Positions 1 to 64,000 of a stretch of 64,000 nucleotides of DNA are shown here, one piece after another. The DNA lies in contig NZ_QCZJ01000006.1 in NCBI RefSeq assembly GCF_003075435.1, forward strand, positions 1-64,000, read 5' to 3'. This DNA comes from Terrimonas sp. Its GTDB lineage: Bacteria; Bacteroidota; Bacteroidia; Chitinophagales; Chitinophagaceae. The translations under genes and the position numbers were made by a program. The notes under the pieces were generated by a model that was given only the letters and a program-made list of their open reading frames with translations, did no database searches and was not told where the DNA came from. Positions within the stretch are counted from its first letter, which is position 1. Each line of letters opens with the position of its first letter.

Positions 1-37
1 TGCTGCAGATGAACAAATGTTAATGCATTATGACAAC

Positions 38-1321
38 TCACAACACATCTAATATGGTTTCCATCTTCATACTCCTCGAACCCTTTACCAGCAATGAACT
101 ATTTACCGGCTTGTGTTGCTTTAACCAGGCTGTAGCTTCGGTTGCATTTTTAAAATATACAAAAGGCTCAGCAATACCTTCAAAATCTCCTCCCACCAAA
201 ATCACATTGCTCCACGTATAATTTTTTATCAGGGAAACAATGTCCTGGTGTTCTTTTTTACTTTCAGGGCCAAGTTCCATCATAGCCCCTAATACCAATA
301 CTTTATTGTCAGCCCGGATTTTTGAAAAATTCTCTATTGCCAGCTTCATGCTGCTCGGGTTGGCGTTATAGGCATCCAGTATAATTTTATTGCTTCCTTT
401 TTCAATCAACTGTGAGCGGCTGTTTGAAGGTGTGTATTGCTGAATAGATGCAATGATCTTTTCATCAGGAACTTTAAAATATTTGCCTGCAGCAATAGCA
501 GCCAGCACGTTTGGCAGGTTATAATCGCCTACCAGTTGTGTTTGAACAGGCATAATATTGCCGGCTTTTATCCAGCCTATTTCAAGAAAAGGTTCGCTTT
601 TAATGGTATTGCCGGTTATATTAGCCGCATCCGTTCCATATGTATATATGGTAGGAATTCCTTTGCTCATCTCCCGCAGGTAATCATAATCCCACATTAC
701 GAAAGCAGTGCCATTATTCAGGCGCAGGTAATCAAACAGTTCCCCCTTTCCTTTTCTTACGCCTTCAATGCCGCCAAAACCTTCAAGATGAGCTTTGCCG
801 CAATTAGTGATCAAACCGTGAGTAGGCGCAGTATATACACAATAGCCTTCTATTTCTTTAAGATGGTTAGCACCCATTTCCACTACGGCTATTTCCGCGT
901 CTTTTTGTATAGCCAGTAATGTAAGTGGTATACCGATATGGTTGTTTAAATTTCCCTGGGTGGTATAGGTTCTGTATGCAGAAGAAAGCACAGCATGAAC
1001 CAGCTCCTTGGTCGTTGTTTTTCCGTTGCTGCCGGTAATAGCAATAACAGGAATATTGAATTGCCGCCTGTGATAACCCGCAAGCTCCTGCAGGGTAGTA
1101 AGTACATTAGCCGTGCGGATGATCCTGTTATCAGAAAAGCCCGGGTCTTCATCTACCACCACAAAAGCGGCGCCTTCATCAAGCGCCTTTTTGGCAAAAA
1201 GATTGCCGTTGAAGCTTGGGCCTTTCAAAGCAAAAAAAATATCACCGGGCTTAAGTTTCCTGGTATCTGTTTCTACAGATGAAAATTGCAGGAAATGATC
1301 ATATAGCTGTTCTATGCGCAT
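38..1321 (-). CDS. murF: UDP-N-acetylmuramoyl-tripeptide--D-alanyl-D-alanine ligase
   Basis: Cytoplasmic ATP-dependent Mur ligase that adds D-Ala-D-Ala to UDP-MurNAc-tripeptide, the last soluble step of peptidoglycan precursor synthesis. About 427 residues, normal for the family. The order is an N-terminal substrate domain (VETDTRKLKPGDIFFALKG), a central ATPase domain with the Mur P-loop AITGSNGKTTTKELV, then NNHIGIPLTLL and the EMGANH motif, and a C-terminal domain with LDAYNANPSSM. I start at MRIEQLYDHF (1321) because the 13 upstream codons have no family-like sequence. It stands alone here, not in a dcw cluster. The family assignment is secure; only the start is uncertain. Confidence 0.95.
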   Translation of the reverse strand: MRIEQLYDHFLQFSSVETDTRKLKPGDIFFALKGPSFNGNLFAKKALDEGAAFVVVDEDPGFSDNRIIRTANVLTTLQELAGYHRRQFNIPVIAITGSNGKTTTKELVHAVLSSAYRTYTTQGNLNNHIGIPLTLLAIQKDAEIAVVEMGANHLKEIEGYCVYTAPTHGLITNCGKAHLEGFGGIEGVRKGKGELFDYLRLNNGTAFVMWDYDYLREMSKGIPTIYTYGTDAANITGNTIKSEPFLEIGWIKAGNIMPVQTQLVGDYNLPNVLAAIAAGKYFKVPDEKIIASIQQYTPSNSRSQLIEKGSNKIILDAYNANPSSMKLAIENFSKIRADNKVLVLGAMMELGPESKKEHQDIVSLIKNYTWSNVILVGGDFEGIAEPFVYFKNATEATAWLKQHKPVNSSLLVKGSRSMKMETILDVL

Positions 1322-1659
1322 AGCTGCAAAAGTAGGTAAGATTGAGCAGTCAGCGGTCATGGGTCAGCTATCAGCAGTCAGCTATCAGCTAAGGGCTGTG
1401 AGCGGTGGGCGGTTGCTGAAGTCTGAGATTGGTGTATGGATATTGAACAGAGTACAAGGTAAGGGTGTCAGGTCAATGCAGATCAGTGGTGGATAGCAGT
1501 TGTATTTTACCTGGCATGGGTGAAGCTTTAGCATCAAAATTTTTTATCCCCTAAAAGCAAAACAGTGGGCTTAGCTCTTTAGCTGACTGCTGATAGCTGA
1601 AAGCCGATAGCTCCCCGCTCCCCGCTAATCCCCTAACTTTGTATAACAAAGCATTTTCC
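1322..1659. repeat. Intergenic stretch with a 20-bp inverted repeat family
   Basis: No gene seen. It contains TCAGCTATCAGCAGTCAGCT at 1364-1383 and its exact reverse complement at 1581-1600. The same word recurs at 44714-44733, so this is a dispersed intergenic repeat. The divergent promoter region for murF and the aldo/keto reductase must lie here too. Confidence 0.75.
1634..1641 (+). promoter_or_regulatory. Bacteroidota-type -7 element
   Basis: TAACTTTG matches the TAnnTTTG -7 consensus of the Bacteroidota housekeeping sigma factor and lies 18 bp upstream of the chosen aldo/keto reductase start. No clear -33 TTG was found, so this is suggestive only. Confidence 0.4.
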
Positions 1660-2556
1660 ATGAAATACCACACACCTGGAAAGTCAACCTTATCTGTAAG
1701 CGAAGTGGTGTTTGGCTGCATGTCTCTTGGCAGAGATGATGATGCCAATGCCATGTTGATTCACGAAGCAATTGATTCGGGTATAAATTGCTTTGATACC
1801 GCCAATATTTACCAGGATGGCTTTAATGAAGAGACACTTGGCAAAGCAATTAAAGAAAAAAGAAGCAAAGTAATTATTGCTACCAAGGTGGGCAACCGCC
1901 GCAGGCCAGATGGTAAAGGACTTGACTGGGATCCCCGGAAAGAGCATATGCTTACCGAAGTGGAAGAAAGCCTTAAAAGATTGCAAACAGATTATATTGA
2001 TCTTTACCAGCTACATGGTGGTACAATTGATGACCCGATAGATGAAACAATCGAAGCTTTTGAAATCCTGAAGCAACAGGGCAAGATCAGGTTCTATGGT
2101 ATTTCTTCTATAAGGCCGAATGTTATACGTGAATATGTGCAGCGCGCTGCTATAGTGAGCGTGATGATGCAGTATAGTTTGCTTGACCGGCGGCCGGAAG
2201 AAACCTGTTTTTCTTTGCTGGAAGAAAACAGGATTGGCATTTTGACGAGGGGAAGCTTAGCAGGAGGATTACTTGCGGGCAAACACGCTAACCCATACCT
2301 TAATTATGATGAAGACCAGGTATATAAAATGGCATCTGCGGTGCAGGCTATTTCCGGGTTGCAGAGAAATGCATCGCAAACAGCTTTACAGTTTGTGCTG
2401 GCCCGGCAGGAAGTAACAGCAGCAGTTGTGGGCATACGCACGCCTGAGCAGCTCCGCGATATTATTGCGGCTACGCTTGCTCCACCACTTACTGAAAATG
2501 AAATAGCGTATCTGCGTTCCCAGCTCCCGGTGAATTATTATGAGTTGCATAGGTAG
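1660..2556 (+). CDS. Aldo/keto reductase
   Basis: NAD(P)H-dependent reductase of the AKR superfamily, (beta/alpha)8 barrel, about 298 residues. Expected catalytic residues are visible: Asp in FDTANIYQDG, Tyr in the same segment, Lys in IIATKVG and His in LYQLHGG. The C-terminal cofactor segment AAVVGIRTPEQLRD is typical. I choose MKYHTPGKSTLSVSEVVFG at 1660 rather than the ORF start at 1639, because AKRs begin close to this R-x-L-G-like strand. It is a lone gene and the substrate cannot be inferred. Confidence 0.9.
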   Translation: MKYHTPGKSTLSVSEVVFGCMSLGRDDDANAMLIHEAIDSGINCFDTANIYQDGFNEETLGKAIKEKRSKVIIATKVGNRRRPDGKGLDWDPRKEHMLTEVEESLKRLQTDYIDLYQLHGGTIDDPIDETIEAFEILKQQGKIRFYGISSIRPNVIREYVQRAAIVSVMMQYSLLDRRPEETCFSLLEENRIGILTRGSLAGGLLAGKHANPYLNYDEDQVYKMASAVQAISGLQRNASQTALQFVLARQEVTAAVVGIRTPEQLRDIIAATLAPPLTENEIAYLRSQLPVNYYELHR

Positions 2557-2752
2557 CACATCGTAGACCGGAATTGAGTATTTTAAGCACATAGGATATA
2601 TGCCGGCAAAGGTTACTTTAAATTTTTGTTTTTTTGCTTCCGCAACCGGCTAACCAGGTTACTGGTAGAAATTGCAGATGGTGTATCGGCATAATTTTTA
2701 CCTGCTAATTACGGGCGTTTTAAAAACCTAAGCCTATAAACTTAATCAGCAA

Positions 2753-3721
2753 ATGGACTTTTTAAAAATATCGGAAGTAAATAGAAAGGATGAGCTTGGA
2801 TTTGAAATCAAAAACATTAACCTTTCCGTTGCTCAGTTCAGCAAAACGGCAATAGCAGGTGCAACGGGCTCAGGCAAAAGCACTTTGCTAAAAATTATTG
2901 GCGGACTAGCGCATGCCGATTCCGGAGTAGTACTGTTCAGGGGAGAAAAAGTTTTAAGCCCGCTTGAAACACTAATACCCGGGCATAAAGGCATTGCATA
3001 CCTGTCGCAGCATTTTGAATTAAGAAATAACTATCGCGTTGAAGAAGTATTATCGTACGGCAATACGCTCGAAGAAGATGAAGCACAAAATATTTATACC
3101 ATCTGCCGCATTGATCATTTACTGAAACGTTGGACAAATCAAATTTCAGGGGGAGAAAGGCAGCGTATAGCGCTTGCTAAATTATTGGTTAGTTCTCCCC
3201 AATTACTGTTGCTTGATGAACCCTTTTCCAATCTTGATTTTACACACAAAACCATTTTAAAATCTGTTATAGAAGATATTGGTAAAAGGCTGCAGCTTAC
3301 CTGTATCCTTGTTTCTCATGATCCGCAGGATGTATTATCGTGGGCAGATAATATTTTAATCATACAAAACGGAGCAGTTATTCAGCAGGGCTCTCCTGAG
3401 GAAATTTATAAAAGACCGGTTAACGAATATGCAGCAGGGCTTTTTGGTAAATATATTTTACTGCCTGGAAGTGTAATAAATTATACTGTGCCGGATGGAA
3501 AAAATCTTTTTATACGTTCTTCTCAATGCACGGTTAACGGCACACAAAAACCAATGCTGAAAGGCGTGGTGAAGAAAGTATTATTTACCGGGGATTATTA
3601 CGACGTTGATATTGCCATCAATCAACATATTGTTACTATCAAAACTGAAACCGACAGTTTAAGCGTTGATCAGCAGGTTACGGTGTCTATACAAATTCCG
3701 GAAGTGCCGTGGTTTTTGTAA
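2753..3721 (+). CDS. ABC transporter ATP-binding protein, PotA/MalK-like with C-terminal TOBE-type domain
   Basis: Cytoplasmic ATPase subunit of an importer. Walker A GATGSGKST is at residues 36-44, the signature ISGGERQ at 131-137, Walker B LLLLDEP at 151-157, and the switch His in LVSHDPQD follows. Residues about 240-322 form an extra C-terminal beta domain (VKKVLFTGDYYDVDI) like the TOBE domain of PotA, MalK and ModC proteins. No permease or binding-protein gene is adjacent, so it is an orphan here and the substrate is unknown. Length is 322 residues. Confidence 0.85.
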   Translation: MDFLKISEVNRKDELGFEIKNINLSVAQFSKTAIAGATGSGKSTLLKIIGGLAHADSGVVLFRGEKVLSPLETLIPGHKGIAYLSQHFELRNNYRVEEVLSYGNTLEEDEAQNIYTICRIDHLLKRWTNQISGGERQRIALAKLLVSSPQLLLLDEPFSNLDFTHKTILKSVIEDIGKRLQLTCILVSHDPQDVLSWADNILIIQNGAVIQQGSPEEIYKRPVNEYAAGLFGKYILLPGSVINYTVPDGKNLFIRSSQCTVNGTQKPMLKGVVKKVLFTGDYYDVDIAINQHIVTIKTETDSLSVDQQVTVSIQIPEVPWFL

Positions 3722-3795
3722 TGAATGGGCAATAGTGAATAGCAACAGTGAAAGTTTTAAAAGTTATTTAGCAGCAGGAGACAGGAAGCAAAAAA

Positions 3796-4116
3796 TCATT
3801 TGTTACAATACCGGAATAATTTGATTATATCTTCCTCCTTTTTAAAATCAATTGCATTGGCTTTTATAAAATGGTTAAACCTGTCGCCAATAAAGTACTT
3901 AACTACAGGATAATATCTTACTTTGTCGATGTGAAACATCCCTGTCCGGGTTTTGGGGCCTTCAAAAGAAATGCTTTCGGAATCCACGCGCTGGTAAAAT
4001 TTTATAGTTTTCTTAATGGCAATCTTATACACGTTGTCTTTACGAACCTGAAGGAGATATCCTTTGTCATAATAATACACCAGGTCATTAATCACCAGGC
4101 TACAATATTCCTTCAA
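3796..4116 (-). CDS. Small conserved-looking protein of unknown function, translationally coupled
   Basis: 106 residues, basic, rich in aromatic and beta-branched residues, with no signal peptide and no motif I recognise. Its only sensible start is TTG at 4116-4114, which overlaps the TGA stop of the upstream radical SAM gene in a TTGA arrangement and suggests translational coupling. A GTG eight codons in is an alternative. The coupling suggests a job linked to the radical SAM protein, but that is inference. Confidence 0.6.
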   Translation of the reverse strand: MKEYCSLVINDLVYYYDKGYLLQVRKDNVYKIAIKKTIKFYQRVDSESISFEGPKTRTGMFHIDKVRYYPVVKYFIGDRFNHFIKANAIDFKKEEDIIKLFRYCNK

Positions 4117-5222
4117 AACAACTTCCCCTGTTCTCCCGGTCTTCTGAAGATCGTAGTATCCAATCCCTGCCTTCCCTCATTCATATGATAGAGCTTGCCA
4201 TATTTTTTATACTGCTGCGCTATGATCTGCGCTATGGCGCCTTCACCACGCATACGCAGGCCCCAGCGGGTATCATTTACCTTACCATCGTGACTTTGTT
4301 CTATCATGTGCCAAACCTTATCCGCCCGGTCGGGGAAATTTTTATACAGCCAGTCGTGAAACAAAAATTTGATGGCGCCATTCAAACGGATAAATGTATA
4401 CGCCGTAAACGTTGCACCTGCATCTGCCGCCGACTTCATGATGCGCTGCATTTCATGGTCATTAAGCCCGGGTATCATCGGACCCATCATAATGCCCATT
4501 TTTATACCGGCATTGCTTAGTTCTTCAATTACTCTCAATCGCTGAACCGCTGTAGCTGTTCGCGGCTCCATTACGCGGCGCAGCTCTTCATTAAAAGAGG
4601 TAATGGAAACCATTGCTGTTACCAGTTTTTTTTGTGCAAGTTCCTGCAATACATCTTTATCTTTTATGATCCAGGCATTTTTGGTGAGTATACCTACGGG
4701 ATGATTAAATTCATTACAAACCTGTAATAATCCTCTTGTTAAGCGATACTTCTGTTCCGCCGGTTGGTAGCAATCTGTATTACCACTAACCATTATCGGC
4801 ATTACTTCCCATTTGGGATGCATAAGCTGCTTGCGCAGTAATTGAGGTGCGTTCATTTTTACGATGATCTTTCTTTCAAAATCAAGTCCTGCACTGTAGC
4901 CCCAGTATTCATGCACATTGCGGGCATAACAGTATATACAGCCGTGTTCGCAGCCTGCATAGGCATTCATGCTGTAAGCCATTCCAACATCAGGGCTATC
5001 CACTTTATTCACAATGGTTTTGCTTTGCTGTTCTATATATTGGGTGGGAACATTAGGGTCTGTCCAGTCATCAATGCCTTCAATATGTTCGCGGGTAATT
5101 TCGTCTTTTAAGAATTTGTTTTTGGTATTAAACTGGGCGCCCCTGCCATGCAGGTATTGCTCGGCTTCTTCTTTATCCCGAGCAGATACTTTATAGTGAT
5201 CTTGTTGTAATTTGTTGGACAT
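4113..5222 (-). CDS. PA0069-family radical SAM protein (SplB-like)
   Basis: Radical SAM enzyme of about 369 residues. The 4Fe-4S motif CxxxCxxC is seen as CEHGCIYCYARNVHEYWG, preceded by YSMNAYAGCEHG as in the PA0069 and spore photoproduct lyase-like group. The rest fits the SAM barrel: MVSGNTDCYQPAE, VGILTKN, SITSFNEELRRVMEP, and GPMIPGLNDHEM. Start chosen at MSNKLQQDHYKVSARD; an ATG five codons upstream (5237) is possible. The substrate of the family is not established. It overlaps the following 106-residue gene by 4 nt. Confidence 0.88.
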   Translation of the reverse strand: MSNKLQQDHYKVSARDKEEAEQYLHGRGAQFNTKNKFLKDEITREHIEGIDDWTDPNVPTQYIEQQSKTIVNKVDSPDVGMAYSMNAYAGCEHGCIYCYARNVHEYWGYSAGLDFERKIIVKMNAPQLLRKQLMHPKWEVMPIMVSGNTDCYQPAEQKYRLTRGLLQVCNEFNHPVGILTKNAWIIKDKDVLQELAQKKLVTAMVSITSFNEELRRVMEPRTATAVQRLRVIEELSNAGIKMGIMMGPMIPGLNDHEMQRIMKSAADAGATFTAYTFIRLNGAIKFLFHDWLYKNFPDRADKVWHMIEQSHDGKVNDTRWGLRMRGEGAIAQIIAQQYKKYGKLYHMNEGRQGLDTTIFRRPGEQGKLF

Positions 5223-5490
5223 ATAATTTTGTTGCATCACAGAAGCAGTGAGAATACAGTGAGTCACGCGGGTCATGTATTCATATCTGCATAGCGTGAT
5301 AAATTATAAAATCATTCTTTTAATTCCTTCTTTCATAGGAAGTGTGTAGCTGTATCCATCATTTGAGATGCTGACTGCTTTTCTTTTTCAGAAAGCGTTT
5401 ATACAGCTGTGCTATATATTGTTCCATAATTTTCAGTAATTAAAAATTCTCTGTGAAACTCAGTGTCCCAGTATCTCCGTGATTATCCAA
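5223..5490. other. Intergenic region without a supported gene
   Basis: I see only short open frames and a degenerate 22-codon minus-strand frame. It should contain the promoter of the radical SAM gene. Nothing else is supported. Confidence 0.4.
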
Positions 5491-6102
5491 TCAGAACAAC
5501 TCACCCTGCCTCGTCATCACCGGCAAATTCTGAAATACAAACCGCTCCGCTATCTGGTATGCTTTTTCGCCAACACGCCTTTTCAGCAGCAGCATGCTAT
5601 CTGCAATAAAACGTCCGGTAAAATGCCGGTGACTGTATTCCTGCCAGCCTTTTTCATATTGCCAGGGCGCCAGTTTGCGTGCAATAGTAAGATGTGGCTC
5701 CAGCATAAAATGCGGCTTATTATCATCATTTAATTTCATGAGCCGCTGTGTTTCTGTACGGATTTCCTTAACCAGGTTCTGCACCGGTATTTTTGATAGC
5801 ACATTTATATATATGGTGTGCGAAGGAAAACTTCCGTAATCTTTCAGCTCCAGCTTAAATGCCGGCGAACCCATTGCCACTGTTTTCAACCGGTGTATGA
5901 TTCTTGATTCCATCATTTCATACTGCACAAAGTTTACCAGGGAGATATGCGGTTTGCCCCACCTGGCAGTATCTGTTTTGTAGGTGTTGGCAAAATCTTC
6001 TTTTATCTTCATGATCTTGTGCCACAGCTCTTCCGGCGGACTTAGCACCAGCAGGTATTCGTTTACGTTATACCCGGGTAATGCCTGAATTATTTTTTGC
6101 AT
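5491..6102 (-). CDS. 2'-5' RNA ligase-like (2H phosphoesterase) family protein
   Basis: About 203 residues. It carries the two HxT/S motifs that define 2H phosphoesterases, in KPHISLVNF and EPHLTIARKL, spaced as expected for the family. Members act as RNA 2'-5' ligases or cyclic phosphodiesterases; the cellular substrate is unknown. Start at MQKIIQALPGY (6102); the six upstream codons belong to the shared promoter region. It is divergent from the UmuD homologue with a 73-bp gap holding a palindrome. Confidence 0.85.
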   Translation of the reverse strand: MQKIIQALPGYNVNEYLLVLSPPEELWHKIMKIKEDFANTYKTDTARWGKPHISLVNFVQYEMMESRIIHRLKTVAMGSPAFKLELKDYGSFPSHTIYINVLSKIPVQNLVKEIRTETQRLMKLNDDNKPHFMLEPHLTIARKLAPWQYEKGWQEYSHRHFTGRFIADSMLLLKRRVGEKAYQIAERFVFQNLPVMTRQGELF

Positions 6103-6138
6103 AACGATGATTTTGATCAATCAATTATTTAGCATAAA

Positions 6139-6159
6139 TTTACTAAATATTTTAGTAAA
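6139..6159. promoter_or_regulatory. Palindromic candidate operator in a divergent promoter
   Basis: Perfect 9-bp arms TTTACTAAA and TTTAGTAAA separated by TAT, in the 73-bp gap between the 2H phosphoesterase and UmuD-like genes. Symmetry, AT richness and position fit a repressor operator, perhaps LexA-type, but no such site is established for this organism. Confidence 0.55.
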
Positions 6160-6175
6160 ACAAATTTTTAAATAT

Positions 6176-6610
6176 ATGGAAGAGAAAGTTTTTTATAAAT
6201 CCAGTTATAACGGAACAAAAAAATTCAGCCAGTGGGATGTGGAGCATTCGGATGCTACAGGATTCGGAGCTGCTGCAGATGATTATATGGAACGCAGTAT
6301 TGATTTGAATGAAGAATTGATGAGAAATAAACCCGCTACATTTATAATGCGTGTAGGCGGCGATGCTATGATTGATGCAGGTATTTCCAATGGTGATATT
6401 GTAATAGTAGACCGGTCGGTGAAGGCAGCCAATGGTAAAATTGTGATTGCTGTGCTCAATGGTGAAATGCTGATACGGCGGTTAGAAAAAACTTTTAACA
6501 AAACAAGGCTTATTCCTGAATGCAAAAATCTTTCACCGATTGACGTTGATATATCGGGAGCAGATTTTGCCGTGTGGGGCGTGGTTACGTATTGTATACA
6601 TGCATGTTAG
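6176..6610 (+). CDS. UmuD-like S24 peptidase homologue, catalytic dyad lost
   Basis: 144 residues, the length of UmuD. It aligns throughout with E. coli UmuD: ADDYMERSIDLNEELMRNKPATF, then GGDAMIDAGISNGDIVIVDRS, GKIVIAVLNGEMLIRRLEK and the C-terminal VWGVVTY. The nucleophile normally in GDSM is Ala64 here (GCT, 6365-6367), the general-base Lys in VKKL is Arg101, and the cleavage-site Cys-Gly/Ala-Gly is Thr28-Gly29. It therefore should not self-cleave. No umuC follows; the next gene is on the opposite strand. Start ATG 6176 follows the promoter palindrome. Confidence 0.85.
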   Translation: MEEKVFYKSSYNGTKKFSQWDVEHSDATGFGAAADDYMERSIDLNEELMRNKPATFIMRVGGDAMIDAGISNGDIVIVDRSVKAANGKIVIAVLNGEMLIRRLEKTFNKTRLIPECKNLSPIDVDISGADFAVWGVVTYCIHAC

Positions 6611-6713
6611 AAGCCAGCTTAGGAAGAAAATCTGTTTTAGCTTATAAAACGACGGATATTACGATTCGCAAAATGCAATATCCATCGTTTAAATATAACA
6701 GGCTGCCAACCAG

Positions 6714-7226
6714 TTATTTTACCGGCATTACCCTGCCACTGAAGCTGACAGGGCTCCTGTTGGTAAGCTGCACATTTAACTGAGCCGAGCCATTGGTAAA
6801 TAAAGTAAAATTATATACCTGAACTTCGCGAACATCATTTGCCCTGATATTGATGTCCCATCTTCCTGTACCTGATTCATTCTTGTTCAGGGTAAAATTT
6901 GTTGAGCTGAAATCTAACGGGCTTGTTGTTTCGCCTATGGGTGCGGTATAGGCACGTCCAAAATAAGGAAGCGCTGATGTAAGTGTATCATTATTTAAAA
7001 TAACAGTGTAGCGTGAGGTAAGCGTTCGTGAGCGGCCACGTTGAGGCATAACCTGGTTGGCAACAAATATCCATTTACCTGATGTGATCGCCTGCGCCAT
7101 CTCTGCCTCAGACGCACCCACTACTTCAACAGGTTGTTTTGTGGTGGAGCAGGAAGCAAAAAAATACAGGCAAAAAAATAACGCGATACCTGGAGCAATA
7201 AAGCGAAATTTATTATACTGTTTCAT
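6714..7226 (-). CDS. DUF4251 domain lipoprotein
   Basis: 170 residues with an N-terminal signal and lipobox ending FFASC, so it is probably a lipid-anchored periplasmic or outer-membrane protein. The body has DUF4251 features: GKWIFVANQVMPQRG, LTSRYTVILNNDTLTSALPYFGRAY, and a C-terminal beta strand VSFSGRVMPV. The family is widespread in Bacteroidota and its function is unknown. It is single, convergent with the UmuD homologue. Confidence 0.82.
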   Translation of the reverse strand: MKQYNKFRFIAPGIALFFCLYFFASCSTTKQPVEVVGASEAEMAQAITSGKWIFVANQVMPQRGRSRTLTSRYTVILNNDTLTSALPYFGRAYTAPIGETTSPLDFSSTNFTLNKNESGTGRWDINIRANDVREVQVYNFTLFTNGSAQLNVQLTNRSPVSFSGRVMPVK

Positions 7227-7395
7227 AAAAGCTATTTTATGTCTATAAAGTTACAACACAGGTTATCCTTAATACAAGTGTTTGGAAAATTTTATTATGA
7301 CATTGAGAAAACAATAAAAATAATAATAGCTATTAGGTATAATGTACGATATTTGAAAGGGTTGCTATTGCTCATATTAATTCAATAAATCTGTT

Positions 7396-9933
7396 ATGGA
7401 TACCCGAAGAGAATTCCTTCGTAAGTCAATGCTGCTGTCCGGCGCTGCAGGCCTTTCATCTTTTGTTCCTGAATCTATCCAAAAAGCATTTGCTATTGAT
7501 CCTGCCCCCGGCAGTACATTTATGGATGCGGAGCATATTGTAATAATGATGCAGGAGAACAGGTCTTTTGATCATTGTTTTGGAACGTTGCAGGGCGTAA
7601 GAGGCTTTAATGATCCGAGAGCCATTTTGTTACCGGATAAAAAACCTGTTTGGTTTCAAACCAATGATAAGGGAGAAACTTATGCACCGTTCAGGCTTGA
7701 TATAAAAGATACTAAAGTAACATGGATGGGTGATCTTCCCCACTCCCGGCCAAGCCAGGTAGATGCGCATAACGGGGGGAAGTACGATAAGTGGTTGCAG
7801 GCAAAAAAATCGGGCAATAAAAACTATTCAGATATGCCTTTAACTATGGGGCATTATACAAGAGCTGACCTGCCATTTAATTTTGGCATGGCGGACGCTT
7901 TCACCGTTTGCGATCAGAATTTTTGCTCAGCAATGACGAGCACAACGCCCAACCGCTCTTTTTTCTGGACGGGTAAAATAACCAATATAGAAAACGATAT
8001 TCCCAAAGCTAATATCCGTAATGATAATTACAGCTATGGCAAAATGCAGTGGCAAACATTTCCTGAGCTATTGCAGGAGAACGATATATCGTGGAAGTTT
8101 TATCAGAATGAGATAAGCTGCGGTGGTGGCTTCCAGGGAGAAGAGCGATCATGGCTGGCAAACTTTGGTTGTAACCTGCTGGAATTTTTCGCGGCATACA
8201 ATGTAAAATTTTCTCCCCGATATATTCAAAACTTACAAAAACTTGCCGATGAATTACCCGGTCAAATAACAAAACTGCAGGAAGAAAGTCCTTCAAGCGA
8301 AGATGCCGCTAAAAAAATACAAACTGAAATTGCGAAAAAACAAGAGGTGCTTGGTAATGCCCAGGAAGAATTAAAGAAGTGGAATAAGGCAACATTTGAG
8401 CAGCTGCCTGAAAAGGAAAAAAATCTTTATCGCAATGCCTTTGTTGTAAACGAAGGCGATCCAAACTATCGCAGTATTACACAGCTAAAGTACAGGGATG
8501 GCAATGAGGAAAGAACAGTAACCATACCTGCAGGAGATATACTACATCAATTTCGTAAAGATGTGAATGAAGGAAAACTTCCAACCGTTTCATGGTTTGC
8601 CGGCCCGCAAAACTTTTCTGATCATCCCAGCGCACCCTGGTATGGAGCATGGTATGTTTCTGAAGTACTGGATATACTCACTAAAAATCCGGAGGTATGG
8701 AAGAAAACCATTCTCATTTTAACCTACGATGAAAATGATGGCTACTACGATCATATACCACCGTTCTCCATACCGGATAATAATAAGCCGGGAACCGGCA
8801 AATGCTCTGAAGGCATTGATACGGAAATAGAACATGTAAGACTAGAACATGAATTAAAACACGGTATTCCTGAAAAGCAGGCAAGAGAAGCACCGGTTGG
8901 CTTAGGCTTCAGAGTGCCTATGGTCATTGCATCACCATGGAGCAGGGGCGGTAAGGTATGTTCAGAAGTATTTGATCACACATCCACCCTGCAGTTTCTT
9001 GAAACTTTCATCAATAAAAAATTCAATAAAAATATCCACTTAGATAATATCAGTAAATGGCGGCGTACTATATGTGGAGACCTTACCTCGGCATTCAGCC
9101 CCTTTGATGGTACACCGGTAAACAAAGTTCCTTTTTTGCAGAGAAATGAATTTGTAGAAGATATTTATAATGCTAAGTTTAAGAATGCGCCGGCCAGCTA
9201 TAAAAATATCTCAACCAGTGAAATTGAGCAATCAGTAAAGAAAGCCGATTTATCAGGATTGATGTCATCACAGGAAGAAGGAACAAGAAAAGCCACTCCT
9301 TTATCGTATGAATTATACGCTGATAGCCGGTTAAGCAGTGATAGAAAAAACATAGCAATTAAGCTGACAGCAGGTAACGCAGTTTTCGGAAATCAATCCT
9401 GCGGATCACCATTCAGCATATATGCCCCGGGAGCGTTTACAGATGAAAAAGGTAAAACTGAAAATGGAAAAAACTGGGCGTTTGCAGTTGTAGCAGGCGA
9501 TAGCCTGACATACGAATGGCCGGTTGATGCATTTGAAGCCGGTAAATATCATTTATGCGCTTATGGGCCTAATGGCTTTTTCAGGGAGTTTAAAGGAGAT
9601 AAGAATGACCCTCTTGTTGATATTCTTTGTAAATACGAATCCTCTGCAACAAAAAATATATCCGGCAATATTGAGTTAAAGCTTACAAACAAAAGCGCCC
9701 GGGGATCCTTACACGTTGAGGTTATTGACAATGCATATAAAAACAAAATTGTAAAGCGAGTTATAACAAAATCTACCACAGAAAATGTTGTGCTTAACCT
9801 TGGTAAAAGCAGTGGCTGGTATGACTTTACGGTAAAAGTATCAGGCGCTGGAAATTTTGAAAAAAGATTTGCCGGCCGGGTTGAAACAGGTAAGGAAAAT
9901 ATTACAGATCCTTATATGGGGAGAGTGGTGTGA
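7396..9933 (+). CDS. Phosphocholine-specific phospholipase C, Tat-exported
   Basis: 845 residues, the usual size for the Pseudomonas PlcN/PlcH type. Twin-arginine signal MDTRREFLRKSM at the N-terminus indicates Tat export. The phosphoesterase domain has MMQENRSFDHCFG, the catalytic TSTTPNR segment, WFAGPQNFSDHPSAPWYGAWY, LTYDENDGYYDHIPP and GFRVPMVIASPWSRGG. Two C-terminal beta domains (about 640-845) fit the family's repeated tail domains. A charged helix-rich insertion at about 280-340 looks coiled-coil. It would hydrolyse phosphatidylcholine or sphingomyelin outside the cytoplasm. Single gene with its own terminator. Confidence 0.92.
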   Translation: MDTRREFLRKSMLLSGAAGLSSFVPESIQKAFAIDPAPGSTFMDAEHIVIMMQENRSFDHCFGTLQGVRGFNDPRAILLPDKKPVWFQTNDKGETYAPFRLDIKDTKVTWMGDLPHSRPSQVDAHNGGKYDKWLQAKKSGNKNYSDMPLTMGHYTRADLPFNFGMADAFTVCDQNFCSAMTSTTPNRSFFWTGKITNIENDIPKANIRNDNYSYGKMQWQTFPELLQENDISWKFYQNEISCGGGFQGEERSWLANFGCNLLEFFAAYNVKFSPRYIQNLQKLADELPGQITKLQEESPSSEDAAKKIQTEIAKKQEVLGNAQEELKKWNKATFEQLPEKEKNLYRNAFVVNEGDPNYRSITQLKYRDGNEERTVTIPAGDILHQFRKDVNEGKLPTVSWFAGPQNFSDHPSAPWYGAWYVSEVLDILTKNPEVWKKTILILTYDENDGYYDHIPPFSIPDNNKPGTGKCSEGIDTEIEHVRLEHELKHGIPEKQAREAPVGLGFRVPMVIASPWSRGGKVCSEVFDHTSTLQFLETFINKKFNKNIHLDNISKWRRTICGDLTSAFSPFDGTPVNKVPFLQRNEFVEDIYNAKFKNAPASYKNISTSEIEQSVKKADLSGLMSSQEEGTRKATPLSYELYADSRLSSDRKNIAIKLTAGNAVFGNQSCGSPFSIYAPGAFTDEKGKTENGKNWAFAVVAGDSLTYEWPVDAFEAGKYHLCAYGPNGFFREFKGDKNDPLVDILCKYESSATKNISGNIELKLTNKSARGSLHVEVIDNAYKNKIVKRVITKSTTENVVLNLGKSSGWYDFTVKVSGAGNFEKRFAGRVETGKENITDPYMGRVV

Positions 9934-9997
9934 TGCGTTTCAGCTAACTGCTTTCAACAATCGGCCATTTTACCTGAGATATGAGGTTTAACGGATT

Positions 9998-10028
9998 ATA
10001 GGGAGTTAACAGTACTCCCTATTTTTTT
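9998..10028 (+). terminator. Rho-independent terminator after the phospholipase gene
   Basis: Stem ATAGGGAGT / ACTCCCTAT with a 7-nt loop, followed by a run of T (10022-10028). It lies 65 bp after the phospholipase stop. Confidence 0.85.
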
Positions 10029-10109
10029 GTCACGATTATTTTCTTCATCGGGGCTTTTCTCCCGAAAATCGAAGCATTATTCACCTTTACCGAAATAAGT
10101 TTTAAAGCT

Positions 10110-10468
10110 GCTGTTTCCTTTACATCTTTGTATTGTCAAACAGCGATACAGCAGCCACATCCTCTGAAAACCGGAAACCGTTAGAAAAGCACAATCCATC
10201 CAAATCCTGAGAAAGCCACCGAGATAAATCCGGATCCTCTGAAACTCAAATCCACTCCTAAGCAATTACCATATATCACTCCAATGCTTAAAAACCAATC
10301 CATCATCCTTAAAAAGCAGTAAACCAATACCTGGAAGCACCACTCCAAATTCTGAACAACCAACCCGTTAGAACCGGAAATCATCAGCTCCCTTATTAAC
10401 CGTAAGACATCTAACCTCTGAGATTTCAAAAATATTAAAGCCATGTCGATTATGACGTGGCTTTTTTA
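10110..10468 (+). ncRNA. Possible non-coding transcript, C-rich on the + strand
   Basis: A promoter-like ATCTTTG (about 10129) precedes about 330 nt of C-rich, stop-containing sequence that ends in the terminator at 10438-10468. CCTCTGAAA occurs twice, and CCGTTAGAA and CCGGAAA each occur twice, with the last two in swapped order at the two ends. That suggests internal duplication or structure. I recognise no known RNA family. Minus-strand frames of 87 and 62 codons cover it, but they overlap each other and look low-complexity. Confidence 0.3.
10438..10468 (+). terminator. Terminator hairpin
   Basis: A 10-bp stem, AAGCCATGTC pairing with GACGTGGCTT with one G-T pair, and a 6-nt loop. A run of six T follows on the + strand. 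The opposite strand also has a T-rich flank, so it may work both ways. Confidence 0.75.
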
Positions 10469-10469
10469 A

Positions 10470-10659
10470 ATTCACTATTCAATGTCATTTCCTTAAGAAA
10501 GAGTATTCCAATTTTCCGAATGTAGGTACTACTGCTATTTATGGCAGATGCCTCGTGCCTTATAATGACATCATTACGGATGAATTGAAAAACAGGTTTC
10601 CTGCGTTGCGCCGTGTGTATAATGATTTAGCATTACAACAAATACTTTTTATAGAATAG
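10470..10659 (+). pseudogene. C-terminal coding remnant of unknown gene
   Basis: An open frame without a start, ending at TAG 10657-10659, reads like protein: SNFPNVGTTAIYGRCLVPYN, then ITDELKNRFPALRRVYNDLA. The dispersed word GGCAGATGCCTCGTGCCT lies inside it. I cannot name the parent gene. This could also be a chance frame. Confidence 0.3.
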
Positions 10660-11139
10660 CACACGGAATACACGGATGATACTGATAAACACCGATATAT
10701 TCCGTAAATATCCGCCATATCCGTTTTATCCGTGTTCCATTCTGCGTATCGGGCATGCCCGAAGTTATTTTTAAATAACCCCTGATATATTTCCTGCCAC
10801 GAATTTCGGTGTCTGCCCGGCGGGAATGGGTTTGTTACACAAAGAGCCACGAAGGATACACAAAGTTACACAGAGTGTTTTATTATTCTTTGTGGCTCTT
10901 TGTGTAGCCTTCGTGTACCTCTGTGAAATAACCAGTGAATATTGCAACCGGTAAGCCGGGAACTTGTAAGCTGTAACCGGCATCCTGCCGCATAGCGGCC
11001 AACTGTTTGTAGAAAGAAAGCAAATGTCATCCTTATATTTTTCCTGATTCAGGTTTGGTACTCGGCATGACAGTTCGCGGTGGCGGCGTGACGCGTTCAA
11101 ATCTTACCACTCCTCCTTCCTTCCTCCCTCTACCGTTCC

Positions 11140-14100
11140 CTATCTCTTTTCATACGCCGGCACCTTAGGTGGAGTATAGCCTTTCGTTTTCATCAGGTTC
11201 TTTATTTCCGTTATGGCACGTTCCAGTTGCGGATCAATGCCCTTAGCCATTGCCGTCAGGTCTTCCGGCACTTCAATATCAGGGTCAACGCCATGCCCTT
11301 CTTTAAACCAGGTGCCATCAACATTATACATACGGAAAGTAGGAACAGTTATTCCTCCTCCGTCAATCAGGTCCGGGCAGCCGCTGATGCCAATTAAGCC
11401 TCCCCATGTTCTTGTGCCTATCAATGGGCCTAATCCTCTTTTCCTGAAAAAGTCAGGAAAAGCATCACCGCCGGATCCGCTCCACCCGTTCATCAGCATT
11501 ACCTTGGGTCCAAAGTTGGATTGCGGTGGCCAGGGCCAATCTTTTCCATCACGTATCGCCCAATACGCAACCGGCGGGCGATCCAGCATTTCAATAAAAC
11601 GATCAGGTATCTGCCCGCCATCATTAAAGCGTTCATCAATAATCAATGCCTTCTTATCTGTTTGTGCATTCAGTTGACGCAACAGCTCTGTCTGTCCGTC
11701 AATGCCTGTGCTTGGCACGTAAATATAACCTACCTCTCCATTAGAGGCTTCTTCTACATGCTTGCGCATACCTTCAATCCATGCAAGATTGCGAAGGCGG
11801 TATTCATCATCCATCGTTTTTACCACGGCTGTTCTTGCACCTGTAAAAGATGCCGTGCTATTGTAGGTAAGCTCAATGGTTTTATTAGCTAATCCAATAA
11901 AAGCAAGGTAGGGCTCCTGCGCTGTGGTAAGCGGCACCCCATTTACTGCCAGTATATAATCGCCTTCTTTTATTTTTATACCTGATTCGGCTAACGGTGA
12001 GCGCTCTTCTGCATCCCATGAGGCGGGTTTCAGGATTTTTTTGATCCTGTAATATTTTCCATCAGCCTGCCAGTCAACACCAAGATACCCGCAGGATTCT
12101 CTTTTCTCCGTTTCACCGTCGCCGCCTCCATGATAGGTGTGGGAGGCATTTAACTCGCCAATCATCTCACCAAGAATAAAATCAACATCTTCTCTTGTTA
12201 AAGCGTCATTCAGCATTTTCATATACCTTTCCTTTACAAGATTCCAGTCAATCCCGTGCATGTTGGGGTCATAGAAATAATCTCTTTCCAAACGCCATGC
12301 GTCAGTAAATAGCTGTTTCCACTCCTGCATCGGATCAACAGTCATCATCATTTCTGCCACGCGAAGAGGTTTTTCAAATTTTTGATTTTCCTCTGGTTTA
12401 ATTACCGCATAGGCGCCGGCCCGCGATACCAGCATTTTTTGTTTGTCGGCAGAAAACCAGTAGTTACCAGCTCCGTCAAGTATGGTTTTTTCGTCGCGCT
12501 TTTCAATATCATAAAATTTTACAGAGGGTTGTCCTTCCGGGGCGCCGGTATTATTGTATCGCACATAAATCACCTTGCCTTTAACCGTACTTATATTACC
12601 AAGGTTGCCGGATGAAGGTGGAAGAATAACCAGCCTTTGCTCAATATTGTCAAAATCAATATCAACCGGTTTATCTTTTTCTTTTTTATCTTCTGTTGAT
12701 GGTTTGCTGTCTTTCCCCTTTTTCCTGTCGTCTTTTGCCGGCGCTTTTTCTGTTTTCTCTTCATCTGCTTTAAGTGACACGGTATCGTTTTTGGCGGCAA
12801 GAACAGAGGGCGTGTCTGCTTTTAATGCAATAGCAGCGAGCTGTGTGGAATTAGCGTAAATAAATGAATTGTCGAAGTCGCCGTAATAGGGCAGGAATTT
12901 TTGCGAGGTAAACAGGAATAAATATTTTCCTTCTGTATCAAAAGTTGGTTTGGTACAATTATAATAGCCGCTGGTTACCTGGTATTTTGTTTTATTTTTT
13001 GTATCATAAATGAATACAGCGTTGTGCCAGTTTTCCAGGTCCCTGCTATAGGCAAGCCACCTGCTGTCTGGTGACCAGCTGAACGAAAAGTTTTCCTGTT
13101 CTCCATAACTATACCGCATTGCCGCATCTGCATCGTAGGTTTGATTTGCAGCAATATCATATACTTTTATTTTATTCGCTTTATCTAAGTAGGCGAGCTT
13201 TTTACTATCGGGACTCCAGAATAAATGATAGCGGAAGCCTGCGCCGTAGCTGGTTAATTTTTTTGCACTACTTTCTTTACCGGCTTCCATCAACCACAAT
13301 TCATACTCTCCGCTTTGATCGCTCCAGTATGCAATACTTTTACCATCAGGGCTCCAGGATGGATAACGTTCTGCAACACCGGTACTCATCGTCAGATTTT
13401 TAACAAACCCATCTTCTGCAGGCAGAGAGAAAATTTCTCCTCTTGCTTCAGCCAGCACACGGTTACCATCTGGGCTGATGTTTACATGCTGGATGTATTT
13501 ATCCGCTTTTTCCAGTCGTGGCTTCAGTGCCGTTCTATCCATTACCACATTTATATTGATGGGCTTATATTGAAGCGTACTTAAAGAAAAGAGATATAAT
13601 TTACCTGCCTGTTCAAACACAATATCATCCGGACCCATAGAAGGGTAATGCGCATCGTAATCCGTAAATTTTGTTAGCTGCTCAAATGATTTTTTGCTGA
13701 TATCGTATCTCCATAAATTCATGCGCTGCTCAGGCCCGCGATCTGTGAGGAAATAAATAAAGCTGCCGTGCCACATTGGAAATTCATCTGCTCCATCGCT
13801 GTTAGCAGAAATATTTTCTGATGCCAGCGTTTCAAAATTAAAAATATGTATGTCTGCATTCCATCCGCCGCGATAGCGTTTCCAGTTGCGCCCAACCTGT
13901 GAGCGGAAGTTCAGCGCCATCTGTTTGCCATCAGGCGAATAAGCGCCATACTCCGCGTATGCCAATGGCAGTTTTACGGCGGCCCCGCCTGAGGCAGGCA
14001 CTGTATAGAATTGATTGAAACGGTATTTGCCACTTTCCCTTATTGAAGCAAACAGTACGTTTTTGCCGTCATTTGTCCAGTCAACTATCCTGTCGTTGCC

Positions 14101-14418
14101 GCTATACGAAGTAATGCGCTGTGGCACGCCGCCGGATACAGGGATTGTATATACATCCCTGTTGCCATCGTAATTACCGGTAAACGCAATGACAGACCCG
14201 TCAGGCGAAAATTTCGGGTATATCTCCACGCCGGCAGGAGAGCTCAACCTTACTGCATTGCCGCCATCTTTTGACGCAACCCATAAGTCATTGGCATAAG
14301 AAAAAACGATTTGTGTTTTGGAAACATCCGGGAAACGAAATAATCCCGCATCTGTTTGTGCATTCGCGTTACTTACATACATTCCTGTAAAAAGCAGGTA
14401 AAAGCAAAGCTTTTTCAT
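11140..14418 (-). CDS. Tricorn-like S41 family protease with beta-propeller and PDZ domain
   Basis: About 1092 residues with a cleavable signal (MKKLCFYLLF...NANA), so periplasmic. Residues about 25-540 are two TolB/tricorn-like beta-propellers with repeated FSPDG, WSPDGKSIAY and SPDSRWLAY motifs. A lysine-rich linker follows (about 565-600), then the C1 region, a PDZ domain (GYLGVDWQADG) and the S41 core with GWSGSGGDAFPDFF and GTRTWGGLIGI. It probably degrades peptides released by larger proteases. Start at MKKL (14418), 10 codons inside the longest frame, because the signal begins there. Confidence 0.9.
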   Translation of the reverse strand: MKKLCFYLLFTGMYVSNANAQTDAGLFRFPDVSKTQIVFSYANDLWVASKDGGNAVRLSSPAGVEIYPKFSPDGSVIAFTGNYDGNRDVYTIPVSGGVPQRITSYSGNDRIVDWTNDGKNVLFASIRESGKYRFNQFYTVPASGGAAVKLPLAYAEYGAYSPDGKQMALNFRSQVGRNWKRYRGGWNADIHIFNFETLASENISANSDGADEFPMWHGSFIYFLTDRGPEQRMNLWRYDISKKSFEQLTKFTDYDAHYPSMGPDDIVFEQAGKLYLFSLSTLQYKPININVVMDRTALKPRLEKADKYIQHVNISPDGNRVLAEARGEIFSLPAEDGFVKNLTMSTGVAERYPSWSPDGKSIAYWSDQSGEYELWLMEAGKESSAKKLTSYGAGFRYHLFWSPDSKKLAYLDKANKIKVYDIAANQTYDADAAMRYSYGEQENFSFSWSPDSRWLAYSRDLENWHNAVFIYDTKNKTKYQVTSGYYNCTKPTFDTEGKYLFLFTSQKFLPYYGDFDNSFIYANSTQLAAIALKADTPSVLAAKNDTVSLKADEEKTEKAPAKDDRKKGKDSKPSTEDKKEKDKPVDIDFDNIEQRLVILPPSSGNLGNISTVKGKVIYVRYNNTGAPEGQPSVKFYDIEKRDEKTILDGAGNYWFSADKQKMLVSRAGAYAVIKPEENQKFEKPLRVAEMMMTVDPMQEWKQLFTDAWRLERDYFYDPNMHGIDWNLVKERYMKMLNDALTREDVDFILGEMIGELNASHTYHGGGDGETEKRESCGYLGVDWQADGKYYRIKKILKPASWDAEERSPLAESGIKIKEGDYILAVNGVPLTTAQEPYLAFIGLANKTIELTYNSTASFTGARTAVVKTMDDEYRLRNLAWIEGMRKHVEEASNGEVGYIYVPSTGIDGQTELLRQLNAQTDKKALIIDERFNDGGQIPDRFIEMLDRPPVAYWAIRDGKDWPWPPQSNFGPKVMLMNGWSGSGGDAFPDFFRKRGLGPLIGTRTWGGLIGISGCPDLIDGGGITVPTFRMYNVDGTWFKEGHGVDPDIEVPEDLTAMAKGIDPQLERAITEIKNLMKTKGYTPPKVPAYEKR

Positions 14419-14643
14419 GTGTCTGTTTTTAATTGATTTGTTTACCACATGGAATTCGCCAATCAGCCCTTATTTTTATTGGCTGCACTATGGCTCATTT
14501 CATGTGTTTCTTTGTATTGGAAATAATTCACAAAAAGCAGGGCAAGGTAATTGCGTAAAATATTGGACGATTGTTATAATACAGGAAGGTAGATAAAACA
14601 GGATAAACGGATGGGCATTGGTTTAGGGTTACAGGATGCCTGA

Positions 14644-15753
14644 TCAATACCAGCCTCTCTTTCTAAAAATATACAGCATTATCAATGGTATAAATAACAT
14701 ACCGGCTACGGAAATATAAAACCCCCATTTGTTATGCAACAGGGGAATAGCTTCAAAGTTCATTCCGAAAATACCACCAATAACAGTTGCCGGTGCCATT
14801 AAACAGGTTACGATCGCCATCACCTTCATTACTTCATTCATGCGCAGGTTTACATTATTGATATAAATATCCTGCATGCTCATCATCATATCGCGGTAGT
14901 TCTCGGTAAAATCGTAAGCCTGTACAATATGATCGTATACGTCTTTGAAATATTTTGTAGTTCTGTCTTCGAGCAGGTCACTTTCGCTGCGGATGAAACC
15001 GTTCACCAGTTCGCGAACAGGCGCGATATTTCTTTTGAGAACGATCAACTCTTTACGCAGTTGATTGATCCTTGCCAGTGAGCGGGTATTGCTGCGGCGG
15101 ATGACTTCTTCTTCCAGTAATTCAATTTCTTCTCCCAGCTTTTCCATCACAACAAAATAGTTGTCAACTATCATATCGAGCATGGTATAGCAAAGATAAT
15201 CCGCACCGCGCTGCCGTATTTTGCTGGCAGAGAGTTTAAGCTTTGAGCGCAGGAGATCAAACACATCCCTTGAGCTGTCTTCCTGAAAAGAAATGACAAA
15301 GTCATTGCCAAGCGCAATGCTGATCTGTTCTGTTTCAACTGTTTTTGTTGCATCATTAAAATAGAGCATATTCAGCAGGCAAAAAAGAACGCCTTCAACA
15401 TCATCCATTTTAGGACGCTGCCCTATACTAAGAATATCTTCAATAAGCAGTTGGTGAATGCCAAATTGTGTACATACATTTTCAACGTCTGACTTACGCA
15501 AACCATCAATATTGATCCACGTAATATGCCCGTTATTTTTAAAGCCGGAGCAATCATTGATATGCTCCAGCTTTATTTCATTTACAATATTGGCATCGTA
15601 GTCAAAAACATAAATTTTTACATCCTTCGCCTCCTCCCTTTGAGGGAGAATGGTAGGATTTACCTTGAATAATTCCCGCGTACGCTGCGTACCAAATAAT
15701 GCGGCCAAAGGCTGAGCCAGCGGTATATATCGCAGGTATTTATTTTTTATCAT
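14644..15753 (-). CDS. corA: CorA family magnesium/cobalt transporter
   Basis: 369 residues. A large cytoplasmic alpha/beta domain is followed by two C-terminal transmembrane helices. The selectivity motif GMN is at residues 330-332 (GGIFGMNFEAIP), and the second helix (FYISVAGMLFIPLIMLYIF) ends in a basic tail. It is a homopentameric inner-membrane divalent cation channel. It lies 28 bp downstream of the ferritin gene on the same strand, so the two may be cotranscribed. Confidence 0.93.
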   Translation of the reverse strand: MIKNKYLRYIPLAQPLAALFGTQRTRELFKVNPTILPQREEAKDVKIYVFDYDANIVNEIKLEHINDCSGFKNNGHITWINIDGLRKSDVENVCTQFGIHQLLIEDILSIGQRPKMDDVEGVLFCLLNMLYFNDATKTVETEQISIALGNDFVISFQEDSSRDVFDLLRSKLKLSASKIRQRGADYLCYTMLDMIVDNYFVVMEKLGEEIELLEEEVIRRSNTRSLARINQLRKELIVLKRNIAPVRELVNGFIRSESDLLEDRTTKYFKDVYDHIVQAYDFTENYRDMMMSMQDIYINNVNLRMNEVMKVMAIVTCLMAPATVIGGIFGMNFEAIPLLHNKWGFYISVAGMLFIPLIMLYIFRKRGWY

Positions 15754-15781
15754 CGGGGGAATTAATTATGGCGTTACATCA

Positions 15782-16297
15782 TTATTTACCTTTGCCTGCG
15801 CTTACAGCAGCTTCAAGTGTAAGGATATCCCTGTCGAATAAATAGAATCCGCCTTTGTCATCGCCGATCAGTTTTAATTTATCTATTACCCTTCTTGCCA
15901 ACGCTTCTTCTTCAATCTGTTCGCTTACATACCACTGTAAAAAGTTATGTGTGGTATAGTCTTTTTCTTTCAGGCAAATGTCTACCAGCTTATTGATTTC
16001 TTCACTTACGTGAATTTCATGGTTCAACACTTGTTCAAATAAAGGTCTTACGCCTTTATATTTCATGGAAGGTTGTTCCAGTTTTGGAATTACGCCGTGT
16101 CCGCCACGCTCATTGATAAACTTTACGAGCTTCAGCATGTGTATGCGCTCTTCATCAGAGTGTTTATATAAAAAATCAGAAACACCGTTATATCCTTCCA
16201 CTTCAGCCCAACTTGCCATTGCAAGATAAATCTGTGATGATTCCGCTTCCAGTTGTACCTGCTGGTTAAGTGCCTTTTCAATTTTTGGAGATATCAT
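15782..16297 (-). CDS. ftnA: Non-haem ferritin
   Basis: 171 residues, the usual length. Four-helix ferritin with ferroxidase-site residues in QLEAESSQIYLAMASWAE (Glu17, Tyr24 region), the EERIHM segment (Glu and His) and EQIEEEALARRVIDKL. It stores iron as a 24-mer in the cytoplasm. It is divergent from the Nfu-type Fe-S gene and precedes corA by 28 bp, which makes a small metal-related group. Confidence 0.93.
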   Translation of the reverse strand: MISPKIEKALNQQVQLEAESSQIYLAMASWAEVEGYNGVSDFLYKHSDEERIHMLKLVKFINERGGHGVIPKLEQPSMKYKGVRPLFEQVLNHEIHVSEEINKLVDICLKEKDYTTHNFLQWYVSEQIEEEALARRVIDKLKLIGDDKGGFYLFDRDILTLEAAVSAGKGK

Positions 16298-16499
16298 ATT
16301 TGTGAGATTTTGTTGTGAACAATATTTAATATACAGAAAGATAAAAATTATTTCCGGAAACCCGAAAGTACATAATCAGGATTTGTTTACCTAATCTCCT
16401 GTTTTGCAACCTGTTGCTAATATTACCCGGATATAACATTTTTAGGGTCGTGTAACCACTTAAAATAATAAACCATCAACCTCAAACTGAATTATTGTT

Positions 16500-16507
16500 T
16501 ATCTTTG
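16500..16507 (+). promoter_or_regulatory. Bacteroidota-type -7 element for the Nfu gene
   Basis: TATCTTTG matches the TAnnTTTG consensus and is 22 bp upstream of the ATG at 16530. Confidence 0.55.
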
Positions 16508-16529
16508 TACACTTAAAATTCAGCAGTGT

Positions 16530-17126
16530 ATGATCAGGACAGGCAACCCGGTAATAAGCATATATACCGAAATGACTCCCAACCCGGAAACGATGAAATT
16601 TGTGGCAAACAAATTATTATACCCGGGTAAGAGCATTGACTTCCCGGAGGTGGATTCGGCAAAACCTTCACCACTTGCACAGGAGCTTTTCGGATTTCCT
16701 TTTATTAAAGCGGTTTTTATAGCCAGTAATTTTGTAACACTTACCAAAACCGGCGAAACCGACTGGCAGGATGTGATTCCCAATATCAGGCAGTTTTTAA
16801 AAGAATACCTGGAAGAAGGGAAAACGGTTATTAATGAAGATGAGGTTGTGGTGCTGAAATCTGAACCATCCAACGCTGTGAGCGCAGATGATGACGATGT
16901 GGTAAAGCGCATTAAAGAAATACTGGACAATTACGTGAAACCCGCGGTGGAAATGGATGGCGGCGCTATACAATTCAGAAGTTACAATGAGGGCGTGGTA
17001 AACCTGATGCTGCAGGGCTCATGCTCCGGTTGTCCTTCATCTATGATCACTTTGAAAAGTGGCATTGAAGGCATGATGAAGCGAATGATACCTGAGGTAA
17101 GAGAAGTGGTGGCTGAAGCGGAATAA
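16530..17126 (+). CDS. NifU-like Fe-S cluster scaffold/carrier (Nfu)
   Basis: 198 residues. An N-terminal Nfu domain (TEMTPNPETMKFVANKLL, FGFPFIKAVFIASNFVTLTK) is followed by an acidic linker and a C-terminal NifU domain. The NifU domain has MDGGAIQF and the cluster-binding CSGCPSS. It receives 4Fe-4S clusters and delivers them to target enzymes in the cytoplasm. Start is ATG 16530. A strong terminator follows the stop by 26 bp. The neighbouring ferritin supports a role in iron handling. Confidence 0.92.
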   Translation: MIRTGNPVISIYTEMTPNPETMKFVANKLLYPGKSIDFPEVDSAKPSPLAQELFGFPFIKAVFIASNFVTLTKTGETDWQDVIPNIRQFLKEYLEEGKTVINEDEVVVLKSEPSNAVSADDDDVVKRIKEILDNYVKPAVEMDGGAIQFRSYNEGVVNLMLQGSCSGCPSSMITLKSGIEGMMKRMIPEVREVVAEAE

Positions 17127-17152
17127 TCTTAAAATCATTTAAAATAAAAATT

Positions 17153-17187
17153 AAAAGGTGCTGCTATTGAGCGCCTTTTCTTTTTTG
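17153..17187 (+). terminator. Terminator after the Nfu gene
   Basis: A 9-bp stem AAAAGGTGC / GCGCCTTTT with one T-G pair and a 9-nt loop, followed by CTTTTTT. Confidence 0.85.
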
Positions 17188-17215
17188 CCTATATTCACCC
17201 ATTCACTTTTCGCCA

Positions 17216-17800
17216 TTGCCCAACACAAATTCACTTATAAAAAAGATCGTCATTATCGGCCCGGAATCTACCGGCAAAAGTTCATTATGTGATAAACTTG
17301 CAGAGCATTATGATACCATTTGGTGCAGGGAATATGCAAGGGAATATTTGCTGGAACACGGAACAGACTATAGTTATGATGATTTGCTCACAATCGCAAA
17401 AGGACAGCTAAGGTTGGAAGACATTGCTGCAGGAAATGTCAACGGTATGAAAGAAGAAGATAGTAATGCCGCTTCTTTATTATTTATTGATACGAACATG
17501 TATGTAATGAAAGTGTGGTGTGAATTTGTTTTCAATAATTGCCATGAGTGGATCATTGAGCAGATCATACATCGCAAATACGATTTATACCTGCTTTGCA
17601 ATACTGATCTGCCCTGGGTAAAAGATGAGTTGCGTGAATATCCTGATCTTGAGACAAGAGAAAGGCTGTATAATATTTACAAAGACATCATGATAAACCA
17701 GGATGTGCCCTGGGTAGATATCAATGGTGATTATGAGGAGCGGTTTGAGCGGGCAAAGGAAGCGGTGGATAAGTTAACCGTATTTAATTTGCAGGCTTGA
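17216..17800 (+). CDS. NadR-like AAA/P-loop kinase (probable nicotinamide riboside kinase)
   Basis: 194 residues. P-loop IIGPESTGKSSLCDKLA near the N-terminus, then CREYAREYLLEHG and LFIDTNMYVMKVW. The pattern is that of the C-terminal ribosylnicotinamide kinase domain of NadR, here without the DNA-binding or adenylyltransferase parts. Start is TTG at 17216; no ATG or GTG is available before the P-loop. Substrate is inferred from family resemblance only. Confidence 0.8.
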   Translation: MPNTNSLIKKIVIIGPESTGKSSLCDKLAEHYDTIWCREYAREYLLEHGTDYSYDDLLTIAKGQLRLEDIAAGNVNGMKEEDSNAASLLFIDTNMYVMKVWCEFVFNNCHEWIIEQIIHRKYDLYLLCNTDLPWVKDELREYPDLETRERLYNIYKDIMINQDVPWVDINGDYEERFERAKEAVDKLTVFNLQA

Positions 17801-17871
17801 ACTATGGGGTCTGCTGCATTTGTTAATTATTCTATTTTGGTATTCTCATTTCCCCCCATCATCTTTGCAGA

Positions 17872-18099
17872 ATATTTGGTTGGCGCCGTTGGCGCCATTA
17901 AAAGGGAAGTCCGGTGTAAATCCGGCGCTATCCCCGTAGCTGTAAGGTTGTGAATAGGAATGGGCAACAGGCAATGCTGGTTAAGCATGTTTGCTATTGA
18001 GCTTTTACTATTCATTTGCTGATGTTTCTGCCACTGTCTCGCCTGGAACGAGATGGGAAGGCTCCGGCACAAAACCAAGTCAGAAGACCTGCCAGGTAT
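17872..18099 (+). promoter_or_regulatory. Cobalamin riboswitch
   Basis: The conserved core is present: GGGAAGTCCGGTG, TCCGGCGCTATCCCCG, AGCTGTAAG, the GCCACTG segment, GGGAAGGCTCCGGC, and the B12 box area AGTCAGAAGACCTGCC. Closing helix P1 can form between ATATTTGG (17872-17879) and CCAGGTAT (18092-18099). ATCTTTG at 17861-17867 is a plausible -7 element just upstream. It lies 116 bp upstream of the BtuB-like gene and should switch it off when cobalamin is bound. Confidence 0.93.
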
Positions 18100-18215
18100 A
18101 ACTTTTACAATCAAAAGGCTTTCGGGTGAAAGGCCGGAGATGAATGCCGCATAAGTACAGCGTATGCGCATAATTTCCACTGCACCTGTTTGCCGCATTA
18201 ATTAATTTAACCAAA

Positions 18216-20102
18216 ATGAACAGCAAACATTTTTTACTGGCGGCATTTTTATTTTCATTTGTTTCAGCATCAGCACAGCAAGACAGCACAAAAGGAACTT
18301 CATTGAACGAAGTAGTAATAACAGCCACAAGGTTTCCGAAAAAGGTAAGTGAAACAGGCAAGGTGATTTCCGTTATCACAAAAGAAGATATAGAAAGAAG
18401 CAATGGCAAAGATCTTTCGCAGATATTGAATGATGAAGCCGGGTTGGTCATCAATGGCGCATATAGCAACCCCGGCAAAGACAAAAGTTTTTACCTGCGT
18501 GGAGCAAAAACAGACTATACCGTTATCCTGCTAAATGGTGTTCCGGTAAGTGACCCTTCGGGCACAGGAGGGGCATTTGATGTAAGAATGTTTACGCCAG
18601 AGCAGATTGAGCGCATCGAAATTTTAAAAGGCGCGCAATCTACCTTATATGGCTCTGATGCTATAGCAGGCGTAATTAATATCATTACAAAGAAAGGAGC
18701 AGATAAACCGGCGCAGGGCTATGCGGGTTTTTCAGCAGGGTCATATAATACCATCAGGGCTAATGCAGGTATCAGCGGCTCCGCTGAAGGCTCTTCGTAT
18801 AATATTGGATTTACACATTATCAAACCAAAGGCATTTCTGAGGCGGAAGATACCACCACGGCAACAAGTTTTGATAAAGATGGGTTTAATCAAAATGCGT
18901 TTAATGCCGACTTTAATGTGAGGGTAGCAAAAGGATTGTATATAAAGCCATATTTCAGGTATACTTATTTTAAAGGCGGTTACGATGGCGGCTCTTTTAC
19001 TGATGCCGATGCAACATATAAAGCGCAGATGTTTACTACTGGCTCGCAGGCTGAATATAACTTCGGCAAAGGCGCATTAACGGCCTTTTACGATTATGAT
19101 GAAGTGAACCGCACATTCACCGACTCCTGGGGAACTTCTCCTTATGCAGGCAATAAAAAAACGCTTGAGTTTTTCGGCAATTATTCTTTTAGTAAGCATA
19201 TACAATTACTGGCAGGTATTCATTACAATAAGCAAAAGCTGAATGATGAAACGGCTAATCCTAAAAACCCAACGGCTGAGCTTACAAGCCCATATCTTTC
19301 TTTTTTCTTAAAAGATTTGAGAGGGTTTAATCTTGAGCTTGGCGGCCGCTATAATAAACATTCAAAATACGGCGACAACTTTACGTACAGCATCAATCCT
19401 TCATTCACCATTAACGACAAAGTAAAACTATTTGCCAATTATGCTACTGCGTTTAAAGCACCATCATTATCTGCATTATACGGGCCGTACAGCGCAAATC
19501 CTGATCTTACACCGGAAACGTCTTCTACAATTGAAGGGGGCGTGCAGGCAACACTGCTTTCTGAAGTATTGGATGTAAGGGCTGTTTACTTTAAGCGTAA
19601 GATTGAAAATGTTATTATTTATGGTCCTTCTTTCCAGCTTATCAATCTTGACAAACAAAATGATAACGGATTTGAAATTGAGCCAACATTATACATTGGG
19701 AAAAAGTTGCGCATAAAAATGTTTTATGCCTATGTTGATGGAGAAGTTACCACAAAGTCAAATGGTAAAGATTCCTCATACTCCAATCTAATCCGCAGGC
19801 CTAAACACAGTTTTGGCGCTAATATAGGATACCAGGTTACACCGCAGTTTTTTATCAGCACACAAGTTAACAGCTATGCAAAAAGAAGTGATCTCTATTA
19901 TGATATGAGCACATATTCACAGCAGGCGGTTACGCTGTCAGCCTATACAATGTGGAACGCTTATGCAGAATATGCTGTAGCAAAGAGCAGGGTGAAATTT
20001 TTTGCTGATATAAAAAATATCACCAATGCAAAGTATACGGAAGTATATGGGTATAGTACATTAGGGTTTAATTTCACCGGAGGAATAAGGGTAAAGATGT
20101 AG
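18216..20102 (+). CDS. btuB: TonB-dependent vitamin B12 receptor, BtuB-like
   Basis: 628 residues, close to BtuB. Signal peptide MNSKHFLLAAFLFSFVSASA, then a TonB-box-like segment NEVVITATRF, a plug domain (ILNDEAGLVINGAYSNPGKD, LYGSDAIAGVINIITKKG) and a 22-strand barrel ending in an aromatic-basic tail. It would import cobalamin or a related corrinoid across the outer membrane. The riboswitch directly upstream supports the substrate. No BtuFCD or cobalamin synthesis gene is nearby. Confidence 0.9.
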   Translation: MNSKHFLLAAFLFSFVSASAQQDSTKGTSLNEVVITATRFPKKVSETGKVISVITKEDIERSNGKDLSQILNDEAGLVINGAYSNPGKDKSFYLRGAKTDYTVILLNGVPVSDPSGTGGAFDVRMFTPEQIERIEILKGAQSTLYGSDAIAGVINIITKKGADKPAQGYAGFSAGSYNTIRANAGISGSAEGSSYNIGFTHYQTKGISEAEDTTTATSFDKDGFNQNAFNADFNVRVAKGLYIKPYFRYTYFKGGYDGGSFTDADATYKAQMFTTGSQAEYNFGKGALTAFYDYDEVNRTFTDSWGTSPYAGNKKTLEFFGNYSFSKHIQLLAGIHYNKQKLNDETANPKNPTAELTSPYLSFFLKDLRGFNLELGGRYNKHSKYGDNFTYSINPSFTINDKVKLFANYATAFKAPSLSALYGPYSANPDLTPETSSTIEGGVQATLLSEVLDVRAVYFKRKIENVIIYGPSFQLINLDKQNDNGFEIEPTLYIGKKLRIKMFYAYVDGEVTTKSNGKDSSYSNLIRRPKHSFGANIGYQVTPQFFISTQVNSYAKRSDLYYDMSTYSQQAVTLSAYTMWNAYAEYAVAKSRVKFFADIKNITNAKYTEVYGYSTLGFNFTGGIRVKM

Positions 20103-20130
20103 GCGCGGATATTGGATTATAATTTTAATT

Positions 20131-20160
20131 ATGTGCGGGCTTCAATCCGCACATTTTTTA
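20131..20160 (+). terminator. Terminator after btuB
   Basis: Perfect 8-bp stem ATGTGCGG / CCGCACAT with an 8-nt loop, followed by TTTTTTA. It is 28 bp after the btuB stop. Confidence 0.85.
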
Positions 20161-20249
20161 TGGAATATGATAATATTTTTTTGAAGATATTCATTACAGA
20201 TTCTTCCTCACTTTCAATTATTGATTTATATTGAAGTTGAATTTTTTGC

Positions 20250-21113
20250 ATGCAACCGCTTCTTATAAAAGTTAACGTACCGCAGAAGTCTTCGTTTAGC
20301 ATTAACCGCTATTCGTACAATGATCAGTTTCCCGGATTATGGCATTTTCATGAAGAATACGAATTAACCCTGATTGTGAAAAGCAAGGGAAGCAGGATGG
20401 TTGGCGACCATATTGAAAGGTTTAAAGCAGGCGACCTTGTTTTTATAGGGAAAAATCTGCCGCATACCTGGCGTAATGATACACAGGAGTCAACCGGCAT
20501 TGCAGAGGCTTTAGTGATTCATTTTTTAGAAGATTTTTTAGGCAGTCATTTTTTAATGCTTCCTGAAATGTATAAAATAAAAAACCTGATGGAGCGCTCC
20601 AGGCGTGGATTGAAGATAAAGGAACCTGCTGCAAAAAAAATCGTTCCTTTAATGAAAGAGATTGAAGTTACGCAGGGCGCTGAAAGGGTAATTTTACTGC
20701 TCAATATTTTGCACATATTATCTGAGTCAGATGAATATATTGAGGAATTATGTTCTGAAGGGTTTACCAATTCGATCAATTACACTGATGCAGACCGCCT
20801 GAAACGGGTATACCAGTATATAATGAACAACTTCCAGGAAGATGTATCACTTTCCAAAGCTGCTTCGGTTGCCAATATGAGCCCTACCGCATTCAGCCGT
20901 TATTTTAAAGTAAGAACGCGTAAATCATATACGCAGTTTGTAATTGAATTGAAAATCGGCTATGCGTGTAAACTGCTGATCAATGAAAAAATGTCGGTGG
21001 CCGAAGCCTGTTATAAAAGCGGTTTTCAGAATTTGTCGAACTTTAACCAGCAGTTTAAAACAATCACCAGCCTTACTCCCAAAAAATATCAGGGCTTGCA
21101 TGCTGTTCAGTAA
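20250..21113 (+). CDS. AraC family transcriptional regulator
   Basis: 287 residues. N-terminal cupin ligand domain with WHFHEEYELTLIVKSKG and FKAGDLVFIGKNLPHTW. The C-terminal double helix-turn-helix has VSLSKAASVANMSPTAFSRYFK and VAEACYKSGFQNLSNFNQQFK. It precedes the rhamnosidase cluster on the same strand, separated by a repeat-rich 418-bp gap, so it may sense a sugar for that cluster. That link is inference. Confidence 0.9.
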   Translation: MQPLLIKVNVPQKSSFSINRYSYNDQFPGLWHFHEEYELTLIVKSKGSRMVGDHIERFKAGDLVFIGKNLPHTWRNDTQESTGIAEALVIHFLEDFLGSHFLMLPEMYKIKNLMERSRRGLKIKEPAAKKIVPLMKEIEVTQGAERVILLLNILHILSESDEYIEELCSEGFTNSINYTDADRLKRVYQYIMNNFQEDVSLSKAASVANMSPTAFSRYFKVRTRKSYTQFVIELKIGYACKLLINEKMSVAEACYKSGFQNLSNFNQQFKTITSLTPKKYQGLHAVQ

Positions 21114-21531
21114 TTTTTATAGTATTGTTATAAAAGCATATTTTTTTGATATGTAACAGTATGTTTAAATAAAATCTACCCTCTAATTTCATTACAGGAA
21201 CAGCATCAGTAGTTTTATAACGATTGCATAAGCAGGTTGCAGGGGCATGTTTCGAATTTTAGCGTGTATGGCAATCTTGTGCAGATGCCTCGTGCCTCGG
21301 CATGACAGGCGAAAGAATGTATATTGAACAATAGTACCAATGTTCACTAATGCAAGCAGGAGAATGTGTGTTGAACAGCAGTACAAATGTTCAACAATAG
21401 CACTAATTCCGAACACCGCACCGCAGTCTGTCATGCCGAGGCACGAGGCATCTGCCTTAGCAGTGATAGGGGCACCTGCAATAAAATTGTATAAATTGTG
21501 CATCCTGGTTTAATTGCTTAACTACGCCATA
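21114..21531. other. Intergenic region dominated by a MITE-like inverted repeat
   Basis: No gene seen. The repeat at 21281-21455 fills its centre. The promoter of the GH78 operon should lie in the remaining 76 bp or upstream of the element. Confidence 0.6.
21281..21455. repeat. MITE-like element with 28-bp perfect inverted ends
   Basis: Arms at 21281-21308 and 21428-21455 are exact reverse complements, starting GCAGATGCCTCGTGCCTCGG. The interior holds two diverged copies of a roughly 45-nt unit, each beginning GAATGT and containing TTGAACA and AATGTTC. A partial end copy lies at 10541-10557. There is no coding capacity. It resembles a non-autonomous mobile or hairpin repeat. Confidence 0.85.
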
Positions 21532-24318
21532 ATGAAGTTGACTGCTAAATTATTATTATCGGGATTTTTATTGATGATATGTGTCGGTATAATGTCATTC
21601 GAAAAACCAGACCCTGAACCATCTTTTCAGATTGTTAATCTCCGCTGTGAATATCTTACAAACCCGCTTGGGCTTGATGCGCCACATCCCCGCTTCAGTT
21701 GGGAAATGACTTCAGGCGAAAAAGGCAAAAATCAAAAAGCCTGGCAAATAATTGTGGCGGATAGCGAAGCTATTCTTAGCAGAAATGAAGGCAATGTCTG
21801 GAATTCGGGCAAAGTTTCGTCTGCAGAAAGCTTTCATATCAGCTTTAGCGGAACGCCACTTTTATCAGGCAAAGATTATTTCTGGAAATTAAAAATATGG
21901 GATGAACAGAATATTGCTTCACCATGGAGTGAAACACAGCACTTTTCCATGGGGCTGTTGAATAAGAACGACTGGAAAGCAAAATGGATCGGCGCTCCGT
22001 CTGTGCAGCCTGTAACCACGCAGGACGAAAATATTATACCTCCTTCTCCTCTGCTGCGCAAAGCATTTTCTGCAAAAAAACAGGTTAAAAAAGCAAGATT
22101 GTATGCAGCTGCATTGGGGGTTTATGAAATGTACCTGAATGGTAAAAAGATAGGCAACAGGGTACTTGCCCCGGAATGGACTGATTATTTTACAAGGGCG
22201 CAATACCAAACCTACGATGTTACGGATATGCTTGTATCAGGAGATAATGTGCTGGGCGCCATGCTGGCAGACGGGTGGTATGCCGGCGTATTATTTACAC
22301 ACGGTAAGCCGCAAAGGGGTAATTATGGATTTGACAGGAGGTTGCTCGCGCAGCTTGAAATTGAATTTACAGATGGCTCAACAGACATTATAGCAACAGA
22401 TGAAAGCTGGAAAATACTGCAGGATGGGCCAATGAAGGAAGCTTCTATTTTTGATGGGGAAGTATTTGATGCCAGGTATATTCCTGCCAACTGGATGAAG
22501 CCTGGATTCGACACACAAAGATGGGATAATGTTACTGTTGATAATACCGTAACTATAGCGCTCAATGCGCAAACCAACGAACCCATCAGTATTGTAAAAG
22601 AAATTAAGCCGATAAATGTTTTCAGGGCGCCCAATGGTAATTATATTTTTGATATGGGGCAGAATATGGCCGGGTGGGTACATATAAAACTGCCGTATAA
22701 TCCCGGCAAAAAAATCATTATGCGGCATGCCGAAATATTAATGGAAGATAGTACGCTGTACACCCAAAACCTCCGCACCGCAAAGCAAACCGACACCTAT
22801 ATTCCGGCACGTGAAACAACGATTGACTATGAGCCACGCTTTACTTATCATGGTTTCAGGTTTGTGGAAGTATCAGGCCTTACGCAACCTCCCACCCTTG
22901 ACAATATTACAGGTAAGGTAGTAGCTTCTGCAGCCCCGCTGGTATCTGATTTCAGCTCCTCGCATAAAGATATAAACCAGCTATGGCAAAATATTTTATG
23001 GACGCAGATCAGCAATATTCACGGTATACCCGAAGATTGCCCGCAACGTGATGAACGCTGCGGCTGGATGGGCGATGCGCAGATATTTTGCCAGACGGCT
23101 ATCTATAATATGGACCTCGGCGCCTTTTATACAAAATGGTTTAAAGATATCCGCGACCGTCAAACGCCTGAAGGGCGATATCCAAATTACGCGCCGCAGG
23201 TAGGTATGGTATTTTATGATGCCCCGGGCTGGACAGACGCCGGCATCATTATTCCCTGGAAAGCATATCTTAATTACGGTGATAAGAGGATACTGGAGCA
23301 GCATTACGAATCAATGAAAAAATTTATTGATCATGTACACCAGGAAAATCCCGGGTTGATAAGAGTGAAAGCCGTAGGACAGGATTATGGTGATTGGGTG
23401 AATGGCAACACTATTAAAGCCGAAGGCTATCCCACAGACAAAGGCAGCGTTCCCAAAGACCTGTTCTCCACTGCCTTTTTTGCATATTCTACCCGGATAC
23501 TTGCCAATGCTTCAAAGGTTTTAGGAAAAAATAAGGAGTATACATTCTATAATAATCTTGCTAAAAATATTAAAGCGGTTTTTGTAAAGGAATTTATTGC
23601 TGAAGACGGCACAATAAAAGGAGGTACGCAGGCCGGTTATGCATTGGCGTTAGAGTTTGATCTTGTTCCCCAACACCTGCGTGCAAAAGCAGCCAGCTTA
23701 ATGGTAGATGCTATAGCAGAATATGATTACCGTGTGTCAACAGGCATTCAAACCATTACCCGGATGATGAACCAGTTGAGCCGGAATAATTATAGTGATA
23801 TAGCTTATCGTTTATTGGAGAGTCACAGATTTCCTTCCTGGCTTTATTCTATTGACCAGGGGGCAACCACCATATGGGAGCGTTGGGATGGCTATGTAAA
23901 AGGCAGAGGCTTCCAGCGCTGGCAAATGAACTCCTTTAATCAATATGCTATCGGCTCGGTTGGCGAATGGATGCACAATACTATAATAGGTATTAATTAT
24001 GATGAAACGCAACCAGGGTATCGTCATTTTGTTTTAACGCCCACGCCCGGCGGCACGCTTACCTGGGCAAAAGGAAGCTATAAAGCCATTACCGGAAAAC
24101 TATCCGTATCGTGGAAGAAAGATGCGGGCATGCTAACTGTTGAAGTTGACATCCCTGCTAATACAACGGCCACCCTGGTATTGCCATCAGATAAAAGCAT
24201 TAAGGAAGGCAATCAGCCAATAGCAGGCAGCAGGTATATAAAACAGGTTAAAATGAAAGAAGGGAAAACCACTTTAAAACTGGCATCAGGCAGGTATACT
24301 TTTACCATGCCGGAATAA
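21532..24318 (+). CDS. Alpha-L-rhamnosidase, glycoside hydrolase family 78
   Basis: About 928 residues with an N-terminal signal (MKLTAKLLLSGFLLMICVGIM). It has the GH78 domain order: N-terminal beta domains (LRCEYLTNPLGLDAPHPRFSW), an (alpha/alpha)6 barrel carrying DCPQRDERCGWMGDAQ with the catalytic acid, then WTDAGIIIPW and YGDWVNG, and a C-terminal beta sandwich (GYRHFVLTPTPGGTLTWAKG). It removes terminal L-rhamnose from glycans or glycosides, probably in the periplasm. Start at MKLTAK, six codons inside the longest frame. It heads a five-gene run. Confidence 0.93.
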   Translation: MKLTAKLLLSGFLLMICVGIMSFEKPDPEPSFQIVNLRCEYLTNPLGLDAPHPRFSWEMTSGEKGKNQKAWQIIVADSEAILSRNEGNVWNSGKVSSAESFHISFSGTPLLSGKDYFWKLKIWDEQNIASPWSETQHFSMGLLNKNDWKAKWIGAPSVQPVTTQDENIIPPSPLLRKAFSAKKQVKKARLYAAALGVYEMYLNGKKIGNRVLAPEWTDYFTRAQYQTYDVTDMLVSGDNVLGAMLADGWYAGVLFTHGKPQRGNYGFDRRLLAQLEIEFTDGSTDIIATDESWKILQDGPMKEASIFDGEVFDARYIPANWMKPGFDTQRWDNVTVDNTVTIALNAQTNEPISIVKEIKPINVFRAPNGNYIFDMGQNMAGWVHIKLPYNPGKKIIMRHAEILMEDSTLYTQNLRTAKQTDTYIPARETTIDYEPRFTYHGFRFVEVSGLTQPPTLDNITGKVVASAAPLVSDFSSSHKDINQLWQNILWTQISNIHGIPEDCPQRDERCGWMGDAQIFCQTAIYNMDLGAFYTKWFKDIRDRQTPEGRYPNYAPQVGMVFYDAPGWTDAGIIIPWKAYLNYGDKRILEQHYESMKKFIDHVHQENPGLIRVKAVGQDYGDWVNGNTIKAEGYPTDKGSVPKDLFSTAFFAYSTRILANASKVLGKNKEYTFYNNLAKNIKAVFVKEFIAEDGTIKGGTQAGYALALEFDLVPQHLRAKAASLMVDAIAEYDYRVSTGIQTITRMMNQLSRNNYSDIAYRLLESHRFPSWLYSIDQGATTIWERWDGYVKGRGFQRWQMNSFNQYAIGSVGEWMHNTIIGINYDETQPGYRHFVLTPTPGGTLTWAKGSYKAITGKLSVSWKKDAGMLTVEVDIPANTTATLVLPSDKSIKEGNQPIAGSRYIKQVKMKEGKTTLKLASGRYTFTMPE

Positions 24319-24332
24319 ATATTACTTAAGGT

Positions 24333-25079
24333 ATGAGAGGACTATCGGGCAGAATAGCATTGATAACAGGAGGGCTGGGCGACCTGGGTTATGCCACCGC
24401 GCAGCGGCTGAACGAAGAAGGCTGTAAAATAATTTTAGCAGACGTTCAGCCGGACAGTATGGGAAAAGCAAGTTTAATTAACGCATATTTTATACAGGTT
24501 GATATAAGCAAGGAAGCTGAAGTAAAAAAAGCCTGCGATGAAATTGCTGTCAGAATTGGTAATGTGCAAATACTTGTAAATACAGCGGCATACTTTGTAT
24601 TTAAAGGCGTAGAGGCAACAGAAGAAGACTGGGCTAAAATAAATGCAGTAAATATCGGAGGCACTTCGTTGATCACAAAACATATTGTACCGCAAATGCG
24701 CAGTATTGGTGGCGGAAGCATTATCAACTTTTCATCGGTAAGCGGTTTTGTGGGCCAGGCAAATTTTGCAACATACAATGCTACCAAATTCGCCATAAGA
24801 GGATTAACCAAATGTTGGGCGCAGGACCTGGCGCCGGATAAAATACGGGTGAATACATTATGCCCTGGTTATGTTTATACAAGTGCGTTTATCCATTCCT
24901 GTGAGAAGCTGGGACTTGATATTGAAGAAGAAAACAAACGTGCATCTGCCATGCATTTGCTGAACAGGCAGGGAACGGTTGCGGAAGTAGCGGCAGCTGC
25001 TGCCTTTCTTGCAAGTGATGATGCTTCTTTTATTACCGGCAGTGATTTATTGGTAGACGGAGGTTATCTCGCAAAATAA
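24333..25079 (+). CDS. SDR family oxidoreductase
   Basis: 248 residues, the classical short-chain dehydrogenase size. Cofactor motif TGGLGDLGYA, NTAAYF at the NNAG position, catalytic Ser in NFSSVSGF and YNATK (Tyr, Lys), and CPGYVYT. The C-terminus DLLVDGGYL is typical. The gap to the rhamnosidase stop is 14 bp, so cotranscription is likely. It might oxidise a released sugar or an aglycone; the substrate is unknown. Confidence 0.9.
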   Translation: MRGLSGRIALITGGLGDLGYATAQRLNEEGCKIILADVQPDSMGKASLINAYFIQVDISKEAEVKKACDEIAVRIGNVQILVNTAAYFVFKGVEATEEDWAKINAVNIGGTSLITKHIVPQMRSIGGGSIINFSSVSGFVGQANFATYNATKFAIRGLTKCWAQDLAPDKIRVNTLCPGYVYTSAFIHSCEKLGLDIEEENKRASAMHLLNRQGTVAEVAAAAAFLASDDASFITGSDLLVDGGYLAK

Positions 25080-25085
25080 ATAACT

Positions 25086-25712
25086 ATGCAACTTATAGAT
25101 TTATCACACCCGCTTGAGCACGGGCAACAAACTTTTCCCAGCGATCCTAAATTGAGTATTATACCTCACGGTAATACCAAAACGCTGAGATATAACATAA
25201 CACAGATTTCTATTGGCTCTCACCAGGGCACGCACCTCGATGCTATGTACCATTTTTTAGATGATGGAAAAACATTGGACCAAATGCCACTGGATTGGTT
25301 TTACGGCAAGGCACATGTGTTGCGCATACCCAAAAAAGCAAACGAAGAAATTACCGTTGCGGATTTTCTTCCCTATGAAAAACTATTACAGCCCGGCGCT
25401 AAAATTATTTTTGAAACCGGCTGGCATAAGCATTTCGGTAAAGATTATTTCTTTGCTGACTTCCCTTCGCTTACACAGGAAGCTGCAAGATACCTTGCCG
25501 AAAAGAAAATCAGGTTACTGGGAATGGATATGCCAACACCCGGCAAAGACTGGTATGAATTGCATCATATTTTACTGCCGGCTGAAATTGTAGTGGTAGA
25601 AAGCCTTGCCAATTTAAACAGCGTGCCGGATGATATTACGTTCATGGGATTCCCCCTAAACTTTAAAGGCAGGGACGGCTCTCCCATTCGTGCTGTTGCA
25701 TTAGTGGAATAA
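25086..25712 (+). CDS. Cyclase family metal-dependent hydrolase (kynurenine formamidase-like fold)
   Basis: 208 residues. It has the family motif HQGTHLDAMYHF (HxGTHxD, divalent metal ligands) after the N-terminal LIDLSHPLEHGQQTFPSDP, and a second conserved part LLGMDMPTPGKDWYELHHILL. Members hydrolyse amides or lactone-like substrates. Only 6 bp separate it from the SDR gene. In this setting a sugar lactone or acid derivative is possible, but I cannot support a substrate from sequence. Confidence 0.85.
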   Translation: MQLIDLSHPLEHGQQTFPSDPKLSIIPHGNTKTLRYNITQISIGSHQGTHLDAMYHFLDDGKTLDQMPLDWFYGKAHVLRIPKKANEEITVADFLPYEKLLQPGAKIIFETGWHKHFGKDYFFADFPSLTQEAARYLAEKKIRLLGMDMPTPGKDWYELHHILLPAEIVVVESLANLNSVPDDITFMGFPLNFKGRDGSPIRAVALVE

Positions 25713-25715
25713 ATG

Positions 25716-26016
25716 ATTATGATACGGCATGCTTGCCGTGATCAATAAATATAATTGAAAGGTTGTTGGGCTTCGGAGGAAAGAATATTTTTTGTAACCA
25801 ACACTATTGCTACTATGTAGCTTTTGTTGCGTCGCACACTTGTACAGCAGCAATACTATTCAGCAATATTCATACATCATTATGAGATATAGCAGCCGTG
25901 ATGAGATACAATTATTTTAAGGCATAGTTGTGAGACTATGAAGAACATAGTTAGTCCAAAGTTGGAGGCTTTGGACAGCAAAACAATTAACCCCACACCA
26001 AACGAGATACTATATA
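25716..26016. repeat. Intergenic region with a dispersed repeat
   Basis: No gene seen. From 25804 it carries ATTGCTACTATGTAGCTT followed by GTTGCGTCGCACACTT. A related copy lies in inverse orientation at 33361-33430 inside the tRNA array. The gap interrupts the otherwise tight rhamnosidase run. Confidence 0.6.
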
Positions 26017-27036
26017 ATGAAGGCATTATACTACCCGGCGTATAGCGAATTAATTCTGGCAGATCTGCCCATGCCTGCTTACCAGCCAAATGAAGTGCTT
26101 GTGCAGGTAAAAGCCTGTGGTATATGTGGCAGTGAGCTGGAGACCTTTAAAAGCAAAAGCCTGAGAAGAATACCGCCATTAATTATGGGTCATGAGTTTT
26201 GCGGCATTATAGACAGCATTGGGTCTGATGTGAATGGATTTGCAAAAGGCGATGCTGTAGTAAGCAACTCCATTGTATCATGTGGCAGGTGTGCCAGTTG
26301 CAGGGAGGGTAAAACTAATTTATGTATTCAACGCCAGGTATTTGGCATGCATCGCAACGGAGCCTTTGGTATGTATGTAAATGTTCCGGCAACAGCTTTA
26401 ATAAATATGCCTGCTGATGTAGACCCCAGGCATGCCTGCATAACGGAACCCCTTGCTAACGGGGTTCACCTGGTAAAGCTAACCCAACATATTGACATTA
26501 AAAATGTAATGATAATAGGCGCAGGCCCGATAGGCTTAATGGCTCAGCAGGCTTTCAGCGCTTTGCGTAAGGTAAAAACCATTGTGGCCGACATAAGAGA
26601 GGAAAGAATACAGGTGGCAAAATCAATAGGCGCTACAGGGGTTATCAATCCGCTAAAAGAAAATGTAGCTGATGCCATAAAAATTATTACCGACGGAACC
26701 GCGCTGGACTTGGTGATTGATGCCGTTGGCTCTCCTGATACGAATAAGCTTGCGCTGGATATGGTGAAACCCGGAGGAGTGATTTTAATTATTGGACTGT
26801 ACAATAACAGCAAGTCATTATTAAGTTACGATATAGTGCTTTCAGAAAAAACAGTGATGGGTAGTTATGCCGCCACACAACAGGATATGGAAGTAGCCTT
26901 TTCATTAATAGCTACAGGCAAAGTTGATGTAAGCTCATGGGTGCATTATTACCCGCTCGAAAACAGCCGGCAGGCATTTTTTGATATGATGGAAGCAAAA
27001 GACGATCATATAAAATCTGTTATTGTATTTGATTAA
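26017..27036 (+). CDS. Zinc-dependent alcohol dehydrogenase (medium-chain, sorbitol/threonine dehydrogenase-like)
   Basis: 339 residues. Catalytic zinc motif GHEFCGIIDSIG, a preceding Cys in KACGICGSE, and the structural zinc set CGRCASCREGKTNLC. The Rossmann motif IIGAGPIGLMAQQA follows. It would oxidise a polyol or secondary alcohol with NAD(P). It stands 10 bp before the next gene and so is probably in the same operon as the 2-hydroxyacid dehydrogenase. The substrate is unknown. Confidence 0.92.
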   Translation: MKALYYPAYSELILADLPMPAYQPNEVLVQVKACGICGSELETFKSKSLRRIPPLIMGHEFCGIIDSIGSDVNGFAKGDAVVSNSIVSCGRCASCREGKTNLCIQRQVFGMHRNGAFGMYVNVPATALINMPADVDPRHACITEPLANGVHLVKLTQHIDIKNVMIIGAGPIGLMAQQAFSALRKVKTIVADIREERIQVAKSIGATGVINPLKENVADAIKIITDGTALDLVIDAVGSPDTNKLALDMVKPGGVILIIGLYNNSKSLLSYDIVLSEKTVMGSYAATQQDMEVAFSLIATGKVDVSSWVHYYPLENSRQAFFDMMEAKDDHIKSVIVFD

Positions 27037-27046
27037 ATTTTTACTG

Positions 27047-27994
27047 ATGCAAAAAATACTGATCACAGATTACGGGTTTAAGCATATTGAACAGGAAAAA
27101 AAACTGATAACCGGCGCAGGATTTATTTTACAGACCGCTCAATGTAAAACACCTGAAGAAGTATTGACCCATGGAAAAGATGCGGTAGCGCTGCTGGTTC
27201 AATGGGCGCCGGTTACCGCAGTAGTAATAGATGGATTAAAGAATTGCCGCTTAATAGTGCGCTATGGTATTGGCGTAGACAATATCGACCTGCAGGCAGC
27301 AAAAAATAAAGGTATTGTGGTTTGCAATGTTCCGGATTACTGTATTGCTGAAGTAGCAGACCACACGATAGCCTTAGCGCTGTCTTTAGCAAGGCAACTA
27401 ACGGCAACACATAACCGCACCATTTCCGGGGAATGGAAAATTATTCCGCCGCAGCCGGTATTACCTTTTTATGAAATGAATTTTGCTACTATAGGTTTTG
27501 GTAGAATAGCCCGCGAAGTTTTAAAAAGGGCAGCGCCTTTTGGTTTTAACAGAATGGCGTATGATCCTTTTGTAAACCCGGAACAAATCAAGTCCGAAGG
27601 AGTGCAACCACAGGACTTTGAAACCATTATCAGCCGGGCAGATATTATCTCCCTTCATTTACCACTTACTGCGCAAACCCATCATTTAATAAATGCAGCA
27701 ACGTTGAATACAATGAAAAAGGGCGCTATACTGGTAAATACATCCCGCGGCGGATTGATAGATACAGCAGCGCTGGCTGAAAAGCTGAACGAAGGAGCCA
27801 TTGCTGCGGGGTTAGATGTATTTGAAAGGGAACCCCTGCCGGCAGATCATCCTCTTATGAAATGCAAAAACGTTATACTCACTTCCCATACCGCGTGGTA
27901 TAGCGAACAAAGCGTTCCCACACTGCAGTTTATGGCAGCAGAAGCATTAGTAAGAGGGCTTACAGATGGTATTTTCAAAAACCGGGTGGTATGA
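27047..27994 (+). CDS. D-isomer specific 2-hydroxyacid dehydrogenase (C-terminal binding protein-like)
   Basis: About 315 residues. Nucleotide-binding motif GFGRIAREVLKRA, then LHLPLTAQTHHLINAATLNTMKKGA, NTSRGGLIDTAAL and LDVFEREPLP with the active-site Arg, Glu and a His in LTSHTAWYS. It reduces or oxidises a 2-keto or 2-hydroxy acid with NAD. Start at MQKILITDYG rather than the longer frame that overlaps the previous gene. It closes the rhamnosidase-led run, which ends before a frameshifted gene on the other strand. Confidence 0.9.
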   Translation: MQKILITDYGFKHIEQEKKLITGAGFILQTAQCKTPEEVLTHGKDAVALLVQWAPVTAVVIDGLKNCRLIVRYGIGVDNIDLQAAKNKGIVVCNVPDYCIAEVADHTIALALSLARQLTATHNRTISGEWKIIPPQPVLPFYEMNFATIGFGRIAREVLKRAAPFGFNRMAYDPFVNPEQIKSEGVQPQDFETIISRADIISLHLPLTAQTHHLINAATLNTMKKGAILVNTSRGGLIDTAALAEKLNEGAIAAGLDVFEREPLPADHPLMKCKNVILTSHTAWYSEQSVPTLQFMAAEALVRGLTDGIFKNRVV

Positions 27995-28062
27995 GCGGCT
28001 TTCAGAAAGGCTGACATAGCTTACAGCTATTAAATTACTTTATGTTCAGTTTTAAGCTGGTT

Positions 28063-28334
28063 TTAGCAGGCTGTGTAAGCGATGGTTTTAGAAATAGTCC
28101 TGAGTTCTGCTGTTGAAGGGTCAATAAAATCAATAGTTACCGGCACATTATATTTCCCTCTTGCTTTAGCAGCCTTAAAAGTATACCTGGCAATTCCGCC
28201 ATCGTCATGAGGAATATTTAGCAGAAGGGTATATATACTTCCGGTTTCAAAATCATAGCAGTAGGCGTTTCCCCGGCACTTACAGCACAGGCTTCAATGG
28301 CTTTACTTATTCCTTCCCTTACCTGCTCTGCCAT
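28063..28334 (-). pseudogene. Frameshifted small gene of unknown function
   Basis: On the minus strand, ATG at 28334-28332 opens a frame reading MAEQVREGISKAIEACAVSA. The next frame, entered around 28275, continues with protein-like sequence (YCYDFETGSIYTLLLNIPHD, then YNVPVTIDFIDPSTAELRTI) to TAA at 28063. Joined, they make roughly 90 residues. I do not recognise the family. A sequencing error would produce the same picture. Confidence 0.5.
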
Positions 28335-28399
28335 TCAGAGCGGGGAGTAATAAAAATCATAGTTTCCGTTACCTTTGCCCGATATTTATTCAGCCGCCA

Positions 28400-29158
28400 A
28401 TGCAAATTCCTGCAGGAAAAAAAATATACTTTCTTTCTGACTTTCATTTGGGTGTTCCCGACCATGCATCGAGCCTGCAAAGGGAAAAGCTTATTGTTAC
28501 GTTCCTGGATGAAGCAAAAGCAGATGCTGCCGTGATTTTTATTGTGGGTGACCTGTTTGATTTTTGGTACGAGTATAAAAAGGTTGTTCCCAAGGGTTTT
28601 GTGCGCATACTGGGTAAAATGGCTGAAATAACAGACAGCGGTATACCAATGCATTTTTTTGTTGGTAATCATGATATGTGGATGAGCGGCTATTTTGAGA
28701 AGGAGCTTAACATACCGGTATATCACGAACCGAAAACATTTGAGTTTAATGGGAAAAAATTCCTTGTTGGTCATGGCGATGGTTTAGGTCCCGGCGATCA
28801 TGGGTATAAATTCATGAAAAAGATCTTCCGCAATAAAATTTGCCAGGCTCTGTTTGGTATACTGCCTCCATATATAGGGATGGGCATTGCGCATCGTTCC
28901 AGCAAAAGCAGCCGTGCCGCCACAGGCGATGATGATGCAAAATTTCTGGGAGAAGAAAATGAATGGCTCATCATTTACTGTAAAGAAATTTTGAAGAAAG
29001 AGCACTTTGATTATTTTATTTTCGGGCACCGGCATTTACCTATAGATTTTCAGCTAAAAGATACCAGCCGGTATATCAACCTGGGGGATTGGATACGTTA
29101 TAATAGTTACGCTGAATTTGACGGGCAGCAAGTTTACCTGAAATATTATACAGCTTGA
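28400..29158 (+). CDS. lpxH: UDP-2,3-diacylglucosamine diphosphatase
   Basis: 252 residues, the LpxH length. Metallophosphoesterase motifs in order: YFLSDFHLG (DxH), VGDLFDFWYEY (GDxxD), FVGNHDMWM (GNHD), VGHGDGLG and FGHRHLP (GHxH). It cleaves UDP-2,3-diacylglucosamine to lipid X and UMP in lipid A synthesis at the inner membrane. Its TGA overlaps the TTG start of the next gene. Confidence 0.93.
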   Translation: MQIPAGKKIYFLSDFHLGVPDHASSLQREKLIVTFLDEAKADAAVIFIVGDLFDFWYEYKKVVPKGFVRILGKMAEITDSGIPMHFFVGNHDMWMSGYFEKELNIPVYHEPKTFEFNGKKFLVGHGDGLGPGDHGYKFMKKIFRNKICQALFGILPPYIGMGIAHRSSKSSRAATGDDDAKFLGEENEWLIIYCKEILKKEHFDYFIFGHRHLPIDFQLKDTSRYINLGDWIRYNSYAEFDGQQVYLKYYTA

Positions 29159-29988
29159 GAATATTCCTTTTTACCATATTAGTTTGCTATGTTTTAACCG
29201 GGGCAGCACAGGAAAGTGCTGGGTTAGAAAGCTCATCGGGTATAAGCGATACAGAAGCGCTCAGGGTATCGGCCCCGGATGCAGCGGCTTTTACGGTTGA
29301 CAATCTCGGCAACCTCTATATGCTGACTTCAAAAGGATTGCTTAAGAAATATAATAACAGGGGAGATTCGCTGAATGTATTTAATGACGTGCGGCGTTAC
29401 GGCTCAGTATGTGCAATGGATGTAACCAATCCCATGAAAGTGTTGTTGTATTACCGTGATTTTTCTACGGTAGTAATGCTTGACAGGTTTTTAAACAGGA
29501 TCAATATTGTTGACCTCCGCAAAGCTGGTATTTTCCAGGCGAAGGCTGTAGCGCTTTCTTATGATAATAATCTCTGGGTATTTGATGAGCAATCTGCAAA
29601 GCTTAAAAAAATTGGCGATGACAGTAAGTTGCTGAGTGAAACCGTTGATCTGCGGCAGGTATTGAATGCTATACCATCTCCTGATAAAATTATTGACAGG
29701 GATGGGTTTGTTTACCTGTATGATAAGGATAAAGGGCTGTATATTTTTGATTATTACGGCGCATTAAAAAACGAGCTTGCTATTACGGGGTTAACAGGTT
29801 TACAGGTGATCAACAAAACAGTATTAGGGAGAAAAGATAATAAGTTTGTAAAGTATACCTTAGGCACATTTGATATGCAGGAAGTGGAGCTTCCAGAAAT
29901 GATTAAGCACGCGGAAGACATCCGGATTATGCAACTGGGTATATATGTAAGGAATAGCGGGGGCATAGCTTTGTTTAAATACCGCTAA
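29155..29988 (+). CDS. Secreted beta-propeller-like protein of unknown function
   Basis: 277 residues. Signal peptide MRIFLFTILVCYVLTGAA. The body repeats short NLGNLYMLTSKGLLKKYNN, DNNLWVFDEQSAKLKKI and DGFVYLYDKDKGLYIFDYYG units that look like propeller blades. The start is a TTG overlapping the lpxH stop (TTGA), so it is translationally coupled to lpxH. The coupling hints at an envelope role, but no function is known to me. Confidence 0.75.
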   Translation: MRIFLFTILVCYVLTGAAQESAGLESSSGISDTEALRVSAPDAAAFTVDNLGNLYMLTSKGLLKKYNNRGDSLNVFNDVRRYGSVCAMDVTNPMKVLLYYRDFSTVVMLDRFLNRINIVDLRKAGIFQAKAVALSYDNNLWVFDEQSAKLKKIGDDSKLLSETVDLRQVLNAIPSPDKIIDRDGFVYLYDKDKGLYIFDYYGALKNELAITGLTGLQVINKTVLGRKDNKFVKYTLGTFDMQEVELPEMIKHAEDIRIMQLGIYVRNSGGIALFKYR

Positions 29989-30002
29989 AAAGAAAGCATG
30001 TA

Positions 30003-31079
30003 ATGAATAGTTTTTTAGATAAAATATTTTTGGATAACAGTATACGGGAATACCTGGTGGTTGCTGTTGTCATTTTGGGCATATACATATTGAAAAAGTT
30101 TTTCAGCAAACCGCTGGTTGCTGCGATCATATTTTTTTTAAGATTAGCGGGGCGGCAGATAGATAAAAAAGCATTTAACGATCTTATCCTTAAACCGCTG
30201 GAACAGTTCCTGATTGTTTTTACATCATTCATTGCTTTGATCTCTTTAAAATTTCCACGGATATTTATTTTTAGCTTTTACAGAACCGATACTCAAATCA
30301 TTCTTGAAAGAATTGGTTTAAGCCTGGTGATCGTCTATTTTTTCAGGTTGCTGATAAGAATGATAGATTACCTGGCGTATGTGATCAGCAAAAAGGCGGG
30401 TGAAGAATCGGGGCAGGAAGAAAACCAGTTGGTGATCTTTTTTAAAGATTTTTTAAAAGCAATTGTATTTATAGCGGGACTTTTTACTGTCATCAAATTC
30501 GCGTTCCGCTACCAGATATCTGAGTTACTTACAGGATTAGGAATAGTTGGTGCGGCGCTGGCGCTTTCTGCAAGGGAAAGCCTGGAAAACCTGATAGCAT
30601 CTTTTATTATATTTTTCGATAAACCTTTCGCCGTAGGGGATACGCTTAAAGTGCAAAACATAACCGGCACAGTTGAAAAAATCGGACTACGCAGTACACG
30701 TATACGCACAAACGAAAAAACCTACGTAAGTGTACCTAACAAGCAGATGGTGGATAGTATAGTAGATAACCTGAGTTTGCGAACACAACGGCGGGCTGAT
30801 CTCAGGCTGGAACTAAAGCCTGCTACAAATGCGCAGCGCGTACAGGAATTACTAGATGGCATCAAAACAATATTGCAACACCCCAAAATTGAAAACAGGG
30901 TATTGTTTCTGGAAGATGTTGTGCAGCAGGGGGGCTATCTTGTGCACGTAGAATATTATACTGCTCCAATTCCGGCAGAAGCATTTAACCAGGTAAAGCA
31001 AGAGGTAAACCTTGCTATTATCCAATTAATGGAAGGCCTTAATATTGAAGTTGTGGGGCCTAAGCAAGTGGCGGGATAG
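30003..31079 (+). CDS. MscS-type mechanosensitive ion channel protein
   Basis: 358 residues. Several N-terminal transmembrane helices, then the pore helix region LLTGLGIVGAALALSARESL and the beta domain FFDKPFAVGDTLKVQNITGTVEKIGLRSTRIRTNEKTYVSVPN typical of MscS. The C-terminal alpha/beta domain follows. It relieves osmotic pressure at the inner membrane. The gap to the previous gene is 14 bp. Confidence 0.9.
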   Translation: MNSFLDKIFLDNSIREYLVVAVVILGIYILKKFFSKPLVAAIIFFLRLAGRQIDKKAFNDLILKPLEQFLIVFTSFIALISLKFPRIFIFSFYRTDTQIILERIGLSLVIVYFFRLLIRMIDYLAYVISKKAGEESGQEENQLVIFFKDFLKAIVFIAGLFTVIKFAFRYQISELLTGLGIVGAALALSARESLENLIASFIIFFDKPFAVGDTLKVQNITGTVEKIGLRSTRIRTNEKTYVSVPNKQMVDSIVDNLSLRTQRRADLRLELKPATNAQRVQELLDGIKTILQHPKIENRVLFLEDVVQQGGYLVHVEYYTAPIPAEAFNQVKQEVNLAIIQLMEGLNIEVVGPKQVAG

Positions 31080-31197
31080 ACATTGATGAACTCTTGATAT
31101 AACAAACTCCTCATCTTAAAATTTTTTAAAACTTTTCAACAAAAAATTTGCATTGTAAAAAAAATCATTCAATCTTTGCACTCGCAAAACAAATTAT
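31080..31197 (+). promoter_or_regulatory. Possible strong promoter upstream of the tRNA island
   Basis: AT-rich stretch with TTG at 31149-31151 and CAATCTTTGCACTCGC at about 31170-31185. It resembles a -33/-7 pair of the Bacteroidota type and the TTTGCAC starts seen at stable RNA operons. No experiment supports it. Confidence 0.35.
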
Positions 31198-31198
31198 A

Positions 31199-31294
31199 TG
31201 CAACGCGCAATATTAATACATAATAAATCAATAGGCTGCTTTAGTCCGGAGGTGGATTATACAGTTTGCGGGGCACATAATGTTGTTGATTAAG
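31199..31294 (+). other. Mini-ORF (31 codons) before an intrinsic terminator
   Basis: ATG at 31199 opens a frame beginning MQRAILIHNKSIGCFSPEVD and stopping at 31292-31294. A terminator follows 23 bp later. It could be a leader peptide, a small protein or chance. There is no clear ribosome site, which is normal in this phylum. Confidence 0.3.
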
Positions 31295-31317
31295 TAAAAA
31301 CAAAATCACTCAAATAT

Positions 31318-31346
31318 AAGCCCCGCCTGAACCGCGGGGTTTTTTA
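31318..31346 (+). terminator. Terminator or attenuator before the tRNA array
   Basis: Stem AAGCCCCGC / GCGGGGTTT with loop CTGAACC, followed by TTTATTTT. It sits between the promoter-like region and the array. Confidence 0.8.
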
Positions 31347-31445
31347 TTTTCAGCCTCCCCACCCCCTCCAAATGAAGGGCTTATAGAGGAGCTGTATAGA
31401 TAAAGACATTTTGTAGGTGAGTGATTTAATATTCTTTAAATAAAA

Positions 31446-31607
31446 ATGATAAAACAATTACGACATAAACAGTTTAGAACAGCACAGTTGAATGATGCCC
31501 TATCATTCATGATATGCCAATGGAGTGAGCAGAATTTAGGGAATATTGTACCCATAGATAATTCGTATGAAAGTAAATCTTTGTGGCCGGAATGTATGCA
31601 TACATAA
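31446..31607 (+). other. Mini-ORF (53 codons) before a second terminator
   Basis: The frame begins MIKQLRHKQFRTAQLNDALS and ends ECMHT. It is followed 22 bp later by another strong terminator, repeating the layout of the previous mini-ORF. No family recognised. Confidence 0.35.
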
Positions 31608-31629
31608 TCTGAATTAAAAGATAATGCAG

Positions 31630-31662
31630 AAGCCCGGTCAAAAAAAATGACCGGGCTTTTTT
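31630..31662 (+). terminator. Second terminator before the tRNA array
   Basis: A perfect 11-bp stem AAGCCCGGTCA / TGACCGGGCTT with a 7-A loop, followed by TTTT. Confidence 0.85.
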
Positions 31663-31758
31663 ATGTGACCTATAAAAAATTATACACTTCCGATAATCTC
31701 CTCCAAAGTAGGAGATGGAGAGGAGGCTTGATATTAGGTGCAGAAAGGGAGGGAAACA

Positions 31759-31816
31759 AGCAGTCCCCGTTTGTTCCGATGCAAGCGGAAGAGATGCAAC
31801 AACGGGGATGCTTTTT
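31759..31816 (+). terminator. Long hairpin with inner stem-loop, terminator-like
   Basis: Outer arms AGCAGTCCCCGTT and AACGGGGATGCT pair with small mismatches. They enclose an inner hairpin TTCCG-ATGCAAG-CGGAA with a 7-nt loop. A T run follows at 31812-31816. It ends 30 bp before the first tRNA and could be a terminator, a processing signal or a decayed tRNA. Confidence 0.45.
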
Positions 31817-31845
31817 CCAAATGTGCTTTAGTTCTTTGTAATAAA

Positions 31846-31919
31846 GGGCAGTCATGTTCCAGGGCTGGCGAAAAGCATTTGCAATGCTTTTGTGCAGGGT
31901 TCGATTCCCTGGCTGTCCA
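31846..31919 (+). tRNA. tRNA-Ala(TGC)
   Basis: Acceptor GGGCAGT / GCTGTCC contains the G3-U70 pair that is the alanine identity element. Anticodon stem AAGCA / TGCTT with loop TTTGCAA, T arm CAGGG-TTCGATT-CCCTG, discriminator A. The D stem is weak (TGTT / GGCG, mostly G-T pairs). CCA is not encoded. Confidence 0.85.
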
Positions 31920-31923
31920 CAAT

Positions 31924-31996
31924 GATCTGTTCGTCTAATGGTCCAGGACGCAAGATTTTCATTCTTGTAATACGGGTTCAACTCCCGTACAGATTA
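31924..31996 (+). tRNA. tRNA-Glu(TTC)
   Basis: Acceptor GATCTGT / ACAGATT, D arm GTCTAATGGTCCAGGAC, anticodon stem CAAGA / TCTTG with loop TTTTCAT, T arm ACGGG-TTCAACT-CCCGT. A clean cloverleaf with the usual Glu D arm. Confidence 0.9.
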
Positions 31997-32000
31997 CAAA

Positions 32001-32072
32001 GGTTCGTTGGTGTAATGGTTAACATCACAGATTGTCGATCTGCTGCTATGGGTTCGATTCCCGTACGAACCG
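32001..32072 (+). tRNA. tRNA-Asp(GTC)
   Basis: Acceptor GGTTCGT / ACGAACC, D arm GTGTAATGGTTAACAT, anticodon loop TTGTCGA, T arm TGGG-TTCGATT-CCCG, discriminator G as expected for Asp. The outermost anticodon-stem pair is A-C. Confidence 0.88.
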
Positions 32073-32077
32073 CACAA

Positions 32078-32149
32078 TACCGGGTGGTGTAATTAGCAAC
32101 GCGTCAGCGTTTGAACCTGATGTTCTCAGTTCAAATCTGGGCCTGGTAT
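32078..32149 (+). tRNA. tRNA-Gln(TTG)
   Basis: Acceptor TACCGGG / CCTGGTA with the weak T1-A72 pair usual in Gln tRNAs. Anticodon loop GTTTGAA. Oddities: C31-C39 mismatch, D-loop AATTAGCA without the conserved GG, and position 73 is T rather than G. It may be functionally impaired. Confidence 0.75.
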
Positions 32150-32160
32150 CAATATATAAT

Positions 32161-32233
32161 GTTGGCTTTAGCTTAACCGGTAAAGCGCCACACTGTGAAT
32201 GTGGAGAATAGAGTTCGAGTCTCAAAGTCAACC
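32161..32233 (+). tRNA. tRNA-His(GTG)
   Basis: Anticodon stem CCACA / TGTGG with loop CTGTGAA and D arm GCTTAACCGGTAAAGC. The 5' G can serve as G-1 opposite a 3' C, the His identity feature, with acceptor TTGGCTT / AAGTCAA. The T stem is poor (GAG / CTC plus a mismatch), so the gene looks eroded. Confidence 0.75.
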
Positions 32234-32244
32234 AATGGAGAAGA

Positions 32245-32332
32245 TAATGATGAGCTAAACAGAATAGCAGGTATCCTCTTTTGTTACAGCGTTTATCCCG
32301 TAAAGTGGGCACACCTGTACAGTAAATCATTA
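32245..32332 (+). tRNA. tRNA-like structure, identity unclear
   Basis: Terminal 7-bp pairing TAATGAT / ATCATTA, then GA and a perfect D-like arm GCTA-AACAGAA-TAGC, and a third stem CAGGT / ACCTG enclosing 39 nt. No recognisable T arm. It occupies the slot of one array unit and is either decayed or a coincidental fold. Confidence 0.3.
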
Positions 32333-32351
32333 TTCATCTGCTTAAAAGCAA

Positions 32352-32445
32352 TACGGCTTGGTGTAAAGGCAACATATTCACTCCCCTTTCTTTCTGAAAG
32401 GTAGGTAGCGGGTGATTGTTTTCAGTTCAATTCTGAAAGCCGTAC
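32352..32445 (+). tRNA. tRNA with enlarged anticodon arm, identity unclear
   Basis: Acceptor TACGGCT / AGCCGTA, D arm GTGTAAAGGCAACAT and T arm TTCAG-TTCAATT-CTGAA are good. The stem TTCAC / GTGAT encloses 30 nt instead of 7, including the hairpin CCTTTC-TTTCT-GAAAGG at 32385-32401. Either the anticodon loop is interrupted or the anticodon arm is lengthened. The D arm resembles the Gln and Trp units of this array. Confidence 0.6.
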
Positions 32446-32451
32446 AAAAAC

Positions 32452-32544
32452 TGGCTTATAGTTCAATGCCTGCCGGACAGGCAGGGATAAGAATGCTTCA
32501 CTACGGATGAAGAGATGAGCGTTCGAACATTTCTAAGCCAGCCA
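32452..32544 (+). tRNA. tRNA-Arg(ACG) with a palindrome in the D-loop
   Basis: Acceptor TGGCTTA / TAAGCCA, then G73 and an encoded CCA, the only encoded CCA in the array. Anticodon stem CTTCA / TGAAG with loop CTACGGA. The D-loop reads AATG, then CCTGCCGGACAGGCAGG (32468-32484), then GATAA; removing the 17-nt hairpin restores a normal loop. The T arm is irregular. Confidence 0.7.
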
Positions 32545-32547
32545 TAT

Positions 32548-32620
32548 TGACCCATAGCTCAATGGTAAGAGCAATAACCTTATACGTTAAAGGTTACCGG
32601 TTCGAGTCCGGTTGGGTCAA
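32548..32620 (+). tRNA. tRNA-Ile(TAT)
   Basis: Acceptor TGACCCA / TGGGTCA, D arm GCTCAATGGTAAGAGC, anticodon stem ATAAC / GTTAA with loop CTTATAC, variable AGGTT, T arm ACCGG-TTCGAGT-CCGGT, discriminator A. All lengths are standard, which fixes the anticodon as TAT. That anticodon is rare in bacteria. Confidence 0.8.
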
Positions 32621-32627
32621 CAAAAAT

Positions 32628-32698
32628 TGCGGTTTAGAGTAATGGTAACTCAATGGTCTCATAAGCCATAGCTGCAGGTTCGACTCCTGTAGCCGCAA
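32628..32698 (+). tRNA. tRNA-Met(CAT) or Ile2(CAT)
   Basis: Acceptor TGCGGTT / AGCCGCA, D arm GAGTAATGGTAACTC, anticodon stem ATGGT / GCCAT with loop CTCATAA, T arm GCAGG-TTCGACT-CCTGT. The paired T1-A72 argues against an initiator. Met versus lysidine-type Ile cannot be told by eye. Confidence 0.85.
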
Positions 32699-32703
32699 CA
32701 GTA

Positions 32704-32776
32704 GATGACTCAGCTCAATTGATAGAGCACTATCCTGATACGATAGCGGTTGACAGTTCAATTCTGTCAGTCATCA
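32704..32776 (+). tRNA. tRNA-Ile(GAT)
   Basis: Acceptor GATGACT / AGTCATC, D arm GCTCAATTGATAGAGC, anticodon stem CTATC / GATAG with loop CTGATAC, T arm GACAG-TTCAATT-CTGTC, discriminator A. A clean cloverleaf. Confidence 0.9.
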
Positions 32777-32782
32777 CTACTA

Positions 32783-32854
32783 TGCGACTTATTTCAATGG
32801 AAGAAATCTACTGTTACAAAGTAGAAGTTAACAGTTCGAATCTGTTAGTCGCAA
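32783..32854 (+). tRNA. tRNA-Val(TAC)
   Basis: Acceptor TGCGACT / AGTCGCA, D stem TTTC / GAAA, anticodon stem CTACT / AGTAG with loop GTTACAA, a regular T arm with loop TTCGAAT, discriminator A. The position-32 G is unusual. Confidence 0.85.
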
Positions 32855-32860
32855 CAAAAT

Positions 32861-32935
32861 TGGTTTGTAACTCAATTGGATCAGAGTACCGGTCTTTTAC
32901 ACCGGGAGTTGTGAGTTCGAGTCTCACCAGACCAA
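32861..32935 (+). tRNA. tRNA-Lys(TTT)
   Basis: Acceptor TGGTTTG / CAGACCA, D arm with ACTC / GAGT, anticodon stem CCGGT / ACCGG with loop CTTTTAC, T arm GTGAG-TTCGAGT-CTCAC, discriminator A. Confidence 0.9.
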
Positions 32936-32941
32936 CAAGAG

Positions 32942-33015
32942 GTCGTGCTGGCAGACGTGGCAGTAAGCACCCGACTGCAAATCGGGAGAAAGAAGTTCGA
33001 TTCTTCTGCACAACT
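32942..33015 (+). tRNA. tRNA-Cys(GCA)
   Basis: Anticodon stem CCCGA / TCGGG with loop CTGCAAA, T arm AGAAG-TTCGATT-CTTCT, acceptor GTCGTGC / GCACAAC with a C3-A70 mismatch, discriminator T as expected for Cys. Confidence 0.85.
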
Positions 33016-33019
33016 CTTT

Positions 33020-33098
33020 GGATGAATAGTTCAATGACAGAAACCCGCCATTGGCGGGATTAAGCCGGGGGTTGAAAATTCGAGCCTTTCTTCGTCCG
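33020..33098 (+). tRNA. tRNA-like gene with a palindrome at the anticodon arm
   Basis: Acceptor GGATGAA / TTCGTCC, D arm beginning GTTCAATGACAGAAA and T arm GAAAA-TTCGAGC-CTTTC support a tRNA. The anticodon arm position holds CCCGCC-ATT-GGCGGG (33044-33058), and the following region is too long for a normal variable loop. The anticodon cannot be assigned. Probably a disrupted gene. Confidence 0.5.
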
Positions 33099-33108
33099 CT
33101 GAATATAT

Positions 33109-33192
33109 GTGAGTGCGCCGGAGATGGAGAGCCGGGATGTTCTGTAAAATCATTGCTTCATAGCTGAGTAAGTTCGAACCTTACCACTCACA
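33109..33192 (+). tRNA. tRNA-Tyr(GTA)
   Basis: Acceptor GTGAGTG / CACTCAC, D stem CCGG / CCGG, anticodon loop CTGTAAA, a long variable arm (TGCTTCATAGC) as in class II tRNAs, T arm GTAAG-TTCGAAC-CTTAC, discriminator A. One T-T mismatch lies in the anticodon stem. Confidence 0.85.
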
Positions 33193-33222
33193 CAGGAGAT
33201 ATAATCTCCGGAGAACATATAG

Positions 33223-33247
33223 TGTACGAAGTCTCCGACTTCGTACA
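33223..33247. repeat. Palindromic hairpin in the tRNA spacer
   Basis: Perfect 11-bp arms TGTACGAAGTC / GACTTCGTACA with loop TCC, lying between tRNA-Tyr and tRNA-Ser(TGA). A smaller palindrome GGAGAT-ATA-ATCTCC is at 33195-33209. Confidence 0.8.
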
Positions 33248-33259
33248 GCGAAAACAAAT

Positions 33260-33343
33260 GGAGAGAGTCCGGTTGGTCGAGGAAGCTGTCTTGAAAACAG
33301 TGGACTGTAAAAAGGTTCAGGGGTTCGATTCCCTTTCTCTCCG
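33260..33343 (+). tRNA. tRNA-Ser(TGA)
   Basis: Acceptor GGAGAGA / TCTCTCC, anticodon stem GCTGT / ACAGT with loop CTTGAAA, long class II variable arm, T arm AGGGG-TTCGATT-CCCTT, discriminator G. Confidence 0.88.
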
Positions 33344-33360
33344 CGAAAGTATTTACTGGT

Positions 33361-33430
33361 TACACTTTGCTGCATAGCGAACAGAAAGCAGAAGAGTGCG
33401 ACGCAACGGAAGCTGATAGTAGCAATACAG
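33361..33430 (-). repeat. Dispersed repeat copy in a tRNA spacer
   Basis: On the minus strand it reads TATTGCTACTATCAGCTT followed by GTTGCGTCGCACTCTT, matching the element at 25804-25840. It separates the two serine tRNAs by about 100 nt, unusually long for this array. Confidence 0.6.
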
Positions 33431-33447
33431 TTGATAACATAAAAAAC

Positions 33448-33532
33448 GGAGAATTGACAGAGCGGTAATGTGCAGGTTTGCTAAACCCAGGCTATCGGAA
33501 ACGATACGAAGGTTCGACTCCTTTACTCTCCG
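33448..33532 (+). tRNA. tRNA-Ser(GCT)
   Basis: Acceptor GGAGAAT / ACTCTCC with one mismatch, anticodon loop TTGCTAA, a good variable-arm hairpin TATCG-GAAA-CGATA, T arm GAAGG-TTCGACT-CCTTT, discriminator G. The anticodon stem has two mismatched outer pairs. Confidence 0.8.
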
Positions 33533-33600
33533 CAAAGTTTGTGATGAATGAATTCGATGAAGATGAATTAGTGATCTGTCAATGTTCATTGCAAACAAAA

Positions 33601-33694
33601 AGACAAATAGCTACCAATGGTAGAGCACCCCGCTGAAGACGGGATAGTGCAGGTTCCCTGCCCGTCCGGCAGGCGGGGAGTCCTGCTTTGTCCG
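33601..33694 (+). tRNA. tRNA-Phe(GAA) with a palindrome in the T-loop
   Basis: Anticodon stem CCCCG / CGGGA with loop CTGAAGA, T stem GCAGG / CCTGC. The T-loop reads TTC, then a 21-nt insertion at 33657-33677 (CCTGCC-CGTCC-GGCAGG plus CGGG), then GAGT. Without the insertion the loop is a normal TTCGAGT. Acceptor AGACAAA / TTTGTCC has an A1-C72 mismatch, and the discriminator is G rather than A. Confidence 0.75.
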
Positions 33695-33700
33695 CACTGT

Positions 33701-33772
33701 ACGGGTTTGGTGTAATTGGCAACATAATGGTCTCCAAAACCATTGTTGCAGGTTGGAATCCTGCAACCCGTG
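33701..33772 (+). tRNA. tRNA-Trp(CCA)
   Basis: Acceptor ACGGGTT / AACCCGT, D arm GTGTAATTGGCAACAT, anticodon stem ATGGT / ACCAT with loop CTCCAAA, discriminator G. The T-loop is TTGGAAT, so the conserved C56 is G. It is the last tRNA of the array. Confidence 0.88.
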
Positions 33773-33949
33773 CAATAAATGAAATGAACCATAATAAATT
33801 TCATATCGATAGAATGATTATGTGGAGAGTTTCATCAGACCACTAAAATAAAAAAGATAAAAGATGAAAAAGAACGCAATGTTCATAATGACAAATAGCG
33901 AAAAGCCGCAATGGCATAACAGATTTCGAACGGAACAAAACCATTCATT

Positions 33950-34708
33950 ATGGACACAAAACTTATTCAACAGTACGGAGAAGATATTCTCTGCTACAGG
34001 CTTCGCACTGCACGACAAAAAAAGCGCATGCGGTTCGAAGATTTTGACAAACAACTTATACAACTGGATATTAAGCGCAGAGCACTGTGGGTGAAAAGGA
34101 ATAATCTTGGTTGTGAACCTTTGATACCACCCATACAAAAAGGTTGGAAACGATTTTTTGTTTTGAGAGAGGATGTGGCAGGAAGTAAGCACGCTGAATT
34201 TTTTCAGTGCATACTTGATAAAATAAATACGAAGGATTGGAGTGCAAAAAGAGATTTTAAAGTAAGGCGAAGAAAGTTAGGAAGGAAAATATATGTAGTT
34301 AAACCACAGAAACTTCTTGCTCCAGATGAGCATCACTTTAGGAGATTGGGATTTACAGAGGCGGAACGACAATTGTTTTATCCTGAGCTCAGGTATGAAA
34401 AATGGTGCAACCACCCGGTAAAACGATATGTATTTGCAGAACCCTGGCGCTTTGTATTGAGAGTACAGCCTAATATGATTGATAAAGTGAGAATTAAAGA
34501 TGCGGAGCTGGAATCGGAAATTGATAAGATAGATAATTATATAGAAAGGCGGGACTTAGAAAAGCGAATGGGGAAAATTTTAAGAGGCTGGCATAAATAC
34601 GGTTGGTGGGATTGGAAAAATATGGAAAGATATGATGAGGTAAATCCTTATAAAAACAAATCGCTTAAGCAAATGCTGGATATGATTCGGCAGGATGAAA
34701 GAGAATGA
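33950..34708 (+). CDS. Basic protein of unknown function next to the tRNA array
   Basis: 252 residues, rich in Lys, Arg and Trp, with no signal or membrane segment. Charged helical N-terminus (DILCYRLRTARQKKRMRFED, then FDKQLIQLDIKRRALWVKR), a middle with KRFFVLREDVAGSKHAEFF, and a C-terminal LRGWHKYGWWDWKNMERYDE. I do not recognise a family. The composition suggests nucleic-acid binding, which is inference. It begins 178 bp after the last tRNA, on the same strand, and precedes the RNase H-like gene by 19 bp. Confidence 0.7.
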   Translation: MDTKLIQQYGEDILCYRLRTARQKKRMRFEDFDKQLIQLDIKRRALWVKRNNLGCEPLIPPIQKGWKRFFVLREDVAGSKHAEFFQCILDKINTKDWSAKRDFKVRRRKLGRKIYVVKPQKLLAPDEHHFRRLGFTEAERQLFYPELRYEKWCNHPVKRYVFAEPWRFVLRVQPNMIDKVRIKDAELESEIDKIDNYIERRDLEKRMGKILRGWHKYGWWDWKNMERYDEVNPYKNKSLKQMLDMIRQDERE

Positions 34709-34727
34709 ATTTTTAAAACAATAACCA

Positions 34728-35216
34728 ATGGAACAGGTACAACAGCAATGGCGGAAACTGAATGGCGAAAGGATAAGAATTCCGATTGCAGAAGAAATAA
34801 CTAATGTATTAATGCGTGAAAGAGCGGCCGGTCATGACCTGAAAGTATGCATTGGTACTGATAGCCAGGTTAAAGGAAAGATAACCGAATTCGCAACTGT
34901 AATTGTGTTTATCCGCAAGGGCAAGGGTGGATTTATGTATATACTCAACGAAATTACCCGGCAAAAAATGAGTATAAAACAAAGAATGCTTGTTGAAGTG
35001 GGAAAAAGCATTGACGTGGCTTATGCACTGTGCAATATTTTTTCAAGATACAGTGTAGATATGGAAGTGCATGTTGACATCAATACCAATCCCAACTTTA
35101 AAAGCAACGACGCTTTAAAGGAAGCGATGGGCTATATTATGGGAATGGGGTTCGCTTTTAAAGCAAAACCTCACGCTTTTGCCAGCTCAAGCTGCGCAAA
35201 CAGGATAGTGCAATAA
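34728..35216 (+). CDS. RNase H-like protein, YkuK/DUF458 type
   Basis: 162 residues. The pattern KVCIGTDSQVKGKITEFATVIVFI, the later VDMEVHVDINTNP and the C-terminal AFASSSCANRIV match the YkuK-like RNase H-fold family, with an acidic residue in the first strand (GTDSQ) and another in VHVDIN. Activity has not been established for the family as far as I know. It lies between an unknown basic protein and an AAA ATPase, all downstream of the tRNA array. Role in RNA or DNA processing is inferred. Confidence 0.75.
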   Translation: MEQVQQQWRKLNGERIRIPIAEEITNVLMRERAAGHDLKVCIGTDSQVKGKITEFATVIVFIRKGKGGFMYILNEITRQKMSIKQRMLVEVGKSIDVAYALCNIFSRYSVDMEVHVDINTNPNFKSNDALKEAMGYIMGMGFAFKAKPHAFASSSCANRIVQ

Positions 35217-35224
35217 TATCCTAC

Positions 35225-35257
35225 TTAAACCTTCCACCGCTGCGGTGGAAGGTTTAA
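35225..35257. repeat. Perfect 33-nt palindrome between two genes
   Basis: Sixteen-base arms beginning TTAAACCTTCCACCGC, with a single central T. No T run follows, so it is more likely a REP-like hairpin or an mRNA processing element than a terminator. It lies between the RNase H-like and AAA genes. Confidence 0.85.
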
Positions 35258-35276
35258 ATGGATTAAAAATACAGAT

Positions 35277-36425
35277 ATGACTACTTTATCAATATTAATT
35301 GTAATAACGCTTGTGGTATTGTTCAACAATACTACTCTTAAATGCAGGCTGCAAAGTTTTTTTGCCGGATTTTTTGGAAAAAGAAATGTTTCAATTTTCG
35401 ATCACCAGTATCTTGAAGCAAAAGCATTTTATATGTTCAGGTTCAGGCGCGTGCCCAGCATAACATATATTGACGAAATAGATGTTAACAGGGCATATGC
35501 TTACATACAGGATAATCTGGGCGATAGCATTGTGGATATTTATCAAAGCTGCTTTTTTAACCGGACAGAAAATATGCAGCAGTTTAACAAAACCATTTTT
35601 GTGTTGAACAGCAAAGTGCTGATTGAACTGGCCGGACAATACGTGGAAATATTACATACAAATAAAAAATATCATTTTGCTGATAACCTGCTGAAGGTGC
35701 TTGCTGAATATAAAATACCCGGCAAGCAACAGGATTTTGAAATCAATATTATTACACTCAACAATGGCGGATTGGAGCTGAAGCCTCTGCCTTTAAAACC
35801 AACCGTGCTGGATTTGAGTATACATTATAATGATGATTTTATTCCGGTGGATGCGCTGATAAGAGAGCGGCTGAATACAGAAAACGATAAAGGAATTGTT
35901 CTTTTGCATGGTATGCCCGGCACAGGTAAAACAACATACCTGCGTCATCTCGTAGGTTCGCTGAAGAAAAAAGTATTGTTCTTATCGCCATCAGTTGCAG
36001 GTAATTTAATGAACCCGGAATTTATTGATCTGCTGATTGATAATCCGAACGCGGTGCTGGTGATAGAAGATGCGGAAAACATTATGATGGATCGTAAAGT
36101 AAACAGCGGCTCCTCTGTTTCGAACCTGCTTAACCTGAGCGATGGTTTACTGAGCGACTGTTTAAATGTACAGATCATTTGCACCTTTAACAGTAACCTG
36201 AACCTGATTGATAATGCTTTGATGCGTAAGAGAAGAATGATAGCGAGGTACGAATTTGGTAAGCTGAGTATGCAAAAAGCACAGCAGTTATCGAATCATT
36301 TAGGTTTTGATACGGCTATCTATGTGCCGATGACTATTGCAGAAATAGTGAATCAGCATATTTTAAATGCACCGGAAACAGGTGTTCATTCAATTGGCTT
36401 CAGACAACAAAACTCAGCGAATTAA
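35277..36425 (+). CDS. Membrane-anchored AAA ATPase, BCS1-like
   Basis: 382 residues. An N-terminal transmembrane segment (residues 1-18) is followed by a beta-rich middle domain and an AAA module with Walker A GMPGTGKT (212-219), Walker B VLVIEDAEN (about 260-268) and an arginine-rich sensor region NALMRKRRMIARYEF. The BCS1-like layout suggests protein remodelling or translocation. It is the last gene of the run after the tRNA array, closed by a strong terminator. The substrate is unknown. Confidence 0.8.
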   Translation: MTTLSILIVITLVVLFNNTTLKCRLQSFFAGFFGKRNVSIFDHQYLEAKAFYMFRFRRVPSITYIDEIDVNRAYAYIQDNLGDSIVDIYQSCFFNRTENMQQFNKTIFVLNSKVLIELAGQYVEILHTNKKYHFADNLLKVLAEYKIPGKQQDFEINIITLNNGGLELKPLPLKPTVLDLSIHYNDDFIPVDALIRERLNTENDKGIVLLHGMPGTGKTTYLRHLVGSLKKKVLFLSPSVAGNLMNPEFIDLLIDNPNAVLVIEDAENIMMDRKVNSGSSVSNLLNLSDGLLSDCLNVQIICTFNSNLNLIDNALMRKRRMIARYEFGKLSMQKAQQLSNHLGFDTAIYVPMTIAEIVNQHILNAPETGVHSIGFRQQNSAN

Positions 36426-36436
36426 ACAGGATATGT

Positions 36437-36470
36437 GGCCGGCAACTATATAATGCCGGCCTTTTTTATT
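36437..36470 (+). terminator. Terminator of the tRNA-island gene run
   Basis: A perfect 8-bp stem GGCCGGCA / TGCCGGCC with a 9-nt loop, followed by TTTTTTATTTT. Confidence 0.88.
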
Positions 36471-36512
36471 TTGTTTAGTATCTTTCAATGAGTTTCATAT
36501 TTTGATAATGTT

Positions 36513-36728
36513 ATGACGGTTTATCAGGAGCCCTTTTTAAAGAAGAGAATGAGCGCATGGAAAATAGTGTCCAATCTTGAGCCAACTGTGCCTGCTGATG
36601 CTCCCCGGAGTACTATTGATTATATTTTTTGCTATCCACAAAATAAATGGAGGAGTATTGAATCCTCTACTTATAAAGTGAATCTTTCAGATCATTTGCC
36701 TGTTAGTGCTGTTGTAGAGATGAAGTAA
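36513..36728 (+). pseudogene. C-terminal remnant of an endonuclease/exonuclease/phosphatase protein
   Basis: 71 codons ending like the EEP superfamily: STIDYIFCYPQNKW and VNLSDHLPVSAVVEM, which hold the conserved Asp-His pair. The roughly 190 N-terminal residues with the first metal-binding motifs are absent. A full-length EEP gene follows, with a related tail (KKIDYILVSPG, SDHLPF). The remnant looks like the end of an older gene copy. Confidence 0.7.
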
Positions 36729-36769
36729 GTGGTAACCTGGCTGTTAGATTTTTGTTTCAAATCATAATT

Positions 36770-37540
36770 ATGAAAGGAATACAATTTTGTGTTTGTACAG
36801 TTATATTCATCTTATCATTTTTAAATGCTCAATCGCAAACGCTCCGCATCATGTCTTACAATATTCACCACGGGGCTGATAAAAATGAAAAGAATACCTT
36901 AGATGAAATGGGTTATTTTATTAAGCAACAAAACCCGGATATTGTTGGACTGCAGGAAGTAGACAGTATATGCACGCGGTCGGGAAAAGTGGATCAAATG
37001 AAGCGGCTTGCAGAAATAACGGGTATGTATTATGCTTTTGTAAGACATTTTCCCTACCAGGGCGGCGCTTACGGGGTTGGTATACTTTCAAAATACCCGG
37101 TAAAAAATGTAGTGCCTAAAATATTGAAACTTTTGAAAGCAGGACCTAACGGGGAATCTGTTTCCATGCTGTTTGCCGTTATACAAATAAAAAAGAAAGA
37201 TATACTTTTTGCAACAGCGCATTTTTCCGCCTTTGATAAGGCAACAAGAGCTTCGCAGGTAAATGAAACGCTTTATTATCTTTCAGGAAATAATTTACCG
37301 GTAATTTTTACCGGCGATTTAAACGCCACACCCGATATAGAGGAAATACAGTTACTGCAGCAACATCTGCAAACAACCGATACAGCCGGTGTTCATACTT
37401 TCCCGGATGATGTACCGGTTAAAAAGATTGATTATATATTGGTAAGCCCCGGGATATTGAAACGGATGAAAAAAGTTTCGGCGCCACTGGTACATTATTC
37501 TGATCATTTACCGTTCTGCGCTCAAATTATTTTAAAATGA
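36770..37540 (+). CDS. Exported endonuclease/exonuclease/phosphatase family protein
   Basis: About 256 residues. Signal peptide MKGIQFCVCTVIFILSFLNAQSQ, then the EEP motifs RIMSYNIHHG (Asn), GLQEVDS (Glu), FTGDLNATPD (Asp, Asn), KKIDYILVSPG and HYSDHLPFCA (Asp-His). It is a metal-dependent phosphodiesterase or phosphatase outside the cytoplasm, and the substrate is unknown. Start at MKGIQF, the Met heading the signal sequence. Confidence 0.88.
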   Translation: MKGIQFCVCTVIFILSFLNAQSQTLRIMSYNIHHGADKNEKNTLDEMGYFIKQQNPDIVGLQEVDSICTRSGKVDQMKRLAEITGMYYAFVRHFPYQGGAYGVGILSKYPVKNVVPKILKLLKAGPNGESVSMLFAVIQIKKKDILFATAHFSAFDKATRASQVNETLYYLSGNNLPVIFTGDLNATPDIEEIQLLQQHLQTTDTAGVHTFPDDVPVKKIDYILVSPGILKRMKKVSAPLVHYSDHLPFCAQIILK

Positions 37541-37982
37541 GAAAGGCTAAAACATCATATATAAAAACATGTGCAGCTTGTATATGAATTATATTTAGAT
37601 TGACCCCATGAATGATTTAAGGTATATAACGTGCCTGCAATGGCGCCAATGACGCACCATTGTAGGTAAATTAATATTGAATGGGTTAAATAAAATTAGT
37701 TTATGAGATAATCCCCGCTTCTGATGGAAAAGAACATGCCATGCTAACAGAAATTGGGTATTTCCGATTCCTCAATCAGCCATAGATAGAAATCCGAACC
37801 TTGTACCAAATAGCCGAAACAACCCCTGGAGGAGTTATGGAGGGAATTCCCTGCATACAACTGTAGCATAAAATCAGAGATCTGCCCGGCAGTATATTGG
37901 AATATTTTCAGTCTTTATTTATATTGACTAAACTAATGTAAAAGTTTAGAATAGCAGAACATCAATATATAAACTACCTGTT
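37541..37982. other. 442-bp intergenic region with a SusD remnant
   Basis: No intact gene. A decayed SusD C-terminus is at 37752-37871. CTGCCCGGCAG at about 37883 is a short palindrome related to those inside the tRNAs. The promoter of the deacetylase gene should lie in the last 100 bp. Confidence 0.6.
37752..37871 (+). pseudogene. Remnant of a RagB/SusD family gene (C-terminus)
   Basis: The frame from about 37752 reads NWVFPIPQSAIDRNPNLVPN and stops at TAA 37869-37871. FPIPQSAIDRNPNL is the characteristic end of SusD-like lipoproteins. The sequence upstream is not open in any one frame. It marks a deleted SusC/D locus here. Confidence 0.65.
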
Positions 37983-38807
37983 ATGATTACAATACTTAAA
38001 AGATCATTTAAGCACTTAATAATTTTGAGTGCATTATTACCGGGCGTATCCGCAGTTAATGCCCAGCAAAGCGCATTTCAATGGCCCAGAGGAATAAAAG
38101 CTGCAATATCACTCAGCTTTGACGATGCCCGTTTGAGCCAGGTGGATGTTGGTACGCCGCTGCTTGATCAATATGGAGTAAAAGCCACTTTTGTACTGGT
38201 GCCATCTAATGTGGAAAAAAGAATAGATAAATGGAAACAGGTTGCGGCCAACGGGCATGAGCTCGGTAATCATACTTTAAATCATCCCTGCTCGGGTAAT
38301 TTTTCCTGGTCAAAGCAAAATGCGCTGGAAAATTATACTCTTAAAAAAATGCGGGAAGAACTGGTTGAGACTAACCGCCAACTGGAGCATTTACTGAGAG
38401 TAAAGGCAACAGTTTTTGCCTATCCCTGCGGGTCAACTTATATTGGCAGGGGCGTTAAAACAAAGAGTTATATTCCGCTGATAGCAAAACTATTTGATGC
38501 CGGGCGGGGCTGGCTTAATGAAACGCCTAATGATCCATCCTTCTGTGATTTTGCTCAACTAACCGGAATGGAGATGGATGGAAAAGACTTTGATCAGCTA
38601 TTGCCCTTAATTGAGAGCTCCAAAAAAAGTGGTTCGTGGATAATATTAGCCGGGCATGAAATCGGGGAGTCCGGTAATCAAACTACGAGGGTGGAGATGT
38701 TAAAAAAACTGATTGCGTATGCGCAGGATCCGGCAAATGGAATATGGATTGCACCTATGGGTGAAATTGCCCGGTATGTTAAGGAGCAAAGAGCAACATC
38801 AAATTAA
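37983..38807 (+). CDS. Secreted polysaccharide deacetylase (NodB homology)
   Basis: 274 residues with a signal peptide (about 1-27). NodB motifs: ISLSFDDARLSQ (Asp pair), GHELGNHTLNHP (metal His residues) and the FAYPCGS segment. It would remove N- or O-acetyl groups from a polysaccharide. It lies 18 bp upstream of the PVC-type cytochrome gene on the same strand, so cotranscription is likely. Confidence 0.88.
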   Translation: MITILKRSFKHLIILSALLPGVSAVNAQQSAFQWPRGIKAAISLSFDDARLSQVDVGTPLLDQYGVKATFVLVPSNVEKRIDKWKQVAANGHELGNHTLNHPCSGNFSWSKQNALENYTLKKMREELVETNRQLEHLLRVKATVFAYPCGSTYIGRGVKTKSYIPLIAKLFDAGRGWLNETPNDPSFCDFAQLTGMEMDGKDFDQLLPLIESSKKSGSWIILAGHEIGESGNQTTRVEMLKKLIAYAQDPANGIWIAPMGEIARYVKEQRATSN

Positions 38808-38824
38808 TTTTTAGGATTTAGATT

Positions 38825-41800
38825 ATGATTTATTTATTCAAACCGTACACCTGCTATTTTATTGCTGCACTAATGCTGGCCGCAGTAAGCTGTAATCAAA
38901 AAAAATCATCGCCAGGTTTATCCGGTGGTGGTATAGCAGCTAAAGATGCACTGGCAACCATGCAGGTGGCAGAGGGTTTTAAGATAGAAATGATCGTTTC
39001 GGAGCCTCTGATCGCTTCTCCTGTAGATATGGAGATAGATGAATATGGCAGGTTGTACGTAGTTGAAATGCATGGTTACCCGCTGGATAAAAGCGGCAGC
39101 GGTAATATTGTAATGCTGAGCGATACCAATGGAGATGGTATTATGGATAAGCGAACACTGTTTAAAGAAGGGTTGATATTACCTACCGGCATTTTGCGCT
39201 GGAAGAAAGGCTTTTTAGTAACTGACTCCCCTGATATTTATTACCTGGAAGATTCAGATGGCGATGGCAAAGCGGATATTATGGATACTGTATTAACAGG
39301 CTTTGCATTGACCAATCCCCAGCATAATTTAAACAACCCGGTGTATGGGCTTGACAACTGGATATATGCGGCGCATGAAGGCGTTGTGAAGTCAAGAGAC
39401 TATGTGAAGGAATTTGGCGATGAAGGAACTGAAATTTATTATCCTTCAAAGCCGGATGCGGTGCGCCTGCCACAAAATGCGGGCGGAAAATCAGTTCGCT
39501 TCCGTCCACATCAGTTTCACCTGGAAGAGCTGGCAAGCCGTTGCCAGTTCGGTCATACATTCGATCAGTGGGGGCACTGGCTGGGCTGCAACAATTCCAA
39601 CCAGGGCTACCAGGAGATCATTGCAGAGCGTTACCTTACCCGAAATCCGCAGCTTCCTCCCACAGATCCCGTACAAAACATGTCTGATCATTTAGATGCC
39701 CCGGAAGTTTTCCCTACCACCACTAACCCCGACCGGCAGATATTTACCGATATGGGTACAATGACCTCCGGGAGTGGGCTTACCGCATATCTTGCGGATG
39801 ATTTTCCGGCGCCCTATAACAATGCCACCTTTATTTCCGAGCCGGTAAGCAACCTGGTGCATGTGGATGTGCTCAGGGATAGTGGTGTGAGTTATGCTGC
39901 GGGCCGTGTATTTCCCAATAAAGAATTTTTTAGTTCCACCGACGCCTGGTCGCGCCCGGTAAATATGTATGTTGGTCCCGATGGCGCTTTGTATATTCTG
40001 GACTATTACCGCAGGGTAATTGAATCCCCGGAATGGATGTCGGAAGAAGCGATTAAAGCAGGTAATTTATATGATGGTATTGATAAGGGGCGCATCTATC
40101 GCATTACACCTGTTGACGGTAAAAAAGCAGACTGGATGCAAGGGTTGGAATTAGGTGATGCATCCGGCGATCAACTCGCAAAAGAGCTTGCGAATCCGAA
40201 TGGCTGGTGGCGCATCAATGCACAAAGATTATTGGTGAACAGGGCAGATAAAAATACAGTGCCTGTATTAGAGGAGATGGCTTCCGGCAGCAACGTCATG
40301 GGCAGGCTGCATGCCTTGTGGACATTGGAGGGAATGAATGCACTTCAACCCTCACTGATCAAAAAGGCATTAAAAGACAGTGTTGCCGGGATAAGAGAGA
40401 ATGCTGTTAAACTGGCTGAGCTGCATTTAAGGGATGATCCTGCATTGGGGACTGCTCTAACAGCTTTAAAAAATGATGAAGATATAAAAGTGCGTTTTCA
40501 ACTGCTGCTCACATTGGGATATATACATTCAGCCGCTGCGTCTGAGGTGCGTAACAACCTGCTGTTCGGCGACATGGAAAACAAGTGGTTCCAGGTTGCC
40601 GCCCTTTCTGCTTTCCCGCTGGATGCTAATGCGCTGCTTAACCTGGTGCTGGCAAAATACAAAGCCGGTGTGCCAGCCTACGGTTCAATGGTGGAGCGGC
40701 TTGCGGAAATGATTGCCGCTACCTCAGATGATGCAGTGGTTCATCAGCATATCCAGCACGCTATTGTGCCCCGGTCAGCAGGTGAACGGCAATCGCAGAC
40801 ATCAATGCTTAGAGGACTGGCGCAGGGGTTACGCAACCGTAAAAATAATTTATCCATCAGCAGAGCTGATCAGCAGCTCTTGCTGAAAACTTTTTTCGAC
40901 AGCCCTTCAGACGGGTTACGAAAATCGGTGCTGCAATTTTTGCAGGCCTCAAAAATTTCAGATGATGCATTACGCCTGCCGGCAGTTGCAAAGGCTGCAT
41001 CTGTTGCGCAGGACACCAGCATTTCAGATGTGAAAAGAGCTGATGCCATTGACTTCCTTGCATTTGGTAATCCGCCCGAATATCAATCCATGCTGCAGGG
41101 ATTACTGACGCCACAGGAGCAGCCGGCTGTGAAATTAGCGGCACTCAGGGTGCTGAACCTGGTACCCTCTACTGCTGTAAGCGAATTTTTGGTGGAACAA
41201 TGGCCGGGGTTAACCAAAGAAATAAGAGATGCGGCAGTTCGCGTATTCATGAGTGATATTGACAGGATGAATATATTGATTACAGCAATGGAACAAAATA
41301 AGATATCTACCAACAGTGTAAGCTTCTGGACCGGCATTGCACTGATGCAGGTGGCCGATGACACACTTCGTGAGCGTGCCAGAGATGTATTCTCCAAAAA
41401 TGCGGAAGAAGCCAAAAGGATAGCGAAAGAGTACCAGGCAGCTCTTGATGTAAAAGGAGATGCAGAAAAAGGGAAAGCTGTATATATGCAGAGCTGCGCG
41501 GTATGCCACCAGGTAAGAGGACAATATGGTGTTGCCTTCGGCCCCGATCTTGGCACCATTCATAACTGGAAGAAGGAGGATATCCTGGCAAATATTCTTG
41601 ATCCCAATCTTTCCATCATGGCGGGATATGATCTCTGGGAAATTATATTAAACAACGGTGAATCGCTGCAAGGTATCATTGCTGCGGAAACCGCCTCGGC
41701 CATCACTATTAAAAACATGGGAAATTTTGAAAAGACGATCAGCCGGCAGGATATTAAATCATTGAAATCGCTTAGTATTTCGGCTATGCCCGGAGGTTTG

Positions 41801-41860
41801 GAAAAAAATATAAGCAAAGAGCAAATGGCAGATCTCATCGCTTTTTTGCGGCAAAATTAG
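38825..41860 (+). CDS. PVC-type haem-binding CxxCH lipoprotein with propeller and HEAT repeats
   Basis: 1011 residues. Lipoprotein signal with lipobox LAAVSC. Residues about 45-420 are a glucose-dehydrogenase-like beta-propeller (MEIDEYGRLYVVEMHGYP, DTNGDGIMDKRTLF, GPDGALYILDYYRRVIE). About 430-860 are HEAT-like helical repeats, and the C-terminal cytochrome c has SCAVCHQV and a distal Met region. This architecture is known from Planctomycetes and many Bacteroidota. It is thought to oxidise sugars or alcohols at the cell surface, without a proven substrate. Confidence 0.88.
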   Translation: MIYLFKPYTCYFIAALMLAAVSCNQKKSSPGLSGGGIAAKDALATMQVAEGFKIEMIVSEPLIASPVDMEIDEYGRLYVVEMHGYPLDKSGSGNIVMLSDTNGDGIMDKRTLFKEGLILPTGILRWKKGFLVTDSPDIYYLEDSDGDGKADIMDTVLTGFALTNPQHNLNNPVYGLDNWIYAAHEGVVKSRDYVKEFGDEGTEIYYPSKPDAVRLPQNAGGKSVRFRPHQFHLEELASRCQFGHTFDQWGHWLGCNNSNQGYQEIIAERYLTRNPQLPPTDPVQNMSDHLDAPEVFPTTTNPDRQIFTDMGTMTSGSGLTAYLADDFPAPYNNATFISEPVSNLVHVDVLRDSGVSYAAGRVFPNKEFFSSTDAWSRPVNMYVGPDGALYILDYYRRVIESPEWMSEEAIKAGNLYDGIDKGRIYRITPVDGKKADWMQGLELGDASGDQLAKELANPNGWWRINAQRLLVNRADKNTVPVLEEMASGSNVMGRLHALWTLEGMNALQPSLIKKALKDSVAGIRENAVKLAELHLRDDPALGTALTALKNDEDIKVRFQLLLTLGYIHSAAASEVRNNLLFGDMENKWFQVAALSAFPLDANALLNLVLAKYKAGVPAYGSMVERLAEMIAATSDDAVVHQHIQHAIVPRSAGERQSQTSMLRGLAQGLRNRKNNLSISRADQQLLLKTFFDSPSDGLRKSVLQFLQASKISDDALRLPAVAKAASVAQDTSISDVKRADAIDFLAFGNPPEYQSMLQGLLTPQEQPAVKLAALRVLNLVPSTAVSEFLVEQWPGLTKEIRDAAVRVFMSDIDRMNILITAMEQNKISTNSVSFWTGIALMQVADDTLRERARDVFSKNAEEAKRIAKEYQAALDVKGDAEKGKAVYMQSCAVCHQVRGQYGVAFGPDLGTIHNWKKEDILANILDPNLSIMAGYDLWEIILNNGESLQGIIAAETASAITIKNMGNFEKTISRQDIKSLKSLSISAMPGGLEKNISKEQMADLIAFLRQN

Positions 41861-41862
41861 GG

Positions 41863-41945
41863 GTTTCACGCAGAGCGCGCAGCGGAGCAAAGTTCGAAGG
41901 GAGTTTCGCTGTGTGCGCCGCTCCGTTGCGTGCACCGCGTGAAAC
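41863..41945. repeat. Imperfect inverted repeat, hairpin-forming
   Basis: Outer arms GTTTCACGC / GCGTGAAAC pair perfectly, and inner segments (GCGCAGCGGAGC, GCCGCTCCGTTGCG) pair imperfectly. The GTTTCACGC-type end resembles TTTTCACGC at 51654, so it belongs to a dispersed intergenic family. Confidence 0.75.
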
Positions 41946-42005
41946 CGGCTAAAAGAAAAAGACAACTTCATTTTATAAAAAGTTTAAAGGACTAAAACAG
42001 CGTAT

Positions 42006-43850
42006 ATGAAATTATCGGAAAATGGGATTCTTCTCCTTTCGACAATCCACTATAAGTTCACCCGCATTATAGATGTGATCGTACTGATCATTGCATGTTG
42101 CTTCATAATATCTCCGGGCTTTTCTAATTCATTCGCAAACATGCCCGGATTAAATCATGCCGCTATTTTTCGTGCTGCTGTTGTTAAAATTGATATTACG
42201 CCTGATGAGCCTAAGATGCTGCTGGGCTATAATGCGCGGCAGTCTACCGGGGTGCATGATCGTATCTACCACCGCATCGTGGTGCTGGATGACGGCATCA
42301 CGCAGTTCGTGCTTGTATCATCTGATATCTGCGTGACCTCTCCGTCAGAATACGATCATATTGCATCGCTGCTGCTACGCAGGTTTGGTATTGCTTCTGA
42401 AAATTTCTGGTGGTCGCTTACCCATACTCACTCCGCACCCGAAGTAGGCGTACCCGGTTTACCCGAAGTATTTATGGGAGAAAGATATAAGCACCCGGTA
42501 GACACTGCCTATACCTCTTTTGTTGGGCAACGATTGATACAAGGAGTTGAGCAGGCAAGAAAACAACTGGTAAAGGCAAAGCTCGGCGTGGGCTGGGGAC
42601 ATTCCAATGCCAATATCAACAGGCGGGGAATTGATGTAAACGGAAAGGCATCTTTGGGTATGAACCCCGATGGCCCGGTTGACAGGAGGATTGGTATTAT
42701 CAGGATAGATAAAGAAGACGGAACACCACTGGTATTACTTTCCAATTACGCCATTCACGGCACTGCATTAGGGGCGCCCAACCTTCAGATCAGCGCAGAT
42801 GTGCCGGGGATCGTATCGGAATATGTTGAAGAACAAACAGGAGCACCGATGCTTTTTATAAATGGGGCTGCAGGAAACCTTGCCCCGATATACAGCACTT
42901 ATCCCAATCCGTCTTCGGCACATTTGTCACAATTCAGGGTATTGCTGGGCGATAAGATACTGGAGGCTAACAGGCAGATCACTGCCACTACAGATAAGGT
43001 ACGATTGTTTGCGGGTAAAACGATCATCGAAACTCCAAGAAAAGAAAACCTGGACTGGCCATCCGACCTGGGAAATTATACCCGCAGTATTGGTAAGGAT
43101 AAACATTTAATAAAACTACCTGCCCGGTTTTTAAAGATCAATGATGATATTGCTATCTGGAGCCTGCCGGTGGAATTGTTCTGCGAGATATCCAACGAAA
43201 TACGCGACCACTCTCCCTATGCTTATACTTTCTATTACGGCTACACGAACGGCTGGCTGGGATATTTGCCTGCAGCCAATGAGTTTAAACACGGCGGCTA
43301 TGAAGTGGAGATTGTTTGCCCGTATACGCAGGCTGCAGAGCAGGATGTAAAGCATGCAGTGTTAAATTACCTGCAGGGCGATTTAAAAGATAAGCTGTCT
43401 GCTGAGCGTACGTCACTAAACAGGCCTGCATTGATTGAACCGGATGAAGCGGGTGTATTTATATTATCTGCGGAAAAAGGTAAAGCTATCGGACCGGATA
43501 TCAAGTATATGCCGGAATGGAGTGCATTCGGATGGTTTATGCAAAAAGATAAGGTGGGATGGGAGATCAGTATTAATGCGGCAAAAACATATACGGTGAT
43601 CCTCGAGTGGTCTGTAGCCGACGATCATTCAGGGCAACCCTTTAAACTTGAGAGCAGTACAGGTACAATAACAGGTAATGTGGGAAAAAGCAGCTCCTGG
43701 GAAACCTTTACTACAGCCGTAATAGGAAAGCTGGAATTAAAACCCGGTAAACAAAAACTTACATTTAAGCCCGGTAAAAATTTTGATCCGAAAAAAGCGC
43801 TGCTGGATCTGCGGAAAATAATTTTGGTGCCTGTAGATACAGGGTACTAA
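42006..43850 (+). CDS. Neutral/alkaline ceramidase N-terminal domain-like protein
   Basis: 614 residues. A hydrophobic segment at about 22-42 acts as signal or anchor. The N-terminal domain has AAVVKIDITPDEPKMLLGY, SLTHTHSAPE and NYAIHGTALG, in which the zinc-binding His residues can be matched. The equivalent of the ceramidase GDVSP segment reads GAAGNLAP, so the usual nucleophilic Ser seems to be Ala. A C-terminal beta domain (about 460-614) looks carbohydrate-binding. It is therefore unlikely to be a true ceramidase; many Bacteroidota homologues sit in glycan loci. Confidence 0.78.
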   Translation: MKLSENGILLLSTIHYKFTRIIDVIVLIIACCFIISPGFSNSFANMPGLNHAAIFRAAVVKIDITPDEPKMLLGYNARQSTGVHDRIYHRIVVLDDGITQFVLVSSDICVTSPSEYDHIASLLLRRFGIASENFWWSLTHTHSAPEVGVPGLPEVFMGERYKHPVDTAYTSFVGQRLIQGVEQARKQLVKAKLGVGWGHSNANINRRGIDVNGKASLGMNPDGPVDRRIGIIRIDKEDGTPLVLLSNYAIHGTALGAPNLQISADVPGIVSEYVEEQTGAPMLFINGAAGNLAPIYSTYPNPSSAHLSQFRVLLGDKILEANRQITATTDKVRLFAGKTIIETPRKENLDWPSDLGNYTRSIGKDKHLIKLPARFLKINDDIAIWSLPVELFCEISNEIRDHSPYAYTFYYGYTNGWLGYLPAANEFKHGGYEVEIVCPYTQAAEQDVKHAVLNYLQGDLKDKLSAERTSLNRPALIEPDEAGVFILSAEKGKAIGPDIKYMPEWSAFGWFMQKDKVGWEISINAAKTYTVILEWSVADDHSGQPFKLESSTGTITGNVGKSSSWETFTTAVIGKLELKPGKQKLTFKPGKNFDPKKALLDLRKIILVPVDTGY

Positions 43851-44115
43851 AAGGAAAGAACAACCGGGTTATTTTCTCTTTGCAGGTCATGGCGTCCAGA
43901 TCCGGCCAGGGAGCAAAGCGGTACAAAAGATGGTAGAAATAATGAATAACCTTTGGCCGACAAAGCAAAACCATAATTGAATCTAAAGTTGAAATAAATA
44001 GGACTATCTCCTATATGTTGCTGCGCATTTGCCGGGTAATTTGGAATACGACCCTCAATCACGGATAATCGTTAATTTTCCATAATTTCAAACCTCAAAA
44101 TCTTTCATTGCCCCA

Positions 44116-44706
44116 ATGCTTGCAAACAGAGAACAGGAATTGCTGCTGGAGATCGCATCAGGAAGCGAACCTGCATTCAGGGAATTGTTCCAGGCATATC
44201 GCAGAAAACTGTTCAGCTATATTTTTAAAACAACAGGATCAAGTGAAATTGCCGAGGATACCATTCAGGAGATTTTTCTAAAGCTTTGGTCTATCCGCGA
44301 AACCCTTCCTGCTATCGGGAATATTAATGCCTATCTGCACCGGATGGCTCATAATTATGCCTACCACGGATTCCGTCGGCTGGCAAAAGAAACCTTACTC
44401 CTTGATCATCTGAGCAAGCAGGAGAATAGAGATACATGTAATCCTGTACAGGAACTATTGTCGAAAGAAGTAACAGCTTATATTCAGCGCCTGGTTGACC
44501 AGCTCACTCCCCAACAGCGCAAAGTCTTTTTGCTGAGCCGGGAGGATGGCTTGAAACAGGAAGAAATTGCCAGCAGGCTCAATGTTTCTATCTCCACAGT
44601 TAAAAAGCACATGGTTGATGCTCTGGCTTTTCTCCGGGAAGAGATCCGGCAGAACTATAGCCTGTATGCAGTTGCGCTGTTTGTTATTCATCGGCTCTAC
44701 TTGTGA
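44116..44706 (+). CDS. ECF-type RNA polymerase sigma-70 factor
   Basis: 196 residues. Region 2 has FRELFQAYRRKLFSYIFKTTG and AEDTIQEIFLKLWSIRE; region 4 has LTPQQRKVFLLSREDGLKQEEIASRLNVSISTVKKHMVDAL. It should direct transcription of the linked SusC/D genes when released by FecR. A hydrophobic C-terminus (LYAVALFVIHRLYL) is common in this Bacteroidota group. First gene of a sigma/FecR/SusC/SusD unit. Confidence 0.92.
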   Translation: MLANREQELLLEIASGSEPAFRELFQAYRRKLFSYIFKTTGSSEIAEDTIQEIFLKLWSIRETLPAIGNINAYLHRMAHNYAYHGFRRLAKETLLLDHLSKQENRDTCNPVQELLSKEVTAYIQRLVDQLTPQQRKVFLLSREDGLKQEEIASRLNVSISTVKKHMVDALAFLREEIRQNYSLYAVALFVIHRLYL

Positions 44707-44713
44707 TGAGGTG

Positions 44714-44735
44714 TCAGCTATCAGCAGTCAGCTAT
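44714..44735 (+). repeat. Dispersed intergenic repeat copy
   Basis: It begins with the exact 20-mer TCAGCTATCAGCAGTCAGCT present at 1364-1383 and inverted at 1581-1600. It is inserted between the sigma and anti-sigma genes. Confidence 0.75.
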
Positions 44736-44850
44736 GAGCCATCGGTTTGCAGCTCCAAGCTCATCGCCCAAAGCCTATCGCTCAAAAAAATTGATTTCAT
44801 CTTCTCCTATCTCCTCTTTTTTTACTCTTACTATTCGTAACACCCGCTTT

Positions 44851-46029
44851 ATGTCGAACAGATTAAAAGAATTATTCAAGCGCTTTCTTGATAACAACAT
44901 TTCGCCTGAAGAAAAAAAGGAGTTAATGGGAATGGCGCTGGAGACTGGCTTACAGGACGAGTTGAAGCAGGTCATTAAAGATGCCTGGCAGCAGACTGGG
45001 GAAGACGAAGATATTACAGACGTTAAAGCCGGTGAGCTGATGCAAAAAATATTTGCGAAAGCCCCGGAGCGTAATAATAAGCTGGTATCAATCGGCAAAA
45101 GAACCAAGTGGAGAAGCATTGCAGCGGCAGCTGCAATTGTGATCGCTATTGGAGCAGGAGCATATTATGCAATTTCTCATAAGCCCCGGAAGCCTGCTGA
45201 AATAGTAAAAGTTTCTGAACTTCCTGCAGATATAACATCACCTCAAACCAACCGGGCAACCATTACAATGGCTGGTGGCAAAACCGTGTATTTAGATAGC
45301 GCCGTTAATGGAACACTTGCGGTGCAGGGCAATATACAGGTGATCAGGCTGGGTGATGGCCAGATAGCCTATCGTGGTTCAGCCAAAGAGTTGATCTATA
45401 ATACACTTACTAACCCACGGGGCAGTAAAGTCATTAATATGACTTTGTCTGACGGCAGCCAGGTTTGGCTGAATGCAGGTTCATCCGTCACCTACCCGGT
45501 TGCATTTATCGGCAATGAAAGAAAAGTATCCATTACCGGTGAGGCCTATTTTGAAGTGGCGCATGATAGGACAAAGCCATTCACTGTAAGCAAAGGAGAC
45601 CTGCAGGTGCAGGTATTGGGTACCCGGTTCAATATAAATGCATATGATGATGAGAGCGATGCCAGGATCACGCTGCTGCAGGGCTCAGTAAAAATAAAGC
45701 ATGGTAAAAAAGAAAGTATGCTGCAACCGGGCCAGCAGGCACAGATCACATCAGGAATAAAAATCATCAGCAATACAGACGTAGAACAGGTAATGGCATG
45801 GAAGAACGGCTTGTTTGTATTTGACAGGGCGGGTATACAGGATGTGATGCGGCAACTGGCACGCTGGTACGACCTGGACGTGCACTACAGAGGCGAAGTA
45901 CCGGAAGGGAAGTTCAAGGGAGAGATTTCAAGAGACCTGAGCCTGTCGCAGGTATTGAAGGGGCTGACGGCAACGAGAATTCATTTTACAATGGAAGGGG
46001 GGAACAGGATCACCGTTTTGCCGGAATAG
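44851..46029 (+). CDS. FecR-like anti-sigma factor
   Basis: About 392 residues. The N-terminal cytoplasmic part binds sigma (LKELFKRFLDNNISPEEKKE), one transmembrane helix follows at about 85-105 (SIAAAAAIVIAIGAGAYYAI), and the periplasmic FecR domain has DGSQVWLNAGSSVTYPVAF, GEAYFEVAHDRTKPFTVSKG and VLGTRFNINAYDDE. The C-terminal domain (DRAGIQDVMRQLARWYDLDV) contacts the STN domain of the receptor. Start at MSNRLK, because the longer frame runs through repeat sequence. It is 392 residues against 393 in the second copy. Confidence 0.9.
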   Translation: MSNRLKELFKRFLDNNISPEEKKELMGMALETGLQDELKQVIKDAWQQTGEDEDITDVKAGELMQKIFAKAPERNNKLVSIGKRTKWRSIAAAAAIVIAIGAGAYYAISHKPRKPAEIVKVSELPADITSPQTNRATITMAGGKTVYLDSAVNGTLAVQGNIQVIRLGDGQIAYRGSAKELIYNTLTNPRGSKVINMTLSDGSQVWLNAGSSVTYPVAFIGNERKVSITGEAYFEVAHDRTKPFTVSKGDLQVQVLGTRFNINAYDDESDARITLLQGSVKIKHGKKESMLQPGQQAQITSGIKIISNTDVEQVMAWKNGLFVFDRAGIQDVMRQLARWYDLDVHYRGEVPEGKFKGEISRDLSLSQVLKGLTATRIHFTMEGGNRITVLPE

Positions 46030-46038
46030 GCTAATGCT

Positions 46039-46089
46039 ATGTCAAACGTGAGACGTGAAAGGTAAGACGTGAGATTTTCACGTTTGACT
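46039..46089. repeat. Short inverted repeat upstream of susC
   Basis: GTCAAACGTGA near 46040 and TCACGTTTGAC near 46078 are exact reverse complements, with GACGTGA repeated between them. It lies between the FecR stop and the receptor start. Function unknown; it could form an mRNA hairpin. Confidence 0.6.
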
Positions 46090-46252
46090 TCGTTTCACGA
46101 TTAACATAGTACCAGGGAAAACAGCGATACACTAAATAAAAACTTTGGCTGAAAATAAAAACCGGGAGAAGATTGGACCCTTACCCGGCTTTATTCAGGC
46201 TAATGATTAACGGGCATGACTGCTTATTATTTAACCTAAACAATGTAAAAGT

Positions 46253-49200
46253 ATGCAAATTAAATCTCTTCACGGGCCCTCCGTTTCTTTTGAATTGGGC
46301 GCAGCAGAGATCTTTACCAAAACCTGCCCCGCAGGGTTACGCGGGATACTGTTAGTTATGAAGCTAACGACTGCTTTACTGCTTGCTACTATCTTGCAGG
46401 TGTCAGCGAAATCCAATGCGCAGACGGTCACTTATGCTGCAGAGTCTGTGAGCCTGGAGAAAGTTTTTGTTATTATCAAAAAACAAACAGGATATGTATT
46501 CTTCTACCGCGAGGAAGATATCAAGGGTTTACCGGCTGTTTCCGTTGCTTTCACAAATACACCTCTTATAACAGCTCTTAAGGAAACATTAAAAGGGCAG
46601 CCGCTGCAATACAACATACAGGGTAAAACCATTTTTATTACATCAGCAGGCATCAACAAAAAGAAAACTACAATACAGGAGGAAACGATTTCAGAAGACT
46701 TATCGAGAGAAATAACAGGTGTAGTGAGAGATGGAAAAGGAAAGCCACTGGAAGGCGTAAGTGTAACGGTTAAGGGCACTCAAATGGGCACTACCACCAA
46801 TAGAGACGGACGGTTTCAGCTATATGTACCATCAGTCAATAAGGTGGAACTGGCTTTTTCTTTTGTGGGATATACAGAACAAACGGTAAAGGCGGGAGGC
46901 AGGACTGTATTTGAGATAATATTGGAGGAGTTGGTTTCCAATTTAAGTGATGTGGTGGTGGTAGGATATGGTAAGCAAAAAAAGATCAATGTAACAGGTG
47001 CCGTGAATACCGTAAATATGAAAGAAGTAGCAGGCAGCAGGGCTACTACCAATATAGCGCAGTTGCTGCAAGGTGTTATACCCGATCTGCAGATCACCTA
47101 TTCATCAGGTGAACCGGGAGCTTCCACAGGACTGAACATAAGGGGCACCACAAGCATAGGTTCCGGCTCAAACGGATCCCCGCTCATCCTGCTTGATAAT
47201 GTACCCGTGGCCTCACTGTCTTTGATTAACCCGAATGATATTGAAACTGTAACGGTTTTAAAAGATGCAGGATCGGCTGCAATATATGGCGCCAGATCGG
47301 CATGGGGAGTTATCCTACTTACCAGTAAAAACAAGTCGGGAGCCAGGAAAACAACGATTGATTATTCTAATAATATTGTCTTCAGCCGTCCGCTGGAAGT
47401 GCCTCAAAAAGCTACTCCGCTTCAAACCGTTCAATCTTTTAAAGACATGAACTTTGCACCGGGAACCGGGCAGAATGTAGACGAGTGGTTAAGCTTATTA
47501 AATGATTACGCTCAAAACCCGTCTCAATACGGATCAGGATATACCGTTCAAAACGGCGTTATCTATCCTTTACGGGAGAACGATATATGGGGCGAAATGG
47601 TTTCTAAAAACGCTTTTCAGCAAACGCATAACCTGGCAATAAGCGGCGGAACAGAAAAAACTTCCTACAGAATTGCGGGCGCTTTTACCAATGAAGATGG
47701 TATACTGATCACCAATAAGGACAGCTACAAGCGATACAACCTCACCGGCTTCATCAATTCTCAGATTACCCCCTGGGCAAATGCGCAGTTGAGTACCATG
47801 TACTCCAATGCCAATAAACATTTCCCCTATACGGGATATGCGTTCGGCATATTTGGACTGGCATCTGTATTGCCTTCTTACAGCCTTACAGGAGATTCTC
47901 TTATTGATGGAGCATATGTGCCTTACGCCACGCCAAAGAACCTGATTGAGAATGCAGCAGTGAGCAATAACAGGTTGGATAATATAAGGCTGTCTGGTAA
48001 AGTAACACTAAATATATTTAAAGGATTTAACGTGGTGGGTGAATACACCTATGATAAAACAAATAGTGTAAACACCAGCTATGACAGGCCATTTGATGTA
48101 ATTACATTAACCAGTTTTGTTCCCACCCCAACCGTTACGGCTGATAAGGCAAAATATTATAAATACAACGACTTTACAGATTACCGCGCACTGAACATAT
48201 ACGGCAACTACGAAAGAAAACTGGATGATCACCTGTTTACATTGGTTGCCGGCTTTAATCAGGAAAGCTCCTATTTTGAATTGCTGAATGCCCAGATGTC
48301 GAACATGATCAACCCTAATCTGCCATATTTAGATGGCGGAACCGGCATTATTCAACCGGATGGTAATGGTTTTGACGGATTTTCTGAATACGCGGTACAG
48401 GGATATTTTTACAGGTTCAATTACGCTTATAAAGGAAAATATTTGCTGGAAACCACAGGCAGGTATGATGGCTCCTCCAAATTTCCTGAAGGAAGAAGAT
48501 GGGGATTTTTCCCTTCGGTATCAGCCGGCTGGCGGATATCAGACGAGGCATTTATAAAGGTACTCAAACCCATTCTGTCTGATCTGAAATTTAGAGCAAG
48601 CTATGGTAATGTGGGCAATCAGTCTATCGGCAATTACCTGTATTATTCCGGAATGAAAACCCGGCCTACTTCCAATTGGGCAGATGTTTCAGGGGTTAGG
48701 TATCTTACATTAGATGCTCCGGGATTGATCAGTGGCGACTTTACATGGGAAAAAGTAACCACCAGGAATTTCGGGGTTGATCTCGGACTATTCAGTAACA
48801 GGTTTACCGGCAGCTTCGATCTATTTAAACGCACCACAACAGGCATGCTGATTCCTGGTGCACAACTGCCTGCGGTATTGGGTGCCAGTACCCCTCTTCA
48901 AAATACAGCCGATCTGAAATCTACCGGCTGGGGGTTACAGGCTGCGTGGAAAGATCAGATAGGCAAGGTGAATTATCAGTTCGGAGTTACGCTTTCCGAT
49001 AACAAGGCATTTATTACCAAATACGATATTAATGCAACCCATCTTCTCACGCAATATTATGTAGGCCAGCAAATAGGGGAAATATGGGGGTATGAAACAG
49101 ATGGATTCTATACCGTTGGGGATTTTGAAGAAGGTAGTTTGAACAGCAATCTCCTGGGAGGAAAACTGCTTGAAGGAGTAATTAAGTACCAGGGGCAAAA

Positions 49201-49801
49201 CCCCAACCCGGGAGATATTAAATTTAAAGATCTTGATAAAGACGGGAAAATATTTACGGGAGACAATACGGTAGATAATCCCGGCGACAGAAGGATCATC
49301 GGTAATACCAATCGCCGGTACCAATATGGCTTTTCAGCACGTGCCGCCTGGCAGGGGTTTGATGTTTCGATCTTTATACAGGGTATTGGCAAAAGAGATG
49401 TATTTATTGCAAATGACCTCACTTTTCCCTATGCCTCCAACTATGGCACATTGTATAGCAACCTGCTCGATTACTGGACTATTGACAATACCGACGCCTA
49501 TTACGGGCGCATCTATAATTTAGGGGGCGGCAACAGCAGCTATAACAAACTCGTGCAGACACGGTTCCTTCAAAACGGGGCCTATATGCGCATAAAAAAT
49601 ATCACGTTGGGCTATAGTCTTCCCCTTCAATGGATGTCAAGGGCTAAAATAAATTCCATGAGGTTTTTTGTGAGCGGAGACGATCTGCTTACTAAAAAGC
49701 ATTTGCCCAAGGGAGTGGATCCCGAACTCAGCGATCAGGGTTATGGTGCGCAATATCCTCTTATGCAGAAAATGAGCATTGGACTCAATCTTAACTTTTG
49801 A
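46253..49801 (+). CDS. SusC/RagA TonB-linked outer membrane receptor with STN domain
   Basis: 1182 residues. Extended N-terminus then signal (MKLTTALLLATILQVSAKSNA), STN signalling domain (ESVSLEKVFVIIKKQTGYVF), CarboxypepD_reg-like domain (ITGVVRDGKGKPLEGVSVTV), a TonB-box-like segment (SDVVVVGYGKQ), plug (LNIRGTTSIGSGSNGSPLIL) and a 22-strand barrel. It imports large oligosaccharides with its SusD partner. The STN domain fits signalling to FecR. I keep the long start at 46253 because the paralogue at 57695 has an equivalent roughly 30-residue pre-signal extension. Confidence 0.92.
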   Translation: MQIKSLHGPSVSFELGAAEIFTKTCPAGLRGILLVMKLTTALLLATILQVSAKSNAQTVTYAAESVSLEKVFVIIKKQTGYVFFYREEDIKGLPAVSVAFTNTPLITALKETLKGQPLQYNIQGKTIFITSAGINKKKTTIQEETISEDLSREITGVVRDGKGKPLEGVSVTVKGTQMGTTTNRDGRFQLYVPSVNKVELAFSFVGYTEQTVKAGGRTVFEIILEELVSNLSDVVVVGYGKQKKINVTGAVNTVNMKEVAGSRATTNIAQLLQGVIPDLQITYSSGEPGASTGLNIRGTTSIGSGSNGSPLILLDNVPVASLSLINPNDIETVTVLKDAGSAAIYGARSAWGVILLTSKNKSGARKTTIDYSNNIVFSRPLEVPQKATPLQTVQSFKDMNFAPGTGQNVDEWLSLLNDYAQNPSQYGSGYTVQNGVIYPLRENDIWGEMVSKNAFQQTHNLAISGGTEKTSYRIAGAFTNEDGILITNKDSYKRYNLTGFINSQITPWANAQLSTMYSNANKHFPYTGYAFGIFGLASVLPSYSLTGDSLIDGAYVPYATPKNLIENAAVSNNRLDNIRLSGKVTLNIFKGFNVVGEYTYDKTNSVNTSYDRPFDVITLTSFVPTPTVTADKAKYYKYNDFTDYRALNIYGNYERKLDDHLFTLVAGFNQESSYFELLNAQMSNMINPNLPYLDGGTGIIQPDGNGFDGFSEYAVQGYFYRFNYAYKGKYLLETTGRYDGSSKFPEGRRWGFFPSVSAGWRISDEAFIKVLKPILSDLKFRASYGNVGNQSIGNYLYYSGMKTRPTSNWADVSGVRYLTLDAPGLISGDFTWEKVTTRNFGVDLGLFSNRFTGSFDLFKRTTTGMLIPGAQLPAVLGASTPLQNTADLKSTGWGLQAAWKDQIGKVNYQFGVTLSDNKAFITKYDINATHLLTQYYVGQQIGEIWGYETDGFYTVGDFEEGSLNSNLLGGKLLEGVIKYQGQNPNPGDIKFKDLDKDGKIFTGDNTVDNPGDRRIIGNTNRRYQYGFSARAAWQGFDVSIFIQGIGKRDVFIANDLTFPYASNYGTLYSNLLDYWTIDNTDAYYGRIYNLGGGNSSYNKLVQTRFLQNGAYMRIKNITLGYSLPLQWMSRAKINSMRFFVSGDDLLTKKHLPKGVDPELSDQGYGAQYPLMQKMSIGLNLNF

Positions 49802-49820
49802 TTTTTTAAAGCTTAACATT

Positions 49821-51641
49821 ATGCAACAAAACCGTTTTTATATATTATTGTTCGCTGTTGTGCTGATGGCATCCTGCAATAAAGATTTTTTGAATAAGGT
49901 TCCTTTAGATCAGCAAACAGAGGCTACTTCATTTAAAACGTATGAGAATTTCAAAACATACACCTGGGGGTTGTATGATTTTTTTGATGGTTACGGGCAG
50001 GGTCCTATCCTGAATACAGCCACTTTTCTTTTTGAGGAAGCCAATTCAGATAATCTTTGCTACAATGCTTCCCTCAATTCCAACCAATGGGCTTATCAGC
50101 TCGTAACAATCCCCTCTTCAGGAGGTGACTGGGATTTTTCTTTTATAAGGCGGGTGAATATTATGCTCGACAATATAGATCAGTCTGTTATGTCGCCCGC
50201 AGAAAAAGATCATTGGAGAAGTGTAGGGTATGTTTTCCGGAGCGCCAGGTATATGCAGTTGCTTTCCAAATTTGGCGACGTACCATGGTTGGAGCATGTA
50301 GTAAAAGACAATGATCAGGATATATTATATGCATCGCGTACTCCTAGAGATGTAGTGGCTCAAAACATTCTCGACAATCTTTTATGGGCAGAAACACATA
50401 TTAATCCGAAAGGCGATGGTACCAATACCGTTAATGTGCATGTAGTAAGAATGCTGATCTCCAGGTTTGGATTGTTTGAAGGCACCTGGAGAAAATATCA
50501 TGGACTGGGTAATGCAGAGCCGTACCTGCGGGCTTCTGTTACTGCCTCTGCTAAGATTGCTTCGGATTTTCCAACACTTTTGTCAGACTATGACCAGATT
50601 TTCAACTCGGAAGACCTGGCCGGAAAAGCCGGTATTATTTTGTACCGTTCTTATGCAGCCGGGCAAAACCTTCATGGAATACAACGTTACCTACGTACTT
50701 CAGAGTGGTATTTTGATGTATCAAAAGATGCTGTTGAAAGTTATTTGTGCAGGGATGGCAAACCAGTCAGCACAAGCAGTCTGTATGAAGGGGATCATAC
50801 TATGTATGATGAATTCAGGCATCGCGACCGGAGGTTATACCTTACCGTTTTGCCTCCCTACCGGGTTTTCACTACTACCGATGCAACGGGCAATGTAGTC
50901 ACTTCACAAAACACCATTTTCTGGAAACATACAGATAATGCAGCAGAGAGAGAATACATAGATACCATGACTGCTATTTCATCACCCGGCAATAAAAGGC
51001 TTCCTTATTTGCAATGGGCCGGAAACGTACTGAGAACCTCCCCTCACTTCAGGAAGTTCAATGAAGGGCAGGGATTTGTAGTATCACAGTTGGGATACTA
51101 TTTCTACAAATTTTATAATTCCACTACCGATGCTTCCGGTTTTGTTAACACCACCGATGCCCCGATATTCCGCGTAGAGGAAGCGCTATTGAATTACGCT
51201 GAAGCAAGCTATGAACTGGGTGAATTTGACCAGGCAATAGCCGACCAGACTATAAACAAACTTCGCAGGAGAGTGAAGATGCCCGATATGATAATTGCCA
51301 ATATAGATGGTTCTTTTGACCTTAACCGGGATATAGAGATAGAAGCTGTTTTATGGGAAATACGTCGCGAACGGCGCGTAGAGCTGATGGGAGAAGGATT
51401 TCGTTTCAATGATCTGCGCCGTTGGAAAAAAGGAAATTACCTGAATAAACAACAAACAGGTTTATGGGTAGACAATACCCAATATGGAAATAAACTGACC
51501 ATATCCGGCGGTGGTACGGAGGGATATGTGGAGTACAACACTATGCCGTTAGGCTGGCTGGACTACTATTATCTGTATCCATTACCGGCAGATCAACTTG
51601 TATTGAATAACAGCCTTGTACAAAATCCGAATTGGAAATAG
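49821..51641 (+). CDS. RagB/SusD family nutrient-uptake lipoprotein
   Basis: About 606 residues. Lipoprotein signal with lipobox VLMASC, then the SusD start NKDFLNKVPLDQQTEATSF. TPR-like helices follow (RSARYMQLLSKFGDVPWL), with the C-terminal hallmark RRERRVELMGEGFRFNDLRRW and a final YLYPLPADQLVLNNSLVQNP. It binds glycan at the cell surface over the SusC barrel. It starts 20 bp after the susC stop. Confidence 0.92.
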   Translation: MQQNRFYILLFAVVLMASCNKDFLNKVPLDQQTEATSFKTYENFKTYTWGLYDFFDGYGQGPILNTATFLFEEANSDNLCYNASLNSNQWAYQLVTIPSSGGDWDFSFIRRVNIMLDNIDQSVMSPAEKDHWRSVGYVFRSARYMQLLSKFGDVPWLEHVVKDNDQDILYASRTPRDVVAQNILDNLLWAETHINPKGDGTNTVNVHVVRMLISRFGLFEGTWRKYHGLGNAEPYLRASVTASAKIASDFPTLLSDYDQIFNSEDLAGKAGIILYRSYAAGQNLHGIQRYLRTSEWYFDVSKDAVESYLCRDGKPVSTSSLYEGDHTMYDEFRHRDRRLYLTVLPPYRVFTTTDATGNVVTSQNTIFWKHTDNAAEREYIDTMTAISSPGNKRLPYLQWAGNVLRTSPHFRKFNEGQGFVVSQLGYYFYKFYNSTTDASGFVNTTDAPIFRVEEALLNYAEASYELGEFDQAIADQTINKLRRRVKMPDMIIANIDGSFDLNRDIEIEAVLWEIRRERRVELMGEGFRFNDLRRWKKGNYLNKQQTGLWVDNTQYGNKLTISGGGTEGYVEYNTMPLGWLDYYYLYPLPADQLVLNNSLVQNPNWK

Positions 51642-51689
51642 ATTAGTGAAAGTGTTTTCACGCAGAGGCGCAAAGGAAATCGCAAAGAG

Positions 51690-51825
51690 CGGGGCTGACC
51701 AAAAAGGTCGCTGAACATCATTGCGAGGGAGAGCTGACCGAAGCAATCCCATTGAACGATTACGGATTAAGTATTTGGGATTGCTTCACTTCGTTCGCAA
51801 TGACGACTTTTTTGGTCAGCCCCGG
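51690..51825. repeat. MITE-like inverted repeat
   Basis: Ends CGGGGCTGACCAAAAA and TTTTTTGGTCAGCCCCG are inverse copies with one extra base. Inside, CATTGCGAGG...GAAGCAATCCC faces GGGATTGCTTCACTTCGTTC...GCAATGACG. This is a widespread Bacteroidota intergenic palindrome type. No coding capacity. It separates susD from the next gene. Confidence 0.8.
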
Positions 51826-51891
51826 TTTAAAAAATGCAACTGACTCAAGCCAATCTTAATATTTTAACTCTTTATATTCAAATCATCAGTA

Positions 51892-53097
51892 ATGAGACTC
51901 AACCTCCTGATAAGCTGTTTATTTTATCTAATAACTGCTATAAAGTTACATGCCGGCACAGCGGATACCACAAAAATACCCATTTTTGCATGGGGCGGAG
52001 TACCTCCCCATGAGGCAAGTGTAGCCCGTTATGAAGAAATGAAAAATGCAGGACTCACTATCAGCCTTACACGAAGTACTTCGATAGACTCTATGGCAAA
52101 GATGCTGGACATGGCAGCAAAAGCCCGTGTACAATTGGTTGTACGTTGCCCGGAATTGCAAACAGCTACTGAAAATACAGTAAGGCGTTTTATGCATCAT
52201 CCTGCCACAGCAGGATATTTTCTAAAAGACGAACCATCCGCAAAAGATTTCCCCTACCTGGGTAAATGGATGAAAAGCATACATGCTATAGATAGTCAGC
52301 ATGCCTGTTACATCAATCTTTTCCCCAATTACGCTCTGCCGGCACAATTGGGAACTGATACTTACCAGCAATACTTAGATGAATATATAGCAATGGTAGC
52401 TCCCCCGGTATTGTCATTCGATCACTACCCTGTAATTGAAACTAAAGGAGAGCGGCACTTGCGGAAGGAATGGTTTGCGAACCTGGAAATGGTGGCTAAA
52501 ACAGTTCAAAAAAACAATAAGCCTTTATGGGCTTTTGCCCTAAGCGTGGCGCATGGTTTATACCCGGTTCCAACGCTGGCAGAAATAAGATTGCAGGTAT
52601 TTGCCAACCTTGCCTATGGTGCACAGGGAATACAATATTTTACCTACTGGACTCCCAGAAACAAATCTCAATACGTATACCATCATGGTCCTATAGATGA
52701 TAATAACAAAAGAACAGATGTATATGAAATGATCAAAACAGTAAACCGGGAAATCCAAAGTCTTTCGGGTATTTTCCTGTCCTCTAAAGTTATTTCAGTT
52801 GAGCATACCGGTGAAAATATTCCTGCCGGTACACAACGTCTTATTGAACCTCCGAAAGGAATAAAGAAAATAAGAACGAAAGGAGAAGGCGCCATTGTAT
52901 CCCTGATCGAAAACGACAAACAACATTATGCCATCATTGTAAACAGGGGTTTTAAACAGCCCATGAAACTGTACATTAAAGGAAATGGAAAACTGGAAAG
53001 AGTATTTAAAGACATCTATAAACCGGAGTTAAAAAGCAGGTCATTTGCATTGTTAATAGCGCCTGGGGATATAGCTGTTTTCAGGATCAGCAAATAA
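51892..53097 (+). CDS. Secreted glycoside hydrolase-like TIM-barrel protein
   Basis: 401 residues. Signal peptide MRLNLLISCLFYLITAIKLHA. The barrel begins IPIFAWGGVPPHEASVARYEEMKNAGLTIS and has GYFLKDEPSAKDFPYL, where the Glu of DEP fits an acid/base residue after strand 4, and FDHYPV. A C-terminal beta domain is at about 320-401. It resembles beta-galactosidase-like (GH42-type) proteins, but I cannot assign a family. Downstream of SusC/D, it probably acts on the same glycan. Confidence 0.65.
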   Translation: MRLNLLISCLFYLITAIKLHAGTADTTKIPIFAWGGVPPHEASVARYEEMKNAGLTISLTRSTSIDSMAKMLDMAAKARVQLVVRCPELQTATENTVRRFMHHPATAGYFLKDEPSAKDFPYLGKWMKSIHAIDSQHACYINLFPNYALPAQLGTDTYQQYLDEYIAMVAPPVLSFDHYPVIETKGERHLRKEWFANLEMVAKTVQKNNKPLWAFALSVAHGLYPVPTLAEIRLQVFANLAYGAQGIQYFTYWTPRNKSQYVYHHGPIDDNNKRTDVYEMIKTVNREIQSLSGIFLSSKVISVEHTGENIPAGTQRLIEPPKGIKKIRTKGEGAIVSLIENDKQHYAIIVNRGFKQPMKLYIKGNGKLERVFKDIYKPELKSRSFALLIAPGDIAVFRISK

Positions 53098-53234
53098 CGT
53101 TGGCGTGTACTCTTCAACGTCCAAACTTCACCCCAAGGAATAATAAAAGATCCTGGATACACGGTATGAAAATGTACAATGGTTGTAAGTAAATGATATA
53201 TCTGATTTTTTTAAACACTAAAAAGCACAGCACA

Positions 53235-53435
53235 ATGAATATATTTTTCCCGCTCAATCATGTCTTTTTGGTAGTGGGAATTTTATCCACCCTCTTTTTA
53301 GGAGATTATCCAAAGAAAGATATAAAAAAGTCTAACCTGCTTTTTATTTTCCCGGATCAATTTCGTGCCCAGGCAATGGGATTTATGAAAGAGGATCCTG
53401 TAAAAACTTTACAAGCATTTAAAAACGAGGAATAG
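53235..53435 (+). pseudogene. Truncated sulfatase (N-terminal fragment)
   Basis: 67 codons: a signal-like N-terminus, then NLLFIFPDQFRAQAMGFMKE, which matches the metal-binding opening of the sulfatase family (Asp in PDQ/PDD). The frame stops at 53433-53435, before the C-x-P-S/A-R formylglycine motif. No continuation was found downstream. It is a remnant or a very short protein without sulfatase activity. Confidence 0.65.
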
Positions 53436-53472
53436 CTTAATTATTCCATAAGATTTAATGCAACTTTATATA

Positions 53473-53610
53473 TGTCTTAAAGAGCCAGAGGTATCTGTTT
53501 TGTGCAATCAACTGTTTCATTCTTTATTGTCAAAACCTGTTTGCCCTGAAGAGGATGTTGCATAAAACCATTAAATTATTGTAGATTTTTTCCCAAGGCT
53601 CTTTAGGATA
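53473..53610. repeat. Sequence bounded by short inverted ends
   Basis: TAAAGAGCC near 53477 and GGCTCTTTA near 53600 are inverse copies about 120 bp apart, in the gap between the sulfatase fragment and the esterase. Weak evidence for a small mobile or hairpin element. Confidence 0.35.
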
Positions 53611-53672
53611 CAATAATATACTTGCCAAAACCCTGAGTAATATTCTATTCATTCATCTTTTATATCAATTTT

Positions 53673-55646
53673 ATGAAGTTCTCATTATCCCTTTTCCCTC
53701 CGGCCCTTCTTTTTGCTTGCCAGGTGTATGCAGATGTTCATCTGCCAAAAATTTTTAATGAGCACATGGTGCTTCAGCGCTATAAGCCTATACCTGTTTG
53801 GGGTTGGGCTGATGCCGGTGAGAAAGTAACAGTTGAGCTGACAGGTAATGGAATTTCCGGTAAAATAAAAACGGTAAAAGCAGGGAAAGACGGTAAATGG
53901 ATGCTCCGCCTCGATGCGGAGAAGGAAGGCGGTCCTTACAAATTAATAGTAAAAGGGAAAAAAAATACCATCACCCTTAGCGATGTATTGATCGGTGAAG
54001 TTTGGATATGTTCGGGTCAGTCTAATATGCAATGGACTGTTAATAGATCTGATAATGCAAAAGAAGAAATAGCTGCGGCCGATTACCCGTTGATCCGCCA
54101 TTTTGAAGTGCCACGGGAAATCAGCCTGACACCCCAGGACGATTTGCGAGGGGGGAAATGGAAGCCCGCCACTCCGGAAAACGTGGGAGGTTTTACCGCG
54201 GCAGGTTATTTTTTTGCAAGGGAATTGTATCGTCAGCTAGGCGTTCCTGTTGGATTAATTAACACCTCGTGGGGTGGTACTATTGTGGAAACCTGGATCA
54301 GCAAAGAAGCAATGAAAAGCTTTAGCGCGTTTTCGAATGTGGTAAATACGATGCCTTCATCTATAGAAGAGCTTGGCGCGAAACGTAAAGTAAAGCTTGG
54401 CAATGCCATTAACGAGTCGCAGGGTGGATTACCCACACCTGCTGAAGTGCAGTCCTGGTCGTCTGCTTCTTTTGACGACAGCAACTGGAAAACGATTGAG
54501 TTACCTCGTCACTTCGACCGTGGTAATTTCATACTTCATGATGGAGCGGTATGGTTTCGTCGTGAGTTTGACCTACCTGATTCTCTTTCCGGACAGCACC
54601 TGGCACTTTCGCTCGGTACCATTGATGGTTTAGATGATACATACGTTAATGGTGTTAAGATAGGAAGCACTGCTATTAAAACTTCAACAGAACGAATTTA
54701 TATACTCGAACCCTCTCAGCTTCGTACACAAAAAAACAGGATTGCTGTTCGTATTGAAGACCCGGGTGGAAGAAGCGGCTTTACTGGTAAGCCGGAAGAC
54801 ATGAAGATCAGCCGGAACACTTATGAGCAATCGCTTGCCGGAACCTGGAAGCACAGGATAGAATCTTCGGTTGACAATAAACAGTTTGCCGGGCCTAATG
54901 ATGCAGGCACTCTATTGTATAATACCATGATCGCTCCGCTCATTCCTTACGCTATGCAGGGCGTTATCTGGTACCAGGGCGAATCCAATGCGGGCCGCGC
55001 TTACCAGTACCGCAAGTCTTTTCCACTAATGATTAAGGACTGGCGCGACCGCTGGAAGGAAACCTTCCCCTTCTTATTTGTACAATTGGCCAGCTTTGAT
55101 GCCGCAGGTGGCAACAGCGCCAAAGGAAGCAGTTGGGCTGAGCTTCGGGAAGCGCAGGATCTTACGCTCCAGGCTTCTCCTAAAACCGGAATGGCGGTTA
55201 TACACGATGTGGGCAATCCAAAAGATATTCATCCCACCAATAAGCAGGAAGTGGGAAGAAGGCTGGCGCTTGAGGCGCTGCAGATGGCATACGGACAAAA
55301 TGTGATTGCGGAGGGACCGCGCTACCAGTCCATGCAAAAAGAAGGGAACAAAATAACGCTCAGCTTTAGCAACACCGGCAGCGGTTTGGAAGCTCATAAT
55401 AAATATGGGTACCTGGATGGTTTTGAAGTGGCTGGCGCCGACAGGATATTTCATTGGGCTAAAGCGGAAATACGTGATGATAAAGTGATTGTCTGGAGCG
55501 ATGCTGTTGCCGATCCTGTAGCGGTGCATTATGGCTGGGCTGATGACAATATGGAAGCCAACTTGTTTAATAAAGAAGGGTTACCTGCTGCGCCCTTCCG
55601 TACAGATACCTGGAAAGGCATCACCGAAGAAGCCCGGTTTAAATAG
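53673..55646 (+). CDS. Sialate O-acetylesterase family protein
   Basis: 657 residues with signal peptide MKFSLSLFPPALLFACQVYA. The SGNH/SASA core opens with IGEVWICSGQSNMQW (catalytic Ser) and has GVIWYQGESNA and DIHPTNKQEVGRRLA (Asp and His). A jelly-roll insert (about 250-380) is normal for the family. It removes acetyl esters from sialic acid or other sugars such as xylan. It ends 50 bp before the second sigma factor gene. Confidence 0.9.
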   Translation: MKFSLSLFPPALLFACQVYADVHLPKIFNEHMVLQRYKPIPVWGWADAGEKVTVELTGNGISGKIKTVKAGKDGKWMLRLDAEKEGGPYKLIVKGKKNTITLSDVLIGEVWICSGQSNMQWTVNRSDNAKEEIAAADYPLIRHFEVPREISLTPQDDLRGGKWKPATPENVGGFTAAGYFFARELYRQLGVPVGLINTSWGGTIVETWISKEAMKSFSAFSNVVNTMPSSIEELGAKRKVKLGNAINESQGGLPTPAEVQSWSSASFDDSNWKTIELPRHFDRGNFILHDGAVWFRREFDLPDSLSGQHLALSLGTIDGLDDTYVNGVKIGSTAIKTSTERIYILEPSQLRTQKNRIAVRIEDPGGRSGFTGKPEDMKISRNTYEQSLAGTWKHRIESSVDNKQFAGPNDAGTLLYNTMIAPLIPYAMQGVIWYQGESNAGRAYQYRKSFPLMIKDWRDRWKETFPFLFVQLASFDAAGGNSAKGSSWAELREAQDLTLQASPKTGMAVIHDVGNPKDIHPTNKQEVGRRLALEALQMAYGQNVIAEGPRYQSMQKEGNKITLSFSNTGSGLEAHNKYGYLDGFEVAGADRIFHWAKAEIRDDKVIVWSDAVADPVAVHYGWADDNMEANLFNKEGLPAAPFRTDTWKGITEEARFK

Positions 55647-55696
55647 TACAAAATAGTTTCTGATGTTTTTTTAATAATTTCACTGTTGCATAGCGA

Positions 55697-56296
55697 TTGA
55701 GTGCTTTGGAACAGATATCCCTTCATAATGAGAAAGACCTGTTGCTCCGGGTAGCAGAAGGCAATGAAGTTGCTTTCAGAATATTGTATGATCATTATCG
55801 TAAAAAAATATACGCTTCAGGTTTATTCCTTACCAAATCCGAAAACCTGGCACAGGAGCTGGTGCAGGATGTGTTTATGAAAATATGGGAGAAGCGTGAG
55901 CAACTGAGGAAGATTGATTATTTCAATTCGTGGCTGCGCACCATTGCCCGCAATACCGCTATTAATTATATGCGTGCCAGGGCAATGGAAAAATTGGGCA
56001 TTAACTATATACCAACACCTGAAATCAATAATTGCTTTACCGAAAATGATGCTGCCGACCGGGAATATGCTGTTTTATTACAGGCTGCTGTGAACCAGCT
56101 TCCGTCACAGCAGCAAAAAGTATATATGCTTCACCGTCAGCAGGGGCTTTGCCACGAAGCTATTGCCGAACAGCTAGATATATCTGTACTGACCTCTAAA
56201 AAATATATGAAGCTGGCGCTTCGTTCCATCCGGATATTCCTGGAGCATCGCATGGATGCCGCAATCTCGCTCGCGCTTGTTATTTATTTTTCCTGA
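55697..56296 (+). CDS. ECF-type RNA polymerase sigma-70 factor, second unit
   Basis: 199 residues. Region 2 has FRILYDHYRKKIYASGLFLTK and AQELVQDVFMKIWEKREQLRK; region 4 has LPSQQQKVYMLHRQQGLCHEAIAEQLDISVLTSKKYMKLAL. The start is TTG at 55697 (TTG AGT GCT), with no ATG near. It is paralogous to 44116-44706 and should be controlled by the next gene. Confidence 0.9.
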   Translation: MSALEQISLHNEKDLLLRVAEGNEVAFRILYDHYRKKIYASGLFLTKSENLAQELVQDVFMKIWEKREQLRKIDYFNSWLRTIARNTAINYMRARAMEKLGINYIPTPEINNCFTENDAADREYAVLLQAAVNQLPSQQQKVYMLHRQQGLCHEAIAEQLDISVLTSKKYMKLALRSIRIFLEHRMDAAISLALVIYFS

Positions 56297-56349
56297 ATTT
56301 ATTTTTCGCCAATGGCCCCCTGGATGCATCCCGGTTTGTCTAAAGTATT

Positions 56350-56378
56350 CAGGCAGGCAAGTTTGTGTGCCTGTTTTT
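56350..56378 (+). terminator. Weak terminator-like hairpin between sigma and FecR genes
   Basis: CAGGCA / TGCCTG stem with a 12-nt loop, followed by TTTTT. The stem is only 6 bp, so partial termination at most. Confidence 0.4.
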
Positions 56379-56391
56379 AGACAGATAATGT

Positions 56392-57573
56392 ATGAAAGAG
56401 CAACGCTTTGATGAACTATTCCGGCGGTATATGCAGCAAGGCCTGACTGATGCTGAAGAAACGGAGCTGTTTCAGCTTTGGCTTGACCCTTTGCTGAAAA
56501 GCAGGATAGCCCAGACGCTTGATGAGTTTTATGATGAGTTACCCCGGGATAAAGACATGCCTGCAGAAGATGCTGATTTTATTTTTAAACAGATAGTACA
56601 AAAAGAAGCGCCGGTACGCCGCCTGCCGGTGAGTGCGGGGATATCTACCCGGCGCCGGTTGGCTGTTGCCGCCGCTGTATCATTCATAATTGGCCTGAGC
56701 GGTTACTTTTTGCTGTTTAACAAAAAACAGCCTGTTTCACAGGAAATAGTGAAGGCTTCACACGCCGGTGATGTAGAAGCTCCGGAAACCAACCGTGCAA
56801 TGATCCTGCTTGCGAACGGGCAAAAGGTTTACTTGGACAGTGCCGCCAACGGCTCGCTAACCATGCTGGGAAGTATACAATTGGTAAAGCTGGCGGATGG
56901 TAAGATCGCTTATGAAGCAACCGGCACTTCATCAGGCGAGGTAAGCTATAATACACTTTTAAACCCCCGCGGCAGTAAAATAATTGATATCACATTGGCT
57001 GATGGCAGCCGGGTATGGCTGAACGCCGGATCTTCCCTTACCTACCCTGTTGCTTTTACAGGTAACGAAAGAAAAGTTTCAATAGAAGGGGAAGCATATT
57101 TTGAAGTAGCGCACAACGCATCAAAACCATTTATAGTGAGTAAAGAAAACACCGATATAAAAGTATTGGGAACGCGATTTAACGTAAATGCTTATGATGA
57201 TGAAGCCGATATGAAGATCACGCTCCTGCAGGGCGCTATCCGCGTAACCAATAATCAGCAGGCTGCTATAGTAAAGCCGGGAGAGCAGGCAATAGTGAAG
57301 TCAGGCAGGATAGACATGGCAGATGCTGTTAACCTGGAACAGGTAATGTCGTGGAAAGAAGGATATTTCAGGATGAAAGGCACTGACCTGGCATCATTGA
57401 TGCGCCAGATAGCAAGATGGTATGATGTGCAGGTGGTGTATAAAAACAAGGTACCGGAGGGCAGGTTCGGGGGACTCATCAATCGCGAGGTAAACCTGTT
57501 GGATGTGCTGAATGCGCTTGAGCAGTATGGAATATATTCCAGGTTCGAGAATGGTAAAATCATTGTTCTGTAA
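56392..57573 (+). CDS. FecR-like anti-sigma factor, second unit
   Basis: 393 residues. Sigma-binding N-terminus (FDELFRRYMQQGLTDAEETELF), transmembrane helix at about 88-108 (LAVAAAVSFIIGLSGYFLLF), periplasmic FecR domain with DGSRVWLNAGSSLTYPVAF and GEAYFEVAHNASKPFIVSKE, then a C-terminal receptor-contact domain (LMRQIARWYDVQVVYKNKVP). It is clearly homologous along its whole length to 44851-46029, indicating duplication of the unit. Confidence 0.9.
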   Translation: MKEQRFDELFRRYMQQGLTDAEETELFQLWLDPLLKSRIAQTLDEFYDELPRDKDMPAEDADFIFKQIVQKEAPVRRLPVSAGISTRRRLAVAAAVSFIIGLSGYFLLFNKKQPVSQEIVKASHAGDVEAPETNRAMILLANGQKVYLDSAANGSLTMLGSIQLVKLADGKIAYEATGTSSGEVSYNTLLNPRGSKIIDITLADGSRVWLNAGSSLTYPVAFTGNERKVSIEGEAYFEVAHNASKPFIVSKENTDIKVLGTRFNVNAYDDEADMKITLLQGAIRVTNNQQAAIVKPGEQAIVKSGRIDMADAVNLEQVMSWKEGYFRMKGTDLASLMRQIARWYDVQVVYKNKVPEGRFGGLINREVNLLDVLNALEQYGIYSRFENGKIIVL

Positions 57574-57694
57574 AAAAAGGTAATCTGAATAAAAAAGCCA
57601 GAAGTGTCACTACCACCTCTGGCCGGAGTTTAGATTAATTCAATTATAACAATCGTGTAAGATCGCTTATTCATTAACCAAACCAAACAAAGTT

Positions 57695-60600
57695 ATGCAT
57701 TTCAAGGCTCTTTGTAATGCCGGGGGCTTGCCTGTCCGGATCCCGAAACAAACGCTGTTGTCAATGAAATTAACAGTATTATTAATCGTAGCCGGCTTTT
57801 GTGCCAATGCAGAAGGCCTTGCTCAAAAAGTAACACTTTCTCTTAAAAATGCTTCATTGGAGCAGGTGTTTAACCAGGTGAAGCTGCAAACCGGGTTTTC
57901 ATTTATATGGGATGAAGCCATACTAAAACGAAGCCAGCCGGTTGATATCGATGTTAAAGATGCTGTTGTGTCCGAAGTAATGGATCAGTGTCTTAAAGGG
58001 CAGCCTCTGGTATACCAGATTGTTGGGAAAATAATTGTTATTAAACAGCTTTCCGGAGCGGCTTATAATGCGCTTAACGCCATACCGCCTCCGGTTGATA
58101 TTCGCGGCCGTATAGTGGGCGATAAACAAGAGCCTCTTGCCGGTGTGAGTATAGTAATAAAAGGAACACAGCGAGGCACTACTACGGATGCCGATGGTAA
58201 TTACACATTAGCAGGCGTTGACAATAATGCCATCCTTGTTATTTCTATTGTAGGGTATCAAACCCGGGAGGTTTCGGTTAGCGGCAGATCCGTTATACAG
58301 GTAACAATGCAACCTCTTGAAACCGGTTTGACTGATATCGTAGTAGTTGGTTATGGGCGCAATTCAAAAAAGACATTATCAAGCGCTATCGCTTCCGTAA
58401 GGCCAGAGGATTTAAACCGTACCGTAACAGGTGATATTGGTCAGCTATTGCAGGGCAAAGTGCCGGGGCTTAATATTACTTCAAGCGGCGACCCAAATGC
58501 TTCTGCCGCTGTGGTGTTGCGCGGCACTTCTACCATCAATAGTCCGCAAGGTCCCTTTTATGTAATTGATGGTATACCCGGTGCAGATATTTCCACTATT
58601 GCTCCTGCCGATATAGCTTCTATTGATGTATTGAAAGATGCTGCCGCAACGGCTATCTATGGTAATAAAGCATCTAACGGCGTTATTATTGTTACAACCA
58701 AGAAAGGAAAAGCCGGAAGACCCCAGGCTTCTTATGACGGATATATAGGACTTGAAAATGTTTCAGGATCGCTGGAAGTGATGAACGCAGACCAGATAAA
58801 AGATTATGTAATCAAGAATGGCAATTCCATATTACCGGCTGATGACCTTGGCGCCAACACTAACTGGATGAAAGCTATACAGCGATCTCAGGCAGTATCT
58901 CAAAATCATAATCTTTCCTTTAGCGGGGGAAATGAAAAGAGCACCTACAGTGCCAGTCTTAACTATCTTGATAAAGAAGGTATTTTACTGAAAAGTAATC
59001 TTAAAAGGGTTATTGCCCGGTTAAGCCTTGAGCAGAAAGCATTGAAAGATAAAGTGAAGCTTGGGCTTAACGTTATGAACTCAAACAGCAAAGCTACCAA
59101 TACTCCCCTGCGAAATGTAGTGCTGCAACAGGCTGCTAAACACATGCCTGTTTCCCCGGTATATAATAGTGATGGAACGTATTTCGAGAACTTCAATACT
59201 ACCGGTTACTTCAACCCTGTTTCTTTAATTAATAACGCACAGGATGATACCAAATACAATACGCTGCTGGGAAATTTTACCATTGAAGCCACTCTGCCCT
59301 GGGGCTTTAAATACAATCTGAATGCTGCGTATCAAAAAAACACATCCCTGCATGGTGAATATTATAACAGCTATTATTCCGACAATTATAAATCAGGCTT
59401 CTATAGTAATCCTGATCCCGGGTTCACCAATAAGGGCCTGATTACTTTTGGTGAGAATGGCGCCGCTTACAGAAGCTCTTATGAAAATAATTCCACCACC
59501 ATTGAGTCATATCTCACCTGGAACAGGGATATTAAAAAACATTCCATCAACGCTGTGCTGGGCTATTCATGGCAGGAAAATAATTCGGGAGATGGATTGC
59601 AGGCAAGCAACACCAATTTTGTGTCTGATTATACAGGGTATTACAATCTCGGCTTAGGCAACTACCAGGCTGTAAATGGCTATACGGTAAACTTTGGCGG
59701 CACAGTGTATCAAACCACAAGGTTTATTTCAGACTTCTTCAGGGTGAATTATAACTACGACAGCAAATACATGCTGCAGGCATCTGTAAGAAGGGACGGC
59801 AGCTCGGTATTCGGCACCAATAATCAATGGGGTTATTTTCCCGCGGTTGGTTTGGCCTGGAGAATAGACCAGGAAAACTTCATGCAGCATGCTTCCTTTA
59901 TTAATGATTTGAAACTAAGAGTGAGTTACGGACAAACCGGTAATGCTTTTGGATTTGGCGCCTATACTGCCAAACAGTTATTCAGCAGTTACGGCACGTA
60001 TTATAACAACGGCGTGTATGAAACAGCTATAGGCGTAACACAGGGTTCTAACCCCGATTTAAAATGGGAAGTAACTTCTACCGCCAACCTGGGACTTGAT
60101 TTTGGTTTGTTTAACGGTAAGGTATCAGGCTCGCTGGATCTGTATGAAAGGATGACCACTAACATGATCTTTGCATATACCGTCAGCAGCACCATAGTAC
60201 CGGGAGGATTTGTGTGGGGTAATGGCGGAAAAGTGCGGAACCGCGGGGTTGAATTGAGCTTATCTGCAACACCGGTAAAGTCTAAAAACTTTTCGTGGAA
60301 TACTGCTGTAAATCTTGCAACCAATAAGAACCTGATATTAGATATGAACGGACCTGCTAAATACGGCGTGAATTCTGATTCCATCCGTTATACGCAGCCC
60401 GATGGTCCCGGACAAACAAACAGTACTTTACAAATTCTTAAAACAGGGCATTCCATCGGAGAATTTTTCACCCTTAATTACCAGGGTAAAGATGCAAGCG
60501 GCAACTCGCAGTTTTTAGCAGGCGACAAAACATTAACCACGTCTCCTGCTATTGGTACAGATTATATTTACGCGGGTAGCCCCTATCCTAAATTATTGCT

Positions 60601-61039
60601 GGGATGGAACAATACGATCAGCTATAAAAACTTTGATCTCAACTTCTTTTTCAGGGGTTCGTTCGGTGGTAAAATATTTAATGTAACAAGGGCAGATCTT
60701 TCCTATACGGTAAACGCTGCCGTAAATAATATCAGCGCACATGCCGCTGATGATTTAATGACGGATGCAAAAAACAATGCCTATTCTAACCGCTATATTG
60801 AAAGCGGCTCATACGTAAGGTTAGACAATGCCACTCTCAGTTACCGTGTGCCAGTCAAGAAGGATGGTTACGTTAGCGGTCTCAGGTTCTATCTTACCTC
60901 TAATAATATTTTTGTTATTACCAAATACACGGGTATTGACCCGGAAATTAACCAGGGCGGTGTTGGACTTGGCGTGGATGGGAACAACTTCTATCCCAAA
61001 ACACGCACAGTAGTATTTGGCGTAAACATAGGGTTCTGA
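57695..61039 (+). CDS. SusC/RagA TonB-linked outer membrane receptor with STN domain, second unit
   Basis: 1114 residues. Pre-signal extension MHFKALCNAGGLPVRIPKQT, signal LTVLLIVAGFCANAEGLAQ, STN domain (NASLEQVFNQVKLQTGFSFI), CarboxypepD_reg-like domain (DIRGRIVGDKQEPLAGVSIV), TonB-box-like segment TDIVVVGYGRN, plug (VVLRGTSTINSPQGPFYVID) and barrel. It imports an oligosaccharide with the SusD that follows. Sequence differs from the first SusC enough to expect another substrate. Confidence 0.92.
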   Translation: MHFKALCNAGGLPVRIPKQTLLSMKLTVLLIVAGFCANAEGLAQKVTLSLKNASLEQVFNQVKLQTGFSFIWDEAILKRSQPVDIDVKDAVVSEVMDQCLKGQPLVYQIVGKIIVIKQLSGAAYNALNAIPPPVDIRGRIVGDKQEPLAGVSIVIKGTQRGTTTDADGNYTLAGVDNNAILVISIVGYQTREVSVSGRSVIQVTMQPLETGLTDIVVVGYGRNSKKTLSSAIASVRPEDLNRTVTGDIGQLLQGKVPGLNITSSGDPNASAAVVLRGTSTINSPQGPFYVIDGIPGADISTIAPADIASIDVLKDAAATAIYGNKASNGVIIVTTKKGKAGRPQASYDGYIGLENVSGSLEVMNADQIKDYVIKNGNSILPADDLGANTNWMKAIQRSQAVSQNHNLSFSGGNEKSTYSASLNYLDKEGILLKSNLKRVIARLSLEQKALKDKVKLGLNVMNSNSKATNTPLRNVVLQQAAKHMPVSPVYNSDGTYFENFNTTGYFNPVSLINNAQDDTKYNTLLGNFTIEATLPWGFKYNLNAAYQKNTSLHGEYYNSYYSDNYKSGFYSNPDPGFTNKGLITFGENGAAYRSSYENNSTTIESYLTWNRDIKKHSINAVLGYSWQENNSGDGLQASNTNFVSDYTGYYNLGLGNYQAVNGYTVNFGGTVYQTTRFISDFFRVNYNYDSKYMLQASVRRDGSSVFGTNNQWGYFPAVGLAWRIDQENFMQHASFINDLKLRVSYGQTGNAFGFGAYTAKQLFSSYGTYYNNGVYETAIGVTQGSNPDLKWEVTSTANLGLDFGLFNGKVSGSLDLYERMTTNMIFAYTVSSTIVPGGFVWGNGGKVRNRGVELSLSATPVKSKNFSWNTAVNLATNKNLILDMNGPAKYGVNSDSIRYTQPDGPGQTNSTLQILKTGHSIGEFFTLNYQGKDASGNSQFLAGDKTLTTSPAIGTDYIYAGSPYPKLLLGWNNTISYKNFDLNFFFRGSFGGKIFNVTRADLSYTVNAAVNNISAHAADDLMTDAKNNAYSNRYIESGSYVRLDNATLSYRVPVKKDGYVSGLRFYLTSNNIFVITKYTGIDPEINQGGVGLGVDGNNFYPKTRTVVFGVNIGF

Positions 61040-61078
61040 TAAAAGCAAATGAATTTTTAATTACCAAAAAGAGTAAGC

Positions 61079-62743
61079 ATGAAAAAGTTTTTTAAATATA
61101 TATCACTCGTCTTATTTATTGTGACGATGGGCGCCTGCCATAAAATAGATGTAACACCAAAGTCTTTATATACAGAAGATGTTTTCCCGCAAACAGAAGA
61201 ACAGTTCCAGGCGCTGATAGGACCGGTATACACCAGCCTGCGCGGGCATTTTGCACTAACCTATTTCTTTATGACGGAGTGCTCAACAGATGAGGCAATA
61301 CTCCCTGCATTTGGCGGTAACTGGTATGATGGCGCCAGCTACGAAGCCTTGCACAGGCATGCCTGGACGCCAGACCATAACTGGGTAACTACAGCATGGA
61401 ATGATGTTACGGGGCTGATAGGCACCTGCAATCAAACCCTGTATATTTTAAACAATGCTCCTGAAGGCGATGCTAAAAATACCAGTATGGCAGAAGTGAG
61501 AATGATAAGGGCTTATGCTTATTGGGAGCTGATGGACTTTTACGGAGGTGTGCCCTTAGATACCGTTTATCCAAGCCCAGGGCTCCAGGCGAGAGCAAGC
61601 CGTGCAGATATATTTAATTTTGTAGAATCAGAACTTAAGACGATAATTCCATACTTAAAAACTGAGGTCGATGCTTCAACGTATGGCAAGCCTACCCAAT
61701 ATTTTGCATATTCGCTTTTGGCCAAATTGTATCTTAACGCAGAAGTATATACCGGCAGCGCCAAAAACGATGAGTGCATCGCGGCATGTGATGTTATTAT
61801 TAGTTCCGGTAAGTATTCGGTACAGTCCCGGGATAGCTATTTGAAAATGTTTTATCCCGATAATGGACCAACAACACAGTCGGAATTTATTTTCGCAATA
61901 CCTTACGATCCTTCTACCTCAAGCGGGTATTTGTTTTATGGGCGCTATGATTTAAACAGGAATTTGGGAATGAAGTACAAATATTCAGGCGCAACTGTAG
62001 GAACCAATGTTGACCCTGTTGTTAATCAAACTACAGGGAACGGGCTGGTAAACAGCAAGCCCAGCGGGCCAAGAGCTACGCTGTCAACTTTTTTAAACTA
62101 TTTCTTAGCTGATGAGAATGATATCAGGCTTAAACAATGGCTTTATGGTCCGCAATACTGGGATAATGGCAACCCTATTATGGTAAAAACAACCAACCTG
62201 GGTTATAACCAGTTTTATTCCGGATCAGATGGAGGCAGCAGCTATGTTTATCATTTAAACATAGATACTTCTATTAAGTTGAGACAAAATCCTGCATTGT
62301 TTGATTGCGGTAATGATGAAATAGCCTGGAACCAGGGCGCCCGGAATATTAAATTTTTCCCGGATGCAGGTTCAACCACCAGGAACCAAAACAATGATGC
62401 CCCTGTGTCGCGCTATTCGGATGTTTTATTGATGAAGGCAGAAGCCATTCTTCGTGGCGGCGCTGCTACCTCAGGACAAACAGCCTTGTCGCTTGTAAAT
62501 ATGGTTCGTGCAGAAAGAACAACATCTCCCGGGTGGGCTTCTGTTGACCTGGAAGATCTTTACGAAGAAAGATGCCGTGAATTTGCATGGGAATGTTTGC
62601 ACAGAAACGATATGATACGATTTGGAAAATATGAAAATGTATATGGCTTTAAAACCAATACAGATACTTATCGCAGATTATTCCCCATACCAACAACTGC
62701 AATTACAGCAAATGGTAAGCTGGAGCAGAATACAGGATATTGA
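61079..62743 (+). CDS. RagB/SusD family nutrient-uptake lipoprotein, second unit
   Basis: 554 residues. Lipobox TMGAC, then HKIDVTPKSLYTEDVFPQTE. SusD helical core with VRMIRAYAYWELMDFYGGVPL and the C-terminal LEDLYEERCREFAWECLHRNDMIRFGKY. The end RRLFPIPTTAITANGKLEQN is typical. It pairs with the SusC 39 bp upstream. Confidence 0.92.
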   Translation: MKKFFKYISLVLFIVTMGACHKIDVTPKSLYTEDVFPQTEEQFQALIGPVYTSLRGHFALTYFFMTECSTDEAILPAFGGNWYDGASYEALHRHAWTPDHNWVTTAWNDVTGLIGTCNQTLYILNNAPEGDAKNTSMAEVRMIRAYAYWELMDFYGGVPLDTVYPSPGLQARASRADIFNFVESELKTIIPYLKTEVDASTYGKPTQYFAYSLLAKLYLNAEVYTGSAKNDECIAACDVIISSGKYSVQSRDSYLKMFYPDNGPTTQSEFIFAIPYDPSTSSGYLFYGRYDLNRNLGMKYKYSGATVGTNVDPVVNQTTGNGLVNSKPSGPRATLSTFLNYFLADENDIRLKQWLYGPQYWDNGNPIMVKTTNLGYNQFYSGSDGGSSYVYHLNIDTSIKLRQNPALFDCGNDEIAWNQGARNIKFFPDAGSTTRNQNNDAPVSRYSDVLLMKAEAILRGGAATSGQTALSLVNMVRAERTTSPGWASVDLEDLYEERCREFAWECLHRNDMIRFGKYENVYGFKTNTDTYRRLFPIPTTAITANGKLEQNTGY

Positions 62744-62791
62744 TTACAGTAGTAATTAATTGCCGGATAACCTGGTATTATTCCCCGGGAT

Positions 62792-62830
62792 ACAATAGCC
62801 CTCCGCATTGCAGGAGGGCTATTGTATTTT
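62792..62830 (+). terminator. Terminator after the second susD
   Basis: A perfect 13-bp stem ACAATAGCCCTCC / GGAGGGCTATTGT with an 8-nt loop, followed by ATTTT. It closes the second sigma/FecR/SusCD unit, so the following gene may have its own promoter. Confidence 0.85.
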
Positions 62831-62926
62831 ATAATGCTTGCCGCAGAAGGTTTTTTTCACCTGCTTTTACCAGGGATTTACATTATTTTTCCATACACTT
62901 TATTATAAAGAAAAAAACCGGTTGCC

Positions 62927-64000
62927 ATGCATTCTGTCAAACAGCTTCTTTTTTGCTTCATGCTTATATCTGTTAATTTATCTGCGCAGGTAAAGCCTGA
63001 TTTTAATGTAGCGGCATTTGGAAAAATCCGTTATTGGAATGCTGCGAATAATACGGTTGGTATTCCTGTTACCTATGCCGTTTTCAATAATCTTGCAGAC
63101 CAGGATACCTTTAACATTGGTATGATGTGGTGGGAGCCAAGAGACATACAGCGTGTGGAAATACAATATGCACAAAAACCATCGCCCAAAACTTTAGAGG
63201 CTCAATTACAGTACTGGCAGGAAACCTGGCCGCAGGAGCCGCCACACATGCCAACCATTGACGACCTGGATGATGATCCGTGGAAAGGTAAATGGATAAC
63301 CGCGGCAACTGCGGTAGAGGTAAATGGCAATAAGATAGTGTATTATTTTAAGCCGATGACTGAAGATGAAAACAAAAACGCAAACTTTTTACCTGAGCCG
63401 GTTACTTACAGGCGTGCTGTTAAGCTAAGGTTGATATACCCTCAAAAGCCAACAGCAATAACTGCTATGAATGTATTCTCGATGTCGCAACTGATTAATA
63501 AATCTGTACGCATTGAAATGGGCGTTGATAAAAAACTGAAAGAAAACAGAGACATTAGTATAGAAGTATTCAATGGGCATGTGAAAAATATCAAAGGCTG
63601 GAATACCGGCAGCGGAGATAAAAAAACAGGCAGCAATAGCTTCAGGATAAATTTTAATAACAACAGCAAGGGGATTATTGCAGATATATCAGCCACAAAA
63701 GAATTGCTGCCTGGCTCTAATGATGAAACCATTGTTACTGTGAGAAGCCTGTCTGGCACATATTCTTTTTCGATAGATGACCTGGAAAAAGAGCCGGTAT
63801 ATATTCCATATTACAATGTATATATTTCAAAAGCAGATAATCCTGCTCATTTTTCTCCCGGAATTGTAAAAGGCAAAACCATACGGGAACGTATACCCGA
63901 AGTTCCGGAACAATCGTACGACAGGGCAAGGAATGAGATACCTCATCTTGATCCATGGAAAAACCAGTATGGCAACAAAATTTATTTACCGCTGGCTACA
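62927..64000 (+). CDS. Secreted protein of unknown function, cut by the window edge
   Basis: 358 codons open to the end of the window with no stop. Signal peptide MHSVKQLLFCFMLISVNLSA. The mature part is beta-rich with many Trp and Pro, for example GKIRYWNAANNTVGIPVTYA, GMMWWEPRDIQRVEI and EVEVNG-like strands. From about residue 300 there is a repeated charged style (RERIPEVPEQSYDRARNEIP). I recognise no family. It follows a SusC/D unit after a terminator and may be a surface protein of the same system. Confidence 0.7.
   Translation, partial: MHSVKQLLFCFMLISVNLSAQVKPDFNVAAFGKIRYWNAANNTVGIPVTYAVFNNLADQDTFNIGMMWWEPRDIQRVEIQYAQKPSPKTLEAQLQYWQETWPQEPPHMPTIDDLDDDPWKGKWITAATAVEVNGNKIVYYFKPMTEDENKNANFLPEPVTYRRAVKLRLIYPQKPTAITAMNVFSMSQLINKSVRIEMGVDKKLKENRDISIEVFNGHVKNIKGWNTGSGDKKTGSNSFRINFNNNSKGIIADISATKELLPGSNDETIVTVRSLSGTYSFSIDDLEKEPVYIPYYNVYISKADNPAHFSPGIVKGKTIRERIPEVPEQSYDRARNEIPHLDPWKNQYGNKIYLPLAT

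Follow-up and report, generated by a model that had tools for sequence, protein, structure and literature searches.

Short palindromes (15–24 bp) have repeatedly entered the units of a tRNA array and of its relatives, and their entry was not random: one end of the palindrome, or the centre of the stretch that it replaced, mostly lay at the tip of a tRNA arm. The array (31846–33773) was located in the window, the 64,000-nucleotide stretch of DNA that was analysed, and consisted of about 19 units, near one per isotype; all features of the window given here are on the + strand. On alignment with related arrays, three of the four hairpins in the window (those of the Arg, Asn and Phe units) are real insertions. 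The best explanation overall, which we think probable, is that palindromes are directed to arm tips in expendable copies belonging to a stress-induced tRNA reserve.

Palindromes in the tRNA array of the window

ARAGORN predicted 14 tRNAs in the window, all inside the array, and orthology added Arg-ACG, Asn, Phe, a Leu and one odd unit. The four palindromes listed in a preliminary description were all found by direct reading of the window sequence. The 17-bp palindrome CCTGCC-GGACA-GGCAGG (32469–32485, not 32468–32484 as first listed) lay in the D-loop of tRNA-Arg-ACG (unit 32451–32542) between G18 and G19, with no nucleotide deleted and its junction at the D apex. In unit alignments the same site was empty in 12 intact orthologues, e.g. 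the Arg unit of L041, AATGGATCAG (AATG^GATCAG).

A 21-bp element, CCTGCCCGTCCGGCAGGCGGG (33657–33677), composed of CCTGCC-CGTCC-GGCAGG (33657–33673) plus CGGG, was found between C56 and base 57 in the T-loop of tRNA-Phe (unit 33602–33695), again with no nucleotide deleted. Among the matches listed, the Phe unit of L040 had the empty site GGTTC^GAGTCC (GGTTCGAGTCCTGC) and was otherwise much like the window unit. The same 21-mer occurred in the T-loop of tRNA-Asn of L039. Thus removal of the hairpin restored a normal loop in both Arg and Phe, as had been proposed.

In a further unit (33020–33099), the palindrome CCCGCC-ATT-GGCGGG (33044–33058) stood where the anticodon arm would have its 5′ half, with a loss of 8 nt and its 3′ junction beside base 34. 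Orthology with L039, where the Asn unit had an intact anticodon arm, identified the window unit as tRNA-Asn. The earlier placement of the palindromes in or next to loops was therefore right for the D-loop of Arg and the T-loop of Phe, but not for Asn, where half an arm was exchanged.

The fourth hairpin, CCTTTC-TTTCT-GAAAGG (32385–32401; 6-bp arms and a TTTCT loop), was part of the odd tRNA-like unit (32352–32445). It was common to five arrays (the window, L040, L041, L042 and L045, the last with one base different), with a mean column identity of 89%, and L097 had the variant CCTCTT-TTTCT-AAGAGG, in which both arms had changed together. A recent insertion was rejected for this hairpin, since it was kept in five arrays, and by the same comparison it is an old, ancestral and native feature of its unit. 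Reading the hairpins as insertions thus held for Arg, Asn and Phe, with their empty-site relatives, and failed for this one.

Decay of pseudo-tRNAs would have been suggested by empty-site relatives lacking these tRNAs altogether; the relatives carried them, with intact loops or arms. The predicted folds of the Phe and Arg units, the two that were folded, were not cloverleaves, and mismatches were seen by eye in the T stem of Arg. The Arg, Asn and Phe units of the window carry insertion scars and, as decoders, are probably dead or weak.

Insertion events in related arrays

Relatives were collected through P0001, the gene just after the array; 38 neighbourhoods were taken, the window's own included. 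Eighteen arrays were compared, 17 from P0001 neighbourhoods plus L043, and L105, with a single tRNA, was left out. The genomes are named as follows: G000 is that of the window (6.18 Mb, 82 contigs), G002 is L040 or BAC11, G005 is L039 or BAC13, G396 is L042 and G136 is L041.

Seven of the 18 arrays, the window included, held 23 palindrome events (Arg site counted once), and filled and empty sites stood side by side in alignments of orthologous units. Besides Arg, Asn and Phe in the window, palindromes were found in Arg, Val, Met, Asn and Trp of BAC13; in Glu, Asp, Gln, Arg, Ile, Leu (twice) and Ser of BAC11; in Pro, Glu, Asp, Val and Ser of G396; in Glu of G318; in Glu and Phe of G392; and in Asn of G241. 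No inserted palindrome was detected in the other 11 arrays by palindrome scan or unit alignments (for Phe, among the matches listed). The events were not all independent: three T-loops contained a near-identical 21-mer, and the Arg site was common to the window, BAC11 and BAC13. An assembly error was considered unlikely, since the events were spread over seven genomes, one of which (G318) was assembled as a single contig of 9.03 Mb.

The cloverleaf arms had been thought to stay intact, but 11 of 21 mapped events lost 6–19 nt, i.e. half a stem or a whole arm. A whole arm was exchanged for another hairpin in BAC11 Glu, G396 Glu and Val, and G318 and G392 Glu. Five mapped CCTGCC-type array events (window Arg and Phe; BAC13 Val, Asn and Trp) were in D- or T-loops with nothing deleted. 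By eye on the alignment, the anticodon was damaged in window Asn, G396 Asp and BAC11 Ile, and the D stem was lost in L039 Arg. Scanned palindromes, a set including three native and two doubtful hairpins, numbered 24 in units vs 2 in spacers, a modest enrichment (P 0.024).

Insertion at the tips of tRNA arms

For each event the palindrome was separated from its two flanks, which were then matched to an intact orthologue. An event was scored as at a tip when either a junction or the middle of the lost stretch was ≤1 nt from D 18|19, anticodon 34|35 or T 56|57, and was compared with random placement of the same deletion lengths in 20,000 runs; the tips were set with the alignments already known, which makes the P values optimistic. 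In the main test, 18 of 21 events were at a tip (expected 6.3; maximum 14 in 20,000 runs). Left out of the 21 were nine rows: the Arg events of BAC11 and of BAC13, at their shared site, two events each in Glu anticodon arms and in variable arms, and three non-palindromic T-loop inserts. Adding six of the nine omitted rows, including two variable-arm and two non-palindromic ones and excluding both Arg and L039 Leu, gave 21 of 27 (expected 7.8, P < 5e-5). The six added events alone gave 3 of 6 (expected 1.5, P 0.16); dropping two near-copies left 19 of 25 (expected 7.5), and loosening the limit to 2 nt gave 21 of 27 (expected 11.7, P 5e-5). The placement in tRNA arms suspected at first was thus strongly non-random by position.

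All six palindromes inside T-loops began at 56|57, and three T-arm replacements (BAC11 Glu, G396 Glu and G396 Val) were centred on it; the non-palindromic T-loop insert of G396 Pro was at about 54|55. Five of six anticodon events were ≤1 nt from 34|35. The misses in the main test were a pseudo-Arg copy in G000, 4 nt from the D apex, and G241 Asn and BAC11 Ser, each 3 nt away (the latter at the anticodon). Two of the sites, D 18|19 and T 56|57, come together at the elbow of the tRNA; the remaining one is the tip of the anticodon arm.

No event among the 21 touched the acceptor stem (expected 4.4, P 0.007). Such a gap would be expected if palindromes landed at random and only those survived that left a folded, processable tRNA-like RNA, since a misfolded unit might spoil the processing of its neighbours in a long transcript. 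The whole arms swapped for another hairpin fit such a filter, as does the absence of a loop preference outside tRNAs, where 2 of 17 palindromes (null 1.2, P 0.34) and 4 of 14 (null 2.3, P 0.16) were in hairpin loops. Yet the same tip junction, at anticodon 34|35, was found in G002 in a broken copy of tRNA-Gly that stood next to an intact one and should be free of selection; replacement of an anticodon half breaks the anticodon stem, and all six T-loop palindromes start at exactly 56|57. We regard selection after random landing as rather unlikely to account for the sites. General targeting of hairpin loops in the genome was also not seen, palindromes outside tRNAs having no flanking stems beyond chance, a result that weighs against the preferred explanation too.

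Families of short palindromes

CCTGCC-N5-GGCAGG occurred twice in the window and not once in 100 dinucleotide shuffles; counted over the 6.18 Mb genome it was at four places, two of them in this array. With the loop widened to 4–6 nt and overlapping matches counted separately, forward matches numbered 26 in G000, 11 in G002 and 59 in G005 (reversed controls 0, 1 and 0), and 2–5 in four other genomes (controls 0 or 1). The 26 matches against none in the control of G000 indicated that the CCTGCC palindrome is a repeat family. TCCCG-N(3-10)-CGGGA was found 24 times in G000 (control 11), 88 times in G002 (20) and 133 times in G005 (30), which makes it a weak family in G000, the genome of the window. 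Chance origin of the palindromes was rejected by the shuffles and reversed-pattern controls, and the early idea of a REP-like element agreed with their membership of genome-wide short families. Copies were also present in protein frames, as PAGQAG (L001) and PAGRAG (L004) in stop-to-stop frames of 451 and 653 aa.

The array as a second tRNA set and its leaders

G000 had 53 tRNA matches, those of the array among them. In the Arg units, the isotype examined, 12 intact copies from 12 arrays were paired in 252 of 252 cells over 21 pairs, and 11 pairs had changes on both sides vs a shuffle mean of 5.5. Because these units pair perfectly with compensatory changes, the array is, as far as sequence can tell, a maintained second tRNA set, and the window genome (Chitinophagaceae) apparently carries a second, reserve set of tRNA genes.

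Two putative leader peptides preceded the array. Leader 1, MQRAILIHNKSIGCFSPEVDYTVCGAHNVVD (31198–31293; 9199–9294 in L088, where window position = L088 + 21999), used 19 of the 20 amino acids and was followed by the terminator CCCCGC-CTGAACC-GCGGGG-TTTTTT (31321–31345). Leader 2, MIKQLRHKQ...LWPECMHT (31446–31607), used all 20 in 53 aa and was followed by a second terminator, AAGCCCGGTCA...TGACCGGGCTTTTTT (31630–31662). The arrangement of an attenuator, a short leader frame and then an intrinsic terminator, was thus present.

In 16 arrays, leader 1 had 17–20 different amino acids in 29–33 codons (mean 18.6), vs 14.3 in protein windows of the same length and 14.2–14.9 in mechanically taken short frames. 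The P values of single leaders lay between 0 of 5000 and 0.11 for random draws and between 0.006 and 0.10 for short frames. Leader 2 had a mean of 19.1 amino acids vs 17.0, with weak cases in L096 (15), L102 (17) and L103 (18). These counts omit L093 and L106, where the script found neither leader, and the arrays are related, so they are not 16 independent trials. A terminator followed leader 1 in 15 of 15 arrays tested. Terminator pattern 1 was near all 18 arrays, though doubtfully so in L106, and pattern 2 was near 16; among the 24 P0001 loci without an array the numbers were 4 and 2.

Codons 21–26 of leader 1 contained a 5–9-nt complement to the 5′ arm of the terminator in 15 of 15 arrays, with P < 0.05 in eight, the window not among them; in the window, codons 24–26 (GCGGGGC) can pair with the 5′ arm of terminator 1 (codon shuffles, P 0.10). 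Antiterminator pairing of leader 2 was significant in one of 14 by codon shuffles. A ribosome stalled anywhere upstream would let the antiterminator form, and the array may be a reserve tRNA set comparable to the silent Anabaena trn operon, which is under a different control.

Origin of the insertions

Tip-directed insertion into a reserve set, the explanation that we prefer, would work as follows. The two leader-peptide attenuators would keep the second set silent until translation stalled from a shortage of almost any aminoacyl-tRNA released it. Because housekeeping tRNAs would serve normal growth, single units of the array would be dispensable for long periods. Palindromes scattered through the genomes have entered such units repeatedly, mostly at arm tips. 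The likeliest cause would be a tRNA gene strand folded into hairpins, or a loop cut by a nuclease, with repair taking up a palindrome; the loss of 0–19 nt seen at the sites would be due to this repair. A fuller claim is put forward tentatively: the ultra-short palindromes may form a class of hairpin elements that insert at tRNA-arm tips (elbow and anticodon) and swap hairpins, probably at cleavage sites of tRNA genes or tRNAs, and the array that they mark may be an emergency tRNA reserve switched on by near-all-20-amino-acid leaders sensing any tRNA shortage.

A narrower form of the preferred explanation, with which its likelihood overlaps, is that exposed loops of tRNA genes or tRNAs are broken by an endonuclease, either a homing-type GIY-YIG enzyme or an anticodon nuclease with subsequent copying back, and that the palindrome is the repair patch. 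The three preferred sites, being the elbow and the anticodon tip, are consistent with it. In G000 a palindrome-bearing partial tRNA-Arg copy was followed by a GIY-YIG reading frame, and the same was seen in G003 (in the DNA, by eye), but in G005 a broken tRNA-Arg copy stood before an intact tRNA with no such frame. Genes for RNA ligase (PF09414) were found inside two arrays and before a third, in three of 14 array genomes; none was found in G000. This nuclease-driven form seems unlikely. An essential partnership with the RNA ligase was rejected, as only three of the 14 array genomes searched had it, the window's not among them.

Plain decay, in which an array of pseudogenes gathers common repeats with no site preference, is improbable. 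Stems were broken in some palindrome units (the T stem of window Arg and the D stem of L039 Arg, by eye) and palindromes were concentrated in 7 of 18 arrays, but the position test (P < 5e-5), the pairing selection on intact Arg units and the scores of 38–70 bits against the tRNA model in 12 of about 19 window units all argue against it.

It is highly improbable that the inserts are functional hairpins, retained in or spliced from working tRNAs: the five CCTGCC-type events without deletion would suit this, but related species have no palindrome at the same site, the anticodon is damaged in three units, neither window Phe nor window Arg is predicted to fold as a cloverleaf, and a Rfam search of 31000–34500 with E up to 1 gave no intron. 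A group I or archaeal tRNA intron was also rejected; 15–24 bp is too short for a group I core, and D-/T-loop sites and lost stem halves do not fit (bulge-helix-bulge judged by eye).

Comparison with known elements and tRNA arrays

Rickettsia palindromic elements (RPEs) are about 100–150 bp long. The palindromes described here resemble them as dispersed short palindromes entering genes, including protein open frames (PAGQAG, PAGRAG), but are set apart by their length of 15–24 bp and their site at tRNA arm tips. The available part of PMC2694212 mentions RPEs and contains nothing on tRNA loops. Mitochondrial double-hairpin elements, GC clusters and sponge RHEs are likewise tiny mobile hairpins, some in structured RNA genes (rRNA), and those of fungal mitochondria stay in transcripts, according to the part of PMC2800124 available. 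In contrast to these, the present palindromes are in a bacterial genome and in tRNA arms, and often replace a stem half or a whole arm. IS elements of the IS1397 type target the loops of REPs. REPs and such elements share with our case dispersed palindromes and insertion at a hairpin loop, but here the inserted piece is the palindrome itself and the target a tRNA arm.

In the literature searched, which left most subscription papers outside, palindromes in tRNA loops were not described; the habit of palindrome insertion at tRNA arm tips, as read from these alignments, appears to have no earlier description there. The arrays provide a natural record of the entry sites of foreign hairpins in RNA genes with empty-site controls, and therefore rules of palindrome mobility become testable.

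The accessible part of PMC10272220 describes the trn operon of Anabaena as a silent array of 26 tRNA genes on a plasmid, controlled by the repressor TrcR and induced by translation stress. Both that array and the present one would be a second tRNA set beside housekeeping tRNAs; as far as that text goes they differ in control, proposed here to be by leader peptides and terminators, and in location, here on a 253 kb contig. The same searched literature, again short of most subscription papers, gave no all-amino-acid leaders on a tRNA array, and so no description of a reserve tRNA set of this design. With leaders that contain nearly all amino acids, the array suggests a reserve that would sense the loss of any tRNA, whether through toxins, phage nucleases or starvation, and would itself supply the remedy.

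Genes next to the array

P0001 (33950–34708, 252 aa) was beside the array in relatives as well. It had no relative in Pfam, PHROGs, NCBIfam or PDB (best PDB sequence match, E 0.081), and a fold search with its model (pLDDT 80, pTM 0.54) gave no match (best E 2.2). It was present in 37 of 394 Chitinophagaceae genomes, the window's included, and in 8 of 394 other genomes of the class, and at 11 loci on contigs of Chitinophagaceae, Bacteroidetes, Niastella, Niabella, Puia or Flavipsychrobacter. Within 3–4 kb of its four best matches outside the family there was no tRNA array, and one single tRNA-Ser. Two further genes followed P0001 in the window: one for an RNaseH_like protein (PF04308; 34728–35216), found near 17 of 18 arrays (not L106), and one for an AAA ATPase (PF00004; 35277–36425), found near 13 of 18.

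Partial copies of tRNA-Arg with a CCTGCC palindrome in the D-loop were located in the window's own genome (L167 1480–1891, G000:C11) and in two other genomes, G003 (L172) and G005 (L174). A small GIY-YIG frame lay 3′ of the copy in G000 and, as judged by eye, in G003; in G000 its final codons ran into the next tRNA, which was itself intact. The partial tRNA-Arg copy and the GIY-YIG frame together resemble a tRNA-gene homing unit.

Within the array of the window, a tRNA-like unit (32352–32445) had an extended anticodon arm as well as a conserved TTTCT loop. An RNA ligase gene (PF09414) was found inside the arrays of two related genomes (L039 3641–4621 and L040 about 4105–5085), and none was found in G000. 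A Leu unit and a Ser unit of L039 (about 3081–3175 and 5257–5396) each carried a T-loop insert; these inserts of about 50–55 nt were related to each other, contained GAACACAAAAA and were not palindromic.

Upstream of the array, two leader peptides, each followed by a terminator (window 31198–31662), jointly used all 20 amino acids, and most relatives also had these pairs, which are possibly a pan-amino-acid attenuator. Between the second terminator and the array, a short membrane-type peptide frame was seen by eye in several relatives (L041 3950–4090, L044 2810–2935, L045 and L097), its C-terminal end reading HPAG..R or similar.
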